Of a stretch of 64,000 nucleotides of DNA, positions 1 through 64,000 are shown piece by piece (positions within the stretch are counted from its first letter, which is position 1; every line of letters starts with the position of its first letter). Source of the stretch: a virus. The notes below the pieces were generated by a model. It had not been told where the DNA came from, searched no databases, and saw nothing but the letters and a program-made list of their open reading frames with translations. The translations under genes and the position numbers were made by a program. The DNA is taken from IMG/VR virus record IMGVR_UViG_3300042885_000725, positions 1 to 64,000 of that record; one strand, written 5' to 3'.

Positions 1-170
1 CAAACTGGCTTAACATCTTTTAATACTAAGTATGAATAATCCCTTACACTTTTACTAACTGTTGCTGGGTTTACTTTCAAATTCTTAGCAATTTCTATTA
101 TTGTCCAATTTACTTTGATTAATTCAGCCACCTTGCGGTGCCAGTCTAAACTAAATTTAGTTTTTCCCAT
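1..170 (-). CDS. Helix-turn-helix protein, C-terminus cut by window edge
   Basis: Reading leftward from an ATG at 168-170, an open frame runs off the left edge, giving about 56 residues. It begins MGKTKFSLDWHRKVAEL and contains a helix-turn-helix pattern (IIEIAKNLKVNPATVSKSV, about residues 24-42) of the homeodomain-like or resolvase/terminase-small-subunit kind. It is therefore probably a DNA-binding protein, a regulator or a small terminase-like protein. It overlaps the end of the upstream leftward gene by 14 bases, which suggests an operon. The missing C-terminus prevents a finer call. Confidence 0.6.
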   Translation of the reverse strand, partial: MGKTKFSLDWHRKVAELIKVNWTIIEIAKNLKVNPATVSKSVRDYSYLVLKDVKPV

Positions 171-375
171 AATAATCACCTGTATCAAATTCATATGACT
201 CATCATATTCTAAGTCATTAGTTTCAATATAGTGAATTATCTCACCTTTATACATATAGTCACAGACTTTATTCTCTTCTTTAAACCAAAGAGTGTAAAG
301 TTTATGTCCTTCATGCTCACCAGCTGGTGTCACTGTTCCATTTAGTAACCACCATACAAATACTATCTTGCTCAT
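157..375 (-). CDS. Small acidic protein of unknown function
   Basis: This 72-residue leftward ORF starts MSKIVFVWWLLNG and ends in a tyrosine- and aspartate-rich tail. I recognise no domain. The N-terminal hydrophobic stretch is short and interrupted by charged residues, so it does not look like a clear membrane segment. Its stop overlaps the start of the helix-turn-helix gene by 14 bases, which supports coupled translation and therefore a real gene. The ATG has an A/T-rich leader without a Shine-Dalgarno site, as elsewhere in the window. Confidence 0.55.
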   Translation of the reverse strand: MSKIVFVWWLLNGTVTPAGEHEGHKLYTLWFKEENKVCDYMYKGEIIHYIETNDLEYDESYEFDTGDYYGKN

Positions 376-393
376 ATTATTTAGTTTTAAAAG

Positions 394-642
394 TTATAAT
401 CCTTGATGATAGTTCATTTCATCTGCCCATTCTTTATCCATCATCATATCAACATGATCTTGTGCTATGTCTCCATTTAACTGTATGTGATGTTTCTTTC
501 TTGATGCTTCTTGAGCTATTAAAGCTCTCTTAGCTTCTACATTTCTCAATATCATCTTGAGAACATTTCTCAAGTGAGTGATATCCATATCATCTACATC
601 TATTTGTTTACCATTCTGCATGGTCCAGTAATATTTTTTCAT
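394..642 (-). CDS. Small phage protein of unknown function
   Basis: I chose the ATG at 640-642 (MKKYYWTMQNGKQIDVDDM, 82 residues) over an upstream ATG at 690. The extra 16 residues of the longer form look like translated leader (AT-rich, INLKNII). The N-terminus has the look of small phage proteins that begin with a W-x-x-x-[ND]-G-[KT]-x-I-x-V/L pattern followed by M-[DE]-x-x-H-[LI], which I recall only as hypothetical proteins. It belongs to the leftward operon with the two downstream small genes. No function is proposed. Confidence 0.6.
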   Translation of the reverse strand: MKKYYWTMQNGKQIDVDDMDITHLRNVLKMILRNVEAKRALIAQEASRKKHHIQLNGDIAQDHVDMMMDKEWADEMNYHQGL

Positions 643-695
643 AATTATATTTTTAAGATTAATAAAATGAGTGAGCTTTATATTGCTCACTCATA

Positions 696-1457
696 TCAGA
701 AAGGTAAATCATCATACTTTTCAGTTAATTCTTTGTCCCATTGTCTTCCTGCATATGAGGAAATTTGATGATTCGGGAACACAGATTGTGATGCTTCTAT
801 GGCAATATCATTGTCATAGACACCGTAGTCTCCTGACTTTGCATAAAGAATAACATTCTTATTCAGAATCTTAATCCATCCACCATTGATAGTATCCCAA
901 TTATATTCACGGTAAACATCACTGATAGCACTGTGGAAGTTATCTACAAATCCATAAGGGTCAAAACAGAATCTATAAGATTTATCTTCCCTGTTCTGTT
1001 GTATGATAAACTTGATACCTTTGGTGATTTCTAAATCACTAAAGTCTAGTTTCTGTTTATATACTTCAGATGCAGTCTTTCTGATCTTGTCTTTATACTT
1101 AGCAAGCTCATCTGATTTCTGATAATACCAGTTTTCATACTGTATATTATCAGCTTCATCAACTTCTTCTTTATCATCTTCATCAACAACTATTGGTTGA
1201 GCAGATAAAGCTTTGACAGCTTCAATGATGGCATTAGTCATCTTTGCTTGATGCTGAAACATTGATGGATTAACAATTGATAGGAATCTATCTGACTCAG
1301 CTGCTGTAAGCTCATGGTTATTACTACCACCAGCAAAGCATTTAAAGTCACTACATGGTACTTGCATTTCATAACGCTTAGTAACCACATTTATGTATGT
1401 ATCATTGTAAGATTTTACAGTATACACACCATTTCTAGAATTTAAGTGGATTTTCAT
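696..1457 (-). CDS. Unknown 253-residue protein of the leftward arm
   Basis: A 253-residue leftward gene with a normal charged composition. The N-terminal 50 residues look beta-rich (MKIHLNSRNGVYTVKSYNDT). A middle acidic stretch (DEDDKEEVDEADN, about residue 93-105) probably links to a second domain of about 140 residues. I do not recognise a family. The gene lies downstream of the minus-strand terminator at 1485-1517, so it has its own promoter (not identified) or is read through. It is separated from the next small gene by about 50 bases and probably heads the operon that runs to the left edge. Confidence 0.7.
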   Translation of the reverse strand: MKIHLNSRNGVYTVKSYNDTYINVVTKRYEMQVPCSDFKCFAGGSNNHELTAAESDRFLSIVNPSMFQHQAKMTNAIIEAVKALSAQPIVVDEDDKEEVDEADNIQYENWYYQKSDELAKYKDKIRKTASEVYKQKLDFSDLEITKGIKFIIQQNREDKSYRFCFDPYGFVDNFHSAISDVYREYNWDTINGGWIKILNKNVILYAKSGDYGVYDNDIAIEASQSVFPNHQISSYAGRQWDKELTEKYDDLPF

Positions 1458-1484
1458 TTGAGATTATTTTTGAGATTAATAAAT

Positions 1485-1517
1485 ACATAAAAAATGAGCA
1501 GTTTTTCTACATGCTCA
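1485..1517 (-). terminator. Candidate intrinsic terminator, leftward
   Basis: On the minus strand TGAGCA (1512-1517) pairs with TGCTCA (1495-1500) around an 11-base loop, and the 3' arm is followed by TTTTTT. It would end a leftward transcript coming from the gene-poor region 1518-2282 before the 696-1457 gene. The stem is only six pairs, so strength is uncertain. Confidence 0.5.
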
Positions 1518-2234
1518 GGTATACGCAGAATATCACTGCCTTTCTATTGTGTACTCTCACAAGGTTGCAACCCTTGCATTAACAGTTACTATTCAGATAC
1601 TATTGCTGTTAATTTACTAATGCCTGCTTGGATGAGAGTATATTCCTTTGCACTCACTTGTAACACATTCAAAGAAACAGATAATGAGTCTGACTTATCC
1701 TTGGTTACTAATAGTCTGTACACAACTATGCTTACCCGTGGGGATATTACAACTGTGAGTACAAAGGTTTCCGGAAGCATTTACTGTCCTAAAGCACATA
1801 ACACTAATAATACTACTAGTAATAGAAGTAATACTGATTAATATATGTATAGACACACTTGATACTTTATATACAGGGAAATGCTTAGTCTTGTGTTAGC
1901 TATATAAATATTCATATACAGCAAGTTAAGTATTTATGTAATCATGTGATAGGGTATAGATATGTGAGGAGTTGAACACCTTTTCTAACTTCATCACACA
2001 TTCTCACACAATTTACAAAAAATTAACTACTTGATTATCAGATACTGAGTCTCATTGTTACACACGGTGGAGACAAGATATATATAACTTGTGAGTGTAA
2101 TTAATCTTCCTACTACACAACTTAAACAGCAGTAAGTAGTAGGTAATACACGCTACTGTGTGGTTTTGTAAAGCTATTAAAGCTGACAAAACATAATTTC
2201 ATTATACAGCCATTACTATTTATTTAGTATAAAG
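1518..2234 (-). ncRNA. Gene-poor, hairpin-rich stretch; possible long leftward non-coding RNA
   Basis: No convincing gene is seen in these 700 bases. The stretch starts (in the leftward sense) just after an ATCAACC element at 2248-2281 and ends at a terminator-like hairpin at 1485-1517, so it may be one transcript. It contains several perfect inverted repeats: GTTTTGT/ACAAAAC at 2163-2169 and 2186-2192, CCTACTAC/GTAGTAGG at 2109-2116 and 2136-2143, and ATTAACAG/CTGTTAAT at 1578-1585 and 1606-1613. Alternatives are a replication origin or small unrecognised ORFs: a 26-residue leftward reading starts near 2202, and a 63-residue one lies at 1589-1780. Confidence 0.35.
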
Positions 2235-2247
2235 CTTGATAACAAGA

Positions 2248-2281
2248 TTTATATTAAATAAATGGTTGATTGGAAGAGGGT
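2248..2281 (-). promoter_or_regulatory. ATCAACC promoter-like element, copy 4
   Basis: The minus strand reads CCCTCTTCCAATCAACC followed by an A/T block (ATTTATTTAATATAAAT). The same arrangement, CCCTCT-(Y)n-ATCAACC plus A/T block, occurs at 2776-2812 and 2966-3000, each time directly after a leftward terminator. Position and repetition suggest a phage promoter, but no start site is known. Confidence 0.5.
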
Positions 2282-2282
2282 A

Positions 2283-2316
2283 AATAAAAAATAATAGTGA
2301 CCTAAGTCACTATTAT
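2283..2316 (-). terminator. Intrinsic terminator of the 2326-2745 gene
   Basis: A perfect 11-base inverted repeat (ATAATAGTGAC at 2291-2301 and GTCACTATTAT at 2306-2316, four-base loop) lies ten bases past the stop codon of the leftward gene and is followed on the minus strand by TTTTTTATTTA. Confidence 0.85.
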
Positions 2317-2325
2317 CTTCTAGTA

Positions 2326-2745
2326 CTACATACTATCTAAGTTGTCTGTACTATCTTCTACTGTTTCTTCAACAGTCTTGAAGGTTTTCTTTGTTACAGA
2401 TGCAGATGCACTACCTGATAACTTGTCTGCAATTCTATCTGCAAACTTATCTGCTAATACTGCACTTGCTTCTGCCACTGCATTTAATCTTGCAATGTCC
2501 TTATTGAATGAACCTGTATCTAATGTAAAGTTTCCATCTTTCTTCTTTACTAAGTTCATTTCATCTTCCATCCCAATGTAATTAGTGATGAACTGTATTT
2601 CTCCATTTGGACCTATTGCAGGATACTGCTTGAAATTTGGTGAGTTTTTGTACTCCTCAATTTCTGCTACTGTTCCTACTACATTGTAAATGTGAAAAAT
2701 GTTTCCTTTTTTGCTTCTTGGTGAAGCCATGTAAATTGCTTTCAT
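2326..2745 (-). CDS. Unknown 139-residue protein with acidic tail, singly transcribed
   Basis: A leftward 139-residue ORF beginning MKAIYMASPRSKKGN. An internal start at Met6 is equally possible. The first 80 residues look like a compact mixed domain (IFHIYNVVGTVAEIEEY, then IGPNGEIQFITNYIG). Next come an alanine-rich helix (about residues 85-112) and an acidic C-terminus (VEETVEDSTDNLDSM). A small domain plus acidic tail is a layout also found in phage single-strand-binding proteins, but I see no aromatic OB signature that would establish this. It is a monocistronic unit: the promoter-like element at 2776-2812 lies just upstream and a strong terminator at 2283-2316 just downstream, which suggests dedicated and probably high expression. 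Confidence 0.75.
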   Translation of the reverse strand: MKAIYMASPRSKKGNIFHIYNVVGTVAEIEEYKNSPNFKQYPAIGPNGEIQFITNYIGMEDEMNLVKKKDGNFTLDTGSFNKDIARLNAVAEASAVLADKFADRIADKLSGSASASVTKKTFKTVEETVEDSTDNLDSM

Positions 2746-2775
2746 GTTGTTTGTTTTTAATTGTTAATAAAATTT

Positions 2776-2812
2776 ATTTTATTATAAATTAAGGGTTGAT
2801 AAAAAGAGGGAA
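2776..2812 (-). promoter_or_regulatory. ATCAACC promoter-like element, copy 3
   Basis: The minus strand reads CCCTCTTTTTATCAACCC and continues into TTAATTTATAATAAAAT. It lies between the terminator at 2821-2842 and the start codon at 2745 and is nearly the same as copy 2. The leader of about 35 bases before the ATG is A-rich (AATTAAAAACAAACAACATG), typical of Bacteroidota starts. Confidence 0.55.
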
Positions 2813-2814
2813 AA

Positions 2815-2842
2815 TAAAAAGAAAAAGTCCTTAGACTTTTTC
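2815..2842 (-). terminator. Intrinsic terminator of a small leftward RNA
   Basis: A perfect nine-base stem (GAAAAAGTC at 2821-2829, GACTTTTTC at 2834-2842, four-base loop) is followed on the minus strand by a T-rich run. No protein gene precedes it, so it ends either a small RNA or a short leader transcript. Confidence 0.75.
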
Positions 2843-2964
2843 CTGTGTGAGTGGCTAACTCCTGTTTTGGTCTCATATCTCAAAGCCTGTAAGAGAACGC
2901 CTGTAGTTGTTTACATATAATAACTGTGTGATAACATCATTTGTTCTGTTCAATCACAACAGTT
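2821..2964 (-). ncRNA. Candidate small RNA of about 145 nt, leftward
   Basis: This stretch lies between a promoter-like element (2966-3000) and a clear terminator (2815-2842) and has no ORF longer than about 23 codons on the minus strand. It opens with a strong hairpin (AACTGT-GTGAT at 2922-2932 pairing with ATCAC-A-ACAGTT at 2953-2964, one bulged base) and ends with the terminator hairpin. A 5' stem-loop, a linker and a 3' terminator is the usual shape of a stable small regulatory RNA. The target and family are unknown. Confidence 0.5.
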
Positions 2965-2965
2965 A

Positions 2966-3000
2966 TTTTAATTAAGTTAAAGGTTGATAAGAGAGAGGGA
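2966..3000 (-). promoter_or_regulatory. ATCAACC promoter-like element, copy 2
   Basis: The minus strand reads CCCTCTCTCTTATCAACC then TTTAACTTAATTAAAAT. It sits between the terminator of the 3025-3264 gene and the small RNA candidate. Of the four copies this and copy 3 are the most alike. Confidence 0.55.
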
Positions 3001-3002
3001 AA

Positions 3003-3040
3003 AAAGAAAAAAAGTTAAGGTAGACTAAACTACCTTAACT
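3003..3040 (-). terminator. Intrinsic terminator overlapping the 3025-3264 stop
   Basis: AGTTAAGGTAG (3013-3023) and CTACCTTAACT (3030-3040) form a perfect 11-base stem with a six-base loop containing the stop codon. The minus strand continues into TTTTTTTCTTTTTT. The last coding bases double as the 5' arm of the terminator. Confidence 0.85.
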
Positions 3041-3264
3041 GTTTTAGGCAAGATGAAAATGGCTTCATAGCCTTTTTCATTCTTGAATAATCTACCTTCA
3101 AAGGTGATTAAGTCTCCAGACTTAACGCCTGGAAGGTATGATGAAAATGTTCTAGGCAAGAACTTGTCATCATTGACAAGTTTTAGTATGAACATTTTAT
3201 CATAAGATTTAGATTTGAACACTTTTACCATAAAAGTTTTCAAAGATGAAGATTTTGATTCCAT
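3025..3264 (-). CDS. Small basic beta-rich protein, possible OB-fold
   Basis: I prefer the ATG at 3262-3264 (MESKSSSLKTFMVKVFKSK, 79 residues) to the one at 3300, because the upstream part coincides with an ATCAACC element and reads like a leader. The protein alternates short strands with charged turns (MFILKLVNDD, GDLITFEGRLFKN, YEAIFILPKTVKVV), and the G-D-x-I-x-F-x-G-R-[LF] pattern recalls the central strands of small OB-fold proteins. A nucleic-acid-binding role is only a guess. It is the first gene of the leftward arm next to the divergent junction and has its own terminator. Confidence 0.65.
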   Translation of the reverse strand: MESKSSSLKTFMVKVFKSKSYDKMFILKLVNDDKFLPRTFSSYLPGVKSGDLITFEGRLFKNEKGYEAIFILPKTVKVV

Positions 3265-3269
3265 AATAA

Positions 3270-3297
3270 ATAATTTTATTATGTTTACAGGGTTGAT
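3270..3297 (-). promoter_or_regulatory. ATCAACC promoter-like element, copy 1
   Basis: The minus strand reads TGATCAACCCTGTAAACATAATAAAATTATTTATTATGG, ending in the start codon at 3264. It shares ATCAACC and the following A/T block with the other three copies but lacks the CCCTCT stretch, so it is the most divergent one. Confidence 0.4.
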
Positions 3298-3331
3298 CAT
3301 TTTTTCACTAGAAAAAATGTTTTAATTAATT

Positions 3332-3348
3332 CACATATGAAATATGTG
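3332..3348. repeat. Perfect 7-bp hairpin in the divergent junction
   Basis: CACATAT (3332-3338) and ATATGTG (3342-3348) form a perfect inverted repeat around GAA. It lies just left of the G-rich element. It may be an operator or part of an origin, but there is no direct evidence for either. Confidence 0.6.
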
Positions 3349-3351
3349 GTT

Positions 3352-3410
3352 GAGCAAGCACCGGGGGTAGGGGCCTGACGCGCGGGGCGGGGGGTTGCTC
3401 TACTAGGGGG
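3352..3410 (+). other. G-rich stem-loop with G-quadruplex potential
   Basis: GAGCAA (3352-3357) and TTGCTC (3395-3400) bracket 37 bases that are almost wholly G and C, in a window that is otherwise about one third GC. Four G-runs of 4-6 bases lie inside (3363-3367, 3370-3373, 3384-3387, 3389-3394) and a fifth follows at 3406-3410, so an intramolecular G-quadruplex is possible on the plus strand. The element sits between divergent gene arms, where origins, packaging sites and master promoters are often found. An assembly or sequencing artefact must also be considered. Confidence 0.6.
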
Positions 3411-3495
3411 TCACAACATCTCACTACATATACAGGCCCCAAATACTCCAAGTATATATTAGTGAATCTCTCACAGCAATATTACCATGGGGTAA

Positions 3496-3511
3496 GTTAC
3501 CACTTGGTAAC
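3496..3511. repeat. Perfect 6-bp inverted repeat near the rightward promoter
   Basis: GTTACC (3496-3501) and GGTAAC (3506-3511) with a four-base spacer end four bases upstream of the candidate -33 box at 3516. The placement would suit an operator. Confidence 0.45.
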
Positions 3512-3515
3512 ATGC

Positions 3516-3546
3516 TTGGTAGATAGACCGGGAAATTATATATTTG
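3516..3546 (+). promoter_or_regulatory. Bacteroidota-type promoter of the sugar-modification genes
   Basis: TTG (3516-3518) and TATATTTG (3539-3546) are separated by 20 bases and match the known Bacteroidota housekeeping sigma pattern (TTG, about 20 bases, TAnnTTTG). The first start codon follows at 3551, so the transcript would be almost leaderless. Confidence 0.6.
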
Positions 3547-3550
3547 TTTT

Positions 3551-4198
3551 ATGAAAGTTGAGATATTTACCCCAGTGTATAATGGTATGTATATACTACC
3601 TATGTTCATTGATCATTATACGGAAAGATTTCCAGGATGTACTATTACTATGTTGATTGACAAAGATACAGAAGACAACAGCTTTTCCTACTGCAGAGAA
3701 AGAGGCTGTAATGTTGTGACAATAAATCTTCCAGAACCAAAGCCATTAAGTATGACAGATCTTAGAAATAATTATTGGAAAGATTCAAATGCTGAATGGA
3801 TAATTTTTGTTGATCAAGATGAGCTAGTTGATATTAGTCTTAATGATTTGGAAGATATAAAAGATTATGATGTTATAAAGTTTAGAGGTTATAACATGGT
3901 TACTACAGATGGTGAAACAGATCCTAGAAAATTTACACATGGTAGATTACATCCTTGGTATTGCAAGTCTTTAATGTTTAGAAAAACAATTGGTGAAATT
4001 AATTATACAGGTGGTGCCCATACTGTTAAACCTGATAAAGAATATAAAGAAAATAGACATAGGTATAACATGTATCATTATCCAAAAAGATTTACAAGTA
4101 AAGAAGCGTTTATAAAAGAATATGAAAGATCTGCACCAAGAGAAATAGCTAGTAAGATTTATGATGATGAAACAAAGAATCTAAAAAAAATAAGATGA
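3551..4198 (+). CDS. Glycosyltransferase family 2-like protein
   Basis: A 215-residue protein with the start of a GT-A fold: a beta strand ending TPVYNG (residues 6-11), an LIDKDTED turn near residue 28-35, and a FVDQDE motif (residues 86-91). The last provides the D-x-D metal and nucleotide-sugar site (D88, D90). The family transfers a sugar from a nucleotide donor to an acceptor in the cytoplasm. The next gene overlaps it by four bases (ATGA), and two more sugar-modifying enzymes follow, so the product probably acts on a cell-surface glycan of the host or on a phage component. The length is short for the family but the catalytic half is complete. Confidence 0.75.
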   Translation: MKVEIFTPVYNGMYILPMFIDHYTERFPGCTITMLIDKDTEDNSFSYCRERGCNVVTINLPEPKPLSMTDLRNNYWKDSNAEWIIFVDQDELVDISLNDLEDIKDYDVIKFRGYNMVTTDGETDPRKFTHGRLHPWYCKSLMFRKTIGEINYTGGAHTVKPDKEYKENRHRYNMYHYPKRFTSKEAFIKEYERSAPREIASKIYDDETKNLKKIR

Positions 4199-4818
4199 AT
4201 CCCCATGATATAACAAAAGAGTTTGAAAAAAAACTAGCCGACTATACAGGAGCTCCTTATGTTGTTGCTGTAGATAACATGAGTAATGCTTTGTTTCTGG
4301 CTTTGTATTATGAAGGTATTAAAGATACAGAGGTTGAAATACCTAGTAAGACTTATCCATCTGTTCCTTGTGAGATAAAACATGCCGGGGGTAAGGTTAA
4401 GTTTTATAATGTGCTGGGGGATAAAATAAAAGGATGTTATCAACTGAGACCGACACGCGTGTGGGATTCTGCTTTACGGTTTACAGCAGATATGTATATT
4501 CCAGGAAGTCATATGTGTGTTTCTTTTACTGGTCCATACAAACATTTAAAACTTGGTAAAGGTGGTGCAATTCTTACTGATAACTATGATGCATATCTCT
4601 GGTTTAAGAAAGCTAGGTTTAGTGGTAGAAATGAATGCTCTTATTTAGAAGATGATTTTACTATGTTAGGATGGAACTTTTATATGATGCCTGAGATAGC
4701 AGCAAAAGGATTACAATTAATGGGTCAGTTTTATAAAGGTGATGGAAGTAAAATAAGTAATGAAGATTTGGAACTAGCTTATCCTGATCTTTCTAAATTT
4801 GATATATATGTTTCTTGA
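4195..4818 (+). CDS. Short DegT/DnrJ/EryC1-type sugar aminotransferase
   Basis: This 207-residue protein resembles the N-terminal, PLP-binding part of the DegT/DnrJ/EryC1/StrS family, which aminates keto-sugars bound to nucleotides. Residues 8-35 match the family opening (FEKKLADYTGAPYVVAVDN followed by S-N-A-L). D91 in VWDSALRF would hold the PLP pyridine nitrogen, and K116 in the block SFTGPYKHLKLGKGG is at the position of the PLP lysine. Family members are usually about 370 residues, so the C-terminal small domain is missing or much reduced. It could be a minimal enzyme or a decayed one, though the frame is intact and it overlaps both neighbours. Confidence 0.7.
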   Translation: MNPHDITKEFEKKLADYTGAPYVVAVDNMSNALFLALYYEGIKDTEVEIPSKTYPSVPCEIKHAGGKVKFYNVLGDKIKGCYQLRPTRVWDSALRFTADMYIPGSHMCVSFTGPYKHLKLGKGGAILTDNYDAYLWFKKARFSGRNECSYLEDDFTMLGWNFYMMPEIAAKGLQLMGQFYKGDGSKISNEDLELAYPDLSKFDIYVS

Positions 4819-5341
4819 TGATCAAGCATTAAGTAAGATAGGGTTTGGTTCCTACGGTAAGAATGTTCTGATATCTGATAAGTGTAGTATTTATAATCCT
4901 GGAAATATACATATTGGTAATGATGTGAGAATAGATGATTTCTGTATATTGAGTGCTGGTGAAAAAGGTATTGAAATTGGTAGTTATGTGCACATTGGTT
5001 GTTATAGTTTACTTGTTGGAAAAGAAAAGATAGTAATGAAAGACTATTCTGGTTTATCATCAAGAGTTTCTATATACTCTTCATCAGATGATTTTACAGG
5101 AGAATACTTATCTAATCCATGTGTGTCAGATGAATTTAGAAATGTAAGATCAAGTCCTGTGATATTAAATGAATTTGTAACAATAGGAACTAACACAAGT
5201 ATATTACCCGGAGTAATTCTAGAAAAAAATAGTTGTGTATATGCACATTCATTAGTGTTAAATAATGTTGAAGCTAATACATGTGTAGCAGGTGTACCAG
5301 CTAAAAAAATAAAAGAAAGAAAATTGTTTTCATTTAAGTGA
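4808..5341 (+). CDS. Hexapeptide-repeat (left-handed beta-helix) acyltransferase
   Basis: I chose the ATG at 4808 (MFLDDQALSKIG, 177 residues); the frame is open slightly further upstream only through a TTG. Imperfect hexapeptide turns ([LIV]-G-x4) run through the protein: NIHIGNDVRIDDFC, GIEIGSYVHIGCYSLL, FVTIGTNTSILPGVIL. The C-terminal block VAGVPAKKIKERK is typical of maltose/galactoside O-acetyltransferase-like enzymes. With the preceding aminotransferase it could N-acylate an amino sugar, as FdtC/QdtC-type enzymes do; O-acetylation is the alternative. It overlaps the aminotransferase by 11 bases, and a terminator follows at 5412. Confidence 0.8.
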   Translation: MFLDDQALSKIGFGSYGKNVLISDKCSIYNPGNIHIGNDVRIDDFCILSAGEKGIEIGSYVHIGCYSLLVGKEKIVMKDYSGLSSRVSIYSSSDDFTGEYLSNPCVSDEFRNVRSSPVILNEFVTIGTNTSILPGVILEKNSCVYAHSLVLNNVEANTCVAGVPAKKIKERKLFSFK

Positions 5342-5358
5342 TATATTAAAAAAGTTAT

Positions 5359-5366
5359 TACATTTG
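5359..5366 (+). promoter_or_regulatory. Possible TAnnTTTG -7 box
   Basis: TACATTTG fits the Bacteroidota -7 consensus, but no TTG lies at the right distance upstream. It could start a very short transcript ending at the terminator at 5412-5442, or one reading into the tRNA. Weak evidence. Confidence 0.25.
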
Positions 5367-5411
5367 CTCTGTCGTTTAGGTGCTGTTTCCGCAAATCCTA
5401 GTATGTTGTGT

Positions 5412-5442
5412 AGCCCTGGTGTAAAATCCCAGGGCTTTTTTA
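5412..5442 (+). terminator. Intrinsic terminator after the sugar-modification genes
   Basis: AGCCCTGG (5412-5419) pairs with CCAGGGCT (5429-5436), followed by a run of T. It separates the acyltransferase gene from the tRNA that begins eight bases later. Confidence 0.85.
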
Positions 5443-5449
5443 CAGAACC

Positions 5450-5523
5450 GCTTTTTTAGCTCAGTTGGTTAGAGCACTAGACTGTTAATCTGGGGGTCCT
5501 AGGTTCGAGCCCTAGAAAAAGCG
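5450..5523 (+). tRNA. tRNA-Asn (anticodon GTT)
   Basis: A complete cloverleaf can be drawn. The acceptor stem is GCTTTTT/AAAAAGC (5450-5456 with 5516-5522). The D arm carries GCTC-AGTTGGTTA-GAGC. The anticodon stem is CTAGA/TCTGG around loop CTGTTAA with anticodon GTT. The T arm is CTAGG-TTCGAGC-CCTAG, and the discriminator base is G. CCA is not encoded. The asparagine tRNA suits a phage whose virion proteins are unusually rich in Asn. It is the only tRNA I find in the window. Confidence 0.93.
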
Positions 5524-5681
5524 CAACTCTCCCCTGTAGATGGGATCTGCAGGCTCAGTGCCAGGTAAGCATACCGTAAGAACTGCTCACTAAATCTGGC
5601 CTTCTCTGCGCAGGAAAGTGAATGTGCACTAAGTCTGGTTGACGAACCCCACTTAGTCAGTCATATAACTGTTTGCAACAC
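5524..5681 (+). ncRNA. Structured non-coding stretch after the tRNA
   Basis: No ORF is visible. The stretch is clearly richer in G and C than its surroundings and is probably co-transcribed with the tRNA up to the terminator at 5683. Within it are a near-perfect direct repeat, CACTAA(A/G)TCTGG (about 5589-5600 and 5628-5639), and small hairpins such as GGTA-AGCA-TACC and GGTT-GACG-AACC. It is probably a small phage RNA or a decayed tRNA array. I could not fold a second tRNA from it. Family unknown. Confidence 0.4.
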
Positions 5682-5726
5682 CCAGGAAAGTTTCTCTGAT
5701 CAAGAATTACTTCCTGGGTTTTTTAT
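5682..5726 (+). terminator. Intrinsic terminator of the tRNA and non-coding RNA unit
   Basis: ACCCAGGAAAG pairs with CTTCCTGGGTT across an 18-20-base loop and is followed by TTTTTTAT. Confidence 0.8.
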
Positions 5727-5739
5727 TTAAAATAATTCA

Positions 5740-5747
5740 TATATTTG
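5740..5747 (+). promoter_or_regulatory. TAnnTTTG promoter box of the 5.8-7.5 kb operon
   Basis: TATATTTG lies 20 bases before the first start codon, directly after a terminator, and the leader GTGGAACCAACAAACTAAGT is the A-rich Bacteroidota type. The -33 region is T-rich rather than an exact TTG. Confidence 0.5.
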
Positions 5748-5766
5748 TGGAACCAACAAACTAAGT

Positions 5767-5994
5767 ATGAGTAAGAGTAAAAAAAAGGAACCTATAGTCC
5801 TTGTAGAAATCAGTATTAATTCCGATGATAAATTTGAGATCAGACTCCAGAGAGTTGATAAATCTACTATTCCAGTTATAGTGGGTTTATTAGAAAAGGT
5901 AAAGTTTGATTTACTAGCAAGAGATTTTGACGAAGATGGTGCAGCTGAAGAGTTGCCGTCTGTGAATGTTACAAATAATAAATATGATGCGTGA
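5767..5994 (+). CDS. Small acidic protein of unknown function
   Basis: A 75-residue ORF starting MSKSKKKEPIVLVEISINS: a lysine-rich start, two or three beta strands, then an acidic stretch (DFDEDGAAEEL). I recognise no family. It is the first gene behind a promoter box at 5740, and its TGA overlaps the next ATG (TGATG), so it heads a tightly packed operon of small genes. Confidence 0.7.
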   Translation: MSKSKKKEPIVLVEISINSDDKFEIRLQRVDKSTIPVIVGLLEKVKFDLLARDFDEDGAAEELPSVNVTNNKYDA

Positions 5995-6278
5995 TGATTG
6001 AAAGATATATGAGTAAGCCTACATATGTTGATGTGTTAAAATACATAGATGATGAAAGAGATTCTGTGTTTGCTTTTACAAACGGCAAAGCTGAGTTTAT
6101 TATACCAGCAAATACAAAGCAGTTGACATTATATGTGCATACTGATTTGGGTCCTAAGAAGTGTAATCCTAATGATTATATTGTAAAGGATAGTGAAGGT
6201 CACTTCAGTGTATTAACAGAAGGACAACTAGATGAACTTTTTTTAAAAGTAAAGAAAACAGAAAATAAATTATTATGA
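5994..6278 (+). CDS. Unknown 94-residue protein
   Basis: Start taken at the ATG at 5994, which overlaps the previous stop; an ATG at 6009 (MSKPTYVDVLKYIDDERD) is also possible. The protein is mixed alpha/beta with a central IIPANTKQLTLYVHTDLG strand region. No domain is recognised. Its stop overlaps the start of a 27-codon ORF. Confidence 0.65.
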   Translation: MIERYMSKPTYVDVLKYIDDERDSVFAFTNGKAEFIIPANTKQLTLYVHTDLGPKKCNPNDYIVKDSEGHFSVLTEGQLDELFLKVKKTENKLL

Positions 6279-6358
6279 GTAAAACAAGTAACAAGCAAAG
6301 AGTAGAAGCTTTGAAAGGATGGCTTCAATGGTTATTAATAACTAAAAATAAAAAGTAA
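6275..6358 (+). CDS. Tiny basic ORF of 27 residues
   Basis: An ORF reading MSKTSNKQRVEALKGWLQ and ending NKK overlaps the stops and starts of both neighbours exactly (ATGA at 6275, TAATG at 6358). Such perfect coupling on both sides suggests a translated micro-gene. It would form a short amphipathic, positively charged helix with two tryptophans. Function unknown. Confidence 0.5.
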   Translation: MSKTSNKQRVEALKGWLQWLLITKNKK

Positions 6359-6633
6359 TGAGTGAGACAGTAGTGAGTATTCCGGAAATAATTGGAATGA
6401 ATGAGACTAAAGTGCTTTCATTTGGTGAAGAGTTAGTAGGAATTGAGTTCAATCCATCTAATGATGCTGGTGTAGCTAAAGTAAAAGAATTGTATGCTGA
6501 GATTGCAAACATTCTTAAAGATGCTTACCAAGAGGGTCCAGGAAATCCAATTAAAAGTTTATTATTTGACCATGCTGTGGGAGAATTAGTAAGTGCACAA
6601 ATGGCAGTAGTAAAAGTAATCACGTTTAAATAA
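6358..6633 (+). CDS. Unknown 91-residue acidic protein
   Basis: Begins MSETVVSIPEIIGMNETKVL and then has a predicted beta-turn-helix layout (GIEFNPSNDAGVAKVKELYAEIANIL). The segment from about residue 30 resembles phage proteins that follow an FNPS-N-D-x-x-V-x-x-x-K pattern, which I remember only as uncharacterised. It lies directly upstream of the GroES-like gene. Confidence 0.7.
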   Translation: MSETVVSIPEIIGMNETKVLSFGEELVGIEFNPSNDAGVAKVKELYAEIANILKDAYQEGPGNPIKSLLFDHAVGELVSAQMAVVKVITFK

Positions 6634-6640
6634 AAGAAAA

Positions 6641-6916
6641 ATGAAACTATTAGGAAAAAGAATTTTGATCAACATCCCGATTATTGAAAAACCAATAATT
6701 GAATTATCTCCAGCTCAAGAAGCAGAGCGCGAAAGAGAAGCAATCAAGAAATGGACTGAATTAGAAATTCATGCTGTGGGAGATGAAGTAGAAAAAGTAA
6801 AAGCTGGAGACAAAGTGTATGTTCAAACATTTGCTTTAGAAGGTGCTGAGAAGATTGATCTTGACGGGTCAATTAAATTATTGGTAAAAGAGTTTGACAT
6901 TGCAATAGTATACTAA
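6641..6916 (+). CDS. GroES-like co-chaperonin
   Basis: This 91-residue protein has the co-chaperonin-10 pattern: an opening strand LLGKRILI (3-10), V-G-D-E-V (46-50), V-K-A-G-D-K-V-Y-V (53-61), and the closing strand KEFDIAIVY (83-91), which matches the E-x-D-I-x-A-x-[VI] end of GroES proteins. The region between residues 11 and 42, where GroES has its mobile loop, is replaced by a charged helix-like segment (AQEAEREREAIKKW). Phage co-chaperonins such as T4 gp31 replace GroES so that host GroEL can fold the large capsid protein, and that role is likely here. No phage GroEL is seen in the window. Confidence 0.75.
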   Translation: MKLLGKRILINIPIIEKPIIELSPAQEAEREREAIKKWTELEIHAVGDEVEKVKAGDKVYVQTFALEGAEKIDLDGSIKLLVKEFDIAIVY

Positions 6917-6917
6917 G

Positions 6918-7295
6918 ATGAATGAATTGCGTTATGAACATTATAACCGTCAAGTGATGAAAGATTTAAAAAAGAAAAATGTAAGCATGACGGTTGAGCC
7001 TAAATGGATTGATCCTCAAGAGTATAACAAAAATATTTTGAACAACATGCCGAAGTGTACACCATTTAACACTCCTACCGAACAACCAAGTGCGTTAAGA
7101 CCTAAGCATTACGGTGGAGCTGATAGTACATATGAAGTATTCAAAGTGTTAGAGGCTTGGGAACTTGATAAAGATTTCTATTTAGGTAATGTAATTAAGT
7201 ATGTTGCGAGAGCTGGTAAGAAAGATTCTTCAAAAACAAAAGAGGATTTACAAAAAGCTTTAGTATATTTGCAACGCAGAATTGATAGTTTATGA
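6918..7295 (+). CDS. DUF3310-domain protein
   Basis: The C-terminal 65 residues carry the DUF3310 signature: RPKHYGG (61-67), YEVFKVLEAWELDKDFYLGN (72-91), IKYVARAGKK (93-102) and a final L-x-K-A-x-x-Y-L helix. This small domain is common in phages and is sometimes labelled a nucleotide kinase, but its activity is not established. The N-terminal 60 residues are not part of it. The gene starts two bases after the GroES-like gene and overlaps the next gene by four bases. Confidence 0.8.
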   Translation: MNELRYEHYNRQVMKDLKKKNVSMTVEPKWIDPQEYNKNILNNMPKCTPFNTPTEQPSALRPKHYGGADSTYEVFKVLEAWELDKDFYLGNVIKYVARAGKKDSSKTKEDLQKALVYLQRRIDSL

Positions 7296-7498
7296 TTGTT
7301 GTATATTTAATTATTGGAATGATTGCTTTGTATGTTTTGTACGCATTGCATAATTTCTTGCGCCTTCCTACATATAATAAAGTTTATAATATGTGGCAAG
7401 AAGATGTTGAGAAAGTTAATAAAGCTAATTTGACAATAATCATTATGTGTACAATATCATTTATTATGGGGATTCTAACTGTAATAATGTTAAGTTAA
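7292..7498 (+). CDS. Small protein with two membrane helices
   Basis: 68 residues with two clear hydrophobic segments (about 2-22 and 48-67) joined by a 25-residue charged loop (NKVYNMWQEDVEKVNKAN). The topology would suit a holin- or antiholin-like or another inner-membrane protein, but it lies far from the lysis genes at 16.6-17.7 kb, so function remains open. It ends the operon before the terminator at 7521. Confidence 0.7.
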   Translation: MIVVYLIIGMIALYVLYALHNFLRLPTYNKVYNMWQEDVEKVNKANLTIIIMCTISFIMGILTVIMLS

Positions 7499-7520
7499 GT
7501 TTTTTTTATTTGTTTATTTA

Positions 7521-7550
7521 AGCCCTGGTTTATACTAGGGCTTTTTTTTG
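7521..7550 (+). terminator. Intrinsic terminator
   Basis: AGCCCTGG (7521-7528) and CTAGGGCT (7535-7542) with a six-base loop, then eight T. It ends the operon 5767-7498. Confidence 0.85.
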
Positions 7551-7563
7551 TAATAATTTTTTT

Positions 7564-7582
7564 GTATATTATATAGTAAATA
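7564..7582 (+). promoter_or_regulatory. T-rich GTATATTATA promoter-like element
   Basis: TTTTTTTGTATATTATATAGTAAATAAC lies between the terminator and the start at 7598. The same sequence type (T-run, G/C, TATATTA, A/T) recurs before 10220, 10896, 16563, 26018, 34121, 46059 and 57077, always ahead of virion or lysis genes. Confidence 0.5.
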
Positions 7583-7597
7583 ACTAATTTTTTTATA

Positions 7598-7810
7598 ATG
7601 CCTGCAAAATTTGTACCTCAATCACCTGATCCTTTTTTAAAAGTTGATGCTGATACGACCCTAGTAAAGTATGGTCATATAAATTTTTTACTTAACCAAA
7701 TCAATACTAATGTGTATGCTGATAATGAAGCAGCTATGGAAGATGGATTGGAAATAGGAGATTTATATAGGAATAATTTAGGACAAGTGTTTGTAGTATT
7801 TAAACCTTAA
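7598..7810 (+). CDS. Small protein at the head of the tail-fibre region
   Basis: 70 residues (MPAKFVPQSPDPFLKVDAD...), ending GDLYRNNLGQVFVVFKP. The GDLYRN-x-x-G-x-[VF]-x-V end is a pattern I associate with C-terminal pieces of phage tail and fibre proteins, where a beta hairpin closes a trimer. It is separated from the YadA-like fibre gene by 13 bases and probably belongs to the same structure. Function inferred only from position and this ending. Confidence 0.65.
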   Translation: MPAKFVPQSPDPFLKVDADTTLVKYGHINFLLNQINTNVYADNEAAMEDGLEIGDLYRNNLGQVFVVFKP

Positions 7811-7823
7811 TAATTTTTATAAT

Positions 7824-8774
7824 ATGAGTTTTACAGGACAAATTAATTTTGGGTACCCTATAACGTCCCAAAACATTATTACAAATATACCAGATAATGC
7901 TGTGTTACCTTTATCAATGGGTAGTAGTTTACAAGGTAATATCTTAGGTGTAACATTTGGAGATTTAAAATCTCAAGTAGCACCGGCAGGACCAGTATTT
8001 ACAAATGACAATACACCTTATGGAATAAATGCATTAGCTGTAACACAACAATTTTTTAATGTTGCTATAGGTGCATATTCAATGGATCAAAGTGTGAGTG
8101 GTGGTAACAATACAGCAGTTGGTGCTAATTCTTTAAGATATTCGGCTGGTTCCGCAAATACAGCTGTAGGTTTTAGTGCACTTAATAATAATTCAACAGG
8201 TGAAACAAATACAGCTATAGGACAAGAAACCTTATTTAATAATACTACTGGTTATAGTAATGTTGCAATAGGTTATAAAGCATTGTATAATCAAAGTGAT
8301 AAATTTGGAAATACCGTTATTGGTGCTAATTCATATATTCTTGCAAATAGTAATAATAATACAATTGTTGGATCTTTTATTGGAGGTAATACAACTACAG
8401 GTTATTCAAATAGTATTATTGGTAGTAATACCTTTAGAAATAATACCACAGGTTCAATAAATACTGGATTAGGAGCTAACTGTTTAGATAATAATACTAC
8501 AGGTGAATTTAATATTGCAATTGGTAGTGGTGCATTAAATGATAATAGTACTGGTAACAATAATACTGCATTAGGTACAAATACTGGTAGTGGTAATTAC
8601 AATGGTAGTATTATTTTAGGTCGTAGCGCAACAGCAACAGCAAACAACCAATTTGTAGTAGGATCCACTTCATATAATGCTGGAGCAATAGCTAGTGAAA
8701 CAATTACAGCAAATAGAACATGGACAGTTAGAATCAATGGGGCTAACTATAAAATACCTTTATTAGCAATTTAA
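7824..8774 (+). CDS. Tail fibre with YadA-like beta-roll repeats, copy A
   Basis: A 316-residue protein. Residues about 85-265 consist of imperfect 14-25-residue repeats of the form N-T-A-[IV]-G-x-x-[AS]-L-x-x-[NS]-[ST]-T-G (for example NTAIGQETLFNNTTG, NVAIGYKALYN). These match the left-handed beta-roll head repeats of trimeric adhesins such as YadA. The C-terminal 50 residues (SIILGRSATATANNQFVVGS, then RTWTVRINGANYKIPLL) are shared with the next gene and probably form the trimeric tip or chaperone-like end. It is likely a receptor-binding fibre. The low-complexity, Asn/Thr/Gly-rich body is expected for this fold. Confidence 0.8.
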   Translation: MSFTGQINFGYPITSQNIITNIPDNAVLPLSMGSSLQGNILGVTFGDLKSQVAPAGPVFTNDNTPYGINALAVTQQFFNVAIGAYSMDQSVSGGNNTAVGANSLRYSAGSANTAVGFSALNNNSTGETNTAIGQETLFNNTTGYSNVAIGYKALYNQSDKFGNTVIGANSYILANSNNNTIVGSFIGGNTTTGYSNSIIGSNTFRNNTTGSINTGLGANCLDNNTTGEFNIAIGSGALNDNSTGNNNTALGTNTGSGNYNGSIILGRSATATANNQFVVGSTSYNAGAIASETITANRTWTVRINGANYKIPLLAI

Positions 8775-8785
8775 TAATTTAAACA

Positions 8786-9640
8786 ATGGATATTTTAAAC
8801 TTTATATCATGGGTTAAAGGAAGTAGAATAGTTACTTCCGTAGATTCCTCTCAAACTTTATTACCTGTAGGTCTTAAAGATCCAAAAAGAGATGACGGTT
8901 ATTTACCTGGTGCTATATCAGTAACTGATTTTTTAGCTTTATCACCAGGACTTCCTAGTTTTATTCAGTATAATGAAACTAATAAAACATTTTGGAATGC
9001 TGGTTTTTCAAATGATACAAGTTGTGTTAGTTATGGTAACTATGCTTTAGATGGTGCTACAGGTTTTAGTAATACAGGTATTGGTGCTTTTGCATTATTT
9101 AATAATACCTGGTCATATAATACAGCAATTGGTGACCAAGCTTTGAAATCTAGTGCTGGACAACAAAATGTTGCTATAGGTTACCAAGCGTTAAATAGTA
9201 GTCAAGCTTCTTTCTGTGTAGGTATTGGTTATCAAGCCTTAGGTGGTATTACAGCAAGTAATGCAGGAACAAGAAATACAGGTGTAGGTATGGAATCATT
9301 AGGATTTGTAACTACAGGAGATCTTAATACAGGAACAGGTTCCGGTAGTTTATTTAATGTAACTACAGGAACATCTAATACTGGTTTTGGTTTTAGCGCA
9401 GGTGCTAATATAAGTGTTGGAAGTCATAATACATTTATTGGTGCGTTTGCAAGTGCTGATGGTGCTAATATATCAGGTTCAATTGTAATAGGTAGAAGTG
9501 CTAGAACAACAGCAAGTAATCAATTTGTTGTAGGTAGTTCAGCATATAATGCAGGAGCCGTAACAACAGAAACAGTATCATCAACAAGAACATGGACTGT
9601 TAAAATTAATGGTGTAGATAGAAAAATTTTATTAGCTTAG
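8786..9640 (+). CDS. Tail fibre with YadA-like beta-roll repeats, copy B
   Basis: A 284-residue paralogue of the preceding gene. The repeats (NTGIGAFALFNNTWSYNTAI, NVAIGYQALNSS, NTGVGMESL) occupy about residues 95-230. The ending SIVIGRSARTTASNQFVVGS followed by RTWTVKINGVDRKILLA closely mirrors copy A. The N-terminal 80 residues differ from copy A, so the pair shares body and tip but not the base. This fits either a fibre made of two related chains or two alternative fibres with different docking. It follows copy A after 11 bases, in the same operon. Confidence 0.8.
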   Translation: MDILNFISWVKGSRIVTSVDSSQTLLPVGLKDPKRDDGYLPGAISVTDFLALSPGLPSFIQYNETNKTFWNAGFSNDTSCVSYGNYALDGATGFSNTGIGAFALFNNTWSYNTAIGDQALKSSAGQQNVAIGYQALNSSQASFCVGIGYQALGGITASNAGTRNTGVGMESLGFVTTGDLNTGTGSGSLFNVTTGTSNTGFGFSAGANISVGSHNTFIGAFASADGANISGSIVIGRSARTTASNQFVVGSSAYNAGAVTTETVSSTRTWTVKINGVDRKILLA

Positions 9641-9663
9641 TAATAATTTAAAATTAAAATAAA

Positions 9664-9906
9664 ATGTCAGTAGAAAACAAATTTGTAGAAGAAGTAACAG
9701 CTGAACAAGCAGCAAGGTCTGTATTAGCAGCTTATGATAGTGTAAACTTAATTGCAGAATTAAAAAGAAAAAGAATACTATCTGAAGAAGAAACAGCAAC
9801 TATAACACGTAATGTAGAGCATATTGCTATTATGTTAGGTAAAGAGTGGTTTGCTGCAGCATTAACTCCAGCACAAAAAACTGAATTGGAAGCATTGGTT
9901 AAATAA
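9664..9906 (+). CDS. Small helical protein of unknown function
   Basis: 80 residues, entirely helical in appearance (AEQAARSVLAAYDSVNLIAEL, then EEETATITRNVEHIAIMLGK), with no membrane segment. It follows the fibre pair and precedes another small helical ORF. Such small helical proteins are often found beside fibre genes in Bacteroidota phages, but I cannot assign one of the known assembly roles. Confidence 0.7.
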   Translation: MSVENKFVEEVTAEQAARSVLAAYDSVNLIAELKRKRILSEEETATITRNVEHIAIMLGKEWFAAALTPAQKTELEALVK

Positions 9907-9953
9907 TAAATTTTATATATTTACACTTTAAATATAAACCTAATAGATTTATT

Positions 9954-10118
9954 ATGACTCCAATTGAAGCAGTACAAGTATTAGAGCAAGCATTAAATGC
10001 AGCTAACTTAAAAGGTGTGTTTTCATTAGCAGATGCTAACAAAGTGTTAGTAGCTTTGAATACAATTCACAACTTAGAGGAAGTAAAAGCTTCTATTCCG
10101 GAATTAGTAACTGAGTAA
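9954..10118 (+). CDS. Small helical protein of 54 residues
   Basis: Opens MTPIEAVQVLEQALNAANLK and continues as two or three helices (GVFSLADANKVLVALNTI). The start ATG follows an A/T-rich leader, and an intrinsic terminator lies 22 bases after the stop. The repeated A-x-x-V-L-x-A-L-N pattern suggests a small helical bundle. It resembles the preceding 80-residue protein in style, not clearly in sequence. Confidence 0.65.
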   Translation: MTPIEAVQVLEQALNAANLKGVFSLADANKVLVALNTIHNLEEVKASIPELVTE

Positions 10119-10139
10119 TTCCTACAGCACAAATTCTTA

Positions 10140-10168
10140 AACCCTGGATTAACTTCTAGGGTTTTTTG
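10140..10168 (+). terminator. Intrinsic terminator
   Basis: AACCCT (10140-10145) and AGGGTT (10158-10163), extendable by wobble pairs, followed by TTTTG and further T. It ends the first fibre operon. Confidence 0.75.
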
Positions 10169-10187
10169 TTTTTGTTAATTTTTTTAA

Positions 10188-10203
10188 GTATATTAATATA
10201 TAG
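10188..10203 (+). promoter_or_regulatory. T-rich GTATATTA promoter-like element
   Basis: TTTTTTTAAGTATATTAATATATAG, directly after the terminator and 17 bases before the start at 10220. Same type as the element at 7564. Confidence 0.5.
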
Positions 10204-10219
10204 TCTAAATATTTATCTC

Positions 10220-10585
10220 ATGTCAATAGGAAATTTAAAAGATACAGGAAATAAGGGTAATAACTTTCCTTATCAACTAAAAACTTTACAAGGTCTTCAG
10301 CAAATAGCTGATGGTATTTCTGGTTTTGCTCCTCCAGGCGGAGTAGCTACAGAAACAACTCTCTTAATAGTTGAGGCATATGTAGAAACAATTAAGAAAA
10401 ATTCTATATCTAAAATAGGCAGGATTCAAGGATCAGCAAATTATAATAGAGTTTTAGCTTATAATGCTAACAATGATGTTACAAGTGTTACTCATACAGG
10501 AACTACTGAATATGGTGTAGAAACTATCATTGAAACACTCAGTTATGATGAAAATAGAAATGTAACAGAAATTCAATATTCATAA
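10220..10585 (+). CDS. Tail or fibre-associated protein with RHS/YD-like ending
   Basis: The ATG at 10220 (MSIGNLKDTGNKGNNFPYQL, 121 residues) is chosen. The frame is open upstream only through TTG and would translate the promoter. The N-terminal piece (GNLKDTGNKGNNFPYQLKTLQGLQQI) is a pattern I recall from the start of Bacteroidota phage and prophage tail proteins. The end (YNANNDVTSVTHTGTTEYGV, then ETLSYDENRNVTEIQYS) has two Y-[DN]-x-N-x-x-[VT] units like the YD repeats of RHS-type proteins. It probably forms part of the fibre or baseplate. Confidence 0.65.
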   Translation: MSIGNLKDTGNKGNNFPYQLKTLQGLQQIADGISGFAPPGGVATETTLLIVEAYVETIKKNSISKIGRIQGSANYNRVLAYNANNDVTSVTHTGTTEYGVETIIETLSYDENRNVTEIQYS

Positions 10586-10587
10586 TT

Positions 10588-10839
10588 ATGAAAAATAAAT
10601 ACAATCCAGTATCTGGTGAGTTTGATCTTGTAAACTCACTTCAAGACATAAGCTATGTACATACTCAATCTGTTCCTGCAACTACATGGGTTGTTATTCA
10701 TAATCTAAATACTAAATGTTCTGTGCAGGTAGTTGATGAAGATAAGAATGAAATAATTGCTCAGATTGACTGGGTAGATAACAACACTGTAAACATAACA
10801 TTTAATATTCCAGTTTCTGGATATGTTTATTGTAATTGA
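10588..10839 (+). CDS. Small fibre-tip-like beta protein
   Basis: 83 residues. Residues 22-83 follow a pattern seen at the C-terminus of phage fibres: Y-x-H-x-Q-x-x-P-A-x-x-W-x-[IV]-x-H-N-L-N, then VQVVDEDKNEIIAQIDWVDN and NTVNITFNIPVSGYVYCN. Here it stands as an almost independent protein, so it may add as a separate subunit to the fibre. It starts two bases after the preceding stop. Confidence 0.65.
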   Translation: MKNKYNPVSGEFDLVNSLQDISYVHTQSVPATTWVVIHNLNTKCSVQVVDEDKNEIIAQIDWVDNNTVNITFNIPVSGYVYCN

Positions 10840-10851
10840 TAAAATAAAATT

Positions 10852-10868
10852 GTATATTATATTATAAC
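10852..10868 (+). promoter_or_regulatory. GTATATTATATTATAA promoter-like element
   Basis: AATTGTATATTATATTATAACTTAAA lies between the stop at 10839 and the fibre start at 10896. The following leader is the A-rich type (ACTAAAAACAAAACAAAATGG). Confidence 0.5.
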
Positions 10869-10895
10869 TTAAATTTAAACTAAAAACAAAACAAA

Positions 10896-12494
10896 ATGGC
10901 AGAAAAAAAGTTTTTTGTAGACATTAATCTACAAGGTAGTGCGTTAACTAACGCAAAAATTGGAACTAATTCAGGTATTGGTTCAACGGAAGGTGCATTT
11001 GGATATGATTCAGCTTCACACCGTTTACAATATTTCAATGGTACAGCTACTAAAGATGTAGCTAACTTATCTGATATTTCAGCTGTAACAGGTGGTTTGA
11101 TCTTCCAAGGTGGATATGATCCAACAACTGATACTCCTGATATTACAGATGGAACAGCATTAAAAGGTTTCTTTTGGGTAGCAACTGCAGCAGGTACTTT
11201 CTTAGGAGAGTCTGTACAAGTTGGTGATTCAATTGTTGCTAAAGTTAATGCAGCTGGTGCAACAATTACAGACTGGTTGATTTTACAAGGTAACGTAGTT
11301 ATTGCAACTGATTCAGTTGATGGTATTTCTCGTTTAGCTACACAAGCTGAGGCTGACGCTGGTACTGAAGCTGGTGCAGTAGTTATTACTCCTGCTACAT
11401 TACAAGGTAAAATTGATGCTCAAATTACTCCTGAGATTTCTAACAAATTACCTCTTGCTGGTGGTACTATGTCGGGTAATATTGACATGGGTGGAAATAA
11501 TATTGAAAATGCTGGTGTAGTTCAAGGTACCAGAATTCGTTTTACTGAAGCAGAAATAACAGAATTAAGTTCTTATCCAGCAGCAAATATTACTTTAAAT
11601 AATAGTATAGATGCTGATAATGCTCAAACTATCATCAACCTACCAGCACCAACAAACGGAGGTGATGCAACTAACAAAACTTATGTTGATGACCAAGATG
11701 CATTGAAATTATCACTTACTGGTGGTACAATGACTGGTGCTATTGATATGGGTAACCATAATATTAATAGTATTGATGCATTAACGGCAGATACCCTTAC
11801 AGCTACTGGTTTTCATGCTGATTATTTATTTAAAAATGGTAATGATTCTATTGGATTAGGTGATAATTTAGACGCTCAAAACATAGCATCTATTATCAAC
11901 TTACCAGCACCTACCAATGATGGTGATGCTACTAACAAGCAATATGTTGATAATAATACATCTAACAAATTACCATTAGCAGGTGGTACAATGTCGGGTA
12001 ATATTAACATGGATGGTGGTACTATTGAAAATTCTGGTGCAGTATATACAAATAATTTAGCATCTAGCCTTAATACAGAAATTCAATTATTAAATGATTT
12101 ACACTCTTTTAATGGTTCAAAAATAACTAACTTACCAGCTCCAACTGACGATGGTGATGCTGCTAACAAATTGTATGTAGACAATGCAGCTTCAACAGCT
12201 GAATCTAATGCTAATACTTATACTGATACAGCAATTAATTCTACGTCTTATTCTACTGTTATTGTATCAGCAGATTGGACTTTAAGAGGGTTTGATAATG
12301 CATATTATGTTACTATAAATCATAATTTAGGTAGTTATCCTTTATTTAGTGCTTGGGCAGCCGGAACTTCTGCTGATTTTACACTTGATAATGCGTCACC
12401 TAATACAGGTTCAACTACTATTTTATCTAATATATTACCAACTGAAAATATAACAATTTCTTTTGTAAAAGCAAATGGAAATGGTGGTTTATAA
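10896..12494 (+). CDS. Long tail fibre with NLPAPTNxGDATNKxYVD repeats
   Basis: 532 residues. The first 20 (MAEKKFFVDINLQGSALTNA) are shared with the next gene and probably anchor the fibre to the virion. The shaft contains three copies of a block around NLPAPTNDGDATNKQYVD and two of KLPLAGGTMSGNI-[DN]-M, plus one SLTGGTMTGAIDMG variant. These are tail-fibre repeats of the kind found in many phages. The C-terminal 75 residues (WTLRGFDNAYYVTINHNLGSYP...) form a different beta domain that may be the receptor-binding tip. It is probably trimeric. Confidence 0.8.
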   Translation: MAEKKFFVDINLQGSALTNAKIGTNSGIGSTEGAFGYDSASHRLQYFNGTATKDVANLSDISAVTGGLIFQGGYDPTTDTPDITDGTALKGFFWVATAAGTFLGESVQVGDSIVAKVNAAGATITDWLILQGNVVIATDSVDGISRLATQAEADAGTEAGAVVITPATLQGKIDAQITPEISNKLPLAGGTMSGNIDMGGNNIENAGVVQGTRIRFTEAEITELSSYPAANITLNNSIDADNAQTIINLPAPTNGGDATNKTYVDDQDALKLSLTGGTMTGAIDMGNHNINSIDALTADTLTATGFHADYLFKNGNDSIGLGDNLDAQNIASIINLPAPTNDGDATNKQYVDNNTSNKLPLAGGTMSGNINMDGGTIENSGAVYTNNLASSLNTEIQLLNDLHSFNGSKITNLPAPTDDGDAANKLYVDNAASTAESNANTYTDTAINSTSYSTVIVSADWTLRGFDNAYYVTINHNLGSYPLFSAWAAGTSADFTLDNASPNTGSTTILSNILPTENITISFVKANGNGGL

Positions 12495-12526
12495 TAATTA
12501 ATAATTTAAGTATAGTATATTTACTA

Positions 12527-12560
12527 AAACCCACTCCATAATCGGGGTGGGTTTTTTTAA
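12527..12560 (+). terminator. Intrinsic terminator
   Basis: AAACCCACTCC (12527-12537) and GGGGTGGGTTT (12544-12554), seven-base loop, then a T-run. It separates the two MAEKKFFVD-type fibre genes. Confidence 0.85.
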
Positions 12561-12566
12561 ATACAC

Positions 12567-12574
12567 TATATTTG
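12567..12574 (+). promoter_or_regulatory. TAnnTTTG promoter box
   Basis: TATATTTG 15 bases before the start at 12589, just after the terminator, with a leader GTAAAAAATAATAAT. The -33 region overlaps the terminator arm. Confidence 0.45.
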
Positions 12575-12588
12575 TAAAAAATAATAAT

Positions 12589-13620
12589 ATGGCAGAGAAG
12601 AAGTTTTTTGTTGATGTTAATCTTCAAGGGAATAACATCAATAATTTAAAAGCAGATACATTAGATATTACTTCTAATTTAGCAAGTGCTAATACTAAAA
12701 GAATAGTGTATTGGTCTGACCAATATTATTATTCAGATGGAACATCTTGGATTGCACTAAGTGGAGGTGGTAGTAGTTTACCAACTGGTGGAGCAACAGG
12801 AGATATTCTAGCAAAAGCAAGTGGTACTGATTATGATGTAGAATGGATAAGTAACTACACAAGTACAGTACAACATGAAGTAAAACTAGCAGAAAACATA
12901 AGCAAAGGACAGGCCGCTTATGTATCAAGTGCAAACGGAACTAACATGCTTGTAAGCAAAGCTTCAAATGCTACTGAAGCTACGTCAAGCAAAACAATGG
13001 GTCTTATTGCTTCTACAGGAGTAACTAATGATATTGTATTTCTAATTACAGAAGGATTACTAGCTGGATTAGATACAAGCACAGCAACAGCAGGAGATCC
13101 TGTATGGTTAGGAACAAATGGAAACTTAATATATGGTTTAGTAAATAAACCAGTAGCTCCAGCACATTTAGTATTTATTGGTATTGTTACCAGATCAAGT
13201 ACTACTGTAGGAGAAATCTTTGTTAAAGTACAAAATGGTTTTGAAGTTTCTGAACTACATGATGTATCTTTAAATTTATTATCTGACACTGATATTTTAT
13301 ATTATGATAGTGCTGCTTATTTATGGAAAAATGGTACATTAGAAGATATATTAACTTTAACAACAACTGGTACATCAGGAGCATCAACAATTACTGGTAA
13401 TACATTAAATATTCCACAATATTCTGGTGGTGGACCTGTAAATGCTAAAAGACATGACTATTCAGCACCTTATGATTACAATGCTTTTGCACCAGAAGGT
13501 ACACTAGATACGGATACAACTTGGACTATAACAAGATTAACAATAAATGCTGATGGTACATATACATCCGGTGTAGCTACAGGAGCATGGACTAATAGAA
13601 CAAATTTAACTTATAATTAA
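12589..13620 (+). CDS. Second MAEKKFFVD-type tail fibre
   Basis: The ATG at 12589 gives 343 residues; upstream only a GTG inside the terminator is in frame. The first 20 residues (MAEKKFFVDVNLQGNNINNL) match the start of the preceding fibre, while the rest differs. A RIVYWSDQYYYSDGTSWIAL segment (about 35-54), SLPTGGATGDILAKASGTDY (about 61-80) and a long beta-rich region follow, with a GLIASTGVTNDIVFLITEGL stretch. These are common phage fibre modules. The identical base with different shaft and tip indicates swapped or alternative fibres. The next small gene follows after one base. Confidence 0.75.
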   Translation: MAEKKFFVDVNLQGNNINNLKADTLDITSNLASANTKRIVYWSDQYYYSDGTSWIALSGGGSSLPTGGATGDILAKASGTDYDVEWISNYTSTVQHEVKLAENISKGQAAYVSSANGTNMLVSKASNATEATSSKTMGLIASTGVTNDIVFLITEGLLAGLDTSTATAGDPVWLGTNGNLIYGLVNKPVAPAHLVFIGIVTRSSTTVGEIFVKVQNGFEVSELHDVSLNLLSDTDILYYDSAAYLWKNGTLEDILTLTTTGTSGASTITGNTLNIPQYSGGGPVNAKRHDYSAPYDYNAFAPEGTLDTDTTWTITRLTINADGTYTSGVATGAWTNRTNLTYN

Positions 13621-13621
13621 G

Positions 13622-13780
13622 ATGAAACATAGTATAGTAATGAATTATATTAATGGGGGTTACTCATTAGTAATTAATAGTTTTGAAATTAATGTAGAAG
13701 GTGAAAGAGTATATATTGATAATAAAATATATACTGATAAAACTTTTGAAGAATGTATCGCTTTAATTAATGCAATCTAA
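13622..13780 (+). CDS. Small protein paired with G8-like fibre, copy 1
   Basis: 52 residues (MKHSIVMNYINGGYSLVINS...). It ends in TAATG, overlapping the start of the 13780 gene by one base. It has a clear paralogue at 15045-15203, which also overlaps a G8-like gene in the same way. The last third reads YTDKTFEECIALINAI. The strict pairing suggests a chaperone or accessory subunit of the large partner, but no family is recognised. Confidence 0.7.
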   Translation: MKHSIVMNYINGGYSLVINSFEINVEGERVYIDNKIYTDKTFEECIALINAI

Positions 13781-15033
13781 TGGCTACTATTACAACATTA
13801 AAAGCAGGTAACTGGTCAGACCCTACTGTTTGGAACGGTGGGGTTCTTCCTGGAGTAAACGATTATGCACAAGCAGGTCATGCAGTAGTAATAGACCAAG
13901 ATATTACTGTTCTTGGTTTAAGAATTACTGCAAATATTAATGGTTTTACAGTTAGTGGAAGTACAACAAGAACTATTAATTTAACTGCTACTGATGCAAT
14001 TGCTTACACAACATCAGCAGGTACATGGTTAAATATTACTAATACAGGAACTACAAATATTACTACATATTTTACTGCAAATGCTAACAATGTTGCACAG
14101 AGTTATATTAGTTGTAATAGTACAGGTGGAACTATAAATATAAATATTTTAGGTGGTTGGACATTTCCAATAAATAGTGGAGGTTCTCCAGTTTTTTTTA
14201 CAGGTACATCATCAAATCAAATTGTTAATATTACAGGTGATATATTTGAAAATAATTTGGCTCAACCTGCACTTCAAATACTAGGGACTAACAATACAGT
14301 TAATATGACTGGTAATATTGCAACATCTACTCAATCAGCACAAGTAAATAGTATTTTAGTAGCAAGTGGTTCTGTTAATAATAAGTTTAATTTAACAGGC
14401 AATATAAGTGGTGTAGGTACATTTTTAACAACAACTAATACAACTTTAAGTGTATCTTTAAACGGAATTTTACAAGGTGGTTCTGTTAATAATATGATAA
14501 ACTCATCTTCAACTGCTACATTTAAAGTTTCAGGAATAATTAGTCAACAAAATAATGTAAACCCTATTTTTGTTAAAAAAATAAGAATAGATTCAGCATT
14601 AGATACAACATGGACTTATAATACAGATGTGGTAGGTGTTAATAAAACTTTATATACATCAGGAACAGCACAAGGACAACCTGCTATAAATAATGTTAGA
14701 AGTGGTACAGTTTATGGTGCTAATTTTGAATATACAGGTACATTAATAATGGCAACACCAGCTAATGTAAGAAAAGGAGTACCAACAGATGCAACAGTAG
14801 GAACAGCTGATTTAACAGTAAATGATTTTTGGAATAAGCTTACAAGTGAACTTACTACAAGCGGAAGTGTAGGTAAATTACTTACTGATAATGTAGATAC
14901 TCAAATATCTACAAGAGCAACTGATTCAGGTGTTATAAGTGAATTAAATACATCAAGTACAGATGTTGCAGTAAGAATGAGAAATGTATCAACAGTAGGA
15001 ATTACTGGACAACAACTTGCAGGTCAAGGTTAA
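13780..15033 (+). CDS. G8-like beta-helix virion protein, copy 1
   Basis: 417 residues. Residues 1-50 (MATITTLKAGNWSDPTVWNG, then VLPGVNDYAQAGHAVVIDQD) follow the pattern G-N-W-[SN]-[DN]-P-x-[TV]-W-x-G-G-x-[LP]-P-x-x-[ND]-D, typical of G8-like domains found in Bacteroidota secreted proteins. The middle is a repetitive Asn/Thr/Ile-rich beta-helix (NITGDIFENN, VNMTGNIATS, FNLTGNISGV). The C-terminal 90 residues (VRKGVPTDATVGTADLTVND..., SGSVGKLLTDNVDTQIS) are shared with copy 2 and look like an attachment or trimerisation part. It probably binds glycans as part of a tail spike. Confidence 0.7.
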   Translation: MATITTLKAGNWSDPTVWNGGVLPGVNDYAQAGHAVVIDQDITVLGLRITANINGFTVSGSTTRTINLTATDAIAYTTSAGTWLNITNTGTTNITTYFTANANNVAQSYISCNSTGGTININILGGWTFPINSGGSPVFFTGTSSNQIVNITGDIFENNLAQPALQILGTNNTVNMTGNIATSTQSAQVNSILVASGSVNNKFNLTGNISGVGTFLTTTNTTLSVSLNGILQGGSVNNMINSSSTATFKVSGIISQQNNVNPIFVKKIRIDSALDTTWTYNTDVVGVNKTLYTSGTAQGQPAINNVRSGTVYGANFEYTGTLIMATPANVRKGVPTDATVGTADLTVNDFWNKLTSELTTSGSVGKLLTDNVDTQISTRATDSGVISELNTSSTDVAVRMRNVSTVGITGQQLAGQG

Positions 15034-15044
15034 AATTTAAATAT

Positions 15045-15203
15045 ATGAAACATAGCATAGTAATGAATTATAGTGGGGAAGGTTATTCCTTGATAATTAA
15101 CACATTTGAAATAAATGCTGAAGGTGAAAGAATTTATGATAGTTCACAAGTTTATGTAGATAAGACTTATGAAGAGTGTATAACTTTAATAAATGAAATA
15201 TAA
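15045..15203 (+). CDS. Small protein paired with G8-like fibre, copy 2
   Basis: 52 residues (MKHSIVMNYSGEGYSLIINT...), about two thirds identical by eye to the 13622-13780 product and the same length. It again overlaps the following large gene by one base (TAATG). The duplication therefore involved both genes as a unit. Confidence 0.7.
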   Translation: MKHSIVMNYSGEGYSLIINTFEINAEGERIYDSSQVYVDKTYEECITLINEI

Positions 15204-16480
15204 TGGCAACTATTATAGCTTCTAAAGCAGGCAATTGGTCTGATACTACAGTATGGACGGGTGGTGTATTACCAGGTGTAAATGATTATGCTTCAACAGC
15301 ATTTGCTATAACTTTAGACCAAGATATTACTGTTCTTGGACTAAGATTTACAACAACTGCAGGAGTAATTATTATTACTGGTTCAACTAATAGAACAATG
15401 AATTTAACTGCTACTGATGCTTTTACTTATAGTAATACAAACCCAATAAATTCAAGTTATATAGTAATAACAAATACTGCTACTACTAATATAAATTCCT
15501 ATTTTCCACTAACTGGTAGTAATTCAGGCACTAAAACAATTAATTGTAATAGTAATGGTGGTACTGTAAATATTGTTGCAACGGATGGCTTGCTATACAA
15601 TGGAGATGCTACTACAAGACAAAGTACCCCGATTCTTTTTGGTGGTTCTTCCTCAAATCAAACAGTAAATATTACAGGTAATTTAGTATCAAATAGTCTA
15701 TATCAGTTTTTTCTTACAATGGCAGGTACTAATAACACTGTTAATTTTATTGGGGACATTGGTACGTCATCAACTAGTACTCAATCTAATTTTAATATGC
15801 TTAATGGTACTAACTGCACTTTAAACATAACAGGTACAATTATAGGGAATGCAGCACAATGTATAACAGGTCTTAATTCAACAGTAAAAGTAAATGTTAA
15901 TGGTATTGTTCAAGGACAATCTACTGGAAATTTAATTGAATTAACAACTGGTAATGCTTTAGTAACCTTTTCAGGTGCCGTAACTAATCTAAATGATTTT
16001 GAAGCATTTTATTGTAAAAATTTAAGACTTAAAAACGGAGTAGAAACTCAAAAAACATATCAAACACAAGTTTTAAATCAAAATAAAACTATGTATTCAA
16101 GTGCTACTGGAATAGGAATGCCTTTTGCTACTAATGTTAGAAATGGTGTAACTTATGGTGATGCAAGTCAATTTAGTGGTAGTATGATCGTACCAACTCC
16201 TTCTGATGTAAGAGTAAATGTTCCTACTGATAATACAGTTGGTACAGGAGATTTAACGGCAGAAGATATATGGAATAAACTAACTTCTGAAATAACAACA
16301 TCAGGAAGTATAGGTAAATTATTAAAAGATAATTTAGATGCTTCAGTTTCTTCAAGAGCAAGTAACGCTGGTGTAGTTACAGAATTAAATACTTCAAGTG
16401 TAGATGTAGCGGTTAGATTAAGAAATGCATCAACTGTAGTTATTACAGGAGAGCAAATTGAACTTTCATGTGGAAATTAA
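15203..16480 (+). CDS. G8-like beta-helix virion protein, copy 2
   Basis: 425 residues, a paralogue of the 13780 gene over its full length. It has the same N-terminal motif (MATIIASKAGNWSDTTVWTG, VLPGVNDYASTAFAITLDQD), a repetitive middle (VNITGNLVSN, VNFIGDIGTSS, LNITGTIIGN) and a C-terminal V-P-T-D-[AN]-T-V-G-T-[AG]-D-L-T unit followed by SGSIGKLLKDNLDASVSSRA. Divergence is greatest in the middle, as expected for a surface that contacts a changing receptor. It is the last gene before the lysis cassette. Confidence 0.7.
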   Translation: MATIIASKAGNWSDTTVWTGGVLPGVNDYASTAFAITLDQDITVLGLRFTTTAGVIIITGSTNRTMNLTATDAFTYSNTNPINSSYIVITNTATTNINSYFPLTGSNSGTKTINCNSNGGTVNIVATDGLLYNGDATTRQSTPILFGGSSSNQTVNITGNLVSNSLYQFFLTMAGTNNTVNFIGDIGTSSTSTQSNFNMLNGTNCTLNITGTIIGNAAQCITGLNSTVKVNVNGIVQGQSTGNLIELTTGNALVTFSGAVTNLNDFEAFYCKNLRLKNGVETQKTYQTQVLNQNKTMYSSATGIGMPFATNVRNGVTYGDASQFSGSMIVPTPSDVRVNVPTDNTVGTGDLTAEDIWNKLTSEITTSGSIGKLLKDNLDASVSSRASNAGVVTELNTSSVDVAVRLRNASTVVITGEQIELSCGN

Positions 16481-16527
16481 AATTTAAATTATAAGGGTAG
16501 TTATATAAGAATATCCTAAAATTTTTT

Positions 16528-16552
16528 GTATATTATTATATATATTTATAAA
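16528..16552 (+). promoter_or_regulatory. GTATATTATTATATA promoter-like element before lysis genes
   Basis: ATTTTTTGTATATTATTATATATATTTATAAAC, 11 bases before the start at 16563. Same type as the elements at 7564 and 10852. Confidence 0.5.
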
Positions 16553-16562
16553 CTTATTAAAC

Positions 16563-16862
16563 ATGGATTCTAGTACACTAACAATTGTATTATTCATTAC
16601 AGCAACAATAGTTACTGTCTTTGGTTTCTTTTTAAAGAATGCCTATAATGATACAAGAAAAGACATTGAAATTTTACTAAAGGGAGCTCAACATCATGCT
16701 GAGGAACTTGGTAAATTAAAAGGAAAGATAGAACTTGTAGAACAAGAAGCAAGATTGAAGTATCAAGCAATTCAAGAACAAACACAGTTAGAGATAAAGA
16801 ATCTTGCAAGAAATGTAAGTGAGCTTTCAGATGCTGTAAGACAGTTTGTAATCAATAAATAA
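16563..16862 (+). CDS. Membrane-anchored coiled-coil protein, lysis-associated
   Basis: 99 residues: one N-terminal membrane helix (about residues 4-24, LTIVLFITATIVTVFGFFL) followed by a long coiled coil (about 30-95) with regular hydrophobic spacing. The layout is that of XhlA/hemolysin-type or spanin-like accessory lysis proteins. It stands directly before a holin-like gene and an endolysin-like gene, which supports a role in host lysis. A structural role cannot be excluded. Confidence 0.65.
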   Translation: MDSSTLTIVLFITATIVTVFGFFLKNAYNDTRKDIEILLKGAQHHAEELGKLKGKIELVEQEARLKYQAIQEQTQLEIKNLARNVSELSDAVRQFVINK

Positions 16863-16866
16863 TCAT

Positions 16867-17094
16867 ATGGAAGGTCTAAGTTTAAAAGAAAGATTTAAAG
16901 CACCTACACCTAAGTTTTGGAAAAAAGTGCAAAGAATAGGATTAGTTCTAACTGCTGTAGGAACAGCATTAGCAACAGCTCCAGTATCTTTACCAGCTAT
17001 AGTTGTAACAGTTGCTGGATATGCTGCATTTGGAGGAGGTTTAATAGCTACTATGTCACAGTTAACAGTAGATGATTCTCAAGTTGCAAATTAA
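16867..17094 (+). CDS. Holin-like membrane protein
   Basis: 75 residues. A basic amphipathic N-terminus (SLKERFKAPTPKFWKKVQRI) is followed by two hydrophobic segments (about 25-45 and 47-66: LVLTAVGTALATAPVSLPAI, VVTVAGYAAFGGGLIATM) with a tight turn. Size, topology and position between a coiled-coil lysis protein and an endolysin-like protein fit a small holin, which would form the inner-membrane lesion that releases the endolysin. Similar small proteins in Bacteroidota phages are commonly labelled holins. Confidence 0.7.
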   Translation: MEGLSLKERFKAPTPKFWKKVQRIGLVLTAVGTALATAPVSLPAIVVTVAGYAAFGGGLIATMSQLTVDDSQVAN

Positions 17095-17104
17095 AAATTA
17101 AAGT

Positions 17105-17698
17105 ATGACAAACGTAAGAACCTATAATGATAAAGAATTACTAAATAAAGTAAAATCTTTACCATCATTTAAAAGTGTTCCTCAAGGTTATTGGATACTT
17201 GGAATAAGATCTAATGAAGATGCAGCAAATAAGTTTGATGATAAATTTTATTTATTTAATGGTGAACTTTTTGTAACAGTAACAACAGGAACTACAAATC
17301 CGGGTACACCTGTTTTAGAAGGAGGTTTTTTAAAGTATAATAAATTAGGAGCAGCTGTAGTTAAAGCAGATGAATGGTATCATGATGTTTGGACTTATGG
17401 TCTTCATTTGGGTAAGATGCCTGCATTAAAACAAGTAGGAAATTTTATTGTTTATAGAGATGGTGACAGAGATCAAAAATCAGAAGAAATTGGGATTCCT
17501 ATTAAAGGCTCTGGCTATGGTATTAACTTCCATGCTGCTACTTATGACAGTAACTTTAAAGGTCTTCAAGAAAATATTGGTAACTGGTCTGCAGGTTGTC
17601 AGGTAGTGAATAATAAACAAAAACATTTAGAAATTATTAAACTTGTGAAACCACAAAAGAAAGTTACTTATGTTTTATTAAATGAATTTGAAGTATGA
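17105..17698 (+). CDS. Endolysin-like protein with H...SxGC catalytic motif
   Basis: 197 residues. The C-terminal half has GINFHAATYD (H143) and, 19 residues later, WSAGCQVV (S162, C165). The H-x(n)-S-x-G-C arrangement is that of L,D-transpeptidase/YkuD-fold enzymes, in which the Cys is the nucleophile. In phages the same motif occurs in putative lysins near holins. It has no signal peptide, so it would depend on the holin for release. It is more likely a peptidoglycan-active enzyme than a housekeeping transpeptidase. Neighbours on both sides are tightly packed, with a four-base overlap downstream. Confidence 0.65.
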   Translation: MTNVRTYNDKELLNKVKSLPSFKSVPQGYWILGIRSNEDAANKFDDKFYLFNGELFVTVTTGTTNPGTPVLEGGFLKYNKLGAAVVKADEWYHDVWTYGLHLGKMPALKQVGNFIVYRDGDRDQKSEEIGIPIKGSGYGINFHAATYDSNFKGLQENIGNWSAGCQVVNNKQKHLEIIKLVKPQKKVTYVLLNEFEV

Positions 17699-17853
17699 AA
17701 TTTAGAAACAATTGGAAATCCCCAACTAAACAGTGGGATAAGTTAATTTTAAAATTAAGGGTGTCAAGTCTTGATTTATTTAGTGTAGAAATAGATGTGA
17801 CTAGAGACTTCTACTCACTTACTATATTAAACTTTACAATTAAGAATAGGTAA
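17695..17853 (+). CDS. Small basic protein after the endolysin
   Basis: 52 residues (MKFRNNWKSPTKQWDKLILK...), starting inside the endolysin stop (ATGA) and ending 29 bases before a terminator. Its composition is basic and beta-like (DLFSVEIDVTRDFYSLTILN). There is no signal or lipobox, so it is not an obvious spanin. Function unknown; a lysis role is inferred only from position. Confidence 0.5.
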   Translation: MKFRNNWKSPTKQWDKLILKLRVSSLDLFSVEIDVTRDFYSLTILNFTIKNR

Positions 17854-17881
17854 TACACATTACCGTAACTCACATTACTAT

Positions 17882-17913
17882 AATCCAGGTGTATAAAGCA
17901 TCTGGATTTTTTG
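17882..17913 (+). terminator. Intrinsic terminator after the lysis cassette
   Basis: AATCCAG (17882-17888) and CTGGATT (17902-17908), followed by TTTTTG. Confidence 0.8.
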
Positions 17914-17944
17914 TTTTAAACATAATAGATTTAAACTTTATTAG

Positions 17945-17952
17945 TATCTTTG
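17945..17952 (+). promoter_or_regulatory. TAnnTTTG promoter box of the packaging operon
   Basis: TATCTTTG lies 23 bases before the start at 17976 with an A/T-rich leader (TTTAAACTTAAAAAGTATAAATT). No exact TTG at the usual distance, so moderate support. Confidence 0.4.
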
Positions 17953-17975
17953 TTTAAACTTAAAAAGTATAAATT

Positions 17976-18266
17976 ATGTCAAACCAACATGAAGAGCAAG
18001 AGTTAACTCAAGAAGAGTTAGCAGCAAGAAAAGAAGAAATGAAAGCATTTTATGATGATTCATTACCTTATTTAGAATCACAAGCAAAGTATGAAAAGTT
18101 CTTAACTGAAATTGAGGAAGCAAGATTTAAGAGAGCAACTATTCAAATGCAATGGGCTAACATCATGGCTGCACAACAAGAGCAAGATACAAGTGACCGT
18201 GAAGAGGAAAAAGAAACTGCGGAACAACATGCTCCTACAGCAGAAAGAAAACTTAAAAAATCATAA
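17976..18266 (+). CDS. Small charged helical protein
   Basis: 96 residues, strongly charged and helical (EEQELTQEELAARKEEMKAF..., LTEIEEARFKRATIQMQWAN), with a basic end. I recognise no family, although the segment around A-[KR]-Y-E-x-[FL]-L-x-E-I-E-E-x-R is one I recall in uncharacterised phage proteins of this size near packaging genes. It is first in an operon leading to the terminase. Confidence 0.7.
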   Translation: MSNQHEEQELTQEELAARKEEMKAFYDDSLPYLESQAKYEKFLTEIEEARFKRATIQMQWANIMAAQQEQDTSDREEEKETAEQHAPTAERKLKKS

Positions 18267-18268
18267 GA

Positions 18269-18658
18269 ATGGCAACAGTTAACCAAGTTCAAAAAAAGGT
18301 TAAGATGCCTAAATGGGATGTGGTTAAGTTTCAGATATTAACTCATTGCTATATTAACCGTATAGTGATGAGTGAATCTGATTTAAACTGTTTAACTCTA
18401 TTAAGTTTTAACCAACCAATAGAGCTTACTCATTTTTGTTATGATGCTTCTTCAGAAGAGGACTGGATATTCAAGTCACCTCAAACTGTTAGAAACTGTG
18501 TAAACAAAGCTGAGAAGAATGGATTGATAGTAAAAGATCCAAATAATAAAAAACAAGTGATGTTAAATCCAGCATTGAAAATACAAACAGCAGGTACAAT
18601 TTTACTTGATTATAAATTATTAGGTTATGAATCCGAAGAAAGCAGTCAACCTGTATAA
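18269..18658 (+). CDS. Winged-helix-like protein near the terminase
   Basis: 129 residues. Residues about 22-115 look like a winged-helix domain: helices around LTHCYINRIVMSESDLNCLT, a recognition-helix candidate SPQTVRNCVNKAEKNGLI, then a wing (VKDPNNKKQVMLNPAL). A DNA-binding role in transcription or packaging is possible. It lies between a charged helical protein and an HU-like gene, three genes in a row that could touch DNA. The similarity is by eye only. Confidence 0.6.
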   Translation: MATVNQVQKKVKMPKWDVVKFQILTHCYINRIVMSESDLNCLTLLSFNQPIELTHFCYDASSEEDWIFKSPQTVRNCVNKAEKNGLIVKDPNNKKQVMLNPALKIQTAGTILLDYKLLGYESEESSQPV

Positions 18659-19016
18659 AACAATTTCTGAGGAATTAGAAGTTGATAGTAATTTAGTAGA
18701 GGACTTAATGGACTATGTATATAAAACATTAAAGAAAAATCTTACTAACTTATCTCATCCTAGAATTAATGTAGATGGTTTAGGACAATTTGTAGCTAAA
18801 CCATATGCTATTAAAAAAGGTATTGAAACTATAGAAACAAAACTAATCACTCATGACACATCAACATTTGCCGCATACCAACATAAAAAAGTTTTAGAAA
18901 TAAAAGTTGAGGCAATGAAGAATCTGCATGAGATGATTGTTAAAGAAGAAGAAAGAAAAACTAATTTTAAAAAATCTAAAGATGAAGCCAAACTTAAAGG
19001 AGATTTGGAAAAATAG
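18627..19016 (+). CDS. HU/IHF-like DNA-binding protein
   Basis: 129 residues. The first 100 match the HU/IHF superfamily layout: two helices (AVNLYKTISEELEVDSNLVE, DLMDYVYKTLKKNL), then a strand with I-N-V-D-G-L-G-Q-F (47-55), the counterpart of the I-x-G-F-G-x-F motif, and a basic arm region. The C-terminus is a lysine/glutamate-rich helix. Such proteins bend DNA. A homologue near head genes is also a feature of crAss-like phages. It overlaps the previous gene by 32 bases. Confidence 0.7.
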   Translation: MNPKKAVNLYKTISEELEVDSNLVEDLMDYVYKTLKKNLTNLSHPRINVDGLGQFVAKPYAIKKGIETIETKLITHDTSTFAAYQHKKVLEIKVEAMKNLHEMIVKEEERKTNFKKSKDEAKLKGDLEK

Positions 19017-19026
19017 AACCCAAATC

Positions 19027-19287
19027 ATGGAAGGTGTTAAGAATTCCATTATAAGAGATAGATTTGTTGAGGAGATAGCTGCAGCTAGAATGCAACACTG
19101 TAATGCATGTGTAAGAAAAGATGATAAAGGTGACTCTTGTGCTTTAACAGGATCACAACCATGTTGTCAATTATGTGGATGCTCATTAAAATTTAAAGTA
19201 AGATCTCTTTCATCAGACTGTCCTGATTTAAGATGGAAAGCCGTAATATCAGAAGAAGATGAAGACAAACTTGACGCACTTAAATGA
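19027..19287 (+). CDS. Small cysteine-rich zinc-binding protein
   Basis: The ATG at 19027 (MEGVKNSIIRDRFVEEI, 86 residues) is chosen because the longer frame overlaps the HU-like gene and gives only lysine-rich leader. The core has H24-C25-x2-C28, C38, C46-C47-x2-C50-x-C52 and C65 (QPCCQLCGCSLKFKVRSLSS), a plausible double zinc site. I recall small proteins with H-C-N-x-C and P-C-C-x-x-C-G-C-S-L in phages of Bacteroidota, always uncharacterised. It may act in transcription or packaging. Confidence 0.75.
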   Translation: MEGVKNSIIRDRFVEEIAAARMQHCNACVRKDDKGDSCALTGSQPCCQLCGCSLKFKVRSLSSDCPDLRWKAVISEEDEDKLDALK

Positions 19288-19639
19288 TACTGGTAAGTAT
19301 GCAATGGGTGGTATAAACCAACCATTATCAATTACAGATTCAGATATATCATCTATTATTACTAGTAGCAACAGTGGTAAATGGGTACCAATGGATGGTC
19401 CTTCTGAACCTAATATAATGCTTAGTGATGAAAAGGGTACTAAAAAAATTACAGCAGAATACCTTAGACAAATAGAAAGAAATAGTGTTTCAATATTTCT
19501 TAGATTACTTGTGTTTGAAGGTAAGTTTACAAAAGAAGAAACTGATAATATTAAAAACATGCTAGAGTCTAATGATTTAGCTTCAGTAGAACTAGCATGT
19601 GTAATTTTAAAAAATGAAGGTTATGAGTATATACTTTAG
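19259..19639 (+). CDS. Unknown 126-residue protein
   Basis: Begins MKTNLTHLNDTGKYAMGGIN, with an alternative start at the Met 16 codons later. The N-terminus is polar. The C-terminal 60 residues are helical (YLRQIERNSVSIFLRLLVFE, TKEETDNIKNMLESNDLASV). The 29-base overlap with the zinc protein and 26-base overlap with the nuclease suggest coupling. No family recognised. Confidence 0.65.
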   Translation: MKTNLTHLNDTGKYAMGGINQPLSITDSDISSIITSSNSGKWVPMDGPSEPNIMLSDEKGTKKITAEYLRQIERNSVSIFLRLLVFEGKFTKEETDNIKNMLESNDLASVELACVILKNEGYEYIL

Positions 19640-20462
19640 TGCAACAGATCATACTTACAAAAGCTTAGAAACTGAAGATAAAGTTAATTGGATAAGTGTA
19701 ACAACTTTAGTTGCTCACTTTAAAAAACCTTTTGATGCTAAATCTATTGCTGCAAAAGTTTCTAAGAATAAGAGATCTAAATGGTTTGGTATTGATCCAA
19801 AGAAGATACAAGAGATTTGGGAAACCGAATCTGAAAGAGCTGTGACTATGGGAACATATTATCACAATCAGAGAGAAGCGGATCTTTGTGCATTATCATC
19901 TCTTGAAGTTGATGGAAAAAACATACCTATTTTTATTCCTAATGAAACAACAGAAAGTGGTATAAAACTTGCACCTAGTCAGAAGCTAGAAGAAGGAGTA
20001 TATCCGGAACATATGGTATATCTTAAATCTGCAGGTATCTGTGGTCAATCAGATTTAGTTGAAGTGGTGAATGGTAAAATAAACATCATTGACTACAAGA
20101 CAAACAAAGAGATCAAGAAAGAATCTTTTGTAAACTGGGAAGGAGCTTCAGATAAATTACAATTTCCATTAGATGGTTTAGATGATTGTAACTTTAATCA
20201 TTATGCAATCCAGTTAAGTATTTACATGTACATCATGCTTAAACATAATCCTAAATTAAAACCAGGAAAAATGTTTATACACCATGTTGTATTTGAAGTA
20301 GAGTCTGAAGATGAGTATGGATATCCAGTTATTAAACTTGATCATAATGGAGATCCTGTAATAAAAGATGTAATTCCCATGGCAATTCCGTATCTTGTAG
20401 ATGAGGTTAATGCTTTAATGCATTATATCAAAGACAACAAAATAGTAATTAAAAAGAAATAG
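19614..20462 (+). CDS. PD-(D/E)XK nuclease (RecB/Cas4-like)
   Basis: 282 residues; a second possible start lies three codons in (MSIYFSATDHTY). The RecB/Cas4-type exonuclease motifs are all present: MGTYYH with H84, an E132 in YPEH, D147 in CGQSDLVE, and D160-Y-K162 in INIIDYKTNKE. These residues bind two metals and cut DNA. It lies two genes before the terminase and may process recombination or packaging intermediates. It has no helicase domain and no Cas-like four-cysteine cluster, so a CRISPR role is unlikely. Confidence 0.8.
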   Translation: MKVMSIYFSATDHTYKSLETEDKVNWISVTTLVAHFKKPFDAKSIAAKVSKNKRSKWFGIDPKKIQEIWETESERAVTMGTYYHNQREADLCALSSLEVDGKNIPIFIPNETTESGIKLAPSQKLEEGVYPEHMVYLKSAGICGQSDLVEVVNGKINIIDYKTNKEIKKESFVNWEGASDKLQFPLDGLDDCNFNHYAIQLSIYMYIMLKHNPKLKPGKMFIHHVVFEVESEDEYGYPVIKLDHNGDPVIKDVIPMAIPYLVDEVNALMHYIKDNKIVIKKK

Positions 20463-20463
20463 T

Positions 20464-20979
20464 ATGCTAGTAAGATTATTTGATGTACAGAATGGCACTG
20501 TAATTCCTACAGAACATTGTTATACACTGAAAGCTTTAAAGGATATTATGGACAATTATCCGGATGAATACTTAAAGATTTATCAGTATTTGTTTTACAT
20601 GACTTGTCCTAATCCTGATATGAATCCATTTTTCTATACACCTGAAGTAGATAAAGAATCTTTAATCCTTCAGGAAATAGAAGCAGAGTTTTCTACAGAA
20701 GATGATGACATTGCTATTGGTTTGCTATTCTGTCAAAGAATGTATGAAACACCAACATCCCGAGCATATAAAGGTATTGCATCTATGCTAGATAGATTAG
20801 CAAAGTTTATGGAAACTTCTACTCTTACTACAGGTAGAGATGGTAACATGAACTCTATCATTGCAGCTGCTAAAAGTTTTAATGACATCAGAACTTCATT
20901 TAAAGGAGTGTACAAAGATTTACAAGAAGAACAATCCAGCAAAGTGCGCGGGGGAATCGGTTTAGGATATGATCAATAA
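20464..20979 (+). CDS. Protein directly upstream of terminase large subunit
   Basis: 171 residues, mixed but mainly helical (YTLKALKDIMDNYPDEYLKI, IGLLFCQRMYETPTSRAYKG). Its location one base before the TerL gene is where small terminase subunits often lie, but I see no helix-turn-helix. The middle YLFYMTCPNPDMNPFFY-type segment is one I recall in phages of this group without a known role. Call left open. Confidence 0.65.
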   Translation: MLVRLFDVQNGTVIPTEHCYTLKALKDIMDNYPDEYLKIYQYLFYMTCPNPDMNPFFYTPEVDKESLILQEIEAEFSTEDDDIAIGLLFCQRMYETPTSRAYKGIASMLDRLAKFMETSTLTTGRDGNMNSIIAAAKSFNDIRTSFKGVYKDLQEEQSSKVRGGIGLGYDQ

Positions 20980-20981
20980 TT

Positions 20982-23195
20982 ATGAGAGAAATATATCAAG
21001 ACATACCTACATGGGATAACGGTACATGGACCACTACTGACTTTAACTCCAGAGAAGAATTCTATGAATACTTATTGACCAATGTTTTTAAAGAACCTGG
21101 TAAGTATGAGTTTAATGATACTACCACAAGTTTATTTACACAAGAGTCTGCAAAGTTTAATAGAGATAAAGTTTACTGTACTGCTCCATTTAAATCTAAA
21201 GATTTTATTGCTTATTGGGATGACCAAAAAGCAAAATGTAGAAGAGGTGTTCTTATTAAAGAAAAAGGTAAAGTCTGGTATATGACCAGAGACTACTATA
21301 TGTGGTTGAACTTCTTACCTATCTTTAACAAAGAGATTCAAAAATTTGGTTTTGCTGATATCCGGGATGCTCAGTATCATATGGCTTTATATGAGATATT
21401 AGCAGAACTAAACTATAATCACATTGCTATTCTTAAAAAAAGACAGATAGCTTCTTCTTATTACCACATGGCTAAACTTCTTAACCAACAATGGTTTGAA
21501 GAAGGGGTTACTCTAAAGATTGGGGCCAGTCTTAAAGACTACATCAATGAGAAAGGATCTTGGAAATTTTTACAAGAGTACGCGGCTTTTCTTAATGAAC
21601 ATACTGCATGGTATAGACCAATGTCTCCAGACAAGGTTATGATGTGGCAACAAAAGATTGAAGTAAGAAGAGGAGACAGAAAAACAGAAGTAGGTCTTAA
21701 AGGTACTATACAAGGTATGTCATTTGAAAAGGATCCAACAAATGGTGTAGGGGGTCCGGTAAAATACTTCTTTCATGAGGAAGCAGGGATTGCTCCAAGG
21801 ATGGATAATACATATGAGTATATGCGTCCAGCCATGAGATCTGGTTTAACAACTACTGGAGTATTTATTGCTGCAGGATCGGTAGGGGATTTATCTCAGT
21901 GTGAACCATTGAGAAAAATGATTCTTTATCCAAAAGAAAATGATATCTATTCTGTGGAAACAGACTTACTAGATAATAAAGGTTCTGTAGGAAGATCAGG
22001 GTTATTCATTCCTGAGCAATGGTCTATGCCTCCATATATTGATAACTTTGGGAATTCTAAAGTACAAGAAGCATTAGAAGCACTAGATGATCAGTTTGAG
22101 AAATGGAAAAAAGAACTTGCTCCAGAGACATATCAGTTAAGGATTTCTCAGCATCCAAGAAATATTGAAGAAGCTTTTGCTAACAGAACTATATCTAAGT
22201 TCCCAATGCATCTTGTAACAGCACAGCAAAGAAGGATTGAAGATAAAGAATATGCTTATGAATTCTTAGATTTAGGTAGAGATGCTAATGGTAAAATACT
22301 TCCTGAGCATAGTAACAGAAGACCAATTACAGAATTCCCAATTACAAAAAATACTGAAGATAAAACAGGAGTTCTTGTAGTATGGGAAAGACCGGTTGAG
22401 AATCCTAGCTTTGGTATGTACTACGCAAGTATTGACCCCGTGGCTGAGGGTAAAACAACTACATCAGAATCCTTATGTTCTATCTATATTATGAAAGCTC
22501 CTGTAGAAGTAACAAAGGTTACAGGTATAGAAACTGAAACATATATAGAACCAGATAAAATTGTAGCAGCATGGTGCGGAAGGTTTGATGATATTAATAA
22601 AACACATCAGAGACTAGAGACAATTATTGAATGGTATAATGCCTGGACAGTAATTGAGAACAACATCTCATTATTTATCCAATACATGATCTCTAGAAAG
22701 AAGCAGAAGTACTTGGTACCAAAAAGTCAAATAATGTTCTTAAAAGACCTGGGATCTAATAATTCAGTATACCAGGAGTATGGTTGGAAGAATACAGGAA
22801 CATTATTTAAAGCTCACTTATTGAGTTATGCTATTGAGTACACAAAAGAAGAACTTGATGTTGAAACTAAATCTGATGGTACTATTGTAAGAACTAAATA
22901 TGGTATTGAAAGAATACCAGACATTATGTTACTCAAAGAAATGGCTGCTTACTCAGATGGAGTCAATGTGGATAGACTTGTTGCCTTCTGTGCAATGGTT
23001 GCATTTATGAGAATTCAACAAGCAAATAGAGGTTATAGTAAAAGGGTCATCATGGATGATGCGGCCAAAAACTTGCAAAAGTCAGAAAATTTGTATAAAT
23101 TAAGTAGTAGTCCTTTCCGTCACATGGGTAGGAGTGCAGGTAGTTCATCAGGAGGAAAGAATATAAATAGATCTCCATTTAAAAATATAAGATAG
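20982..23195 (+). CDS. terL: Terminase large subunit (TerL)
   Basis: 737 residues. The ATPase half shows an unusual P-loop, LKKRQIASSYY (151-161), where the canonical GK[ST] is replaced by IASS. It also has a Walker B strand with catalytic acid, KYFFHEEAG (261-269), and the coupling motif TTGVFIAAGSVGD (291-303). The nuclease half opens with YYASIDPVAEG (Asp near 484) and has WTVIENN (Glu near 557), the usual RNase H-like order of metal ligands. TerL drives DNA into the prohead and cuts it. The length is at the high end for the family. The portal gene follows after two bases. Confidence 0.88.
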   Translation: MREIYQDIPTWDNGTWTTTDFNSREEFYEYLLTNVFKEPGKYEFNDTTTSLFTQESAKFNRDKVYCTAPFKSKDFIAYWDDQKAKCRRGVLIKEKGKVWYMTRDYYMWLNFLPIFNKEIQKFGFADIRDAQYHMALYEILAELNYNHIAILKKRQIASSYYHMAKLLNQQWFEEGVTLKIGASLKDYINEKGSWKFLQEYAAFLNEHTAWYRPMSPDKVMMWQQKIEVRRGDRKTEVGLKGTIQGMSFEKDPTNGVGGPVKYFFHEEAGIAPRMDNTYEYMRPAMRSGLTTTGVFIAAGSVGDLSQCEPLRKMILYPKENDIYSVETDLLDNKGSVGRSGLFIPEQWSMPPYIDNFGNSKVQEALEALDDQFEKWKKELAPETYQLRISQHPRNIEEAFANRTISKFPMHLVTAQQRRIEDKEYAYEFLDLGRDANGKILPEHSNRRPITEFPITKNTEDKTGVLVVWERPVENPSFGMYYASIDPVAEGKTTTSESLCSIYIMKAPVEVTKVTGIETETYIEPDKIVAAWCGRFDDINKTHQRLETIIEWYNAWTVIENNISLFIQYMISRKKQKYLVPKSQIMFLKDLGSNNSVYQEYGWKNTGTLFKAHLLSYAIEYTKEELDVETKSDGTIVRTKYGIERIPDIMLLKEMAAYSDGVNVDRLVAFCAMVAFMRIQQANRGYSKRVIMDDAAKNLQKSENLYKLSSSPFRHMGRSAGSSSGGKNINRSPFKNIR

Positions 23196-23197
23196 TT

Positions 23198-25927
23198 ATG
23201 CAAGTATATAACGCAATGCAACTTAAAAAAGGAGCTAAGGCTTCTCATAATAGGATGGGTAGTATTACCCAACCGTTGCAATTTATTCCTAAAAAAGAAA
23301 AAGATGATGAGTGGGCTGCTTGGAATCTTGATTGGTTAGAATGGAACGGGTTAAAACAAATCCGCAGAAATGCGCGCAGACTAATGAAGAACTATAAGCT
23401 TGCAAAAGGTATTATAGATAAGTCAGACTATATAGTTGAAGAAAACAATGAAATGAAAGAGATTGTTGATGTATTAACTAGAGAAGACTGGTCTGCTTTA
23501 GAATTAAAATTCTATCCTATTATTCCAAATGTTATTAATGTTCTTGTAGCTGAATTTGCTAAAAGATCTACTAAACTTACATACAGAGCTATTGATGAAT
23601 TCTCATACAATGAGATGATGGAGCAAAAAAGAAAGATGGTGGAGGATACATTAATGGCTGAAGCAAGTACTCAAATACAAGCTGCATTAATGGAACAAGG
23701 TCTAGATCCTGAATCACAAGAAGCACAACAACAATTATCACCTGAAAATTTAAAAACATTACCACAGATTGAGCAGTTCTTTAAGAAAGATTATAGATCA
23801 CTTGTAGAGCAATGGGCTTCTCACCAACATAAAGTAGATGTTGAAAGATTCCGTATGGATGAACTTGAGGAAAGAGGTTTTAGAGATATGCTTATTACAG
23901 ACAGAGAGTTCTGGCATTTTAGAATGATGGAAGATGATTATGATGTAGAGTTATGGAATCCTCCGGTTACTTTCTATCACAAATCTCCAGATGCAAGATA
24001 TATTTCTCAAGGTAACTGGGTTGGAAAAGTAGACATGTTAACTGTTGCTGATGTAATTGATAAGTACGGATATGTTCTTACAGAAGAACAACATGAAGCA
24101 TTAGAAGCAATTTACCCAATTAGATCTGCAGGTTATGCAATAGGAGGTCAAAATGATGGTACTTTCTATGATGCTACTAAGTCACACGAATGGAATACTA
24201 ACATGCCTTCATTAGCATACAGACAGTATACTACAATGATGGCCGGATCTGTATATGATGGTGGAGATATTATTAATCAAATCCTTTCTGAAGGAGAAGA
24301 TTACTATGACCAAGGTACAGCATACTTGTTAAGAGTAACTACAGGTTACTGGAAGTCTCAAAGAAAAGTAGGACACTTAACTAAAGTCAAAGAAAGTGGT
24401 GAAGTAATTAATGAGATCATTACTGAAGATTATAAAGTAACTGACAATCCAATTTATGATACAAGGTTATTTAAGAATAAAACTAAAGAGAATCTTGTAT
24501 ATGGAGAACATATTGACTGGATCTGGATTAATGAGGTTTGGGGTGGTGTAAAAATTGGTCCAAATATTCCTTCATTCTGGGGTATGAATAATCCGGGTGG
24601 TTTCTCTCCTGTTTATATTGGTATAGATAAAAACCATATTGGACCTTTAAGATTTCAATTTAAAGGAGACAATAGTTTATATGGTTGCAAGCTTCCTGTA
24701 GAAGGAGCTGTGTTTTCTGATAGAAATACTAAGTCAACTTCTTTGTTAGATTTAATGAAGCCATACCAGATTGGATACAACATTGTAAACAATCAGATAG
24801 CTGATATACTAGTTGATGAGTTAGGAACAGTAATTTTACTTGACCAAAATTCATTACCTAGACACTCAATGGGTGAAGACTGGGGTAAGAACAATTTATC
24901 AAAAGCGTATGTGGCAATGAAGAATTTCCAGATGCTTCCTTTGGATACCTCAATAAGCAATACGGAAAACCCTCTTAACTTCCAACACTTTCAGAAATTA
25001 GACCTTTCACAAACAGAAAGGTTAATGTCAAGAATTAAATTAGCAGAACACTTTAAGCAACAAGCTTATGATGTGATTGGTATTAATCCTCAAAGAATGG
25101 GTCAACAGTTATCACAAATGACTGCTACTGGAGTTGAACAAGCTGCATCAGCATCATATGCTCAAACGGAAGTATTCTTTATGCAACACTGTGATTACTT
25201 AATGCCTCGCGTACACACAATGAGAACTGATCTTGCACAGTACTATCATTCAACAAAACCGTCAGCTAGGCTTTCCTACATGACATCCCAAGATGAGAAT
25301 GTAAACTTTGAAATAAATGGTACAGACTTATTGATGAGAGATCTTAATATATTCTGTAGTACTACAGCAAATCATAGAGCAGTGTTAGAGCAATTGAAAC
25401 AAATGGCTATGACAAACAATACTACAGGAGCTACAATTTATGACTTAGGTAAACTTGTACAAGCTGATACAGTATCAGAAGTTAATAGTACTCTTAAAGC
25501 TGCTGAAGAAAAACAACAACAACAAAAACAACAAGAGCAACAGCAACAACAAGAAATGCAACAACAACAAATGGAGTCTCAAGAAAGACAAAAGAAAATG
25601 GAACTTGATGCTCAAGAGTTAAGAGATGAAAAGAATAGACAAAGAGATATTCTTGTTGCTGAAATTAGAGCTGCTGGTATGGGGTCTATGGTTGACTTAA
25701 ATGAAAATAAACAATCTGACTTCTTAGATGCTATGAAAGATATTAAAGATACTGAACAGTTTCAAGATCAAATGAATTTACAAAGAGAAAAAGAAACAAA
25801 CAGAATGAATAATGACTCTCAAAAAAATCAAATTGAAAGAGAAAAAATACAAGCTCAAAAAGAAATAGCAGATAAACAACTTGCTGTTGCAAGAGAAAAT
25901 AAAAATAAATATGATAAAAAAGAATAG
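23198..25927 (+). CDS. Portal protein
   Basis: 909 residues. The N-terminal half has the run of long helices and loops of portal proteins (LEWNGLKQIRRNARRLMKNY, PIIPNVINVLVAEFAKRSTK), and the gene follows TerL directly. The later part includes IGINPQRMGQQLSQMTATGV, a pattern common in portal cores (the G-[IV]-[NT]-P-x-x-x-G-Q segment). The last 150 residues are extremely glutamine-rich and then charged coiled coil (QQQQKQQEQQQQQEMQ), likely the inner barrel or crown. It forms the dodecameric DNA channel. The stop lies within a possible terminator stem. Confidence 0.85.
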   Translation: MQVYNAMQLKKGAKASHNRMGSITQPLQFIPKKEKDDEWAAWNLDWLEWNGLKQIRRNARRLMKNYKLAKGIIDKSDYIVEENNEMKEIVDVLTREDWSALELKFYPIIPNVINVLVAEFAKRSTKLTYRAIDEFSYNEMMEQKRKMVEDTLMAEASTQIQAALMEQGLDPESQEAQQQLSPENLKTLPQIEQFFKKDYRSLVEQWASHQHKVDVERFRMDELEERGFRDMLITDREFWHFRMMEDDYDVELWNPPVTFYHKSPDARYISQGNWVGKVDMLTVADVIDKYGYVLTEEQHEALEAIYPIRSAGYAIGGQNDGTFYDATKSHEWNTNMPSLAYRQYTTMMAGSVYDGGDIINQILSEGEDYYDQGTAYLLRVTTGYWKSQRKVGHLTKVKESGEVINEIITEDYKVTDNPIYDTRLFKNKTKENLVYGEHIDWIWINEVWGGVKIGPNIPSFWGMNNPGGFSPVYIGIDKNHIGPLRFQFKGDNSLYGCKLPVEGAVFSDRNTKSTSLLDLMKPYQIGYNIVNNQIADILVDELGTVILLDQNSLPRHSMGEDWGKNNLSKAYVAMKNFQMLPLDTSISNTENPLNFQHFQKLDLSQTERLMSRIKLAEHFKQQAYDVIGINPQRMGQQLSQMTATGVEQAASASYAQTEVFFMQHCDYLMPRVHTMRTDLAQYYHSTKPSARLSYMTSQDENVNFEINGTDLLMRDLNIFCSTTANHRAVLEQLKQMAMTNNTTGATIYDLGKLVQADTVSEVNSTLKAAEEKQQQQKQQEQQQQQEMQQQQMESQERQKKMELDAQELRDEKNRQRDILVAEIRAAGMGSMVDLNENKQSDFLDAMKDIKDTEQFQDQMNLQREKETNRMNNDSQKNQIEREKIQAQKEIADKQLAVARENKNKYDKKE

Positions 25928-25980
25928 TCTTAGCTATATAGTGCTCAAAAATTTTTAAGACTATTTAAATTTTTCAAGTT
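25923..25980 (+). terminator. Possible terminator after the portal gene
   Basis: AATAGTCTT (25923-25931, containing the stop) and AAGACTATT (25967-25975) form a nine-base stem with a 35-base loop, followed by TAAATTTTT. The large loop makes termination uncertain. Confidence 0.45.
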
Positions 25981-25987
25981 TATTTAT

Positions 25988-26003
25988 TATATTAAATTAT
26001 AAA
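25988..26003 (+). promoter_or_regulatory. TATATTAAATTATAA promoter-like element before head genes
   Basis: TTTATTATATTAAATTATAAACTAAAACCAACAAAATG combines the T-rich TATATTA element with the A-rich ACCAACAAAATG leader. The same downstream half recurs at 57052. It would boost scaffold and capsid transcription. Confidence 0.5.
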
Positions 26004-26017
26004 CTAAAACCAACAAA

Positions 26018-27292
26018 ATGAATAAAGATGCAACTAATCTTGATGAGATTCAAGATTCTACAACGGTAGAGCAAGTTGATGTTAACATTGATGAACTATT
26101 TGGTAATCCCGGAGCTGCAAACATCATGACACCGGAAGATGGTAAAGCAGAGGAAAAACCAAAAACCATGTTCAGTGCTGAAAACATTGACACCTCGTTC
26201 CTTGACAATAAACCTGCTACAGCTCAAGAAAAAGCTCAAGCTGTAGAAGACAAAGCAGAAGTTGAAGAAACTATTGCTGAGTTAGATAATCTTATTAGTC
26301 AAAATGAAGAAGCTAGTACTAAGAATGGAAGACCTAAAGTAGATAAAGATGGTCTTTATGATTTAGCTCAAAAGATGATTGAAGAAGGTACCCTTATTCC
26401 TTTTGATGATGAAAAACCATTAGAAGAATATAGTACTAAAGACTTTAGAGAATTGTTTGAAGCAAACTTTCAAGAAAGAGAGAATGCAGTAAAACAAAAT
26501 GTTCCTAAAGAATTTTTTAATGCTCTTCCTGAAGAACTTCAAATTGCTGCTAAGTATGTAGCTGACGGTGGTCAAGATTTAAAAGGTCTTTTTAGAACTC
26601 TTGCACATGTAGAAGAGATTATTGATTTAGATCCTACTAATGAAGCTGACCAAGAAGAAATTGCTAGACAATATCTTTGGGCTACTAACTTTGGAAATGC
26701 TGAGGAAATTGAATCAGAAATTCAAGATTGGGCGGACATGAATAAGCTTGAACAAAAAGCTAATCAGTTTAAACCTAAGTTGGATAGAATGCAAGAAGAA
26801 ATTGTTGCAAGACAATTAGCAGAGCAGGAACATAAAAAAGAACAACAAACTAAACAAGCTAAAGCTTATACTGATAGTGTATATAATACACTTGCAGGAG
26901 GTGAAATTGGTGGTGTTAAATTGGATAAGAAAATTCAAAGTATTCTTTATTCAGGATTAGTTCAACCTAACTACCCTTCAATCTCAGGAAAGAATACAAA
27001 CTTGTTAGGACACTTGTTAGAAAAGTATCAGTTTGTTGAACCTAATCATGGTTTAATTGCTGAGGCACTTTGGTTACTTCAGGATCCGGAAGGATACAGA
27101 ACTAAAATCAAAGAGCAAGGTTCTAAAGCTGCTGTAGAAAAAACAGTAAGAAGTTTGAAAACTGAAGAGTCTAGAAAATTATCTAGTTCTTCAACTAACA
27201 CCGGTGCAGGAGAAGAAAACAGACCATCTTCAAATAAACCACAAAAAACAATACAGCGTCAGAATACAAATATATTCAGACGTACATTTTAA
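26018..27292 (+). CDS. Scaffold-like protein between portal and capsid genes
   Basis: 424 residues, acidic and highly helical. The N-terminal 100 residues are disordered and rich in Asp/Glu (DEIQDSTTVEQVDVNIDELF), the middle is coiled coil (about 220-300), and the C-terminus is Ser/Asn/Gln-rich and basic (QKTIQRQNTNIFRRTF). Position between portal and major capsid genes, acidic helical body and basic C-terminal capsid-binding tail all fit a scaffolding or prohead core protein. No protease motif was found. Confidence 0.7.
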   Translation: MNKDATNLDEIQDSTTVEQVDVNIDELFGNPGAANIMTPEDGKAEEKPKTMFSAENIDTSFLDNKPATAQEKAQAVEDKAEVEETIAELDNLISQNEEASTKNGRPKVDKDGLYDLAQKMIEEGTLIPFDDEKPLEEYSTKDFRELFEANFQERENAVKQNVPKEFFNALPEELQIAAKYVADGGQDLKGLFRTLAHVEEIIDLDPTNEADQEEIARQYLWATNFGNAEEIESEIQDWADMNKLEQKANQFKPKLDRMQEEIVARQLAEQEHKKEQQTKQAKAYTDSVYNTLAGGEIGGVKLDKKIQSILYSGLVQPNYPSISGKNTNLLGHLLEKYQFVEPNHGLIAEALWLLQDPEGYRTKIKEQGSKAAVEKTVRSLKTEESRKLSSSSTNTGAGEENRPSSNKPQKTIQRQNTNIFRRTF

Positions 27293-27316
27293 TTAGTAAC
27301 TAATAAATAAATATAA

Positions 27317-28936
27317 ATGGCAACTCCAGTTTTAAACAATGGTATATTTCTGCGTGATACTGCATACAATGCAAGTTCACACGTAGATTCTTACCACTTA
27401 GTAAACATGTTGAAAGATGCTCAACCAATGGATTTAGGTCCGGTTGACTTATGGGCTATGTCCCAAAAAGTTGAAATGCCTTTGTACCAAATGTCTTCTT
27501 TCGGTGGAAAGAATGTAATTATGGTAGACAATGCAAGAGGTGAATATAGATGGCAGACTCCTGTATCTATTGATCTTCCTTACATTATTGAGGACATTGA
27601 ACCGGATAATGAATTCAAAGGTATTGAGGGTTCAACTTTCAGAATTAAATTAAACAGACGTGAGTTTGGACATGGTGATATGTTCACCTATGACAAATAC
27701 AACGGTGTTGAACTTTATGTAACAGCTGAAGATATCTTACCTGTAGGTGATGGATTTATCTATACCGTACAGTTAGTAAACAATGATAACTTCAAGTTCT
27801 TGGATAACAAGTACTTAGCTAACGGAACTAAAGTTTTCCGTAAAGGTTCTGCTCGTGGTGAATATGGTGAGAGATTCTCTGACATCCAAACTAGAGCTGG
27901 TTTCCGTGAATTCTACAATTATGTAGGAGGTGCAGAAGCTCACGTTCATTACTCTATCTCTTCTAGAGCAGATTTGATGATCAAAGGTGGTATGAATGCA
28001 GATGGTACAGTTCCTGTAACTGAGATCTGGAGAACATTTGATACAAACTTAAATGATCCTTCAATCAATAGCTTAGATGATATGGTTAAGACATTAGGTA
28101 AAGACAAAGTTAAAAAAGCTTTTGACAATGGTGATTTATCTAGAACTTTCTTAACTACTATGGAAGCTGCTCACTTATCTAAGATTGCTCAAGATATTGA
28201 GACTTACTTAATGTGGGGACAAGGTGGTAGAATCAAACAAGATGGTCCAGATGATTTAAGATTGTCAGTGGGTCTTTGGAAACAGTTGGATAACTCTTTC
28301 AAAAGAATCTACAACAAAAACAATTTTACATTGGATTTATTCCGTGGTGAGATCTACAACTTCTTCAACGGTAAAGTTGAGTTCCAAGGTCCAGATCCAA
28401 AACGCTCTCTAGTTGTTCAAACTGGTATGGGTGGTATGAGAATGGTAAATGAGGCTATCAAACGTGAGGCAGTATCTTCAGGTTTATTGATCCAAGCTGC
28501 TGATATCGGTGCTATCACTGGTAAAGGTATGGACTTAAACTTTGGATTTGCATACACTTCATATGTTATCCCATTCTTGGCTAACGTGAAATTTGTATTG
28601 AATCCTGCATTTGACAATGTTCATACAAATGATATTGAGAACCCAATCATTGATGGTTTCCCATTATCTTCTTATTCATTCATTATCTTTGATATCACTG
28701 ATAATACAAATGATAACATCTACTTATTGAAATTATCTTGGGATAATCAATTGAAATGGTGGTATCAAAATGGTACTATGGACTACATGGGAAGAACTCA
28801 AGGGTTCCAATCTTCAGGTCAGTTCAATGGATACCGTGTAATGATGTCTCAAACAATGCCTGCTATTTGGGTTAAAGATCCAACTAAAGTATTGAAAATT
28901 GTTATGAGAAACCCAATCACTGGCGGATCATTCTAA
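27317..28936 (+). CDS. Major capsid protein
   Basis: 539 residues. Called from position after TerL, portal and scaffold, size, and composition: long N-terminal arm (MATPVLNNGIFLRDTAYNAS), mixed alpha/beta core with many aromatic residues, and no repeats. The HK97-type capsid fold is the expected structure. The gene prefers C-ending codons (TTC, AAC, TAC, ATC) more than its neighbours, as highly expressed genes do, has an A-rich leader and is followed by a strong terminator. I cannot place it in a named capsid family. Confidence 0.8.
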   Translation: MATPVLNNGIFLRDTAYNASSHVDSYHLVNMLKDAQPMDLGPVDLWAMSQKVEMPLYQMSSFGGKNVIMVDNARGEYRWQTPVSIDLPYIIEDIEPDNEFKGIEGSTFRIKLNRREFGHGDMFTYDKYNGVELYVTAEDILPVGDGFIYTVQLVNNDNFKFLDNKYLANGTKVFRKGSARGEYGERFSDIQTRAGFREFYNYVGGAEAHVHYSISSRADLMIKGGMNADGTVPVTEIWRTFDTNLNDPSINSLDDMVKTLGKDKVKKAFDNGDLSRTFLTTMEAAHLSKIAQDIETYLMWGQGGRIKQDGPDDLRLSVGLWKQLDNSFKRIYNKNNFTLDLFRGEIYNFFNGKVEFQGPDPKRSLVVQTGMGGMRMVNEAIKREAVSSGLLIQAADIGAITGKGMDLNFGFAYTSYVIPFLANVKFVLNPAFDNVHTNDIENPIIDGFPLSSYSFIIFDITDNTNDNIYLLKLSWDNQLKWWYQNGTMDYMGRTQGFQSSGQFNGYRVMMSQTMPAIWVKDPTKVLKIVMRNPITGGSF

Positions 28937-28946
28937 TAATACCTAG

Positions 28947-28984
28947 AATAGGTAGGGGATTAATTTCCTCTACCTATTTTTTTT
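28947..28984 (+). terminator. Intrinsic terminator after the major capsid gene
   Basis: AATAGGTAG (28947-28955) and CTACCTATT (28970-28978), extended by GGGA/TTTC-type pairs, then a T-run. Confidence 0.85.
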
Positions 28985-29018
28985 AATTAATTTTACAAAA
29001 ACAAAAACCAACAAAACA

Positions 29019-30035
29019 ATGGAAAATTTCACAATGGTTGAGACCGGAAAAGGCTCAATTAAAAAAACAGCTATTGCTGTAAGACCTTACTTTGACAGCT
29101 CCGCTTCTAACATGGGATTAGAAGAATATGGTATGAGCTTATTTGATGGAGTAACACATAATGAGCAACTATCTTGTTTAGATAACAATGGTGTTGTAAG
29201 ATATGTTACTGGATTAAATGAGTTTGCTCCGGAAATCAAATTACTTCCTATAGAAGAGAAAGAAGCAAGAGTAAGAGAGATCAGAATAGCAGTTGCAGAG
29301 TTAGAGCAAGAACTTGCTGCAAATGTTATTGATATTGATGATAAAGAATTCTGGAATAAGGTTATATTATTAAAACCTAACAACTCAGAATTTTGGAATA
29401 GAATTAGTATGTCATGTGGTAATGAACCAGTATTCCTGGATCCTAAAGACCCATATGATAGAATTAAACTTTATGCAATTGAAGCTGGGGGATTCTCATT
29501 AGTTTCAAAAAGTTTAGAAGATGCTAGAGCAAAAGCTGTTCCACCAAAGTTTTACTTAGATAAAGAAGAGGAAACTGTAATGGTAAGAACAGAGTACAAA
29601 AAATTACGTAACAAAGCTCTATCTGAATTGCAAAAATTATATGACAAAAATAGTACTAAGTTATTCTACATTGCAAAAATTGTAGATATCAACAGTACAC
29701 AATATAGAAAATCTACTCAAAATGATACTATCTATGAGAACATGGATAACTTCATTGCAGGTTTAGGTGGAGAATCAAACAAAGAAAGAGCTGCTAAAAC
29801 ATTTATGGAAGTAGCTAATATGGATATGGAAACACTAAAAATTAAATCAATTGTTAGAGATTCCGTATTTTTTAAGTATATTGTTAATAAGGCAGATGGT
29901 TATATCTATCATACTAAAACTAACGCGTTGTTGGGTAGGAATGTATCTGATGTACTAGAGCACTTGAGAAATCCTTTAAATGAGGATATCTTAAAAGACT
30001 TAAATGCTGCTTGTGAAAAGTATTGGAACTCTTAA
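29019..30035 (+). CDS. Head-block protein of unknown function
   Basis: 338 residues, mixed composition, opening MENFTMVETGKGSIKKTAIAV. The central part has acidic helices (KEARVREIRIAVAELEQELA) and a FWNKVILLKPNNSEFW segment. I recognise no domain. It has one of the best A-rich leaders of the window (ACAAAAACAAAAACCAACAAAACAATGG) right after the capsid terminator, so it is probably abundant, perhaps a head completion or decoration protein. Inference from context only. Confidence 0.7.
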   Translation: MENFTMVETGKGSIKKTAIAVRPYFDSSASNMGLEEYGMSLFDGVTHNEQLSCLDNNGVVRYVTGLNEFAPEIKLLPIEEKEARVREIRIAVAELEQELAANVIDIDDKEFWNKVILLKPNNSEFWNRISMSCGNEPVFLDPKDPYDRIKLYAIEAGGFSLVSKSLEDARAKAVPPKFYLDKEEETVMVRTEYKKLRNKALSELQKLYDKNSTKLFYIAKIVDINSTQYRKSTQNDTIYENMDNFIAGLGGESNKERAAKTFMEVANMDMETLKIKSIVRDSVFFKYIVNKADGYIYHTKTNALLGRNVSDVLEHLRNPLNEDILKDLNAACEKYWNS

Positions 30036-30047
30036 AAATAAAATAAA

Positions 30048-30218
30048 ATGAAATCTGCAAATGTAACTGGTACTAAATCTAAGAAACTAATGGGTGTTAC
30101 AAAAACTCCAACAGGTAAAGTAGGTGGTACAAACAAAGCTGTACAAGCAATTAAATCTCCAACAGGTAAAGTTGGAGGAATTTCTAAAGCACCAAAAAAA
30201 GCATCTCCTTGTAAATAA
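30048..30218 (+). CDS. Tiny lysine-rich protein with PTGKVGG repeats
   Basis: 56 residues. Two copies of K-[TS]-P-T-G-K-V-G-G are seen (about 19-27 and 36-44), and the sequence is very basic (MKSANVTGTKSKKLMGV). It starts a group of nine small basic genes lying between head and connector genes. A DNA-condensing or internal head role is likely for such proteins, but unproven. Confidence 0.65.
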   Translation: MKSANVTGTKSKKLMGVTKTPTGKVGGTNKAVQAIKSPTGKVGGISKAPKKASPCK

Positions 30219-30240
30219 GGGGATGTTTAATTTTATTTTA
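30202..30240 (+). terminator. Possible weak terminator
   Basis: CATCTCCTT and AAGGGGATG pair around the stop codon, followed by TTTAATTTTATTTT. The stem contains one mismatch, and the next gene starts at 30246. Confidence 0.35.
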
Positions 30241-30245
30241 ATATT

Positions 30246-30527
30246 ATGGCAAAGAAAAAAGTAGAAGAAGCTGTTGTTGAGAAAGTAAAGACTCCAAGAG
30301 CTCCAAGAAAAAAAGTTGTAAAAAAAGTAGTTAAAAAAGTTGAAGCAACTGTAGAAGAAGTTTTACCAGTAGTTGAGAATGCTGTATATGAAACAACTAA
30401 AATTATTTCTGAACACAAAGAATTAGTTGAAGAAAAAGCTGAAGAGATTAAAGAAATAGTAATTGAATCAGTATCAACAGCTGCTAAAATTAAATCTTTT
30501 TTCAAAAACTTATTTAAAAAGAAATAG
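30246..30527 (+). CDS. Histone H1-like lysine/alanine/valine-rich protein
   Basis: 93 residues. The first half is Lys/Pro/Arg-rich (KTPRAPRKKVVKKVVKKVEA), like the tails of H1-type proteins. The second half is an amphipathic acidic helix, ending FFKNLFKKK. Proteins of this composition bind DNA without sequence preference. It probably binds packaged or replicating phage DNA. Low-complexity sequence prevents a family call. Confidence 0.65.
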   Translation: MAKKKVEEAVVEKVKTPRAPRKKVVKKVVKKVEATVEEVLPVVENAVYETTKIISEHKELVEEKAEEIKEIVIESVSTAAKIKSFFKNLFKKK

Positions 30528-30529
30528 TC

Positions 30530-30772
30530 ATGGCAAAAGTAAGTAAAGCAATTGCTACTCCGGTAAAGAAAGAAATGGACAGATGGGAAATTGAATCTGC
30601 ATTATCTACTTTGAAGAGAGCTGATGAAATCAGAAAAGATCCTAAAATGATGATGCATGTTGCAAAGCATGCACAAGAACAAATTAAAGCACTAGGAGGA
30701 ATAGTTACTTCAGGTAAAGCTCCAGCAGCAAAAACTGTAGCGAGACCAGTTAGAACTTTAAAAAGAAAATGA
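30530..30772 (+). CDS. Small basic helical protein
   Basis: 80 residues, with a central helix pair (DRWEIESALSTLKRADEIRK, KMMMHVAKHAQEQIKALGGI) and a basic end (RPVRTLKRK). The D-R-W-E-x-E-x-A-L-x-T-L-x-R-A-x-E-I pattern is one I recall from small phage proteins near head genes, always uncharacterised. It overlaps the next gene by one base (TGATGG). Confidence 0.65.
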   Translation: MAKVSKAIATPVKKEMDRWEIESALSTLKRADEIRKDPKMMMHVAKHAQEQIKALGGIVTSGKAPAAKTVARPVRTLKRK

Positions 30773-30924
30773 TGGCAAAGCAAATGCTAAAAAGAAAAGA
30801 CGGTAGTGTTTCCCAGAGAGGTCTCTGGGATAACATCCGTGCTAATGAAGGTTCTGGAAAGAAACCTACAGCAGCAATGCTAAAACAAGAGAAGAAGATT
30901 AAGGCAAAAACAAAAAAGAAATAG
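30772..30924 (+). CDS. Small basic protein of 50 residues
   Basis: MAKQMLKRKDGSVSQRGLWD, then NIRANEGSGKKPTAAML and a Lys-rich end. The G-L-W-D-N-I-[RH]-A-x-[KN]-x-x-G-S-G-K-K-P-T pattern is widespread in small proteins of large phages, often encoded near head genes. It has no known function. The ATG at 30772 is chosen over one three bases upstream; the two differ by one Met. Confidence 0.7.
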   Translation: MAKQMLKRKDGSVSQRGLWDNIRANEGSGKKPTAAMLKQEKKIKAKTKKK

Positions 30925-30926
30925 TC

Positions 30927-31457
30927 ATGGCAGCTAAAGTAAAAGTTACTGCAGGTGGTGAAAAACATGTAGTATATAAAAAGACTACAAAAAAAGGTGA
31001 GGGAAAGGTTGGTAATATAATGGTTAACCATCCTACTAAAGATAAAGGTCAGTGGGATACAATAGATCTTACTGCAAAAGGAAGAGCAAAAACAGTAGCT
31101 CAGGGTGTAGCAGCTACAAAGAAATGGCATAAAGATAATCCTGATTACAACTATCAGGGAAAAGGTTTATCTAAAATGAAAACTGGTGGGTCTACGGCAG
31201 CTTGGACTAGAAAAGAAGGTAAGAATCCTACGGGAGGATTAAATGCTAAAGGAGTTGCTTCCTACAGAAAAGAAAATCCAGGAAGTAAACTTAAAATGGC
31301 TGTGACTACTAAGCCATCAAAGCTTGATCCAGATAGTAAAGACGCTAAGAGAAGAAAAAGCTTTTGTGCTAGAATGTCAGGAGTTGATGGACCTATGAAA
31401 GATGAGAAGGGAAAACCTACTAGAAAGGCATTAGCTTTAAGAAAATGGAATTGTTAA
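30927..31457 (+). CDS. Basic phage protein with DUF6321-like C-terminus
   Basis: 176 residues. The C-terminal half (AWTRKEGKNPTGGLNAKGVA, SYRKENPGSKLKMAVTTKP, and the ending RRKSFCARMSGVDGP...ALRKWNC) corresponds to a family I remember as DUF6321, common in marine and T4-like phages. The N-terminal half is Lys/Gly-rich. Between them lies KMKTGGST, the first example of the K-M-x-x-G-G-S/T motif that recurs in the next genes. Function unknown, probably DNA-associated. Confidence 0.7.
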   Translation: MAAKVKVTAGGEKHVVYKKTTKKGEGKVGNIMVNHPTKDKGQWDTIDLTAKGRAKTVAQGVAATKKWHKDNPDYNYQGKGLSKMKTGGSTAAWTRKEGKNPTGGLNAKGVASYRKENPGSKLKMAVTTKPSKLDPDSKDAKRRKSFCARMSGVDGPMKDEKGKPTRKALALRKWNC

Positions 31458-31469
31458 AACTTATATATC

Positions 31470-31868
31470 ATGAAAAAAATGCAAGCAGGTGGTACTAAAA
31501 CTTATAAAGGTACAAAAGGTGCTACAACAATTAAAAAAGAATCTAATACTTCTGTTCCTAATGTAGTCACAACTCATAAAGGTAAAAAAGGAGTTACCAC
31601 TAAAACTAGTAATGATTTATGGAAAGGTCCTGATATTACTCATCAAGGTAAAAAAGGTATTACAACTAAAGAAAATAATACTAGTATTTCACACACTAGC
31701 AAAAAAGGTACAACACAAACTTTTAAAGGAATAAGTACTTCTTATTCAAATAAAAAAGGTTATACAAATGTTGTTAAAGATAAAGATGGTTCTAAAAAAG
31801 TAACATACATAAGTAAAGCAAAACCTAACACCGGTGTTTTTAGTAAAACAATAAAACCTAAAAAATAA
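31470..31868 (+). CDS. Lys/Thr-rich low-complexity protein with GG motif
   Basis: 132 residues with only simple repeats: T-H-[KQ]-G-K-K-G-[VI]-T-T-K occurs several times, along with other K-K-G-x-T units. It starts MKKMQAGGTKTYKG, carrying the GG motif at residues 4-8. It has no hydrophobic core and is probably disordered and DNA- or RNA-binding. It resembles the flanking genes in composition and motif. Confidence 0.65.
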   Translation: MKKMQAGGTKTYKGTKGATTIKKESNTSVPNVVTTHKGKKGVTTKTSNDLWKGPDITHQGKKGITTKENNTSISHTSKKGTTQTFKGISTSYSNKKGYTNVVKDKDGSKKVTYISKAKPNTGVFSKTIKPKK

Positions 31869-31874
31869 ATAGTT

Positions 31875-32267
31875 ATGGCAAAGTGTATGAAATGTGGTGG
31901 AGCTAAGATGCAATCTGGTGGCTCTACAATGAAAACAACAGTAGGATCTGCTAAACCAAAAGCATTAATGTTTGGTATTCCTAATGGTGGTTCTACGGGA
32001 CCTAATAAACAAGGGATTGATACAATGAAAAAAGGTGGTTCTAAAGTAACTGCTGTTAAACATTCATGCCCTCCAGGTACAGTTAGATCTGCTACAGGTG
32101 GATGTGTATCTGAAAGACCAAGCTTTAAAAAAGGTGGTTCTACATTTGGTATGCTATCTGTTAAAGCTGGTGTAGATAAAAATCCTAAAGCTACTGCTGC
32201 TGATAGAATTGCTGGTGCAAAAATGAGCAAGAAAAAGATGGGTGGTGCTACTAAAAAGAAGTGTTAA
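31875..32267 (+). CDS. Small basic protein with several GG motifs and Cys
   Basis: 130 residues. Opens MAKCMKCGGAKMQSGGSTMK and carries about six GG units (CGGAK, QSGGST, PNGGST, MKKGGSK, FKKGGST, KMGGAT). A CPPGTVRSATGGC segment around residue 56-68 may form a small loop with two Cys. The closing part (KAGVDKNPKATAADRIAGAK) is an N-P-x-A-T-x-A-D-[RK]-I-[AG]-[GA] motif, one I recall from phage proteins with the same GG tail. Function unknown. Confidence 0.65.
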   Translation: MAKCMKCGGAKMQSGGSTMKTTVGSAKPKALMFGIPNGGSTGPNKQGIDTMKKGGSKVTAVKHSCPPGTVRSATGGCVSERPSFKKGGSTFGMLSVKAGVDKNPKATAADRIAGAKMSKKKMGGATKKKC

Positions 32268-32269
32268 TA

Positions 32270-32416
32270 ATGGCTGAGAAGAAAGATAAGAATTGGATAC
32301 AAAAAGCAGTTAACCCTAAACATAAGGGTTACTGCACTCCAATGTCTAAACCTACTTGTACACCAAAGAGAAAAGCTTTGGCTAAGACATTTAAAGCAAT
32401 GGCTAAAAAGAAATAA
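32270..32416 (+). CDS. Tiny basic protein with NPxHKGYCTP motif
   Basis: 48 residues: IQKAVNPKHKGYCTPMSKPT, then CTPKRKALAKTFKAMAKKK. The K-x-x-N-P-x-H-K-G-x-C-T-P-x-[ST]-x-x-x-C-T-x-[RK]-[RK]-K-A-L-A motif occurs in small proteins of many large phages. Two cysteines may bind a metal. It has no assigned function and lies inside the small basic gene cluster. Confidence 0.7.
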   Translation: MAEKKDKNWIQKAVNPKHKGYCTPMSKPTCTPKRKALAKTFKAMAKKK

Positions 32417-32418
32417 TT

Positions 32419-32895
32419 ATGGCAAAGAAAAAAGAACTTCCAAAAGCAATGATGGGTAAAATTATTAAACCTATGGTTCGTGCTGTAGCAGCAACTGGTA
32501 GAGTTGCTGGTAAATCAACTGTTAGAGGTGCTAAGGCATTTGGTAAATCTGCTACTAATACTAGTGTAAAAGATTTCTTAAAGGGTAGTGATATTAAAGC
32601 TGGTGTAAAAGGTTTTGCTAGAGGTGTGAAATCTGGAATAAAAACTGAAAAGGCTAAAGCTGCTGAAAGAGTAGTTGCTGAAAAAGCTAAAGTTGATAAA
32701 GCTAAGTTAGTGTCAGAAGAGAAAAGATTGATGGATGATTTAAATGCACAAAAAACAAATAAAACAACTTCTGGTAAAAAACCAATGAGTCCTCAAATGA
32801 AAAAAAGAATTAAACAAGCAGTGGTTATTGGTACAGTTGCGGCAGCTGCAGGAATTAAATATGCCAACCGCCCAAGAAGAACTTTAAATGACTAG
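32419..32895 (+). CDS. Basic Ala/Lys-rich protein
   Basis: 158 residues, helical, Ala/Lys/Gly-rich (MVRAVAATGRVAGKSTVRGA, AKAAERVVAEKAKVDKAKL), ending with a possible short membrane-like or buried helix (IKQAVVIGTVAAAAGIKYA) and a basic tail. It closes the cluster of small basic proteins, and the connector gene starts three bases later. A membrane anchor or head-internal role is possible. Confidence 0.65.
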   Translation: MAKKKELPKAMMGKIIKPMVRAVAATGRVAGKSTVRGAKAFGKSATNTSVKDFLKGSDIKAGVKGFARGVKSGIKTEKAKAAERVVAEKAKVDKAKLVSEEKRLMDDLNAQKTNKTTSGKKPMSPQMKKRIKQAVVIGTVAAAAGIKYANRPRRTLND

Positions 32896-32897
32896 TA

Positions 32898-33596
32898 ATG
32901 TTAAATAGCACTATTGAAATAAAAGTAAAACAGCGTCTTAACAAATTAGATTCTCAAGACTATGACAACATTCAATGTTGGCAAATAGTTGAGGCATTTA
33001 ATAAAGCTCAGGTAGAATGGGTGAGAAGACAGCTGCATGGAACTAATGCTTTTAAAGAAGGAGATGAATCTAGTAACAGAAGAAAAGATGATCTTCAAAG
33101 ATTACTTGTATCTGAAAACTTATCTTTAGGAAAAAGAGATTTGTATTATACATCTTCTTTACCAGGTGATTACTTAGCTTGGAAAAGAGTAGATGTATAT
33201 GCTAATAAAGAATGCTGCGATAAGAGAAAGATGGTAGTATATCTAGCAGAGGAAGATGATTTGAGTTTACTTTTAAGAGACAAGGCTAAAGAACCAAGTT
33301 TTGAGTGGGGAGAAACATTTGCTACTCTAATGGATAATGGTGTTAAAATATACACCAATGATAAATTTGATATACCTAATGCATCACTGACTTATTATAG
33401 ACAGCCTGTGAGGGTTCAGTTTTTAAACTGCTCAGACCCATACACCGGAGCTGCTTCTACAGCAGATGTATTATGTGAATTCAAAGATGATATTATAGAA
33501 CTAATAATAGATGATGCAGTAAGTATACTAGCAGGAGATATTGAATCAACAAATCAATATACTAGAAACTCACAATCATCAGAAAGAAATAACTAA
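32898..33596 (+). CDS. Head-tail connector (gp4-like adaptor candidate)
   Basis: 232 residues. Starts with helices (STIEIKVKQRLNKLDSQDYD, IVEAFNKAQVEWVRRQL), then a beta part (KRVDVYANKECCDKRKMVVY), and closes with the helix FKDDIIELIIDDAVSILAGDIES. An acidic helix of the D-[ED]-I-x-E-L-I-I-D-[DE]-A-x-x-I-L-A-G pattern near the end is typical of phage adaptor or head-completion proteins. Position after head genes and before tail genes fits. Exact class uncertain. Confidence 0.6.
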   Translation: MLNSTIEIKVKQRLNKLDSQDYDNIQCWQIVEAFNKAQVEWVRRQLHGTNAFKEGDESSNRRKDDLQRLLVSENLSLGKRDLYYTSSLPGDYLAWKRVDVYANKECCDKRKMVVYLAEEDDLSLLLRDKAKEPSFEWGETFATLMDNGVKIYTNDKFDIPNASLTYYRQPVRVQFLNCSDPYTGAASTADVLCEFKDDIIELIIDDAVSILAGDIESTNQYTRNSQSSERNN

Positions 33597-33601
33597 TAGA
33601 T

Positions 33602-34054
33602 ATGCAAAGAATGTTAAAGAGACCAGGTGCAACTAAAGCAAGTAGTGAATATGCTACTGCTCCAGCTAATGGTAATGTAGAATCCCTTACAGCAGCTTGT
33701 GTAAGTGAATTAATGAATGCTGCAACAAGTTTCCACAAGTTACATTTAAAAGTAACTGGTACAGGATCATATGCTGCACACAAAGCTCTTAATGATTTAT
33801 ATGATGCTTTACCTGGACATGCTGATGATTTAGCAGAAGGTTTCCAAGGTGCTAGTGAAAAACTATTATCTTATGGAGAAGCTGCTCCTAGAAAACTAGA
33901 TACTGTTGCTGACGGTATTGATTATTTAAAAGATATGTGTGATATGGTATGTAAGTTGCAAGACAAAATGCCTTACTCAGAAATTGTAAATGATCTTGAC
34001 ACAATCAAATCAACTATGAATTCTGCAAAATATAAATTACTTTTCTTAAAATAA
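33602..34054 (+). CDS. Dps/ferritin-like four-helix protein
   Basis: 150 residues. The pattern SFHKLHLKVTGTGSYAAHKA (H45, H48, H60), then LNDLYDALPGHADDLAEGFQ and a long C-terminal helix, corresponds to Dps-like helical proteins of phages (I recall DUF5856), in which H-x-x-H-L-x-T-x-S-[YF]-A-x-H-x-A-L opens the bundle. Dps proteins bind DNA and iron, but iron ligands cannot be confirmed here. The gene lies inside the virion block, so it may be a virion component or a DNA protector. Two cysteines near residue 120 are unusual. Confidence 0.65.
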   Translation: MQRMLKRPGATKASSEYATAPANGNVESLTAACVSELMNAATSFHKLHLKVTGTGSYAAHKALNDLYDALPGHADDLAEGFQGASEKLLSYGEAAPRKLDTVADGIDYLKDMCDMVCKLQDKMPYSEIVNDLDTIKSTMNSAKYKLLFLK

Positions 34055-34077
34055 TTTTGATATTATAAAAACTTTTA

Positions 34078-34092
34078 CTATATTATAAATAG
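34078..34092 (+). promoter_or_regulatory. CTATATTATAAATAG promoter-like element
   Basis: TTTTACTATATTATAAATAG lies 30 bases before the start at 34121, with a leader ATTAATTAAAACAAAAAACAATG. Same type as the other T-rich TATATTA elements. Confidence 0.5.
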
Positions 34093-34120
34093 TGTTATTT
34101 ATTAATTAAAACAAAAAACA

Positions 34121-35707
34121 ATGAGTTATTTTAATCATGCATTTCAAAAATCCTTTGTAGGAGTTAATGCTCTAGCTCCAATGGGGCAAGGTTACACCGC
34201 GTTAAATCAAGGTGTATTAGGAACTAAAGGAAACATTTTAGCAGCTGGACAGTATGCTTTTGTTAATCCTAAAACTTGGTTAGTTCAACCAACTACATTT
34301 TCTGGTACTGGATGTTGCCCATTAATTTTGGCTTCTGGTTCATTATTTTCAAAAGATAAAATTGGACCTTTCCATGGTGGATATTTAGAGTCTAATAAAT
34401 CTAAAGAAATTAATCCAAAATATGTAAGCAAATTTTATTTTGCTCCTTCTTGTCCAGCATCTCAAAATGTTATCCATGTTGGATATACTCCATTTACAGA
34501 TGATCAAGTGTTAACACTTACAATCAGTGCTGCTGGTGCAAACATTACAGATGGTGTTTACAATGAAGTTGAATTTTCTGGTGGTTCAGGTTCTGGATTT
34601 ATTGCTAAAGTTACTGTTGTTGGCGGTGTAGCTACTGTAGTAGAAATTGTTAATGGTGGTACAGGTTATGCAGTAAGTGATTCATTAACTTCTATTGCTG
34701 GTCAATTATTATCTAACGGATCTCCTGTTACAGAAGTTCAGTTAAGTGTTGCTACAGCTGGTGCTAAACAAGGTTGTGAAAAAGAATTTTTATGTGGTGA
34801 AACTTATAACTTACGTTTAGATATTAAAGGTTCTCCAGCATTAAGATTTTTAAATCACAATGCTTACTTAACATTAACTGCTTACACAGGATGTTGTCCA
34901 GCTGGATCAATTTCTCCAGTAGCAGTTGATTCAACTGAAGTATTTATCAAATGGGCACAACAAATTGTTGACTCTCCATTGATTTCTCCATTTGTTTATC
35001 CTGTAGTTTCTGCTGAAAATAAATCATTATGGTACAAACCAGGAACTGATACATCTGCATTAACTCCTCCAACGGGTTACACAATTGGTGGTACTTGGGA
35101 TCATTATGTATCTCCAGGACATTCAAATGGTGATTACGCAGGTATGACATTATTTGGTGCTTATGTAGATACTAAATTTGGTGATTGTACATTCCAAGTT
35201 TCTGACTTCTATGAAAAAGAACCAGTAAGATTATATGCTTCTGAGGTTGACTTAAATGGTGATCCATGTGACTTCCAAGGATTGTGTGTAGTTACTGAGT
35301 GTCAAGGAAGACAAGCTAATGGTTTAGGTGAAACTGTATTGAGAGATGTAATTCTTTCAGAAAGATACAGACAAAACTTCTTCCATTCTGACTTCCGTAT
35401 CCGTGAGATTACTCAAGGAAACCAAATGTTAAATGTTATTGATAGAGATTTGTCTTACAACAGATTTTATATCCAACATCATGTTCCACGTTTCAACAAT
35501 GCATCTAGTACTTTTGACAATGATCAATACTTATTAGAAGTTATTGTTGCATCTGATGTAACTCCAACAGATGGTGCACAAGGACAAGCTTTTACTAACT
35601 TTGTTGAAAACTGGTTAAATGCTTGTGGAAATAACTGTGATGGTTTAGAAACATTTGAATGTGGTTCAGACTGTACTCCAGTTATAGATATTCCTGAGAC
35701 AATCTAA
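34121..35707 (+). CDS. Abundant virion protein with inserted beta repeat domain
   Basis: 528 residues. The N-terminus (MSYFNHAFQKSFVGVNALAP) and a conserved-looking C-terminal half (ILSERYRQNFFHSDFRIREI, DRDLSYNRFYIQHHVPRFNN) enclose an inserted segment around residues 138-210. There a unit GGSGSGFIAKVTVVGGVATV is followed by VEIVNGGTGYAVSDSLT, a repeat type found in surface-exposed phage fibre and decoration domains. It is cysteine-rich, including two CC pairs. A dedicated promoter and one of the strongest terminators in the window suggest a very abundant protein, such as a tail tube, sheath or second capsid protein. Confidence 0.65.
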   Translation: MSYFNHAFQKSFVGVNALAPMGQGYTALNQGVLGTKGNILAAGQYAFVNPKTWLVQPTTFSGTGCCPLILASGSLFSKDKIGPFHGGYLESNKSKEINPKYVSKFYFAPSCPASQNVIHVGYTPFTDDQVLTLTISAAGANITDGVYNEVEFSGGSGSGFIAKVTVVGGVATVVEIVNGGTGYAVSDSLTSIAGQLLSNGSPVTEVQLSVATAGAKQGCEKEFLCGETYNLRLDIKGSPALRFLNHNAYLTLTAYTGCCPAGSISPVAVDSTEVFIKWAQQIVDSPLISPFVYPVVSAENKSLWYKPGTDTSALTPPTGYTIGGTWDHYVSPGHSNGDYAGMTLFGAYVDTKFGDCTFQVSDFYEKEPVRLYASEVDLNGDPCDFQGLCVVTECQGRQANGLGETVLRDVILSERYRQNFFHSDFRIREITQGNQMLNVIDRDLSYNRFYIQHHVPRFNNASSTFDNDQYLLEVIVASDVTPTDGAQGQAFTNFVENWLNACGNNCDGLETFECGSDCTPVIDIPETI

Positions 35708-35727
35708 TAGAAAAAAATAATAACTTT

Positions 35728-35770
35728 AAAAGGAGAGTGAGAGTTTCAAACTCTTCTCTCCTTTTTTATT
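35728..35770 (+). terminator. Very strong intrinsic terminator
   Basis: AAAGGAGAGTGAGAGTTT and AAACTCTTCTCTCCTTT pair almost fully around one unpaired base region, followed by TTTTTTATTTT. The stem is the longest terminator stem in the window. Confidence 0.9.
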
Positions 35771-35780
35771 TTAAGGAATT

Positions 35781-36350
35781 ATGGCAAATCATATATTAAG
35801 TTTAGATATACCTACGGTAACAAATACCTGTGTAATGAAGATCTTTGATACTAGTGTGTATCAAACTGAATCTCCTAATATTCCTATTGTATGTCCTACA
35901 CTGACTATTACTGTACCAGGTTTTAGTACCTCAGTAGAAATTATTGGACAAAAGATGTTAGATTTTGTTGAGACAGGTCATATTAATTTAACGGCTTGTG
36001 ATCTTGGATTACAAACTCAAAACTGTGGAACAGACTTTGTTAATATACCAGATGGTATTTATGCAATTAAGTACAGTGTTTCACCAAACAATTTAGTTTT
36101 TGCTGAGTATAATTATTTAAGAATTTCTCAAGCATTAAATAAATATTACAAAGTATTATGTAATATTGATCTGGCAGCATGTGATCCTCCAGCAAAGATT
36201 AAGGAGAAATTAGAGAAGCTAAGATTGATAAAAATGTATTTAGAATCTGCTAAGTCAAAAGTAGAATTTTGTCATGAAGCTCAAAAAGGAATGAGTTTAT
36301 ATAACTACGCATTAAAACTTTTGAATAAATTTGAATGTAATAATTGTTAA
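35781..36350 (+). CDS. Cysteine-containing virion protein
   Basis: 189 residues. The N-terminal two thirds are beta-rich (LDIPTVTNTCVMKIFDTSVY, PTLTITVPGFSTSVEI, VNIPDGIYAIKYSVSPNN), and the C-terminus is a helical pair (KIKEKLEKLRLIKMYLESAK, MSLYNYALKLLNKFECNNC). The phrase P-D-G-I-Y-x-I-x-Y-S-[VI]-x-P-N is one I recall in phage structural proteins of Bacteroidota. It is probably part of the tail. It starts a run of Cys-rich genes. Confidence 0.65.
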   Translation: MANHILSLDIPTVTNTCVMKIFDTSVYQTESPNIPIVCPTLTITVPGFSTSVEIIGQKMLDFVETGHINLTACDLGLQTQNCGTDFVNIPDGIYAIKYSVSPNNLVFAEYNYLRISQALNKYYKVLCNIDLAACDPPAKIKEKLEKLRLIKMYLESAKSKVEFCHEAQKGMSLYNYALKLLNKFECNNC

Positions 36351-36370
36351 ACTTTTAAAAAACCAACAAA

Positions 36371-36559
36371 ATGAATTGTAATAATTGTAATGCAAGAATG
36401 TCTTGCGGATGTCAAAAAAGAAGAGCTAGTGATGGAACATCTTGTTGCTCAAGTTGTTTAGCCTTTTATGAAAAAAAATTACAGGCAGAAAAAGAAATAA
36501 AAACTATCAATGCGCCAAATAATACTTTGGGTGCTGATAGATACACATCAAATAAATAA
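36371..36559 (+). CDS. Small cysteine-rich protein
   Basis: 62 residues with ten Cys in the first 38: MNCNNCNARMSCGCQKRRAS, then CCSSCLAFYEKK. It reads like one or two treble-clef or zinc-ribbon knuckles followed by a charged helix. The leader (AAAAAACCAACAAAATG) is excellent, so it may be well expressed. It opens with the same C-N-x-C style that starts later virion proteins (41868, 43885). Function unknown. Confidence 0.65.
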   Translation: MNCNNCNARMSCGCQKRRASDGTSCCSSCLAFYEKKLQAEKEIKTINAPNNTLGADRYTSNK

Positions 36560-36567
36560 ATAAAAAA

Positions 36568-38490
36568 ATGGCAGGATTATCACCACCAGAAGTTGAATAT
36601 TTAGATTGCATGGGTCGTGTAATAAATGTTACACCAAACCCTGTTATTCCAAATACACCTGTTACAGGAACAGTTACTATTCCTTACACGGGTGGTAATG
36701 GTCAAACGTATTCTTCAGATGTAATAAATTCAACATATAATACAGGTTTAATAGCAACACTAGTACCGGGTGTTTTATCTAATGGTACAGGAGGAACTAT
36801 TGTATTTAATATAAGCGGACAAGTTGCAACTAGTGGAACAACTGCAGTATTTAGTTTTTCATTTGGGGGGCAGTTTTGTGATTTTGGAATTCAAGTTCCT
36901 GAATATTATCCTCAAGGTAATCAGTGGTATGTATTGTATCCTTGTTATAACAATGATTCAGATTTAAAAGTTTTATTTTCAAAAGCTACAGCATTAGCTG
37001 ATCATGTAAATGAAAGTAGATATTTACACTGGGGTGAATGTTTAAATCTACCACCTGATTTTTATGAACCTTGTGGATGTTATAAAATTAAGAAATGGAC
37101 AGGACCTACACCAACAAAAAACTTATATCCAAACATAAATGAGAATAATATTGACATTAGTGATAACTGTAATGATTGTAATTCATATTGTTTAAGTGTT
37201 GATGGTTCAGGTACTGTGTCTTATATATCTAGTGAAGATCAACAGGTAACAACAAATCTTCCGGCATTAATTTGTACTAAAACTGCATTATTCACACCAT
37301 CAACAGCTTCTCCTACAGTAATAGAATTATCTGAATGTAGTTCTTCTGAAGATTGTCAAATTGAATGTTATAAATTAACCAATTGTAAAACTGGTCAAAT
37401 TATACATAGTAATAGTAAACCACTATTTGCTCCATTTGCAGGAAGTGAAATTGTAGAACTCTATGAATATGAAGGTTGCTGGAGTGTTGAAATGGGAGAT
37501 GATTGTGAATGTCTAGTAGATGTAACAATTAAAAATTCATATGTAGATTGTATTACTTGTTTACCTATTGTAGCTTACAGATTAGTAAACTGTGAAGATG
37601 AGAATCAAGTAAAATATACAGAACAAGATTTATTAATTTATGTTGATAAAGTTGTTACACTTGATTGTGGTGATTGTTGGACTGTAGAGCAAATAGATTT
37701 TAAACCACCTTCAGTACAAAATATAGTTATAACATATACTTATGATACATGTATAGAATGTTCTAGAGCATATTGGATATTATATGATTGTGCAGGTGAA
37801 TTAGAACCAATTACTACATATACAGATTTATCTGAAAGTTATGCTTTAAATAATATTTTAAGACTTGTAGGTTATCCAAGCTGTTGGTCAATTCAAACAT
37901 CACCTACACCAGATTTTGAAAATGCTTTAGATATTGTAGTAGCAAAACAATTTGAAGAATGTGCTGATTGTTTAGCAGCAACAGTATGTAAGTGTACTAG
38001 AGTAACTTCTTTATTAACTACAGAAGATGCTAGTTTTACATATATAGATTGTTTTGATAACTTACACACTATTACTTTAGGAGCAGGTGAATCTTCAGCA
38101 AAGTTTTGCTCAAGTAGATTTACAAATATTTCATCAACTGACTTTAAAGTAAAATATACTGGTGAATGTGTTGATGATCCAAACACTACAAATAATAAAA
38201 CTTGTCCTGTTGATATAAAGGGTAGATTAATCAGACCAGGTTATAAAGCTCCTGTAGCTAATGCAGATAAATTTGAAAGAGTAACTTGTGAAACAGCTGA
38301 AGTATTATACAAACAAGTATTACAACAAAGATATGGTATAAGCAATTGTTGTCCAGAAGATGATGAAAATTTAATTCTTAAAAAAGAAGTCATTGATTTA
38401 GAAGCTTTAAATGATCCAGATTTTGATTGTCCCTTACCATCTGCTTGTTGTGCACCTTCACAATGTAGCTGTGGAAATTGCATAAGTTAA
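36568..38490 (+). CDS. Large cysteine-rich virion protein with CWxV(E/Q) repeats
   Basis: 640 residues with about 50 Cys. Residues about 1-105 form a beta domain (PNTPVTGTVTIPYTGGNGQT). Then at about 262-315, 327-380 and 394-450 there are three copies of a roughly 65-residue unit: C-x-x-C...[Y/W]-x-L-x-[ND]-C...x-L...CW-[ST]-[VI]-[EQ], with Cys304, Cys370 and Cys439 preceding Trp. The C-terminus ends in dense Cys pairs (ACCAPSQCSCGNCIS). Disulphides or metals could stabilise the particle. It is likely a long tail or whisker protein. Confidence 0.7.
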   Translation: MAGLSPPEVEYLDCMGRVINVTPNPVIPNTPVTGTVTIPYTGGNGQTYSSDVINSTYNTGLIATLVPGVLSNGTGGTIVFNISGQVATSGTTAVFSFSFGGQFCDFGIQVPEYYPQGNQWYVLYPCYNNDSDLKVLFSKATALADHVNESRYLHWGECLNLPPDFYEPCGCYKIKKWTGPTPTKNLYPNINENNIDISDNCNDCNSYCLSVDGSGTVSYISSEDQQVTTNLPALICTKTALFTPSTASPTVIELSECSSSEDCQIECYKLTNCKTGQIIHSNSKPLFAPFAGSEIVELYEYEGCWSVEMGDDCECLVDVTIKNSYVDCITCLPIVAYRLVNCEDENQVKYTEQDLLIYVDKVVTLDCGDCWTVEQIDFKPPSVQNIVITYTYDTCIECSRAYWILYDCAGELEPITTYTDLSESYALNNILRLVGYPSCWSIQTSPTPDFENALDIVVAKQFEECADCLAATVCKCTRVTSLLTTEDASFTYIDCFDNLHTITLGAGESSAKFCSSRFTNISSTDFKVKYTGECVDDPNTTNNKTCPVDIKGRLIRPGYKAPVANADKFERVTCETAEVLYKQVLQQRYGISNCCPEDDENLILKKEVIDLEALNDPDFDCPLPSACCAPSQCSCGNCIS

Positions 38491-38524
38491 TAATATTTTG
38501 TATATTAAAATAAGAAGTAAAGAT

Positions 38525-39628
38525 ATGAAACCACTTAATTTAGATAGTAGCCCTTGTAGTCCGGTATCAAGTAACTGTGTTATTTGGCAAGGACCAAATA
38601 TTCCTTGTATAAAATTATGTACAGGAGATACAATTACTGATGTAGTACATGCATTAGCTACACAATTATGTAATATAGTTGATGAAACTAATATTTCTAC
38701 ATTAGACTTATCTTGTTTGAATATTGGAACAGGTAGACCAAGTAATATTAATCAGTTACTTCAAATCTTAATTGACAAAATATGTGAATTAAATAATGTT
38801 ACTCCTACAACACCAAAGCGTGGTTCATGTCCTACAGATTGTATTGTACCAGTAGCAGCATGTTTACAAACAGGAGGTCAAACAACAATGAAGTTGTTGG
38901 ATTATGTACAATTAATTGGTAATACTATTTGTTCACTTTTAGATAGTATTACTACAATAAATAATTCAATTACAGATTTAACTGTAAGAGTAACAGAGTT
39001 AGAATCAATACCTCCTACACCTCCTTACATACTTCCTGAAGTTGCACCAGATTGTAATTTATCAGCAAATGTTAGGGCGCAAGTTAGGTATCCAATAAAT
39101 ATTGTTCTTGAAGCATTAATAAATGATGACTTTAATGGTTATTGTGCATTACTTTCAACAACAGGTTTACCAGGAGATATTGAAACAGCTTATACTTCTC
39201 AAACTGTAGATGGTACAAATTCTTCATTATCTGACTGTAATGTAACATTAAATCAATTATTTTCTGCAACTTGGATAAATAACCCAAGTAATTTAAGTGA
39301 AAGTTTTATTGACTTATGGTTAACTGTTCAAGATCTTAGAAATGCGTATAAAACATATTTAGTTACAGCTGAGGATTCTACAATGGTTGTTACAACAGAA
39401 ACAACTACTACTTCATGTGGACCTCAAGTTAATTTTAAAATTAAATCTAACATCCCAGCTGGAAAATCTGGTAGAGGTATTGCTGTGTTTTCACAAACTA
39501 CAGAACCTACAGCAACAGATTTTAATACTCAGTATGCAAATAAAGAAGGATTTACTGTTAACTTTATACCAGGAAATAATCAAATTAAACCTGGTGATAT
39601 TTGGATTGAACCTTGTAGTAGATCATAA
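38525..39628 (+). CDS. Virion protein with CVIWQG module
   Basis: The ATG at 38525 (MKPLNLDSSPCSPVSSNCVI, 367 residues) is chosen over an in-frame TTG upstream. After the start comes NCVIWQGPNIPCIKLCTGDT and a helix with a final Cys (LATQLCNIVDE). This 45-residue module recurs in the three genes at 41232, 41868 and 43885. A second part has CPTDCIVPVAACLQTGGQTT. The C-terminal 80 residues hold a FKIKSNIPAGKSGRGIAVF beta domain. Tail or baseplate component, by context. Confidence 0.65.
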   Translation: MKPLNLDSSPCSPVSSNCVIWQGPNIPCIKLCTGDTITDVVHALATQLCNIVDETNISTLDLSCLNIGTGRPSNINQLLQILIDKICELNNVTPTTPKRGSCPTDCIVPVAACLQTGGQTTMKLLDYVQLIGNTICSLLDSITTINNSITDLTVRVTELESIPPTPPYILPEVAPDCNLSANVRAQVRYPINIVLEALINDDFNGYCALLSTTGLPGDIETAYTSQTVDGTNSSLSDCNVTLNQLFSATWINNPSNLSESFIDLWLTVQDLRNAYKTYLVTAEDSTMVVTTETTTTSCGPQVNFKIKSNIPAGKSGRGIAVFSQTTEPTATDFNTQYANKEGFTVNFIPGNNQIKPGDIWIEPCSRS

Positions 39629-39640
39629 ATAAAATAAAAA

Positions 39641-41215
39641 ATGGGAAGATATAAAGTATTTAAAGGTACAGAATGGGTTGACATATGTGACTGCCAAGTT
39701 AATATAAGAAATGCAAATAATGACTGGCAATTATTAGACCCTAGAAACTGTCCTACAAGGTATTGGACAGGTACTGAATGGTGTGATATTACATGTGGTT
39801 GTGTTTGTGCAAGTGGTTACATATTGAATCCTTCAACAGGTGAGTGTGAACAAAAAGCAACAATACCTGCTACAATAACAGGAGGTGTTACTTATCCTAT
39901 TATTGGAGGATATAGAACTATATATTATTCACGTTATGGTGCTGCATTATATCCTAATATAACAAATATGACACTTCCTGTACAAGGTGTGCAAGTAGGT
40001 GGTGGTTCATATACACTTTATCAAAGTCCTTATCCAGGTTCAATATTAACTAAGACTTTATCTGTTGCTGGTAACCAAATATTTGATCCAAGTAATACAA
40101 TTACTAAAGGTAGATTAAATATATCAAGTATTTGGGGAAACGGTTATGGTGTAGGTATATGGCTCACTGTAAGATTTTGTGTTAATATTTCTACAACTAA
40201 AACATATATTTTTGCTATTGCTGCAGATAATCAAGTAAAAGCTAATATAACATCAACTACATTTAGAGGAGGTGTGACTAACTTTAATCTTGTAAATCTT
40301 TGGGCAGGTTATTCACCAAATGTTACTAACTCGTCTGTTTCAGGACCGTTTGATTATTGGCATATGTTTCCTATTGATTTACCTGCAGGGGATCACGTAT
40401 TTGAATTATCTGGATATAATATAGTAGACCAATATGCTTTTGGAGGTGAAATTTATGATATATCTGTTAATGATTTACAAACTTTAATGGCATCTACAAC
40501 AGCAACACCTGCTGACTTTGATCCGTATGTTATATTTTCAACAAAAGATTTAGTTCAAACTCCTCCGTTAGTGTTACCTGGTCCTAATCAACCAGGTCTT
40601 ACATATAGTTGCCCAACAGGTTATACTTTTACAGATTGTGAGGGAGCACCTAAATGTACTATTGATAATCATTATCCATGCGAGGGTGTACTAAAATGTT
40701 CAAGTGGTAGTTTAACGGGTTCAGGTGGAGCTGGTATTTATAAGGTACCTTTACTTGTAGCAGCAAATGTATGTGATGTACAAATTACATTTAGTGTACG
40801 TAGTGTTCCTGATTCATTAGCAATAATGGATTTTAATGAAACTATCTACTATGCACAAACTGGTTATTTTGGTAGTGTTAATTTTATACCACCTACAGGT
40901 TCTTATACTTTTGGTCCTACACTATCACAAAAAATTTATACTTATAGTCCAGGATCTTATGGTAACTTTATAGTAGATACAACGGCTCCAGATCAAACAT
41001 TAGAAATAATAGCACAACAGTTTCCTGTTACAAATACTGATCCTGATAAAATACCACTTGCATGGGATCCTGCTATTCCAAATCAAACTGCAAGAACTAT
41101 AACATGGAATAAAGGTGTTACAGCTAGTGATGTTTTAGTAATGATCAGAATTGTAGGTCATCCAACTGAGGATACAGCTTGGGATATACAAACATTAACT
41201 TGTGTAAATTGTTAA
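39641..41215 (+). CDS. Large cysteine-containing virion protein
   Basis: 524 residues. The N-terminus carries two W-x-x-x-x-W-[VC]-D-I units (FKGTEWVDICDCQVNI, YWTGTEWCDITCGCVC) and an EGF-like C-x-x-G-Y-x-L-x-x-x-x-G-x-C segment (CASGYILNPSTGEC). The middle is beta-rich and possibly a lectin- or jelly-roll-like domain (about 80-300, including FCVNISTTKTYIFAIAADNQ and LPAGDHVFELSGYN). Such PA14- or jelly-roll-like cores bind sugars. Role in receptor contact is possible but unproven. Confidence 0.65.
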   Translation: MGRYKVFKGTEWVDICDCQVNIRNANNDWQLLDPRNCPTRYWTGTEWCDITCGCVCASGYILNPSTGECEQKATIPATITGGVTYPIIGGYRTIYYSRYGAALYPNITNMTLPVQGVQVGGGSYTLYQSPYPGSILTKTLSVAGNQIFDPSNTITKGRLNISSIWGNGYGVGIWLTVRFCVNISTTKTYIFAIAADNQVKANITSTTFRGGVTNFNLVNLWAGYSPNVTNSSVSGPFDYWHMFPIDLPAGDHVFELSGYNIVDQYAFGGEIYDISVNDLQTLMASTTATPADFDPYVIFSTKDLVQTPPLVLPGPNQPGLTYSCPTGYTFTDCEGAPKCTIDNHYPCEGVLKCSSGSLTGSGGAGIYKVPLLVAANVCDVQITFSVRSVPDSLAIMDFNETIYYAQTGYFGSVNFIPPTGSYTFGPTLSQKIYTYSPGSYGNFIVDTTAPDQTLEIIAQQFPVTNTDPDKIPLAWDPAIPNQTARTITWNKGVTASDVLVMIRIVGHPTEDTAWDIQTLTCVNC

Positions 41216-41231
41216 CATAATAATTAAAAAA

Positions 41232-41822
41232 ATGAAAAATAACTGTCAAGACTGCGGTTGTGATGATACACTTCCAATAGGACCTTGTTTAGATCCTACA
41301 GGATGTCCTGAGCCTGATAAATGTGATAACACATTTGACTTAGGTTGCATTACTTATACAGGAGAACCATTAACATGTGGTGGTCAGACATTATTAGATA
41401 CTAATGATTCTCTTGAAACAGGATTACTTAATATTACAGATAAAATTTGTGATAGTCTAGATACAAGTGTTGCATTTTTTGATGTTACATTTACTCAACC
41501 ACAAGCATTAAGATTAGTAGCAAATGTTTCAGGTGGTGTTGCGCCTTATACATATCAGTGGACTGCAGAAAAAAGCAATGTTCCTACAGGACTGATTATA
41601 TCAGGATCAACAAATACAAGCATATTAAACTTTACATCACCTAATCAAAATTTATCTAAAGGTTCAAGACTTTCTGTTCAAACTATAAATACAAATAAAC
41701 CATGGATGTATAGACACGCCTTTATACATTTAAAATTAAAAATTACTGATAGCACAAATAAAACTAGTTATAAAAATTATGTATATTATACATTACAACC
41801 ACAAACTGATTTTAGACAGTAA
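41232..41822 (+). CDS. SprB-like repeat virion protein, short form
   Basis: 196 residues. Starts with Cys-rich MKNNCQDCGCDDTLPIGPCL, then the CITYTGEPLTCGGQ module and a helix ITDKICDSLD. From about residue 80 it has an Ig-like domain with VSGGVAPYTYQWTAE, the core of SprB-type repeats of Bacteroidota gliding adhesins. Domain order equals the longer proteins at 41868 and 43885, so it is probably a shortened relative lacking their C-terminal 250 residues. Confidence 0.7.
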   Translation: MKNNCQDCGCDDTLPIGPCLDPTGCPEPDKCDNTFDLGCITYTGEPLTCGGQTLLDTNDSLETGLLNITDKICDSLDTSVAFFDVTFTQPQALRLVANVSGGVAPYTYQWTAEKSNVPTGLIISGSTNTSILNFTSPNQNLSKGSRLSVQTINTNKPWMYRHAFIHLKLKITDSTNKTSYKNYVYYTLQPQTDFRQ

Positions 41823-41867
41823 ATAAAAAAATTAATTAATAACTTTATAAAGTAAATATTATATACT

Positions 41868-43244
41868 ATGCCGGCTTGCAAAAATTGTGGTGGAAGTAAC
41901 AATAAAGTAGTTTATAACTACACACCTAAGATACATACTATATGTCCTTCACCTGCTGGTTGTCCTGATGACAACAAGTGTTCGGAAATATTAGATGCTG
42001 CTTGTGTTCAATATACAGGAAATGATATTATTAAATGTTCTACAGAAGATGTTGTTATTCAATATGATTCTGCAGAAGAAGCTTTTGTAAAAATAATAGA
42101 TTTACTTTGTGAAAAGTTACCTCAACCTATATCATCTTTGTTTGCTGATATTGTAGAAGAAACTGATGAAAACGGATTCCCTAAATTAAGTGCTATTGCT
42201 GTTAATGGAGTAGGTCCATACACATATGAATGGAAATTAAAAAATGATAAACTTGCTCCACATTACATAGAAGGAAGTAATACACAAGTTTCATTAAGAT
42301 TAAACTGTTTAGGTGAAAATGGTTTTAATGTAAATTTTCCTGAAGATACAGAAGATCCTTTATACAATATAAAGGTATCAAATGTATATTTAAAAATTAC
42401 TGATGCAACAAATGCTACTGCATTTACACATTATGATTATATCTATAACTGTTACTTACCAGTGGCTAATGATCCTATAGAACAAGAATACATAGGTTCA
42501 GAAAAAATGTACTTTTGGGAGTATGCGGATCATCCTATAGTAATGACATTTGTATTTCAAGATGATATAACTGAACTACCAACATGTGAATCAGTTAAAA
42601 CTTTTAATTGTGATGGAGACTATGCTACTGAATACAGAGAAAAAAGAGATCAGCTTTTAAAAGACATGAATGAAAATGCTTTGAGTTATGGTGCTGGTGA
42701 TCGAAATATATTCCCTCCTTATTTTAGATCTTTAGACTATAGTATTTGGGAAAGAGATGGAATGGGTACACAAGTATATGCAGGTTTACAACATATTGGT
42801 AAAATAATAAATGTACAAAAAGGTTGTCCAACATGTTCTTTTTCTTATTATTGGAATAGACCTATGCCAAGTTATAATAATAAATCAATGGCAGAAAGAT
42901 ACCCGGAAAGTGAATATCCGTGTACATCTTTAAATTCTTATCCTAAGCTTTATCAAACTATAGAAGAATATCCTCCAGGTCAATGGGGTGATATTTTAAA
43001 ACTTGCGTTTGGTACTGAACCTGGTCCTGACTATATGTGGGATCCAATTGATAATGTTTGGAGTATAACTTTATATGAAGAAGGTGTTGCAGATATACAT
43101 ACAACTATGCGCGCTAAGAGAGATGCCTGGTTAAAATCTCTTAATGAAATGTGTTTAGCACAAACACCTTTTACACTAGCAAATGATTATATAGGATTGC
43201 ATTTATATAAATATGCACAAATGAAACCTTATTATATAAATTAA
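41868..43244 (+). CDS. SprB-like repeat virion protein, cassette copy 1
   Basis: 458 residues. N-terminal Cys-rich patch (MPACKNCGGSNNKVVYNYTP), CPSPAGCPDDNKC, the module ACVQYTGNDIIKCSTEDVVI with a helix ending LLCEKL, a SprB-like Ig domain around VNGVGPYTYEWKLK (about 111-124), then a long C-terminal part (ADHPIVMTFVFQDDITELPT, GLQHIGKIINVQKGCPTCSF). The partner gene follows after five bases. The pair is repeated at 43885-45934. Probably a surface-exposed tail or baseplate subunit. Confidence 0.7.
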   Translation: MPACKNCGGSNNKVVYNYTPKIHTICPSPAGCPDDNKCSEILDAACVQYTGNDIIKCSTEDVVIQYDSAEEAFVKIIDLLCEKLPQPISSLFADIVEETDENGFPKLSAIAVNGVGPYTYEWKLKNDKLAPHYIEGSNTQVSLRLNCLGENGFNVNFPEDTEDPLYNIKVSNVYLKITDATNATAFTHYDYIYNCYLPVANDPIEQEYIGSEKMYFWEYADHPIVMTFVFQDDITELPTCESVKTFNCDGDYATEYREKRDQLLKDMNENALSYGAGDRNIFPPYFRSLDYSIWERDGMGTQVYAGLQHIGKIINVQKGCPTCSFSYYWNRPMPSYNNKSMAERYPESEYPCTSLNSYPKLYQTIEEYPPGQWGDILKLAFGTEPGPDYMWDPIDNVWSITLYEEGVADIHTTMRAKRDAWLKSLNEMCLAQTPFTLANDYIGLHLYKYAQMKPYYIN

Positions 43245-43249
43245 ATATT

Positions 43250-43879
43250 ATGAGCTTATTAAAAAATATTGATATTTGGAAAGGTATTATACCTAGAGTA
43301 TGCAATTTTGATCTTGAGGATTATTGTCTTATTGGTCTTGTTGGTAATAATACTACAGGTATGAATGGTGTACAACCTGATAATTCTTTTTTTCCAGACG
43401 GTCTATTTACTTCAGCAAGAGCTACAGCAGATGCTTATATAAAAGCTGTTAATGAATTTATTTTAGCTACTATGTCTCATTACACAGATGGCGAAGATGA
43501 TGATGGTAATCCTTATCCAACTTGTGTAACAGAAGCTGAATGGAATGCTATGTGGAATTTAATAAATGGTCCAGATGGACCTAATATAAAATTTAAAGAA
43601 ATGGATATTAAAAGATCATTGTTTTTTAATTCCTTAATGCCTAATTCTTTTAAAAGAACTGATGTTGATAATACCAGGCGTATAATCTATTATGTTAGAC
43701 CTTATGAAGGTCCAAATGATAATGTACTAATTCCTTATAGTATTGATTACAGTACTTTATTATATCCTACACAACAAGCATATCTTGAGTGTACTAAAGC
43801 AGTAAGAGATTTAAATCAGTCAGTAAAAAGAATAATGAAGGCACTTAACAATGATTCATTTCCATTAAACCAACCTTAA
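43250..43879 (+). CDS. Partner protein of the SprB-like cassette, copy 1
   Basis: 209 residues. Starts MSLLKNIDIWKGIIPRVCNF and has a helical stretch SARATADAYIKAVNEFILAT. The same layout with clear identity (I-P-R-V-C-N-F-D-x-E-D-Y, A-R-A-T-x-x-A-Y) is present at 45299-45934. No known domain. It is strictly paired with the large upstream gene, suggesting a two-subunit complex. Confidence 0.7.
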   Translation: MSLLKNIDIWKGIIPRVCNFDLEDYCLIGLVGNNTTGMNGVQPDNSFFPDGLFTSARATADAYIKAVNEFILATMSHYTDGEDDDGNPYPTCVTEAEWNAMWNLINGPDGPNIKFKEMDIKRSLFFNSLMPNSFKRTDVDNTRRIIYYVRPYEGPNDNVLIPYSIDYSTLLYPTQQAYLECTKAVRDLNQSVKRIMKALNNDSFPLNQP

Positions 43880-43884
43880 TATTT

Positions 43885-45258
43885 ATGGCACGTTGTAATT
43901 TATGTAATCAAAATAATAATCCTATAGTAACACCTCCTGTAGATTGTCCTACACCTATTAGGTGTGATGAGATAATGGATGCTTTGTGTGTATTATACAC
44001 AGGAGACAAAATTAATCTTTGCCTTACTAATGAAGTTGTTATAAATAGATTAGACAACTTATCTGAAATACTACAAATATTAGTAGATAAAATATGTTCT
44101 TTAGAGCAAAAAAGTTTTGTGACTGTTGAGATAATGCATAATAATTCAGGAGCACCCTTTCCTACCTTGGTATCTCAAGTAACCGGAGGAGTAGGTCCTT
44201 ACACATATCAGTGGAGAGCTGCTAATAATATAGGTTTTTCAGATAATGCTTTTATTAGTTCATCAACTGTAATGGGTGGTCATAGAGTAATAGGTTCTAA
44301 AACTAATCCTTCTATAAATTTAGATTCTATAAACATTATGGGTATTGAGTCTAAATATTTTATGGATAACATAAAGCACTCATATGTAGAACTTATTGTT
44401 ACTGACTCATTAGGTAATAAAGGAAATGCATATTACAATTATACTTCATCTTGTTATGAAACAGTACCTGTAGCATCAACACCAAGACCTGCATTTTTAG
44501 GGGATAATCTTAGAACTAATACAGGTTATCCTGGAGCAACATGGAAATTTCCAACACTAGATTTTTGTGATCTTTATAGTAATATGACAACATGTGATGA
44601 TCTTAAAAATCTTTATTGTGTACCAGGTTATGAATGGGGATCGGATGTTGATACTCTATACAGAGGTGAGTATAATACATATCTACTGAGTTTAGATCAA
44701 AATTTTGGAGCAAGTCGCACTGGTACACCTGTTTCACAATTAATAGATTTAGAACCGCAAATAGATTCAATAAAGAATTTAACAAGCTTATTGGGTTTTA
44801 GACCGGATGGTTTCATGACATTTTCAAATTTAGAATCTTGTCCTCAATGTAGTAAAGAAGCATGGACTGTTATTACATATAATGGAGATACTCTATCTGA
44901 AATATTTCCTTCATTTACAAATCCCAATTGTGATTTTTATTGGATTGAACAAAGTGATGTGTTTCCTACTGTAGGTCAACCAGGACAACTTTTTAATAAT
45001 ACAAATTATCCAGGTGATACATATGCATGGAATCCTAGTGCAGATAGTTGGGATTTAGGTTTGGGTAGTTTGATTGTAGATAATTTTCTTTCTGATACAA
45101 ATCAATTAGGTAATTTATTAACAAATGAATATAAAAGAAAGTTAAATGAATTTATGCAGGCTCATTTACCTTTAGTACAAGCTAATTTATACGCTCCTTT
45201 ACACAGATGGAAATATGATGTTATAGACTATAATGCTTGTAATTGTGGTAGACAGTAA
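43885..45258 (+). CDS. SprB-like repeat virion protein, cassette copy 2
   Basis: 457 residues, a relative of 41868-43244. Cys-rich start (MARCNLCNQNNNPIVTPPVD), CPTPIRCDEIMDALC, the module CVLYTGDKINLCLTNEVVIN with LVDKICSLEQ, a SprB-like domain around VTGGVGPYTYQWRAA (about 100-114), and a C-terminal region of similar length (SCPQCSKEAWTVITYNGDT). The C-terminal parts share only scattered residues (C-P-x-C-S at equivalent places), so divergence is strong. Six bases separate it from the previous gene. Confidence 0.7.
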   Translation: MARCNLCNQNNNPIVTPPVDCPTPIRCDEIMDALCVLYTGDKINLCLTNEVVINRLDNLSEILQILVDKICSLEQKSFVTVEIMHNNSGAPFPTLVSQVTGGVGPYTYQWRAANNIGFSDNAFISSSTVMGGHRVIGSKTNPSINLDSINIMGIESKYFMDNIKHSYVELIVTDSLGNKGNAYYNYTSSCYETVPVASTPRPAFLGDNLRTNTGYPGATWKFPTLDFCDLYSNMTTCDDLKNLYCVPGYEWGSDVDTLYRGEYNTYLLSLDQNFGASRTGTPVSQLIDLEPQIDSIKNLTSLLGFRPDGFMTFSNLESCPQCSKEAWTVITYNGDTLSEIFPSFTNPNCDFYWIEQSDVFPTVGQPGQLFNNTNYPGDTYAWNPSADSWDLGLGSLIVDNFLSDTNQLGNLLTNEYKRKLNEFMQAHLPLVQANLYAPLHRWKYDVIDYNACNCGRQ

Positions 45259-45298
45259 TAAACTATAAAAAATTGAGCATAAAATTAAATTAAGAATT

Positions 45299-45934
45299 AT
45301 GAGTTTTATAAAAAACATACAAGTTTGGAATAATCAAATACCTAGAGTGTGTAACTTTGATTATGAAGATTATACAACTTCCGGTTGGGTTGGTAACAAT
45401 TGTAGAATCCGTACAGATCCTCAAGACAATTACAATAACTTATGTATAGAGGATACCGCTACTACAGCTAGAGCAACTAGAAATGCATATGTAAGAGCAT
45501 TAGATGAGTTATTTGATTCTATATATGAATTTTATTTTAATCAAGAAAACACAACCTATGGTATTGCTCGTTCTGAAAATAATATTTGTATAACTCCTGC
45601 TAAAAGACAAGCTTTCTTAGATGCTTACTGGGGACCAACAGGCTTAAAGCAAAAACTTTGGGATGTACTTTTTATAAAACAACCGCAATTATTTAATGCT
45701 ATGACTCCAGCATGCAGTAATGAGAAATATAATGGAATACAAGAACGAACTGAATCTTGGAGAAGTGCATATGATGAGCCAAGTAGTCCTGTGACATATG
45801 AAATTGATTTTACTAATTATCAGACTATGAACTATTACATATTAGATGAGTACCAGTTAGCTTTTAAAAACTTAATGCAAGACGTAAAAAATACTTTAAT
45901 AAAATTAACTAATGCTCCTTTAACTATTAGTTAA
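45299..45934 (+). CDS. Partner protein of the SprB-like cassette, copy 2
   Basis: 211 residues. MSFIKNIQVWNNQIPRVCNF matches the start of the 43250 product, followed by D-Y-E-D-Y-T-T-S-G-W-V-G-N-N and TTARATRNAYVRALDELFDS. The later parts also align in length. It is the second half of the duplicated cassette and is followed by a terminator, ending this virion operon. Confidence 0.7.
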   Translation: MSFIKNIQVWNNQIPRVCNFDYEDYTTSGWVGNNCRIRTDPQDNYNNLCIEDTATTARATRNAYVRALDELFDSIYEFYFNQENTTYGIARSENNICITPAKRQAFLDAYWGPTGLKQKLWDVLFIKQPQLFNAMTPACSNEKYNGIQERTESWRSAYDEPSSPVTYEIDFTNYQTMNYYILDEYQLAFKNLMQDVKNTLIKLTNAPLTIS

Positions 45935-45988
45935 TCAAAATATTTAGTTAGTTGAAGTTTGTTGGTTTATTCTTACAACTACGGACAG

Positions 45989-46013
45989 ACCCCTGCACTT
46001 GTAGGGGTTTTGT
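45989..46013 (+). terminator. Intrinsic terminator
   Basis: ACCCCT (45989-45994) and AGGGGT (46003-46008), extended weakly, followed by TTTTGTTTT. It ends the Cys-rich virion operon. Confidence 0.75.
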
Positions 46014-46029
46014 TTTATAGCTATATTTG
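45999..46029 (+). promoter_or_regulatory. Bacteroidota-type promoter overlapping the terminator
   Basis: TTG (45999-46001) and TATATTTG (46022-46029) with a 20-base spacer. The -33 box lies in the terminator loop. A T-rich CTATATTATTATG element follows right at the start codon (46049-46061), so two promoter types may overlap here. Confidence 0.5.
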
Positions 46030-46058
46030 CTAATATAACTAATTTTTACTATATTATT

Positions 46059-46640
46059 ATGAGAGAGTTTAAGACACCTGATTTATCAGCACCGAGATAT
46101 AGACCTGAAGTATTTCATCTCTTAGACAAAGAGTTCTTTGATGGATTTAAAAAGAAGTATCCTAGATATGCTAAGTATGAAAACAGCATGTTAAAGAATA
46201 TTGCAAAGACATTCAATAGAACTGTATATAACATGGTGGTTGATACTAGAGATGGTGTTCAACTACCTGATCAAATTGGATGGCTTTTTGTAGGAACATG
46301 TCAACAAAGTAAGAAAAGAAATGTTGACTTCTCTAAATCCAGACAGTATGGTGTAGAAGTAAGTAATAATAATTTTGCTACGGATGGAAAGTTAGCAAAG
46401 ATATTTTTTACAAACTATGCACTAAAACATAAAATGAAAAATAGAGAGTACTGGGGTTTTGTTGCTTGTAGAGATTTTAAAAGACTAGTTGCTAAATCAT
46501 ATCCGGAAAACTGGAATATGTACAGAGTAGTAGAGAACAATAAAAAAATCAAAAAACTATATCAACAAATATACTATGCAGGTAAGGAAGCCTTACTTAC
46601 ACAAAATGCTCTTAAAACATATAATGAATTTGAATTATGA
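46059..46640 (+). CDS. Virion-block protein of unknown function
   Basis: 193 residues, basic and helical with a central beta part (GVQLPDQIGWLFVGTCQQSK). The sequence SARNRP-like motifs of connectors are absent. The string L-P-x-x-[IL]-G-x-[LI]-[FL]-[VI]-G-T-C is one I recall in proteins of large Bacteroidota phages between connector and tail genes, without a function. Overlaps the next gene by four bases. Confidence 0.7.
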   Translation: MREFKTPDLSAPRYRPEVFHLLDKEFFDGFKKKYPRYAKYENSMLKNIAKTFNRTVYNMVVDTRDGVQLPDQIGWLFVGTCQQSKKRNVDFSKSRQYGVEVSNNNFATDGKLAKIFFTNYALKHKMKNREYWGFVACRDFKRLVAKSYPENWNMYRVVENNKKIKKLYQQIYYAGKEALLTQNALKTYNEFEL

Positions 46641-47308
46641 CAACAGTTGGTGAAGCAATATCAAGAATGAGAAACACTCTTAAAGCAGTTAAAGAAGATC
46701 CATTCTTAACTGATAGAGTAATTTATTATTCTCTTATAAAGTATGGTCAAACATTACTTAAAAGAGAAGACAACCAATATAGACTTATGAAAATAAGTTC
46801 TATATTTTCTGTATTACCTTTTGTTGAGCTTATTGATGTAGATAAGATAGAGGCTGGTTGTACTGGAGTATATTCTGGATGTTACTTTAAAAGAACTAAA
46901 ACTAAGATCCCATCTATACTCAATGGTATAATGGGACCTATTATACGTACTGTATCTTCAATAGATGGTAGTGAAGTTATGTTTAGAACAAATCCTAGTA
47001 CTTGGATTTCTATAACTAAATCTACTACTTTTAAGTATAATAAAAGAAAATACTTTTGGTTCTTAAACGGTTATTTATATCTACCAAATATAGATTGGGA
47101 TGCTATCAGAATAGAGGCCATCTTTGATGGAGATATTACTGCTTACCAATGTGAACCAGAAGAACAGTGTAAACTTAAACAAGATCAACCATTTCCATTT
47201 CCGGATTATTTATTTTCAGAAATAGAACAGTTTGCTTTAAAAGAATTAACCATGATTGCTCAGATGCCAGTTGATGGAAGTGATGACAGTCAAAATATTT
47301 TAAGATAA
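46637..47308 (+). CDS. Tail or connector protein of unknown function
   Basis: 223 residues. Helical N-terminus (TVGEAISRMRNTLKAVKEDP, FLTDRVIYYSLIKYGQTLLK) and a beta-rich middle (KFFWFLNGYLYLP-like strand: RKYFWFLNGYLYLPNIDWDA), ending in a helix with P-F-P-F-P-D-Y-L. The order helices, beta core, helix is that of phage adaptor or stopper proteins. Overlaps the next start by one base. I consider it a neck component candidate. Confidence 0.65.
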   Translation: MTTVGEAISRMRNTLKAVKEDPFLTDRVIYYSLIKYGQTLLKREDNQYRLMKISSIFSVLPFVELIDVDKIEAGCTGVYSGCYFKRTKTKIPSILNGIMGPIIRTVSSIDGSEVMFRTNPSTWISITKSTTFKYNKRKYFWFLNGYLYLPNIDWDAIRIEAIFDGDITAYQCEPEEQCKLKQDQPFPFPDYLFSEIEQFALKELTMIAQMPVDGSDDSQNILR

Positions 47309-48360
47309 TGGATTTCAACTATACACTCCGCTACAGAACATTTGACCAATTAATGGAAGATGTTCAGATTGATCTTCCTAGCTTTGCTTTGGAGAATATG
47401 ATTGAGCCACAACAGTTAATTAAACTAGCTAGAAAGATAAACTATGATCTTGGTCTTAGAATTAATCAAACTAAGGAAGTGGTACTAGACATATGTCATG
47501 GAAGAGTTAAGCTCCCAGATGACTTCTATGTGTGGAATTTTGGTATGTCTTGTCATGAAAGAACAGAGCATATTGGTTATGATGGTAAAGTTGGTGGAAC
47601 TAATATACAAGAAGTACCATATGGTACAGTAAAGTATAAAGAGTTTCCTGGAGGTGTAGATAGTTGTGCTGTAGGAACGGTTAATTGCAGAACCTGTAAT
47701 TCTAATCCTTGTAACCACACAGCAGCTTGTGGGTCTAATACACCTATTACAAATACAACTCCTGAGTATGATCCTGAGAATCCTTATGGAAATACATGTG
47801 TAGCCCCTAGAGTATTTATGAATTGTAAAGGAGAATCTTATGAGTTAATTCAAGTTGTACACTCAGGTCTTACAAGAAAATATAATGTGCTTGTTCAATT
47901 AAGAATGAAACCAAGTCAGAATATAGATTGTGAGTGTCCTAACTTATATCACAATGGTCCAGATGAAGGTTGGATTAAAGATGGATTTCTTTTTACTACT
48001 TTTCAAGATGGTCATGTGTATGTAAACTACCAAGGAGAACTACAAGATGAGAATGGAAATTTAATGGTTCCTGATCATCCAAGACTTAATGATTACTATG
48101 AGTATGCTTTCAAGAAAAGAATTCTTGAAAACTTATATTTAAATGGTGAGGATGTAGCTCAAAGACTACAGGTTATCCTACCAGAGTTAAAAGATGCTAG
48201 AGTGAATGCATTAAGTTTGGTTAATACTCCAAACTTTAAAGAACTAGAACAGGTATGGTGGACAAACAGAAGAGCTCAGTATTCTAAATACTATGATATG
48301 TTCAAAGCTCCTACTGTTGGAAACTACGCTAGATTGAATTATAATACTAAAGTTATTTAA
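47308..48360 (+). CDS. Neck or tail protein of unknown function
   Basis: 350 residues. The N-terminal 90 (FDQLMEDVQIDLPSFALENM, LIKLARKINYDLGLRINQTK, RVKLPDDFYVWNFGMSCHE) form a pattern I recall from conserved structural proteins in large Bacteroidota phages. A Cys-rich insert (NCRTCNSNPCNHTAACGSNT) lies near residue 125-145. The C-terminus is helical (YAFKKRILENLYLNGEDVAQ, RRAQYSKYYDMFKAP). It is likely part of the connector or tail hub beside the giant tail gene. Confidence 0.65.
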   Translation: MDFNYTLRYRTFDQLMEDVQIDLPSFALENMIEPQQLIKLARKINYDLGLRINQTKEVVLDICHGRVKLPDDFYVWNFGMSCHERTEHIGYDGKVGGTNIQEVPYGTVKYKEFPGGVDSCAVGTVNCRTCNSNPCNHTAACGSNTPITNTTPEYDPENPYGNTCVAPRVFMNCKGESYELIQVVHSGLTRKYNVLVQLRMKPSQNIDCECPNLYHNGPDEGWIKDGFLFTTFQDGHVYVNYQGELQDENGNLMVPDHPRLNDYYEYAFKKRILENLYLNGEDVAQRLQVILPELKDARVNALSLVNTPNFKELEQVWWTNRRAQYSKYYDMFKAPTVGNYARLNYNTKVI

Positions 48361-48361
48361 T

Positions 48362-51300
48362 ATGGCCGACATGCAAGATACTTCCCAAAATATAACGGAT
48401 AGTTTTATAAAGGGTCTAAATAAAGATTCAGATCCTTCTTATGTTACAGACGGTATGTGGACACATGCTGTCAATATGGTTAATAACTCTAAGACAGGTA
48501 AAGTAGGTTCTATATCAAATGAGGCTGCAAACTATTTATGTTTTAATACAGGTACATACATGCCTACTAATGTTACTGAAAAATTAGTAATAGGTACAGT
48601 ATATCTTTTTTCAGATAAATGGATAATTTTTACCGCAGGGCATAATTTAAATGGTCAACCAATCAGCTCTGAAATAGGTTTGTTTCAAGAAGAAACATGT
48701 TCTTATAAGCCTATTGTTATTGATGCTTGTTTAAATTTTGATAAAAGATATTTAATATCTGGTGTATCAAGATTAAAAGAAGATTGTACTTGGCAAGTGT
48801 ATTGGTCTGACGGATTAAATCCTGATAGATATTTAAACATTGGAGATCCTCAAACTTGGCCGGGAGCAGATTATTCTTATATTACATCTATTGGTGTAAG
48901 TGCAAATTACTACCAAGGACCAGGAGCAACTAAAATATTATGGCCAGGAGTACAATGGATAGAAAAATGTGATGTTGTTAATGATTGTAACATATGCGTA
49001 AATACAAACAAATTAGATTGTGAGCACATAAGATTAGCAAGATTAATGACTACTCCTTGTTTAAACTTAACAAGGGGTCAACAAGGAGGTACACTGGCTA
49101 ACGGAACATATTTTGCTCTTATAGCATATACCATTAAGGGTCAGAAAGTAACTGATTACTTTGCACAAAGTAATTATCAGTTTATATATTCACCACAAGA
49201 TCTTCAAGGATCTCTTACGTTAAATATATCAGCAGATAATAAAAACTTTGATGAGTTTCAATTAGTAATAGTAAAGTGTGTTAACCAACAAACTGTAGCA
49301 CAGTTAATGGGTATCTATTCAACTAATACATCAACTATAAGTATTGATCAAATTGATAATGGAGGTAATATAACTATACCTCTTGAACAATTACCATTAC
49401 AAACTCCAGTATTTGAAACTTCTGATCAAATGGCAGAGGTTAATAATTATTTACTTAGAGTTGGTCCAAGAAGTAAGTTTGATTTTAATTATCAACCTTT
49501 AGCTAACTTAATTAAAACTAAGTGGGCTTCTGTAGAATATCCTGGAGATTACTATATGAAAGGTGGTAATAAAACTAACTACATGAGAGATGAAGTATAT
49601 TCATTTTTCATTAGATGGATCTATAACACAGGAGACAAAACATCAACATACCATATTCCAGGAAGACCTCCTAGAGATTTTATTGTTCCTAATGTAGGTA
49701 CAAAAGTAGAAGATGAGGATTTAATTGGTAATGTTAATTCATTATATGCTGATGATAAAGTATTTGAAGTATATAATACAGCTAGAATAGATAACGCATC
49801 TACAGTTGTTGGTACTAAAACTGATGATGGAGGAGAAGTTATAGCAACAGGAGACATGGGTTATTGGCAATCAACTGAAAAGTATCCTGATAATAGACCT
49901 GATATATGGAACCCATCAGCTCACTGTTGGACAGGTCAAGGTGCAACTATTAATCCAGAAGAATTTGATTTATGTGGTAAACATGTTAGACATCATAAAT
50001 TTCCTGAAGACTATACAACAGATAGTACTTCTGATAAAGTAACACACTTTAGAAGAAATGTTAATACTCAAGATAATGTTAATGATTATTTCATTAGATT
50101 AATGGGTGTATACTTTGAGAATATCACTTTACCAAAAGATAATGACGGTAATGATATACCAGGTATTGCAGGATATGAAATACTTAGAGGATCAAGAGAA
50201 GGTAATAAAACTATTGTTGCTAAAGGTTTGGTAAACAACTTTAGAACCTATCAAGTTCCTGGTTCAGGTAATATGAGTACAACCGGTCTTTACCCTAATT
50301 ATCCGTTTAATACTATACAACCTTTAAGTAATACTTTAGGAACAAATGTGGCTGGATATAATGATCCATTTATTAAAGCTGGTATAAGTTCATTATATAA
50401 TCAAACTGTACCAGAAGATATCTTTAGTTTCCATTCACCGGATACTATGATGACTACACCATTTTTATCCACTACAGAATTTAAAACATATGGTCCGTTA
50501 TCAGGATATAGTATTCAAAATTTTAATACACCAACAGACCATCCTAAATTTAAATTACTATCTGATGTTGTAATCATACCTCTTGTATTAGCGGGTATTA
50601 TTGAAGCTATCATATCCGCAATAGGTAAAAGAACTGATGTTTCACAAGGTCCTGCTTATCAAGATATGCATATTCCAGAAACTAAAACAGATGAAGAACT
50701 TAGTGGTTCTGGTGGTGGCGGTGGTGCTTATAGTAATTTTCAAACTAGTGGTACTGGAAACATTAATACATATATGTCTGATATTAAGATATCAGGTAAT
50801 ACTATAGAAACAGTAGATAAACAAGTTACAATACCTTCGGCTGTATCAACTACTATTGGTACTTTTGATGGTTTAGTTAGTGGTTATAAGAATACTATAG
50901 GAACACTGGCTGATGCCATAGTAGGTGGAGGCCAATTAGAAGCAATTTATACAAATGGTGCAAAAAGTAATATATCAAACAATGGTAGTGTTTATACAGG
51001 ACGAAGTCTAACTACAGAATGGTCAAGATCAAGTTATTTACCAACAGCTCTAAGTGTTTTTGCAAATGCTGGTTCACTTGCTTATTATTTTTCAGAAGGT
51101 GTTAGAGTAATGTTAAATATAATATATGCTGTAACTAGCTATAAGCAATTTGCATTACAACAAAAAGCATATGGTTTTTATTCCAATATGGAAAAAAATC
51201 CAACTACAGATACTACTAGATTTAAAATGGAAGATGGATTTTATTTAAGAGATAATATTCAATCTGTATCTAGGTATCAAGATAACACAGGTGTTTATAG

Positions 51301-53818
51301 ATCATATAACATTAATAATTTAAAAAGATCACCTAAAGTAGTTATAAGAACTAAGAATGGTGCAAATCAAAATAAAGGTCCGAAGTTATTAACAGGTGAT
51401 AAATCTTTGACAACATTAGGAACTTTACTACAAGCACAATCTAGTTTTGGATCAGTATTACCACCTGGAACTAATTTACCAGATTTTAAATCAGATGTAA
51501 ATAGAGCTTTTTCATTACCTATTCAAAGTCACTATGGTGCTATAAGAGGTAGAGTAAGAAACCAGTATGGTCAATTAGATTCTATTAAACAATTACCAGT
51601 AGGAACATGTGAGCAAAAGCTTTCTAATTATACAATTAACCCTGTTGACTTGGTTTGTAACTCTGTAAATATTCATAAAAAAGTTATTTATAGATCTCCT
51701 GTAATGTTTGGAGGTGATACTTATATAAACAGATACACTGAAAAAGATACAATGTGTTTCTTTTATGATTGGTTATATAATCAACCAGATGGTTTTGAGT
51801 ATAATTATTTTTTAAGAAGTATGATTCCAAATCCAAGATTTAGATTGAATAGTACTTTATATGATTCAAGTGACTTAGCAAGTATATTTACAGATTTTGG
51901 AGGTTTTGTTTCAGGTGTTAATGCCGCACAAGGTACAGGTTATAAACCATCCCAATTTTATAATTTAGATTACTATGAAAATTCAAGCAAGAAATATAAT
52001 TATAGTAATGATACAGCAGCTAACTATCCTGGATTTTTTGTATGTAAAGAATCATATTTTTATTTAGGTGTATCATCAATAAAAGACTTTTTTGTAGAGT
52101 CTGAAGTACTTGTAGATTTTAGAACACAACCTGAAGAAATAGCTAGAAAACATTATAATCCATATAACTTTACAGATTATAATGCTATGTTTGATACTAA
52201 CCCAAATATATATGGGGTAAATAGTTACAATCAATATGACTATTCATTAAGTGTATCTAAGTTGTATAATCAATACTTCTCATTAGGTAGTATACAAAAT
52301 AGATACTATGATCCTAATGTAGCTGACTTATGTTATACTTACTATCCTAATAGAATTATTTACTCATTGCCTCAACAAGATGAAGCAATAAAAGATAGCT
52401 GGTTTGTTTATTTAGTAAATAACTATAAAGCTTTTAAATCTCAAGTTAGTGGTGTTAAGTCAATAAACAAATCTGGTATTGTAATTACATTTAAGAATGA
52501 TAGTCCTGTAATGTATCAGGGTGTAGATACTCTTCAAACTGAATTAGGTACTAAGGTTACTTTAGGTGACGGAGGTTTATTTAGTCAAGCACCACAGCAG
52601 TTAACTAATGCTGATAAAGCATATGAGTATGGTGCATCTCAAAATAGACTATCTGTAATATCTACACCGGTAGGTATATTTTACATGTCTCAAGCGGCTG
52701 GTAAAATATTCTCAATTGGTGAAGGTCTGCAAGAGATTTCTCAGCAAGGTATGAAATGGTGGTTCACTTTGTTCTTACCGTACAAATTATTACAAGATTT
52801 TCCATTGTATCCTTATCAAGATAATCCTGTAGCAGGTATTGGATGTCAAGCAGTATTTGATAATACTAATACCATTCTGTATTTCTGTAAGAAAGATTAT
52901 CAACTTAAAGATGCCTACAAAGGAAAAGTAACTTATATCCCACTTAAAGGAGATAATACGGGTGATTACTTTATGATAAATGGTAACATAACTGCTAAGT
53001 TTAAATTAGGTGATCCAATGTTATTTAGAGATGCTTCTTGGACTGTAAGTTATGACCCTAAGAATCAGTTCTGGATTAGTTTCCATGACTGGCATCCAGA
53101 TCTATTAATGCCTACAAAAGATGTATTTATATCTACAAAAGGTACTGGTGGATGGAGACATAATTGGATATGTGACAATTACTGTAATTACTATGGTGTA
53201 GATTATGCATGTGAAATAGATATTCCAATTGTAACAGGTCAAGCTGTTACTACTACAAGATCAATTGAATATATTCTTGAAGCTTATAGAAAAACTGATA
53301 ACTGTGTGGATTCATATCAAGTATTAGATTATAATTTTGATACTGCCGTAGTATATAACTCAGAACAAGTATCAGGTTATTTAAATCTTAATATTTATCC
53401 TAAGAATGATCTTGTTCTAGCAAGACAGTTTCCAAGAGTTAGTCCTGCTACAGGAACTTCATTTGATATTTTATTTACAAAAGAAGAAAATAAATATAGA
53501 TTTAGTCAGTTCTGGGATATAACTAATAATAGAGGTGAGTTTCCAATTGGTTCTCAATACCCTATTACTCAAAATCAATATATACCCGGAACTACAACTT
53601 TGATTGGTAATTATTCAAGTGAAAGCACATGGGTTACAGAACCTGATGGTTTCAGAAGAGTATTGAATCAAAATAATCTTGACTATTTAAAATCAGAATT
53701 TGAAAGAAAAAAATTCAGACATTACATGAGTTTTGTTAACTTCAAGAAAAATAAATCTGGTAAAACAAATATTATTTTGAAAATTAATAATAGTAAAAAT
53801 GAAATTTCTCTAAGATAA
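48362..53818 (+). CDS. Giant tail/stabilisation-type protein (1818 residues)
   Basis: The N-terminus contains DSFIKGLNKDSDPSYVTDGM, followed by W-x-x-A-V-N-[MV]. This K-G-L-N-x-D-x-D-P-x-x motif marks tail stabilisation-type (P22 gp10-like) proteins of podoviruses and crAss-like phages. The rest is mainly beta with many Tyr/Asn/Asp, one Gly-run (SGSGGGGGAYS near residue 780), and a possible hydrophobic segment around LLSDVVIIPLVLAGIIEAII (about 735-755). At 1818 residues it is much longer than the family. It is likely a tail hub with additional receptor or DNA-ejection domains. It overlaps the next gene by one base. Confidence 0.7.
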   Translation: MADMQDTSQNITDSFIKGLNKDSDPSYVTDGMWTHAVNMVNNSKTGKVGSISNEAANYLCFNTGTYMPTNVTEKLVIGTVYLFSDKWIIFTAGHNLNGQPISSEIGLFQEETCSYKPIVIDACLNFDKRYLISGVSRLKEDCTWQVYWSDGLNPDRYLNIGDPQTWPGADYSYITSIGVSANYYQGPGATKILWPGVQWIEKCDVVNDCNICVNTNKLDCEHIRLARLMTTPCLNLTRGQQGGTLANGTYFALIAYTIKGQKVTDYFAQSNYQFIYSPQDLQGSLTLNISADNKNFDEFQLVIVKCVNQQTVAQLMGIYSTNTSTISIDQIDNGGNITIPLEQLPLQTPVFETSDQMAEVNNYLLRVGPRSKFDFNYQPLANLIKTKWASVEYPGDYYMKGGNKTNYMRDEVYSFFIRWIYNTGDKTSTYHIPGRPPRDFIVPNVGTKVEDEDLIGNVNSLYADDKVFEVYNTARIDNASTVVGTKTDDGGEVIATGDMGYWQSTEKYPDNRPDIWNPSAHCWTGQGATINPEEFDLCGKHVRHHKFPEDYTTDSTSDKVTHFRRNVNTQDNVNDYFIRLMGVYFENITLPKDNDGNDIPGIAGYEILRGSREGNKTIVAKGLVNNFRTYQVPGSGNMSTTGLYPNYPFNTIQPLSNTLGTNVAGYNDPFIKAGISSLYNQTVPEDIFSFHSPDTMMTTPFLSTTEFKTYGPLSGYSIQNFNTPTDHPKFKLLSDVVIIPLVLAGIIEAIISAIGKRTDVSQGPAYQDMHIPETKTDEELSGSGGGGGAYSNFQTSGTGNINTYMSDIKISGNTIETVDKQVTIPSAVSTTIGTFDGLVSGYKNTIGTLADAIVGGGQLEAIYTNGAKSNISNNGSVYTGRSLTTEWSRSSYLPTALSVFANAGSLAYYFSEGVRVMLNIIYAVTSYKQFALQQKAYGFYSNMEKNPTTDTTRFKMEDGFYLRDNIQSVSRYQDNTGVYRSYNINNLKRSPKVVIRTKNGANQNKGPKLLTGDKSLTTLGTLLQAQSSFGSVLPPGTNLPDFKSDVNRAFSLPIQSHYGAIRGRVRNQYGQLDSIKQLPVGTCEQKLSNYTINPVDLVCNSVNIHKKVIYRSPVMFGGDTYINRYTEKDTMCFFYDWLYNQPDGFEYNYFLRSMIPNPRFRLNSTLYDSSDLASIFTDFGGFVSGVNAAQGTGYKPSQFYNLDYYENSSKKYNYSNDTAANYPGFFVCKESYFYLGVSSIKDFFVESEVLVDFRTQPEEIARKHYNPYNFTDYNAMFDTNPNIYGVNSYNQYDYSLSVSKLYNQYFSLGSIQNRYYDPNVADLCYTYYPNRIIYSLPQQDEAIKDSWFVYLVNNYKAFKSQVSGVKSINKSGIVITFKNDSPVMYQGVDTLQTELGTKVTLGDGGLFSQAPQQLTNADKAYEYGASQNRLSVISTPVGIFYMSQAAGKIFSIGEGLQEISQQGMKWWFTLFLPYKLLQDFPLYPYQDNPVAGIGCQAVFDNTNTILYFCKKDYQLKDAYKGKVTYIPLKGDNTGDYFMINGNITAKFKLGDPMLFRDASWTVSYDPKNQFWISFHDWHPDLLMPTKDVFISTKGTGGWRHNWICDNYCNYYGVDYACEIDIPIVTGQAVTTTRSIEYILEAYRKTDNCVDSYQVLDYNFDTAVVYNSEQVSGYLNLNIYPKNDLVLARQFPRVSPATGTSFDILFTKEENKYRFSQFWDITNNRGEFPIGSQYPITQNQYIPGTTTLIGNYSSESTWVTEPDGFRRVLNQNNLDYLKSEFERKKFRHYMSFVNFKKNKSGKTNIILKINNSKNEISLR

Positions 53819-56800
53819 TGTATAATAAGAAAGCTCTATCTAAAGCTACAGCTGAGTTGGACAAAGCTAAAGCTCCTAAGAAACCTAAAGATATAATCAC
53901 TGATCCAATGGGTCAGTGGAAATATCCTGGTTTACCTACTAGAATTCCTGGTAATGACATCACTATGCAAGGAGTAGGCTATCCTGTATTAGGTGTGGCT
54001 AATAATGGTCAGAGAAAGATAATGCTTCCGGGAGCAGACTACACTTTTCCTGGAGCAGAGTATGTAGATGAATATCCTCAAATGAGAAAAGGAGGAGAGA
54101 GAAAAAGAAGAAAGACTAAAAGCATATCTGGTACTAATAAGATCATGCAAAAAAATCCTTTGTTTAAAGATTATAAAAACAGAGTATATGATCCAAATGT
54201 AGATTACTTTCAAAAAGGTGGTGTAAAGGGTAACTGGAAAGTTAGAGAAGAACTTTATGATGGGGAAGATGAATACTTTAGAGCTAACCCACATGTAGGT
54301 GGTATGGCTGCTGAAGATGATACAGTTATTTTAAATCCTTATTCTAAATTATCTAAAGCTGAAAAAGATGCAATAATTAAAAATGAAAAAGCCAGGCTTA
54401 CTATGAGAAATGGTTACGCTAGACCAGATTTCAATTTAACAGAAGAACAAGCAAAAGCATTTGAAAATTATTCACCAGACTTACAAGATCAAAAAGAGAC
54501 TATTGTAGGAAGAATATTGTCAGGTGATCCTAGTCAAGGTAATGCTACTAAGCAACAAAGAGAATATGCTGAAGAACTACAAAGATTCATGGATATGCAT
54601 AAGGACACTGTATTAACAAATACATCAGGTCCAAGAAACTTTCAAGATGGTGGTCCACAAAATAATACTTCTGAAGAAAGATTTAAAAAAAGATTAATGA
54701 AAAGATATCCTGGCATGCAGGGTGTTTATGGAACTGACGGTGAAAATTTAAGTATTATCAAAGACCCAAACTATAAGGCTTCAGATCATGGTTTTGGAAA
54801 TATAGAATTTATGTTTCCTGGTCAAGATTCTGTAACTTATACTGATGATTATCAATATAAAAATCCTACACCAGATCAATATACTACTGTTTATAACCCT
54901 AAAGGTGCAAACAGAGGTGATGTATTTTTAGACATGATGCATGGAATGAGAGATGATGAAGAGTATCAAAAACTATTACAAAACTTTGGAGCTACTGTAA
55001 AAAAAGGAAGAGGACGAGATATGGATCATTGGTATAATGTAGAGGCTCAAGAAAATCCTAATTATGTAGAAGATGGTAGAGAAGTTTGGGATAACAATTA
55101 TATTGATGGTATTTTAAGAGCTGAGTTAGCTAATAAAACTATAGGAAGAAGAGTAAAAGGAAATGACTATAAGTTAGAAAGAAGAGGGTCTACAGATGAA
55201 ATAAAACAAGCTGCCAAAGACATAAAAAAATATCTAAAGACTCCACAAAAACCTAAACAATATGTAGGACCTGTTATTGAAAATAATGGTTTTATTACTC
55301 CTGAATATGAAGATGGTGGTTATATAGAAGCAGATCTTACAGATGATGAAATAGAAGAATACAGAAAAGGCGGTTACATAGTAGAAGACATATCTGTACC
55401 AGAACTTAATCAAGCTCAGAAAGGTGGGTCTAACACTACAGTTCACACTGATAAAAATGGTACTAAGACTACCAAGTATAGAGATTCTCATAATGTTGTT
55501 CATTATAAAGTTGAAACCAAAGATGGTAAAGTTTATAATAAACAAGACAAAAGTCTTTCAGTAGGACAAGCAGCAAATGATACAAGGACACCTACGGAAA
55601 GAGCAATTGAAATGCAGAATTTTTATAAAGCTCATCCTGGTTTACAACAAGATTATTTAAAACCTGGTACAGCTGCTTACATAGAAGCCCACGATGGACC
55701 AATGCAATCTGTAGATGACTTCTGGACATTACCTATAGGTATGACAAGTGCGGGAGTTAAAGGTACAGTTGGTTTAGCAAAAGGTTTAACTTCTCTTGGT
55801 CGTAATGCTCTTAAATCATCATTAGTTCAATCAGGTAAAGCTGGAACAAAAGCTTTACTTAATAAGTCTTTGGTTAAAAGTTTACCTGGTTCAAGTATTA
55901 ATAATCTAGTAGCTTCAGGATTTGCTGGTACTGCATTAACTGATATAGTAACTGGTAAAGTTGCGGAACCTTGGAAAAAAGCTAATAAGTCTGGTAAAGG
56001 TTCTGACTATGCGGATGCTGTTGCTGAAAATATGTTTACAGCTTTAGATGCTTATCCTTTATATAATGCAGCAGGTAAAGGTCTTAAACAATTAGGTAAA
56101 TATGCTAAAACTTTACCAGGGAAACTAAGTAAAACAAAAGCAAATTCAATACCAAAAAGAGCAACTAGTATAGGTTTAGATACGTACTCAGGAGATAGTT
56201 TTACACCAATACGTATTGGAGGTAAAAAATATAAACATGCTGGTCAAGAATGGTATAATGTTGATCCAGGAGATTATCCAGGAATGACTTGGGAAGAAAC
56301 ACAAAAACAAGGTTTACAAGATGCTGGTGAAAGTTTAAATTATTTGTTTAAAAAGAATCCTAATTATAGTAAAGAAATATTTGATAATGTAGGTGACTTT
56401 GATTATAAACAGTTTTCTGAAGGAGATGAAGCCTTGAAAAAATTAAAGTCTGCTATTACTTCAGAACCAATTATAGGTAAAGCTGATGTTTACAGTAATA
56501 CTGAACTACAGAAAAAAATTCAAAACTATAAAAACTGGAGAAATGAAATAGATGAAATATATAAAGAATATAAAAAACTTGATCCTTCAGGTAATTCAAG
56601 TAATAGTGATTTACGTAATTTACATCCTCATTTGAAAAAAAGATGGGATGCTTTAAAAAATATTGATAAATCAATAACAGATAAGTTTATTACTAAAGAG
56701 CAAGAGAAACTTATACGTGAAAATTATCCTGAACTTATATCTACATTAGATACAAGAAATGATTTAAGTAGACATTCTCTTAAAATATTAGGAGAAGATA

Positions 56801-57018
56801 AGTTAAAAAAACCAATGCCACAAGAAGCAATTGATATTTTAAAATCACTGAATTTATACAAAAAACCTAATAAGAATTTGCTTAGGTTTGAACCAGGTAA
56901 AATGAATAAATTAGGAGGATTGGTTAAAGCTCAAAAAGGCGGTATAGTTTTAAAACTTACTTCTAAAGAAATTCAAGATTATATTAAACAAGGTTATATA
57001 GTTGAGGATGTTGAGTAA
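53818..57018 (+). CDS. Giant GG-motif protein A
   Basis: 1066 residues. The N-terminal 60-90 region has VGYPVLGVANNGQRKIMLPG, then ADYTFPGAEYVDEYP-x-M-R-K-G-G. I recall this M-x-P-G-x-[DN]-Y-x-F-P-G motif from proteins of large Bacteroidota phages. Short GG motifs (MRKGGE, FQKGGV, FQDGGP, YEDGGY, AQKGGS, AQKGGI) are scattered through it. A mini-domain DLTDDEIEEYRKGGYIVEDI (about 506-525) recurs at the C-terminus as KLTSKEIQDYIKQGYIVEDV. The region about 640-720 has Gly/Ala-rich helices that may insert into a membrane. Possibly an ejected virion protein. Confidence 0.65.
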   Translation: MYNKKALSKATAELDKAKAPKKPKDIITDPMGQWKYPGLPTRIPGNDITMQGVGYPVLGVANNGQRKIMLPGADYTFPGAEYVDEYPQMRKGGERKRRKTKSISGTNKIMQKNPLFKDYKNRVYDPNVDYFQKGGVKGNWKVREELYDGEDEYFRANPHVGGMAAEDDTVILNPYSKLSKAEKDAIIKNEKARLTMRNGYARPDFNLTEEQAKAFENYSPDLQDQKETIVGRILSGDPSQGNATKQQREYAEELQRFMDMHKDTVLTNTSGPRNFQDGGPQNNTSEERFKKRLMKRYPGMQGVYGTDGENLSIIKDPNYKASDHGFGNIEFMFPGQDSVTYTDDYQYKNPTPDQYTTVYNPKGANRGDVFLDMMHGMRDDEEYQKLLQNFGATVKKGRGRDMDHWYNVEAQENPNYVEDGREVWDNNYIDGILRAELANKTIGRRVKGNDYKLERRGSTDEIKQAAKDIKKYLKTPQKPKQYVGPVIENNGFITPEYEDGGYIEADLTDDEIEEYRKGGYIVEDISVPELNQAQKGGSNTTVHTDKNGTKTTKYRDSHNVVHYKVETKDGKVYNKQDKSLSVGQAANDTRTPTERAIEMQNFYKAHPGLQQDYLKPGTAAYIEAHDGPMQSVDDFWTLPIGMTSAGVKGTVGLAKGLTSLGRNALKSSLVQSGKAGTKALLNKSLVKSLPGSSINNLVASGFAGTALTDIVTGKVAEPWKKANKSGKGSDYADAVAENMFTALDAYPLYNAAGKGLKQLGKYAKTLPGKLSKTKANSIPKRATSIGLDTYSGDSFTPIRIGGKKYKHAGQEWYNVDPGDYPGMTWEETQKQGLQDAGESLNYLFKKNPNYSKEIFDNVGDFDYKQFSEGDEALKKLKSAITSEPIIGKADVYSNTELQKKIQNYKNWRNEIDEIYKEYKKLDPSGNSSNSDLRNLHPHLKKRWDALKNIDKSITDKFITKEQEKLIRENYPELISTLDTRNDLSRHSLKILGEDKLKKPMPQEAIDILKSLNLYKKPNKNLLRFEPGKMNKLGGLVKAQKGGIVLKLTSKEIQDYIKQGYIVEDVE

Positions 57019-57051
57019 ATTTTTAAAGTTTAAACAATAAATTTATTTTTA

Positions 57052-57069
57052 GTATATTAAATTATAATC
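57052..57069 (+). promoter_or_regulatory. GTATATTAAATTATAA promoter-like element
   Basis: TTTATTTTTAGTATATTAAATTATAATCTTTACAAATGG, eight bases before the start at 57077. The core TATATTAAATTATAA equals that before 26018. Confidence 0.5.
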
Positions 57070-57076
57070 TTTACAA

Positions 57077-59665
57077 ATGGAAAGAAGAACAGTTAGAATT
57101 TACAAAGCTCCAAACGGACAAGGTGAATATATAAATAAGACAGGTCAATTTTTGAAGAAAGCACAAATGGGTGCTGAAACAAGAAGTGATGAAGTCATGC
57201 AGCAAAAACAATTAGAACCTATAATGCAGTTTGTAGCGGGAGCATTGGATAATGACATGGAGCCTGAAGAAATCATGAAGATATTGGTATCTAAAGGTCT
57301 TCCTAAAGAACTAGTATATTCAGTTATATCAAATGTAATGCAAGAGCGTGAGGCTCCAGTAGAAGAGGAAGAAGAAAGTAAGAAAGAACAACCTGCTGAA
57401 GAATCTAAAATTGGACAATCAGAGTTTCAACCTATTGGTGAAGAAGAAGCTCCTGTAGAAGAAGATCAGGGAATGGATTATTATAATTCATATGCTGATG
57501 AACCAGAACCAACAATTGAAGAAGAGTATCAAGATGGTGGACCAATTCTTTCTTATGGTGATTTAGAAAATAACCAAGAAGAAGAATCTATTGATATGTC
57601 TCCGGAGTTAGTTCAGAAATTAACTTCACTTAAAGATTTTATAGACAAAGCTCCTTCAAATGATTTTGAAGGTTTTGATAAAGATATTAGTGAATATGAA
57701 GGTAATTATACACCGGTTGAATGGGATGTATTAGGAGATGGTTATGGTTACTATAAAAAAGGAGGTTCTAAAAAGAACTTTACAAAGAATGTACTAGCTC
57801 TTATTAAAAAACAAGAAGGTGGTGATAACCAAGACATTGCTCAAGGTAATAAAAAAGATACTTTAACAAATGAAGTTTCTAAAATTAAATCTTCATTCAC
57901 TGACAAATTAAAAGAAGTATCAAATAAAGCTGCTATAGATTCTATCTATGAAAAGATGATGAAGTCTAATGATCCTGAGTTAATGCAATCTGCACAAGAA
58001 CTTGCTCAAAACAGACAGAAGTCAAGTCAAATGGGAAGCTTTGAACCTGTAGCACAACAAGGTGGTTATGTAGGAGAAGAGCAACCTGACATGTTTAGTC
58101 AAGGTGGTTTTGATATGCCTGAAGCACAAAAAGGAGGAATGCAAAAACTTGGTGACTTCTTATTAGGAGAAAAATATACTACAGCTAATAATCCATATAC
58201 TGTTAAGACTGGTGCTTTGTATAAAGATCCTTTGACAGGTTTAACTCCTGTAGCAAGAACTGTACATAAGAGAGGTATATTAGGAAGACCTAAAAAATAT
58301 ACTGATTATTATACTAAATCAAGTAAAGTTGATCAAGACTTTATAAATAATTTTTCTGAAGGTAAACCTAAAGCAAATACTAAAAAGTCTGAAGATATAA
58401 AAGTTGATTCAAAAAAACGTGAGTATAATATACCTGATGAGCAATATGAAAAATTGTCTAGAAGAGATAAAAGACAAGAAAGAAAGTGGGCTAAGTTAGA
58501 AAATGAAACAAAAGAATTTAACAAAGGTGTTAATTTTGTTAATGTTGATGAGGAAGAGAGAAAGCAAAAAGAAAAAGAACTTAAAGCAGCAATGAAAGAT
58601 GCTGCCGCATGGTCTACTAAAATTGGTATGGATACTCCAGAATGGTGGGATAATGGAACTACTGAAGCTGCATTACCAGAAGGACTTTCTCCAGAAGATA
58701 TTGAATACCTTGATGCTCAAGATATTGAACTTGAAAAAGCTAATATGATTCCTATTATGGAAAGGCAAAAAGCAGCTAAAAATAGATTGAAATTATACAA
58801 TCAAGATAAATCAGATGAAATCTATGCTGCTAAAATTAGAGATAATGCATATAAGCAATTTAGTAATGCAGGAGATTTTAGACCTGATCTTTCTAAATTT
58901 ATACAAAACCCTGAAGATATTAAAAGACAAAAAGAAGAAGAGGAAGCAAGAAAACAAATGCAAGAAGAAGGTAGAGAAGCTGAGTATGAAAAAAGATACG
59001 GTGGTTTACCAAAAGCTCAAACTGGTCCAACAGTTAAGTCTGGAACAAGTGCTTTAAATCCCGCATCTGATCCTACTGCTAATTCAGGTAATTTAGCTGG
59101 TATGTTAAAACCACAAAATAATCCTAATTCATTTATGGGTGCGTCTGCTCCATTTATGAATCAAAATGCACCTGTTAATAAAGATGCTAAAGTTGATGCA
59201 ATTCAAATGGATCCTAATCAAACTAAAGATCAAAAAATTACTTCTTTAGATTTTGGTAATCCTGATGAAGATAACTTAGTTGCTCAAGATGTAGAAACAA
59301 AAAGAAACTTTGATGGTACTAACTTTAATAATAAATTTAATGCTGCTGCTGATATGTTTACAGGCTTTATGGGTAGACTAGATTCTGCTAAGAAAGAAAA
59401 AGAAATGTATCAAAATAACTTTAATGCTGATAGTCTTTATGGTGTATCTACTAATAAAGACAAAGGAGATTATGTAGCTTATGGTCAACAAACAGGAATG
59501 TTTAGACCTAATGAAACAGGTCAAGAAACTATGGGTAGATTTGCATATGGTCAATACGGTGGTTACATGCAAGAGGGAGGATATACTGAGGGAGATGAAG
59601 TTGATATGACTGAAGAAGAACTAGCAGAATTTATTGCTAACGGAGGTGAAGTAGAATATTTATAA
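57077..59665 (+). CDS. Giant GG-motif protein B
   Basis: 862 residues, acidic, mostly coiled or disordered. The start is MERRTVRIYKAPNGQGEYIN, with a helical domain near residue 40-95 (LEPIMQFVAGALDNDMEPEE). GG motifs: YQDGGP, YKKGGS, KQEGGD, AQQGGY, FSQGGF, AQKGGM, RYGGLPKAQTG, QYGGYMQEGGY. The C-terminus DMTEEELAEFIANGGEVEYL is a third version of the mini-domain in protein A. Long Glu/Lys/Gln stretches (about 480-660) suggest an extended, filamentous or cargo-like protein. Role unknown; virion protein by context. Confidence 0.65.
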   Translation: MERRTVRIYKAPNGQGEYINKTGQFLKKAQMGAETRSDEVMQQKQLEPIMQFVAGALDNDMEPEEIMKILVSKGLPKELVYSVISNVMQEREAPVEEEEESKKEQPAEESKIGQSEFQPIGEEEAPVEEDQGMDYYNSYADEPEPTIEEEYQDGGPILSYGDLENNQEEESIDMSPELVQKLTSLKDFIDKAPSNDFEGFDKDISEYEGNYTPVEWDVLGDGYGYYKKGGSKKNFTKNVLALIKKQEGGDNQDIAQGNKKDTLTNEVSKIKSSFTDKLKEVSNKAAIDSIYEKMMKSNDPELMQSAQELAQNRQKSSQMGSFEPVAQQGGYVGEEQPDMFSQGGFDMPEAQKGGMQKLGDFLLGEKYTTANNPYTVKTGALYKDPLTGLTPVARTVHKRGILGRPKKYTDYYTKSSKVDQDFINNFSEGKPKANTKKSEDIKVDSKKREYNIPDEQYEKLSRRDKRQERKWAKLENETKEFNKGVNFVNVDEEERKQKEKELKAAMKDAAAWSTKIGMDTPEWWDNGTTEAALPEGLSPEDIEYLDAQDIELEKANMIPIMERQKAAKNRLKLYNQDKSDEIYAAKIRDNAYKQFSNAGDFRPDLSKFIQNPEDIKRQKEEEEARKQMQEEGREAEYEKRYGGLPKAQTGPTVKSGTSALNPASDPTANSGNLAGMLKPQNNPNSFMGASAPFMNQNAPVNKDAKVDAIQMDPNQTKDQKITSLDFGNPDEDNLVAQDVETKRNFDGTNFNNKFNAAADMFTGFMGRLDSAKKEKEMYQNNFNADSLYGVSTNKDKGDYVAYGQQTGMFRPNETGQETMGRFAYGQYGGYMQEGGYTEGDEVDMTEEELAEFIANGGEVEYL

Positions 59666-59675
59666 TCTTAATAAG

Positions 59676-62600
59676 ATGAAAGTAAGAATTAAAAAAGTAC
59701 CGCAAGCTAGAACAGGATACCAAGTACAAGGTTCTTTAGCTAATGATGTGCCAGCTATGGGTGGTGCAGATTACAATACTTATATAGGTAAACCAAGTCT
59801 AAAAGCTAGTAAGTATATGACGGCTGTTCCTAGAGAAGAAGCTAATCTAGAAGCAGAAGGAGGAGAAACTGTATATGGTGATATCAATGGTGATGGAATG
59901 CCAGAACACAAAACTATCAAAGGTCCTAGACACTCTGGCGGTGGTGTTCCATTAAACTTACCTGATGACACTTTTATATACAGTGACTTCAGAGGTATGA
60001 ACATTAAAGAACCTGAGTTCTTACAAATGTTTGGTAAAGGTGGTAAGGGTAACAAAAGTTATACCCCAGCTGCACTTGCTAAACAATATGATATTGAGAA
60101 GTACAGAAAGATTCTTCAAGATCCAGATTCAGATAAAATTGATAGAAAGACTGCGGAGTTGATGATTAAGAATTATCAAAATAAACTTGCTGCATTAGCG
60201 TTAGTACAAGAAGGTAAGAAAGGATTTCCTCAAGGTATGCCAGCTGTAGCAAAACCAATGACTGCAGAAAATCAATATACTGAAGATACATTTGTTGATC
60301 CTTCTGTAAAGCAATTTGCTTCTCAGATAGATGGTAAGTTGAAAGAAGCAGAACAAAATGAAAATACTGCAGAACAAGATCCGGATTTTGCTCAACAAGC
60401 TCAACAAGCTCAAGAGATGAATGAAGGACAACCTGTTGCTCAACCAGGAGAAATGGAACAACCGATGGCACAATACGGTATGGCTATGGGTGGATATGAT
60501 CTACCTTTTGCACAATCAGGTATAGAATTAGGTCCTATTTATACACCAAAGTCTGATGATTACAATTATGACAGAAATCAACCTGGTATGCAAGAGTACC
60601 TTAAAACTATTCAAAGATATAATGAGTTAAGAGGTAAACCTGAATTTGTTCCTGTTGGAGAAGGACCATTAGATAAAAACCAGACGAGAGAGTATAGGAA
60701 TTTAATATATGATATAAATGAACATTATGGTCATGGAACTGCGTATGATCCAGAAACTGGAGAACCTATACCTCATAAAAAACTTACACCAGAAGAACAA
60801 TTAAAAATGTATAAACAAAATGTGGAAGATTGTCCTTGCATGAAAAAAGTAATTGTACAAGGAAAGTCTCAAAATAAATGTGTACCCTGTGAACAATTAG
60901 AAATGGCTCAGTATGGTATGTCCATGGGAGGTTATGATTTACCTTATGGTGATGATATGCCAGAAGCTGAATATGGTATGTCTATGGGTATTACTTCTAA
61001 GAACTATATGGGAAGACCTAAGTCTGCTATGTATGCTAGAGGTGGTGCTTTAAGAACATATCAAGGTGCTGAAGGTGCTAGTTCTACTGGTGCTGCCGGA
61101 GGTGCTCCTGCAGCTACAACAGATGATGGTACATTAGATGTTACAGGTTTAGATCCTGATGCATCTAATAAAAAATATCAAATATGGATGAAACACAATC
61201 CAGGTAAGGAACCTAAAATAATGTTAAATGGTAAACCTGCTAAATATGTACCACCTACAAAACCTACAGGTGACTTACCTTTGTCAGATTTAAAAGCAAT
61301 AAATGAAATAGGCTATAAAATGTTAGAGAAAGAAATAACTAATCCTAATTCAAAAGTTAGAGCTACATTAATTGAAGAAGCTCAAGCAGCATATAAAGAC
61401 CCTAAAACAGGTGGTAAAATTGGTATAAGTAAATACAGAAAAAATAGAGCTGTTCCAACTGGTGATGAAATTATAAATGGAATCTTAACTGGAAAGAAAA
61501 GAAATGATGCAATAAAAGAATCCGGTATGGATATGAGATATCTTAATAATGGTGCTACAGCTTTTGATACTTATGACGAATTAAAAAAGAGAGGTATTGT
61601 TACATCACAAGATGAATATGATAAAAAGAAAAAAGAATATGAATCTAAAGGTTGGGATAATAAAGATAAAATTGCAAAAACATTAAAAATTACTTTACCA
61701 ACTCCCGATCAAACTTTGATAGAACAAACTGGTGCACATGGTATTGCTAGAATGCAAAATAATAAAGTTAAAGGTGCATATAATAAATGGGGAGATGATG
61801 ATGCATATCAATTAGAAACTTTATTTGGTAGAGGAGATCATGATATACAAACTAATACTGGTGGTAATGATGAAACTGAAATGGCTGCCTTATATGGAGA
61901 TAATTATAACACATTATCACCTATTGAAGGTTTTGCTGGTCAATCAACATTAGCACATGGGGCAAATCCAAATACAGCTCAAGGAAAGTTTGAAGCTGTA
62001 CCTGAAGAAAAGAAAGAACAAGTTAATGCCGAACCATGTCCTTGTACAAGAGCTGACGGAAGTACTTATGAGCTTCCTAGAAATGCTGATGGTACTTGTC
62101 CTCCATGTGAAACAGAAGGTGAAGCAACAACTCCTCAAAAAACAGAACCTAAAATGTGGTTGCAAGATAAAATCAAAACAGCAGGTGCTTTTGGTGATTT
62201 AATGAGTGCTAAGAAATACACGCCTTGGGCTGCTAAGTATGATTTGAGAACACCAAAACCTACATTCATGGATCCAACAAGAGAACTTGCTGCTAATGCT
62301 GAACAAGCAAATATCCAAACTCAAGCTTTGGGTCAGTTTGCAGGTCCTCAAGCTTTGTCAGCTAGATCTTCTGGTGTAATGGGTGCAGCTAGTAAAAATG
62401 CGGCAGATGTATTAGCTAAATACAATAATGCAAATGTTAACATTGCTAACCAGTTTGAATCAAATATTGCTAACATTGAGAATCAGGAACAACAATTAAA
62501 TACAGCTTCTCAACAAAAATTATATGATCAGAATACTATTTCTAATCAACAGTATGATAATACTAAGAGAGCATTAAGAAATAATTTAATGAATCAAACT

Positions 62601-62933
62601 ACATCAGGTATAACAAACAAGATGAAAACAGATGCCTTAAATCAATTGTATCCACAATATCAAGTACATCCTGAAACAGGTGGGGGAGTTGATTATGATC
62701 CAACTAAAGCTAAACAAATTAAACATGAAATGTCTGGGGATAATGAGCAAGCATATTATGAAGAATGTTCTAAGCGTTATAAAGATGAAGCAACAATTCA
62801 AAAATGTGTGGATTCTAAAATGAAAAATGCTCCTTCAGGTGGAGGTAACTCTGGTAGAAATGCTTTTGATGCACATAATGCTAAAGAAGGAGGGTTTGTT
62901 TATGGTGATGTAACTTATCCATTTATACTATAA
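59676..62933 (+). CDS. Giant GG-motif protein C with PREEANLEAE domain
   Basis: 1085 residues. The N-terminal 190 residues include VPREEANLEAEGGETVYGDI, the segment RHSGGGVPLNLPDDTFIYSD, EFLQMFGKGGKGNKSYTPAA and LAKQYDIEKYRKILQDPDSD. I remember this combination as a conserved unknown domain in large marine and gut Bacteroidota phages. Repeats AQYGM-[AS]-MGGYDLP (about 266-280 and 410-424) and EAEYGMSMG follow. Two CPC-type Cys pairs (DCPCMKKV...CVPCEQL, PCPCTRAD...CPPCE) resemble small zinc knuckles. The C-terminal third has long coiled coils (about 870-970). Confidence 0.65.
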   Translation: MKVRIKKVPQARTGYQVQGSLANDVPAMGGADYNTYIGKPSLKASKYMTAVPREEANLEAEGGETVYGDINGDGMPEHKTIKGPRHSGGGVPLNLPDDTFIYSDFRGMNIKEPEFLQMFGKGGKGNKSYTPAALAKQYDIEKYRKILQDPDSDKIDRKTAELMIKNYQNKLAALALVQEGKKGFPQGMPAVAKPMTAENQYTEDTFVDPSVKQFASQIDGKLKEAEQNENTAEQDPDFAQQAQQAQEMNEGQPVAQPGEMEQPMAQYGMAMGGYDLPFAQSGIELGPIYTPKSDDYNYDRNQPGMQEYLKTIQRYNELRGKPEFVPVGEGPLDKNQTREYRNLIYDINEHYGHGTAYDPETGEPIPHKKLTPEEQLKMYKQNVEDCPCMKKVIVQGKSQNKCVPCEQLEMAQYGMSMGGYDLPYGDDMPEAEYGMSMGITSKNYMGRPKSAMYARGGALRTYQGAEGASSTGAAGGAPAATTDDGTLDVTGLDPDASNKKYQIWMKHNPGKEPKIMLNGKPAKYVPPTKPTGDLPLSDLKAINEIGYKMLEKEITNPNSKVRATLIEEAQAAYKDPKTGGKIGISKYRKNRAVPTGDEIINGILTGKKRNDAIKESGMDMRYLNNGATAFDTYDELKKRGIVTSQDEYDKKKKEYESKGWDNKDKIAKTLKITLPTPDQTLIEQTGAHGIARMQNNKVKGAYNKWGDDDAYQLETLFGRGDHDIQTNTGGNDETEMAALYGDNYNTLSPIEGFAGQSTLAHGANPNTAQGKFEAVPEEKKEQVNAEPCPCTRADGSTYELPRNADGTCPPCETEGEATTPQKTEPKMWLQDKIKTAGAFGDLMSAKKYTPWAAKYDLRTPKPTFMDPTRELAANAEQANIQTQALGQFAGPQALSARSSGVMGAASKNAADVLAKYNNANVNIANQFESNIANIENQEQQLNTASQQKLYDQNTISNQQYDNTKRALRNNLMNQTTSGITNKMKTDALNQLYPQYQVHPETGGGVDYDPTKAKQIKHEMSGDNEQAYYEECSKRYKDEATIQKCVDSKMKNAPSGGGNSGRNAFDAHNAKEGGFVYGDVTYPFIL

Positions 62934-62993
62934 ACTTATGACGTTTACAGAGAAATTAAAAATTTTATAGATTTACAATAGAAAAAATTAGCT

Positions 62994-64000
62994 ATGGCAA
63001 CATATATACAAGGTGTTACAGATTATATTCCTGATTTTCAACCATTTCAGCCGGATTATAATTTTTATTCAAATGTTTTGCAAGCAAAGCAAAATCAATA
63101 TGATACAAATTATAAATCATTAAATAATTTATATGGACAATTGTACTATCAAGACGTTACTAGAGATGATAGTAACAAAATGAAAGATGGTTATCTTAAA
63201 AATATTGACTTTGAGTTAAAGAGAGTATCTGGATTAGATTTATCACTTGATCAAAATGTTGAACAAGCTAAACAAGTTTTTAGACCCATATATGAGAATA
63301 AGAACTTGATGAAAGATATGGCTCTTACAAAGAACTATATGAATGAAAGATCAAAAGCTACTTCTTTATTAACAAGTAAAAATAAAGAAGATAGAATGAG
63401 TTATTGGGATGAGGGTATTAAAGATATGGATTATAGATTAGAGGAATTTAAGAATGCTGATGCTTCTAAAGTTTTAAACTTTTCTAATATATCTTACACA
63501 CCTTATGTAAATGCTACTAAACAATATCTTGACATGGCTAAAGAATACAATTTATCAGTTGATATTACTCAGCCTGATAAATCTGGTATGTATATGGTTA
63601 GACAAAAGAATGGTGATCTTATTATTCCAAGTTTACAAAAATTATTTCTTTCAGCATATGCTAATGATCCTGCTTTACAAAAAGTAAAAGCAACGGAAGC
63701 TTATGTAAAAAGAAAAGATGAAGCAAAAGCAAGAGCTCCAAAGTATAATAATAATGAGGTACTTGCTGAGAAAGAATACTTGAAAGAACAGTTTTTATTT
63801 TTAAAAGATTTTGCTAAACAAAAAACTGAACAATCTGAGGATGCTGTTACTACATCTAACAACAAAAAAAACAGTGTTGAAAGTGACATAAAAAGTGGAG
63901 ATGTAAATCCATTTCAACCAGCATTCTTACAGAAGATAGCTCAAGCTATTGAAGTAGATGATATAGTATATCAACATAACAGAAATATAAGTGATGAGTT
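62994..64000 (+). CDS. Virion protein, C-terminus beyond window end
   Basis: At least 335 residues, open to the window end. The N-terminus MATYIQGVTDYIPDFQPFQP, then DYNFYSNVLQAKQNQYDTNY, GQLYYQDVTRDDSN and LKRVSGLDLSLDQNV is a highly distinctive block I recall from large Bacteroidota phages, where these genes encode big structural proteins. The readable part is helical with a Lys/Glu-rich stretch. Its position after the GG-motif giants suggests that the virion gene block continues past 64 kb. Confidence 0.7.
   Translation, partial: MATYIQGVTDYIPDFQPFQPDYNFYSNVLQAKQNQYDTNYKSLNNLYGQLYYQDVTRDDSNKMKDGYLKNIDFELKRVSGLDLSLDQNVEQAKQVFRPIYENKNLMKDMALTKNYMNERSKATSLLTSKNKEDRMSYWDEGIKDMDYRLEEFKNADASKVLNFSNISYTPYVNATKQYLDMAKEYNLSVDITQPDKSGMYMVRQKNGDLIIPSLQKLFLSAYANDPALQKVKATEAYVKRKDEAKARAPKYNNNEVLAEKEYLKEQFLFLKDFAKQKTEQSEDAVTTSNNKKNSVESDIKSGDVNPFQPAFLQKIAQAIEVDDIVYQHNRNISDE

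Follow-up and report, generated by a model that had tools for sequence, protein, structure and literature searches.

Introduction

Crassvirus particles hold megadaltons of cargo, in the capsid as well as in the tail, and we know of no account of how this cargo is selected and held. Encapsulin cargo-loading peptides, which are short and C-terminal, load diverse enzymes into an HK97-fold shell. In phages, the capsid targeting sequence of T4 (IPI-III, Alt) and the packaging signal of P1 DarB are short and sufficient to load heterologous proteins (PMC9024508, PMC7411985). These signals are N-terminal and 10 to 30 amino acids long; the T4 signal is removed by gp21, and the P1 Dar proteins have no consensus among them. 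The N4 virion RNA polymerase, a giant injected protein, requires a C-terminal region of about 1,400 amino acids for its encapsidation, as reported in PMC5512222. Polyvalent proteins (Iyer et al. 2017) are giant and multidomain, with ART-PolyVal, metallopeptidase, lysozyme and other effectors whose delivery with the DNA has been inferred; that work does not mention SET domains, and we know of no tag at module joints described in it. In the crassvirus crAss001, genes positioned behind the muzzle gene encode proteins that mass spectrometry detected in virions, and two virion-bound segments of cargo protein C1 (gp45) have been resolved, residues 214 to 245 in the tail barrel and 425 to 552 at the portal (PMC10172136).

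Here we describe a sequence unit, present three times in two giant proteins (A and B) encoded behind the muzzle gene of a crassvirus-like phage, that may act as a docking or loading tag for virion cargo. It would work much as the T4 and P1 signals do, as a short tag on injected proteins, but it differs from them in being C-terminal and internal, in having a strong consensus and in falling into two or more subtypes. None of 98 copies lies within the first 60 residues of its protein; by position, the tag is not a member of the T4/P1 class. With the N4 polymerase it shares a location toward the C-terminus of a giant protein, whereas the N4 region is far longer than the 26 to 29 amino acids of the tag and no sequence relation between the two is known. 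Encapsulin peptides are similar in description (short, C-terminal). The unit would represent a family of tags that is new, with a type of function already known from other systems.

Results

A crassvirus-type gene block

The window, by which we mean the whole 64,000-nucleotide stretch analyzed, is part of a 69,590-base virus record (IMGVR_UViG_3300042885_000725, positions 1 to 64,000). By its gene content it is a crassvirus-like phage fragment: the muzzle protein (Table 1) is accompanied by matches to CrAss_Ring_2 (E 1e-21) and CrAss_Ring_1 (E 2e-6), the combination of muzzle and ring tail proteins that characterizes a Crassvirales-type virion. Upstream of the muzzle gene we recognize both ring proteins (1 and 2), the portal, the terminase and the major head protein, the portal and major head protein as PHROG matches. 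The structural gene region also holds an ORF with a DUF6321 domain (30927-31454, E 5e-25).

Behind the muzzle gene, the order is A, B, C, D. Proteins A, B and C of the window match no Pfam or PHROG family; NCBIfam gave no match for A and C and a sub-cutoff match for B, and tblastn against 50,697 phage records found no relatives of the three. A shared property is their richness in glycine pairs: xGG occurs at 6.4 per 1,000 residues in the B family versus 0.84 in the muzzle, and in A, B and C the density of [QKED]xGG is 4 to 8 times that in the muzzle or D.

Table 1. Positions of the muzzle gene, the genes behind it and the features within them.
Feature	Position	Strand	Details
Muzzle protein, 1818 aa	48362..53818	+	Anchor of the conserved gene block; Pfam PF25731 crAss_MUZ, E 4e-23
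Protein A, 1066 aa	53818..57018	+	From N- to C-terminus: conserved beta domain, variable region, tag copy 1, variable module, tag copy 2
All-beta N-terminal domain of A	53890..54087	+	Residues ~25-90; AF2 pLDDT 91-95 over ~31-80
Module of A absent from close relative L087	54226..55308	+	Residues ~137-497; junctions YFQKGG and EYEDGG
Tag copy 1, inside A	55309..55395	+	EDGGYIEADLTDDEIEEYRKGGYIVEDIS, then VPELNQAQKGG; residues 498-526, core nt 55336; 51.9 bits
Variable module between the tag copies of A	55438..56925	+	Residues ~541-1036; no Pfam, PHROG, NCBIfam or PDB sequence match
Tag copy 2, C-terminus of A	56929..57015	+	AQKGGIVLKLTSKEIQDYIKQGYIVEDVE-stop; residues 1038-1066, core nt 56956, ends VEDVE-stop
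AT-rich palindrome and promoter-like element between A and B	57016..57066	+	TAAACTTnnnAAGTTTA; overlaps A stop codon
Protein B, 862 aa	57077..59665	+	xQxG(G) motifs abundant; homologues in most relatives
Tag copy 3, C-terminus of B	59579..59662	+	GYTEGDEVDMTEEELAEFIANGGEVEYL-stop; core nt 59606, ends VEYL-stop
Protein C, 1085 aa	59676..62933	+	Next gene of block, without tag

Three copies of a predicted hairpin-helix unit

The first-pass annotation had pointed to three similar copies in the two proteins, two of them at the extreme C-termini. We searched the six-frame ORFs of the window with profiles from which the window and its four closest relatives (L087, L109, L120 and L098) had been excluded. 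All three copies were recovered where they had been placed: the internal copy of A at 52.7 bits (E 1.7e-15), the C-terminal copy of A at 50.4 bits (E 7.5e-15) and that of B at 58.5 bits (E 2.8e-17), the latter two running up to the stop codons. These scores rule out chance resemblance of the three. No further tag-like site in the window passed E 0.1, the best non-tag matches being at E ~1 or worse.

A simple profile of either A type, internal or C-terminal, detects the other (E 1e-9 to 5e-11; hhalign 99%), and the two are clearly one family by sequence. The B type lies farther off: the B copy is reached, at the correct position, by a single A C-terminal profile at E 0.3 only. In profile-profile comparison the B type matches the A type at 94%, and the B type together with the ends of split A proteins joins the family at 93 to 96%. 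Membership of the B type, which is argued for by this comparison and by the intermediates, is therefore the weakest link in the family.

The consensus unit reads GG-x(2-8)-strand-[LM][TS]xxE[IL]xx[YFL]xxxG[YG]xVE. Since the preceding xGG and the first strand belong to it, its length is nearer 26 to 29 residues than the 20 first proposed. AF2 models the isolated tag as a helix (the TDDEIEEYRK region, pLDDT ~90) with unpaired flanks. In the model of whole A, which is poor overall (mean pLDDT 51.5, pTM 0.32), the C-terminal tag forms a block of pLDDT 74 to 81, with a hairpin (1037-1039/1042-1044) at the glycine pair followed by a helix (1049-1057). Such a hairpin-helix element would need a partner for stability, which fits docking. 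Neither the model of the tag alone nor that of whole A yielded a fold match for the tag, the Foldseek matches concerning the N-terminal domain of A.

The tag has no sequence match in Pfam, PHROG, NCBIfam, PADLOC or the PDB; the best PDB match, enterocin K1 (E 0.08), was taken as chance. We also considered a double-glycine (C39) leader peptide and rejected it: the tag is C-terminal or internal and its helix-to-GG spacing is off by one, and in terminal copies the GG at the C39-leader place is not conserved, whereas xG[YG] is.

Glycine pairs stand before nearly every tag copy and also at module joints, as might be expected if a phage protease cut there to release the effector modules and to detach the tag, which would then be a C-terminal propeptide in the manner of T4. 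Precedents exist in the propeptides of T4 and SPN3US, which are cut in head maturation (PMC7411985), and in polyvalent proteins, which are thought to be separated by proteolysis (PMC5512222). We nevertheless regard such a processing signal as decidedly improbable, as the residue context of the GG is loose, no prohead protease was recognized among the ten structural-region ORFs scanned, and the GG forms the hairpin turn in the AF2 model, which would also account for its conservation. Cleavage of the T4 gp21 type ([LI]xE) at GYIVE was rejected, residue -3 not being conserved (I, V, E, T, K, L).

Recurrence at the C-termini of proteins behind the muzzle

A DNA pattern for TxxEIxxYxxxGYxVE, containing neither a stop codon nor a leucine, retrieved 85 stretches from IMG/VR. 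The 95 in-frame matches lie nearly all inside large ORFs. A Leu precedes the Thr in 70 of 71 distinct copies, although the pattern holds none. The 49 records searched whole each carry one to four copies, clustered at one place. For comparison of the gene block we used 41 records besides the window (40 fetched regions and L087); every one that extends far enough has the order muzzle-A-(A2)-B-C-D. As the records were found through the motif itself, the tag frequencies given here refer to motif-bearing records and not to crassviruses at large.

The first-pass annotation had staked its reading on recurrence at C-termini in related phages, and such recurrence is what we found. In the 41 records, the C-terminal profile detects the tag at the C-terminus of 75 of the 93 complete proteins between muzzle and C, almost always 0 to 3 residues from the stop codon, versus none of 87 neighboring proteins (0/41 muzzle, 0/30 C and 0/16 D). 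Scores are bimodal, with 189 C-terminal matches of at least 15 bits versus 9 at 5 to 15 bits, and every strong C-terminal match examined was an ORF of the A, A2 or B type or a fragment thereof. Several of the 18 proteins in this slot without a detectable tag end in a recognizable shorter form, for example GDEVDEATMKELKKLGFTFEKI. In split versions of A, made up of two ORFs, the second one retains the tag and the first ends in a tag or a shorter variant. Overall, half of the copies (49/98) end at most 5 residues from the C-terminus.

Per genome, the A unit typically contains two copies and B a single one, and distinct A and B subtypes are kept side by side. These features are consistent with an assembly staple, in which A and B copies (or internal and terminal ones) would pair and keep the ejection complex assembled with no further receptor in the virion, the two subtypes being the halves of an interface. 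Record L112, however, retains only one copy in A, and L126 has copies in A but none at the C-terminus of A or B; nor does the whole-A model, with its low pTM, give any useful sign of pairing. We consider such a staple unlikely.

Tag copies at the joints of exchangeable modules

Protein A ranges from 363 to 2,507 residues in the relatives, with the first ~90 residues conserved and a mosaic beyond. In Leptolyngbya phage Lbo-JY46 and Cellulophaga phage phi17:2, a homologue of the N-terminal domain is encoded by the first or second gene behind the muzzle. Foldseek matched this domain to uncultured phage proteins and, more weakly, to a phi4:1 structural protein; no PDB match fell below E 0.1.

Beyond this domain, whole segments come and go. 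In L087, residue ~131 is joined straight to tag copy 1, and A of the window is 366 residues longer between ~131 and 497. L124 and L127 share 89% identity as far as DISVPSLTR..GG, after which L124 alone has a module of ~615 residues; in L127 the slot is empty, the joint running directly into the terminal copy so that two copies stand 6 residues apart. Of the internal copies, 35/49 precede [AYF][QKE]xG within 22 residues, and most others precede another xGG. Homology breakpoints between A proteins fall at a tag or xGG in 43 of 60 cases (collapsed), versus 9.7 expected and a maximum of 20 in 1,000 random placements, a comparison that gives no exact probability because the breakpoints share ancestry.

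The window's own A holds no recognized domain. Among the 52 A and A2 proteins scanned, we found SET (6), ART-PolyVal (3), DUF6782 metallopeptidase (3) and lysozyme (2) domains as well as GNAT and YkuD. Different A proteins hold them in different inter-tag intervals: SET at 478-556 of L092, between tag copies at 412 and 696; GNAT at 885-950 of L103, between copies at 582 and 997; and ART at 1225-1375 of L107, between copies at 482 and 1419. Several effector domains in one polypeptide, as in polyvalent proteins, occur in some A proteins only (SET and ART-PolyVal in L107, SET and GNAT in L103); in their giant, multidomain form and effector repertoire such A proteins resemble that class. SET domains occur in the putatively injected A proteins of L092, L103, L107 and L114, three of them with NHSxxPN, and the SET module of L103 has KKGG on both flanks. 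Collectively, these alignments indicate that exchangeable effector modules meet at internal tag copies and xGG motifs.

An N-terminal motif, M.(V/Y)(R/K)I..(L/I/V)P.A(Q/R).G, is present by pattern in 32 of 40 C proteins, in some A2 proteins and in a protein of Lbo-JY46 (L130:24101-25555). Internal tag copies often continue into LPxAQxG, which is similar to it, and the motif may possibly be an N-terminal counterpart of the tag.

That breakpoints fall at tags would also be seen if similar DNA at module ends promoted cassette exchange and the peptide itself had little function. This recombination seam gains some weight from tag codons that are somewhat more alike than usage predicts (0.67 versus 0.57), with Leu encoded as CTT in 38 of 47 copies against a background of 22%. 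Invariant residues nonetheless use several synonymous codons, and even very divergent sequences retain the terminal position, as does B, where there is little cassette exchange; we regard a seam of this kind as highly improbable.

We asked whether the palindromic element at the A stop codon might be a cassette boundary site and rejected this, as a similar element lies elsewhere in the genome, at 25966-26001 (possibly also at 62931-62947 and 17955-17971). Its palindrome is followed by AAATTTAGTATATTTAATATATA, ~10 bases before the B start, and the element is kept in nearly all relatives. Given its recurrence within the genome, it is probably a phage promoter or terminator, a promoter with a hairpin by its look.

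The tag beyond the immediate relatives

The exact DNA pattern, a stricter form, had no match in 85,000 bacterial and archaeal species genomes, and origin as a host domain was rejected on this basis, with the qualification that degenerate copies would escape such a search. By muzzle, the nearest isolates are Lbo-JY46 and Cellulophaga phages. Lbo-JY46 (L130, PP438436), which infects the laboratory cyanobacterium L. boryana and is the sole cultured tag-bearing phage found, encodes a homologue of the A N-terminal domain directly behind its muzzle homologue (E 3e-16), and the next protein ends in QQGGYNLGEEIDLSPEEVAKLIELGYDFEVV, a weak tag copy (21 bits). Its A-like and B-like proteins are XAI97386 and XAI97385 (C-terminal peptide ...GEEIDLSPEEVAKLIELGYDFEVV), and the gene before its muzzle homologue encodes CrAss_Ring_1 (E 2e-21). 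This cultured cyanobacterium phage has, then, a crassvirus-like tail, with muzzle homologue, ring 1, A N-terminal domain and a tagged B-like protein; in the deposit its proteins are named hypothetical and its taxonomy ends at Caudoviricetes. In phi17:2, gp041 has the A N-terminal domain (E 6e-10), is annotated as a virion structural protein and lacks the tag.

The attachment of the tag to enzymatic domains typical of early-acting injected proteins raises the possibility that it binds after ejection, localizing effectors through a host component such as the envelope, ribosome or RNA polymerase. Against this, the tag also ends B, which has no recognized enzymatic domain, and a related copy occurs in the phage of a cyanobacterium, a very different host; we think a role of this type very unlikely.

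In crAss001, including gp45 to gp50, we found no tag copy, from which it follows that other crassviruses load cargo without it. As C, D and the window's other virion-type genes also lack it, the tag would serve at best a subset of cargo. We suspected by eye that protein C was a gp45 homologue; hhalign was negative, and HMMs of the A N-terminus, B, C and D gave no significant match to gp45. Although homology to A, B, C or D was not found, gp45 is the best structural parallel: like A it is encoded behind the muzzle, and both of its resolved segments start at or shortly after a GG (209, 427).

Discussion

We propose that the ~26- to 29-residue unit serves to dock or load plug-in virion cargo, a reading to which we assign a probability of about one half. 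The unit would consist of a glycine-pair turn, a short strand, a helix and a second short strand. Proteins A, A2 and B would be packed in the virion as crAss001 cargo gp45 to gp50 is, and during assembly the tag would fasten every such polypeptide, along with the individual modules of A, to one shared receptor in the particle; the portal, the tail-barrel rings or another cargo protein are candidates. Since module ends bring the tag with them, an incoming enzyme domain might become cargo by landing in the slot between two copies.

Docking is supported by the restriction of the tag to genes behind the muzzle, by its terminal and joint positions and by the exchange of modules around it. That A is cargo is suggested by the effector-like domains in its variable regions, by a gene position that in crAss001 encodes virion proteins and by the structural annotation of its N-terminal homologue in phi17:2. 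Unpaired strands in the isolated-tag model, the poor whole-A model and the slot proteins without a detectable tag count against docking. The first-pass annotation had suggested a tag for capsid or tail targeting or for a common partner; that suggestion is partly supported, as the restriction to the cargo slot fits it, and it missed the marking of joints by internal copies and xGG.

In its broader form, which we advance tentatively as somewhat short of an even bet, the proposal is of a sequence-defined cargo code, in which a terminal and inter-module hairpin-helix-strand tag would recruit interchangeable effector enzymes into crassvirus-type particles, with the repertoire readable from genomes. 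A short conserved tag confined to the cargo slot makes the question of cargo selection testable with a single fusion. If the proposal is true, injected effectors of uncultured phages could be found by sequence alone, and the tag could serve for programmable delivery. If it does mark cargo, the tag would offer a handle on how the abundant crAss-like viruses choose what they deliver.
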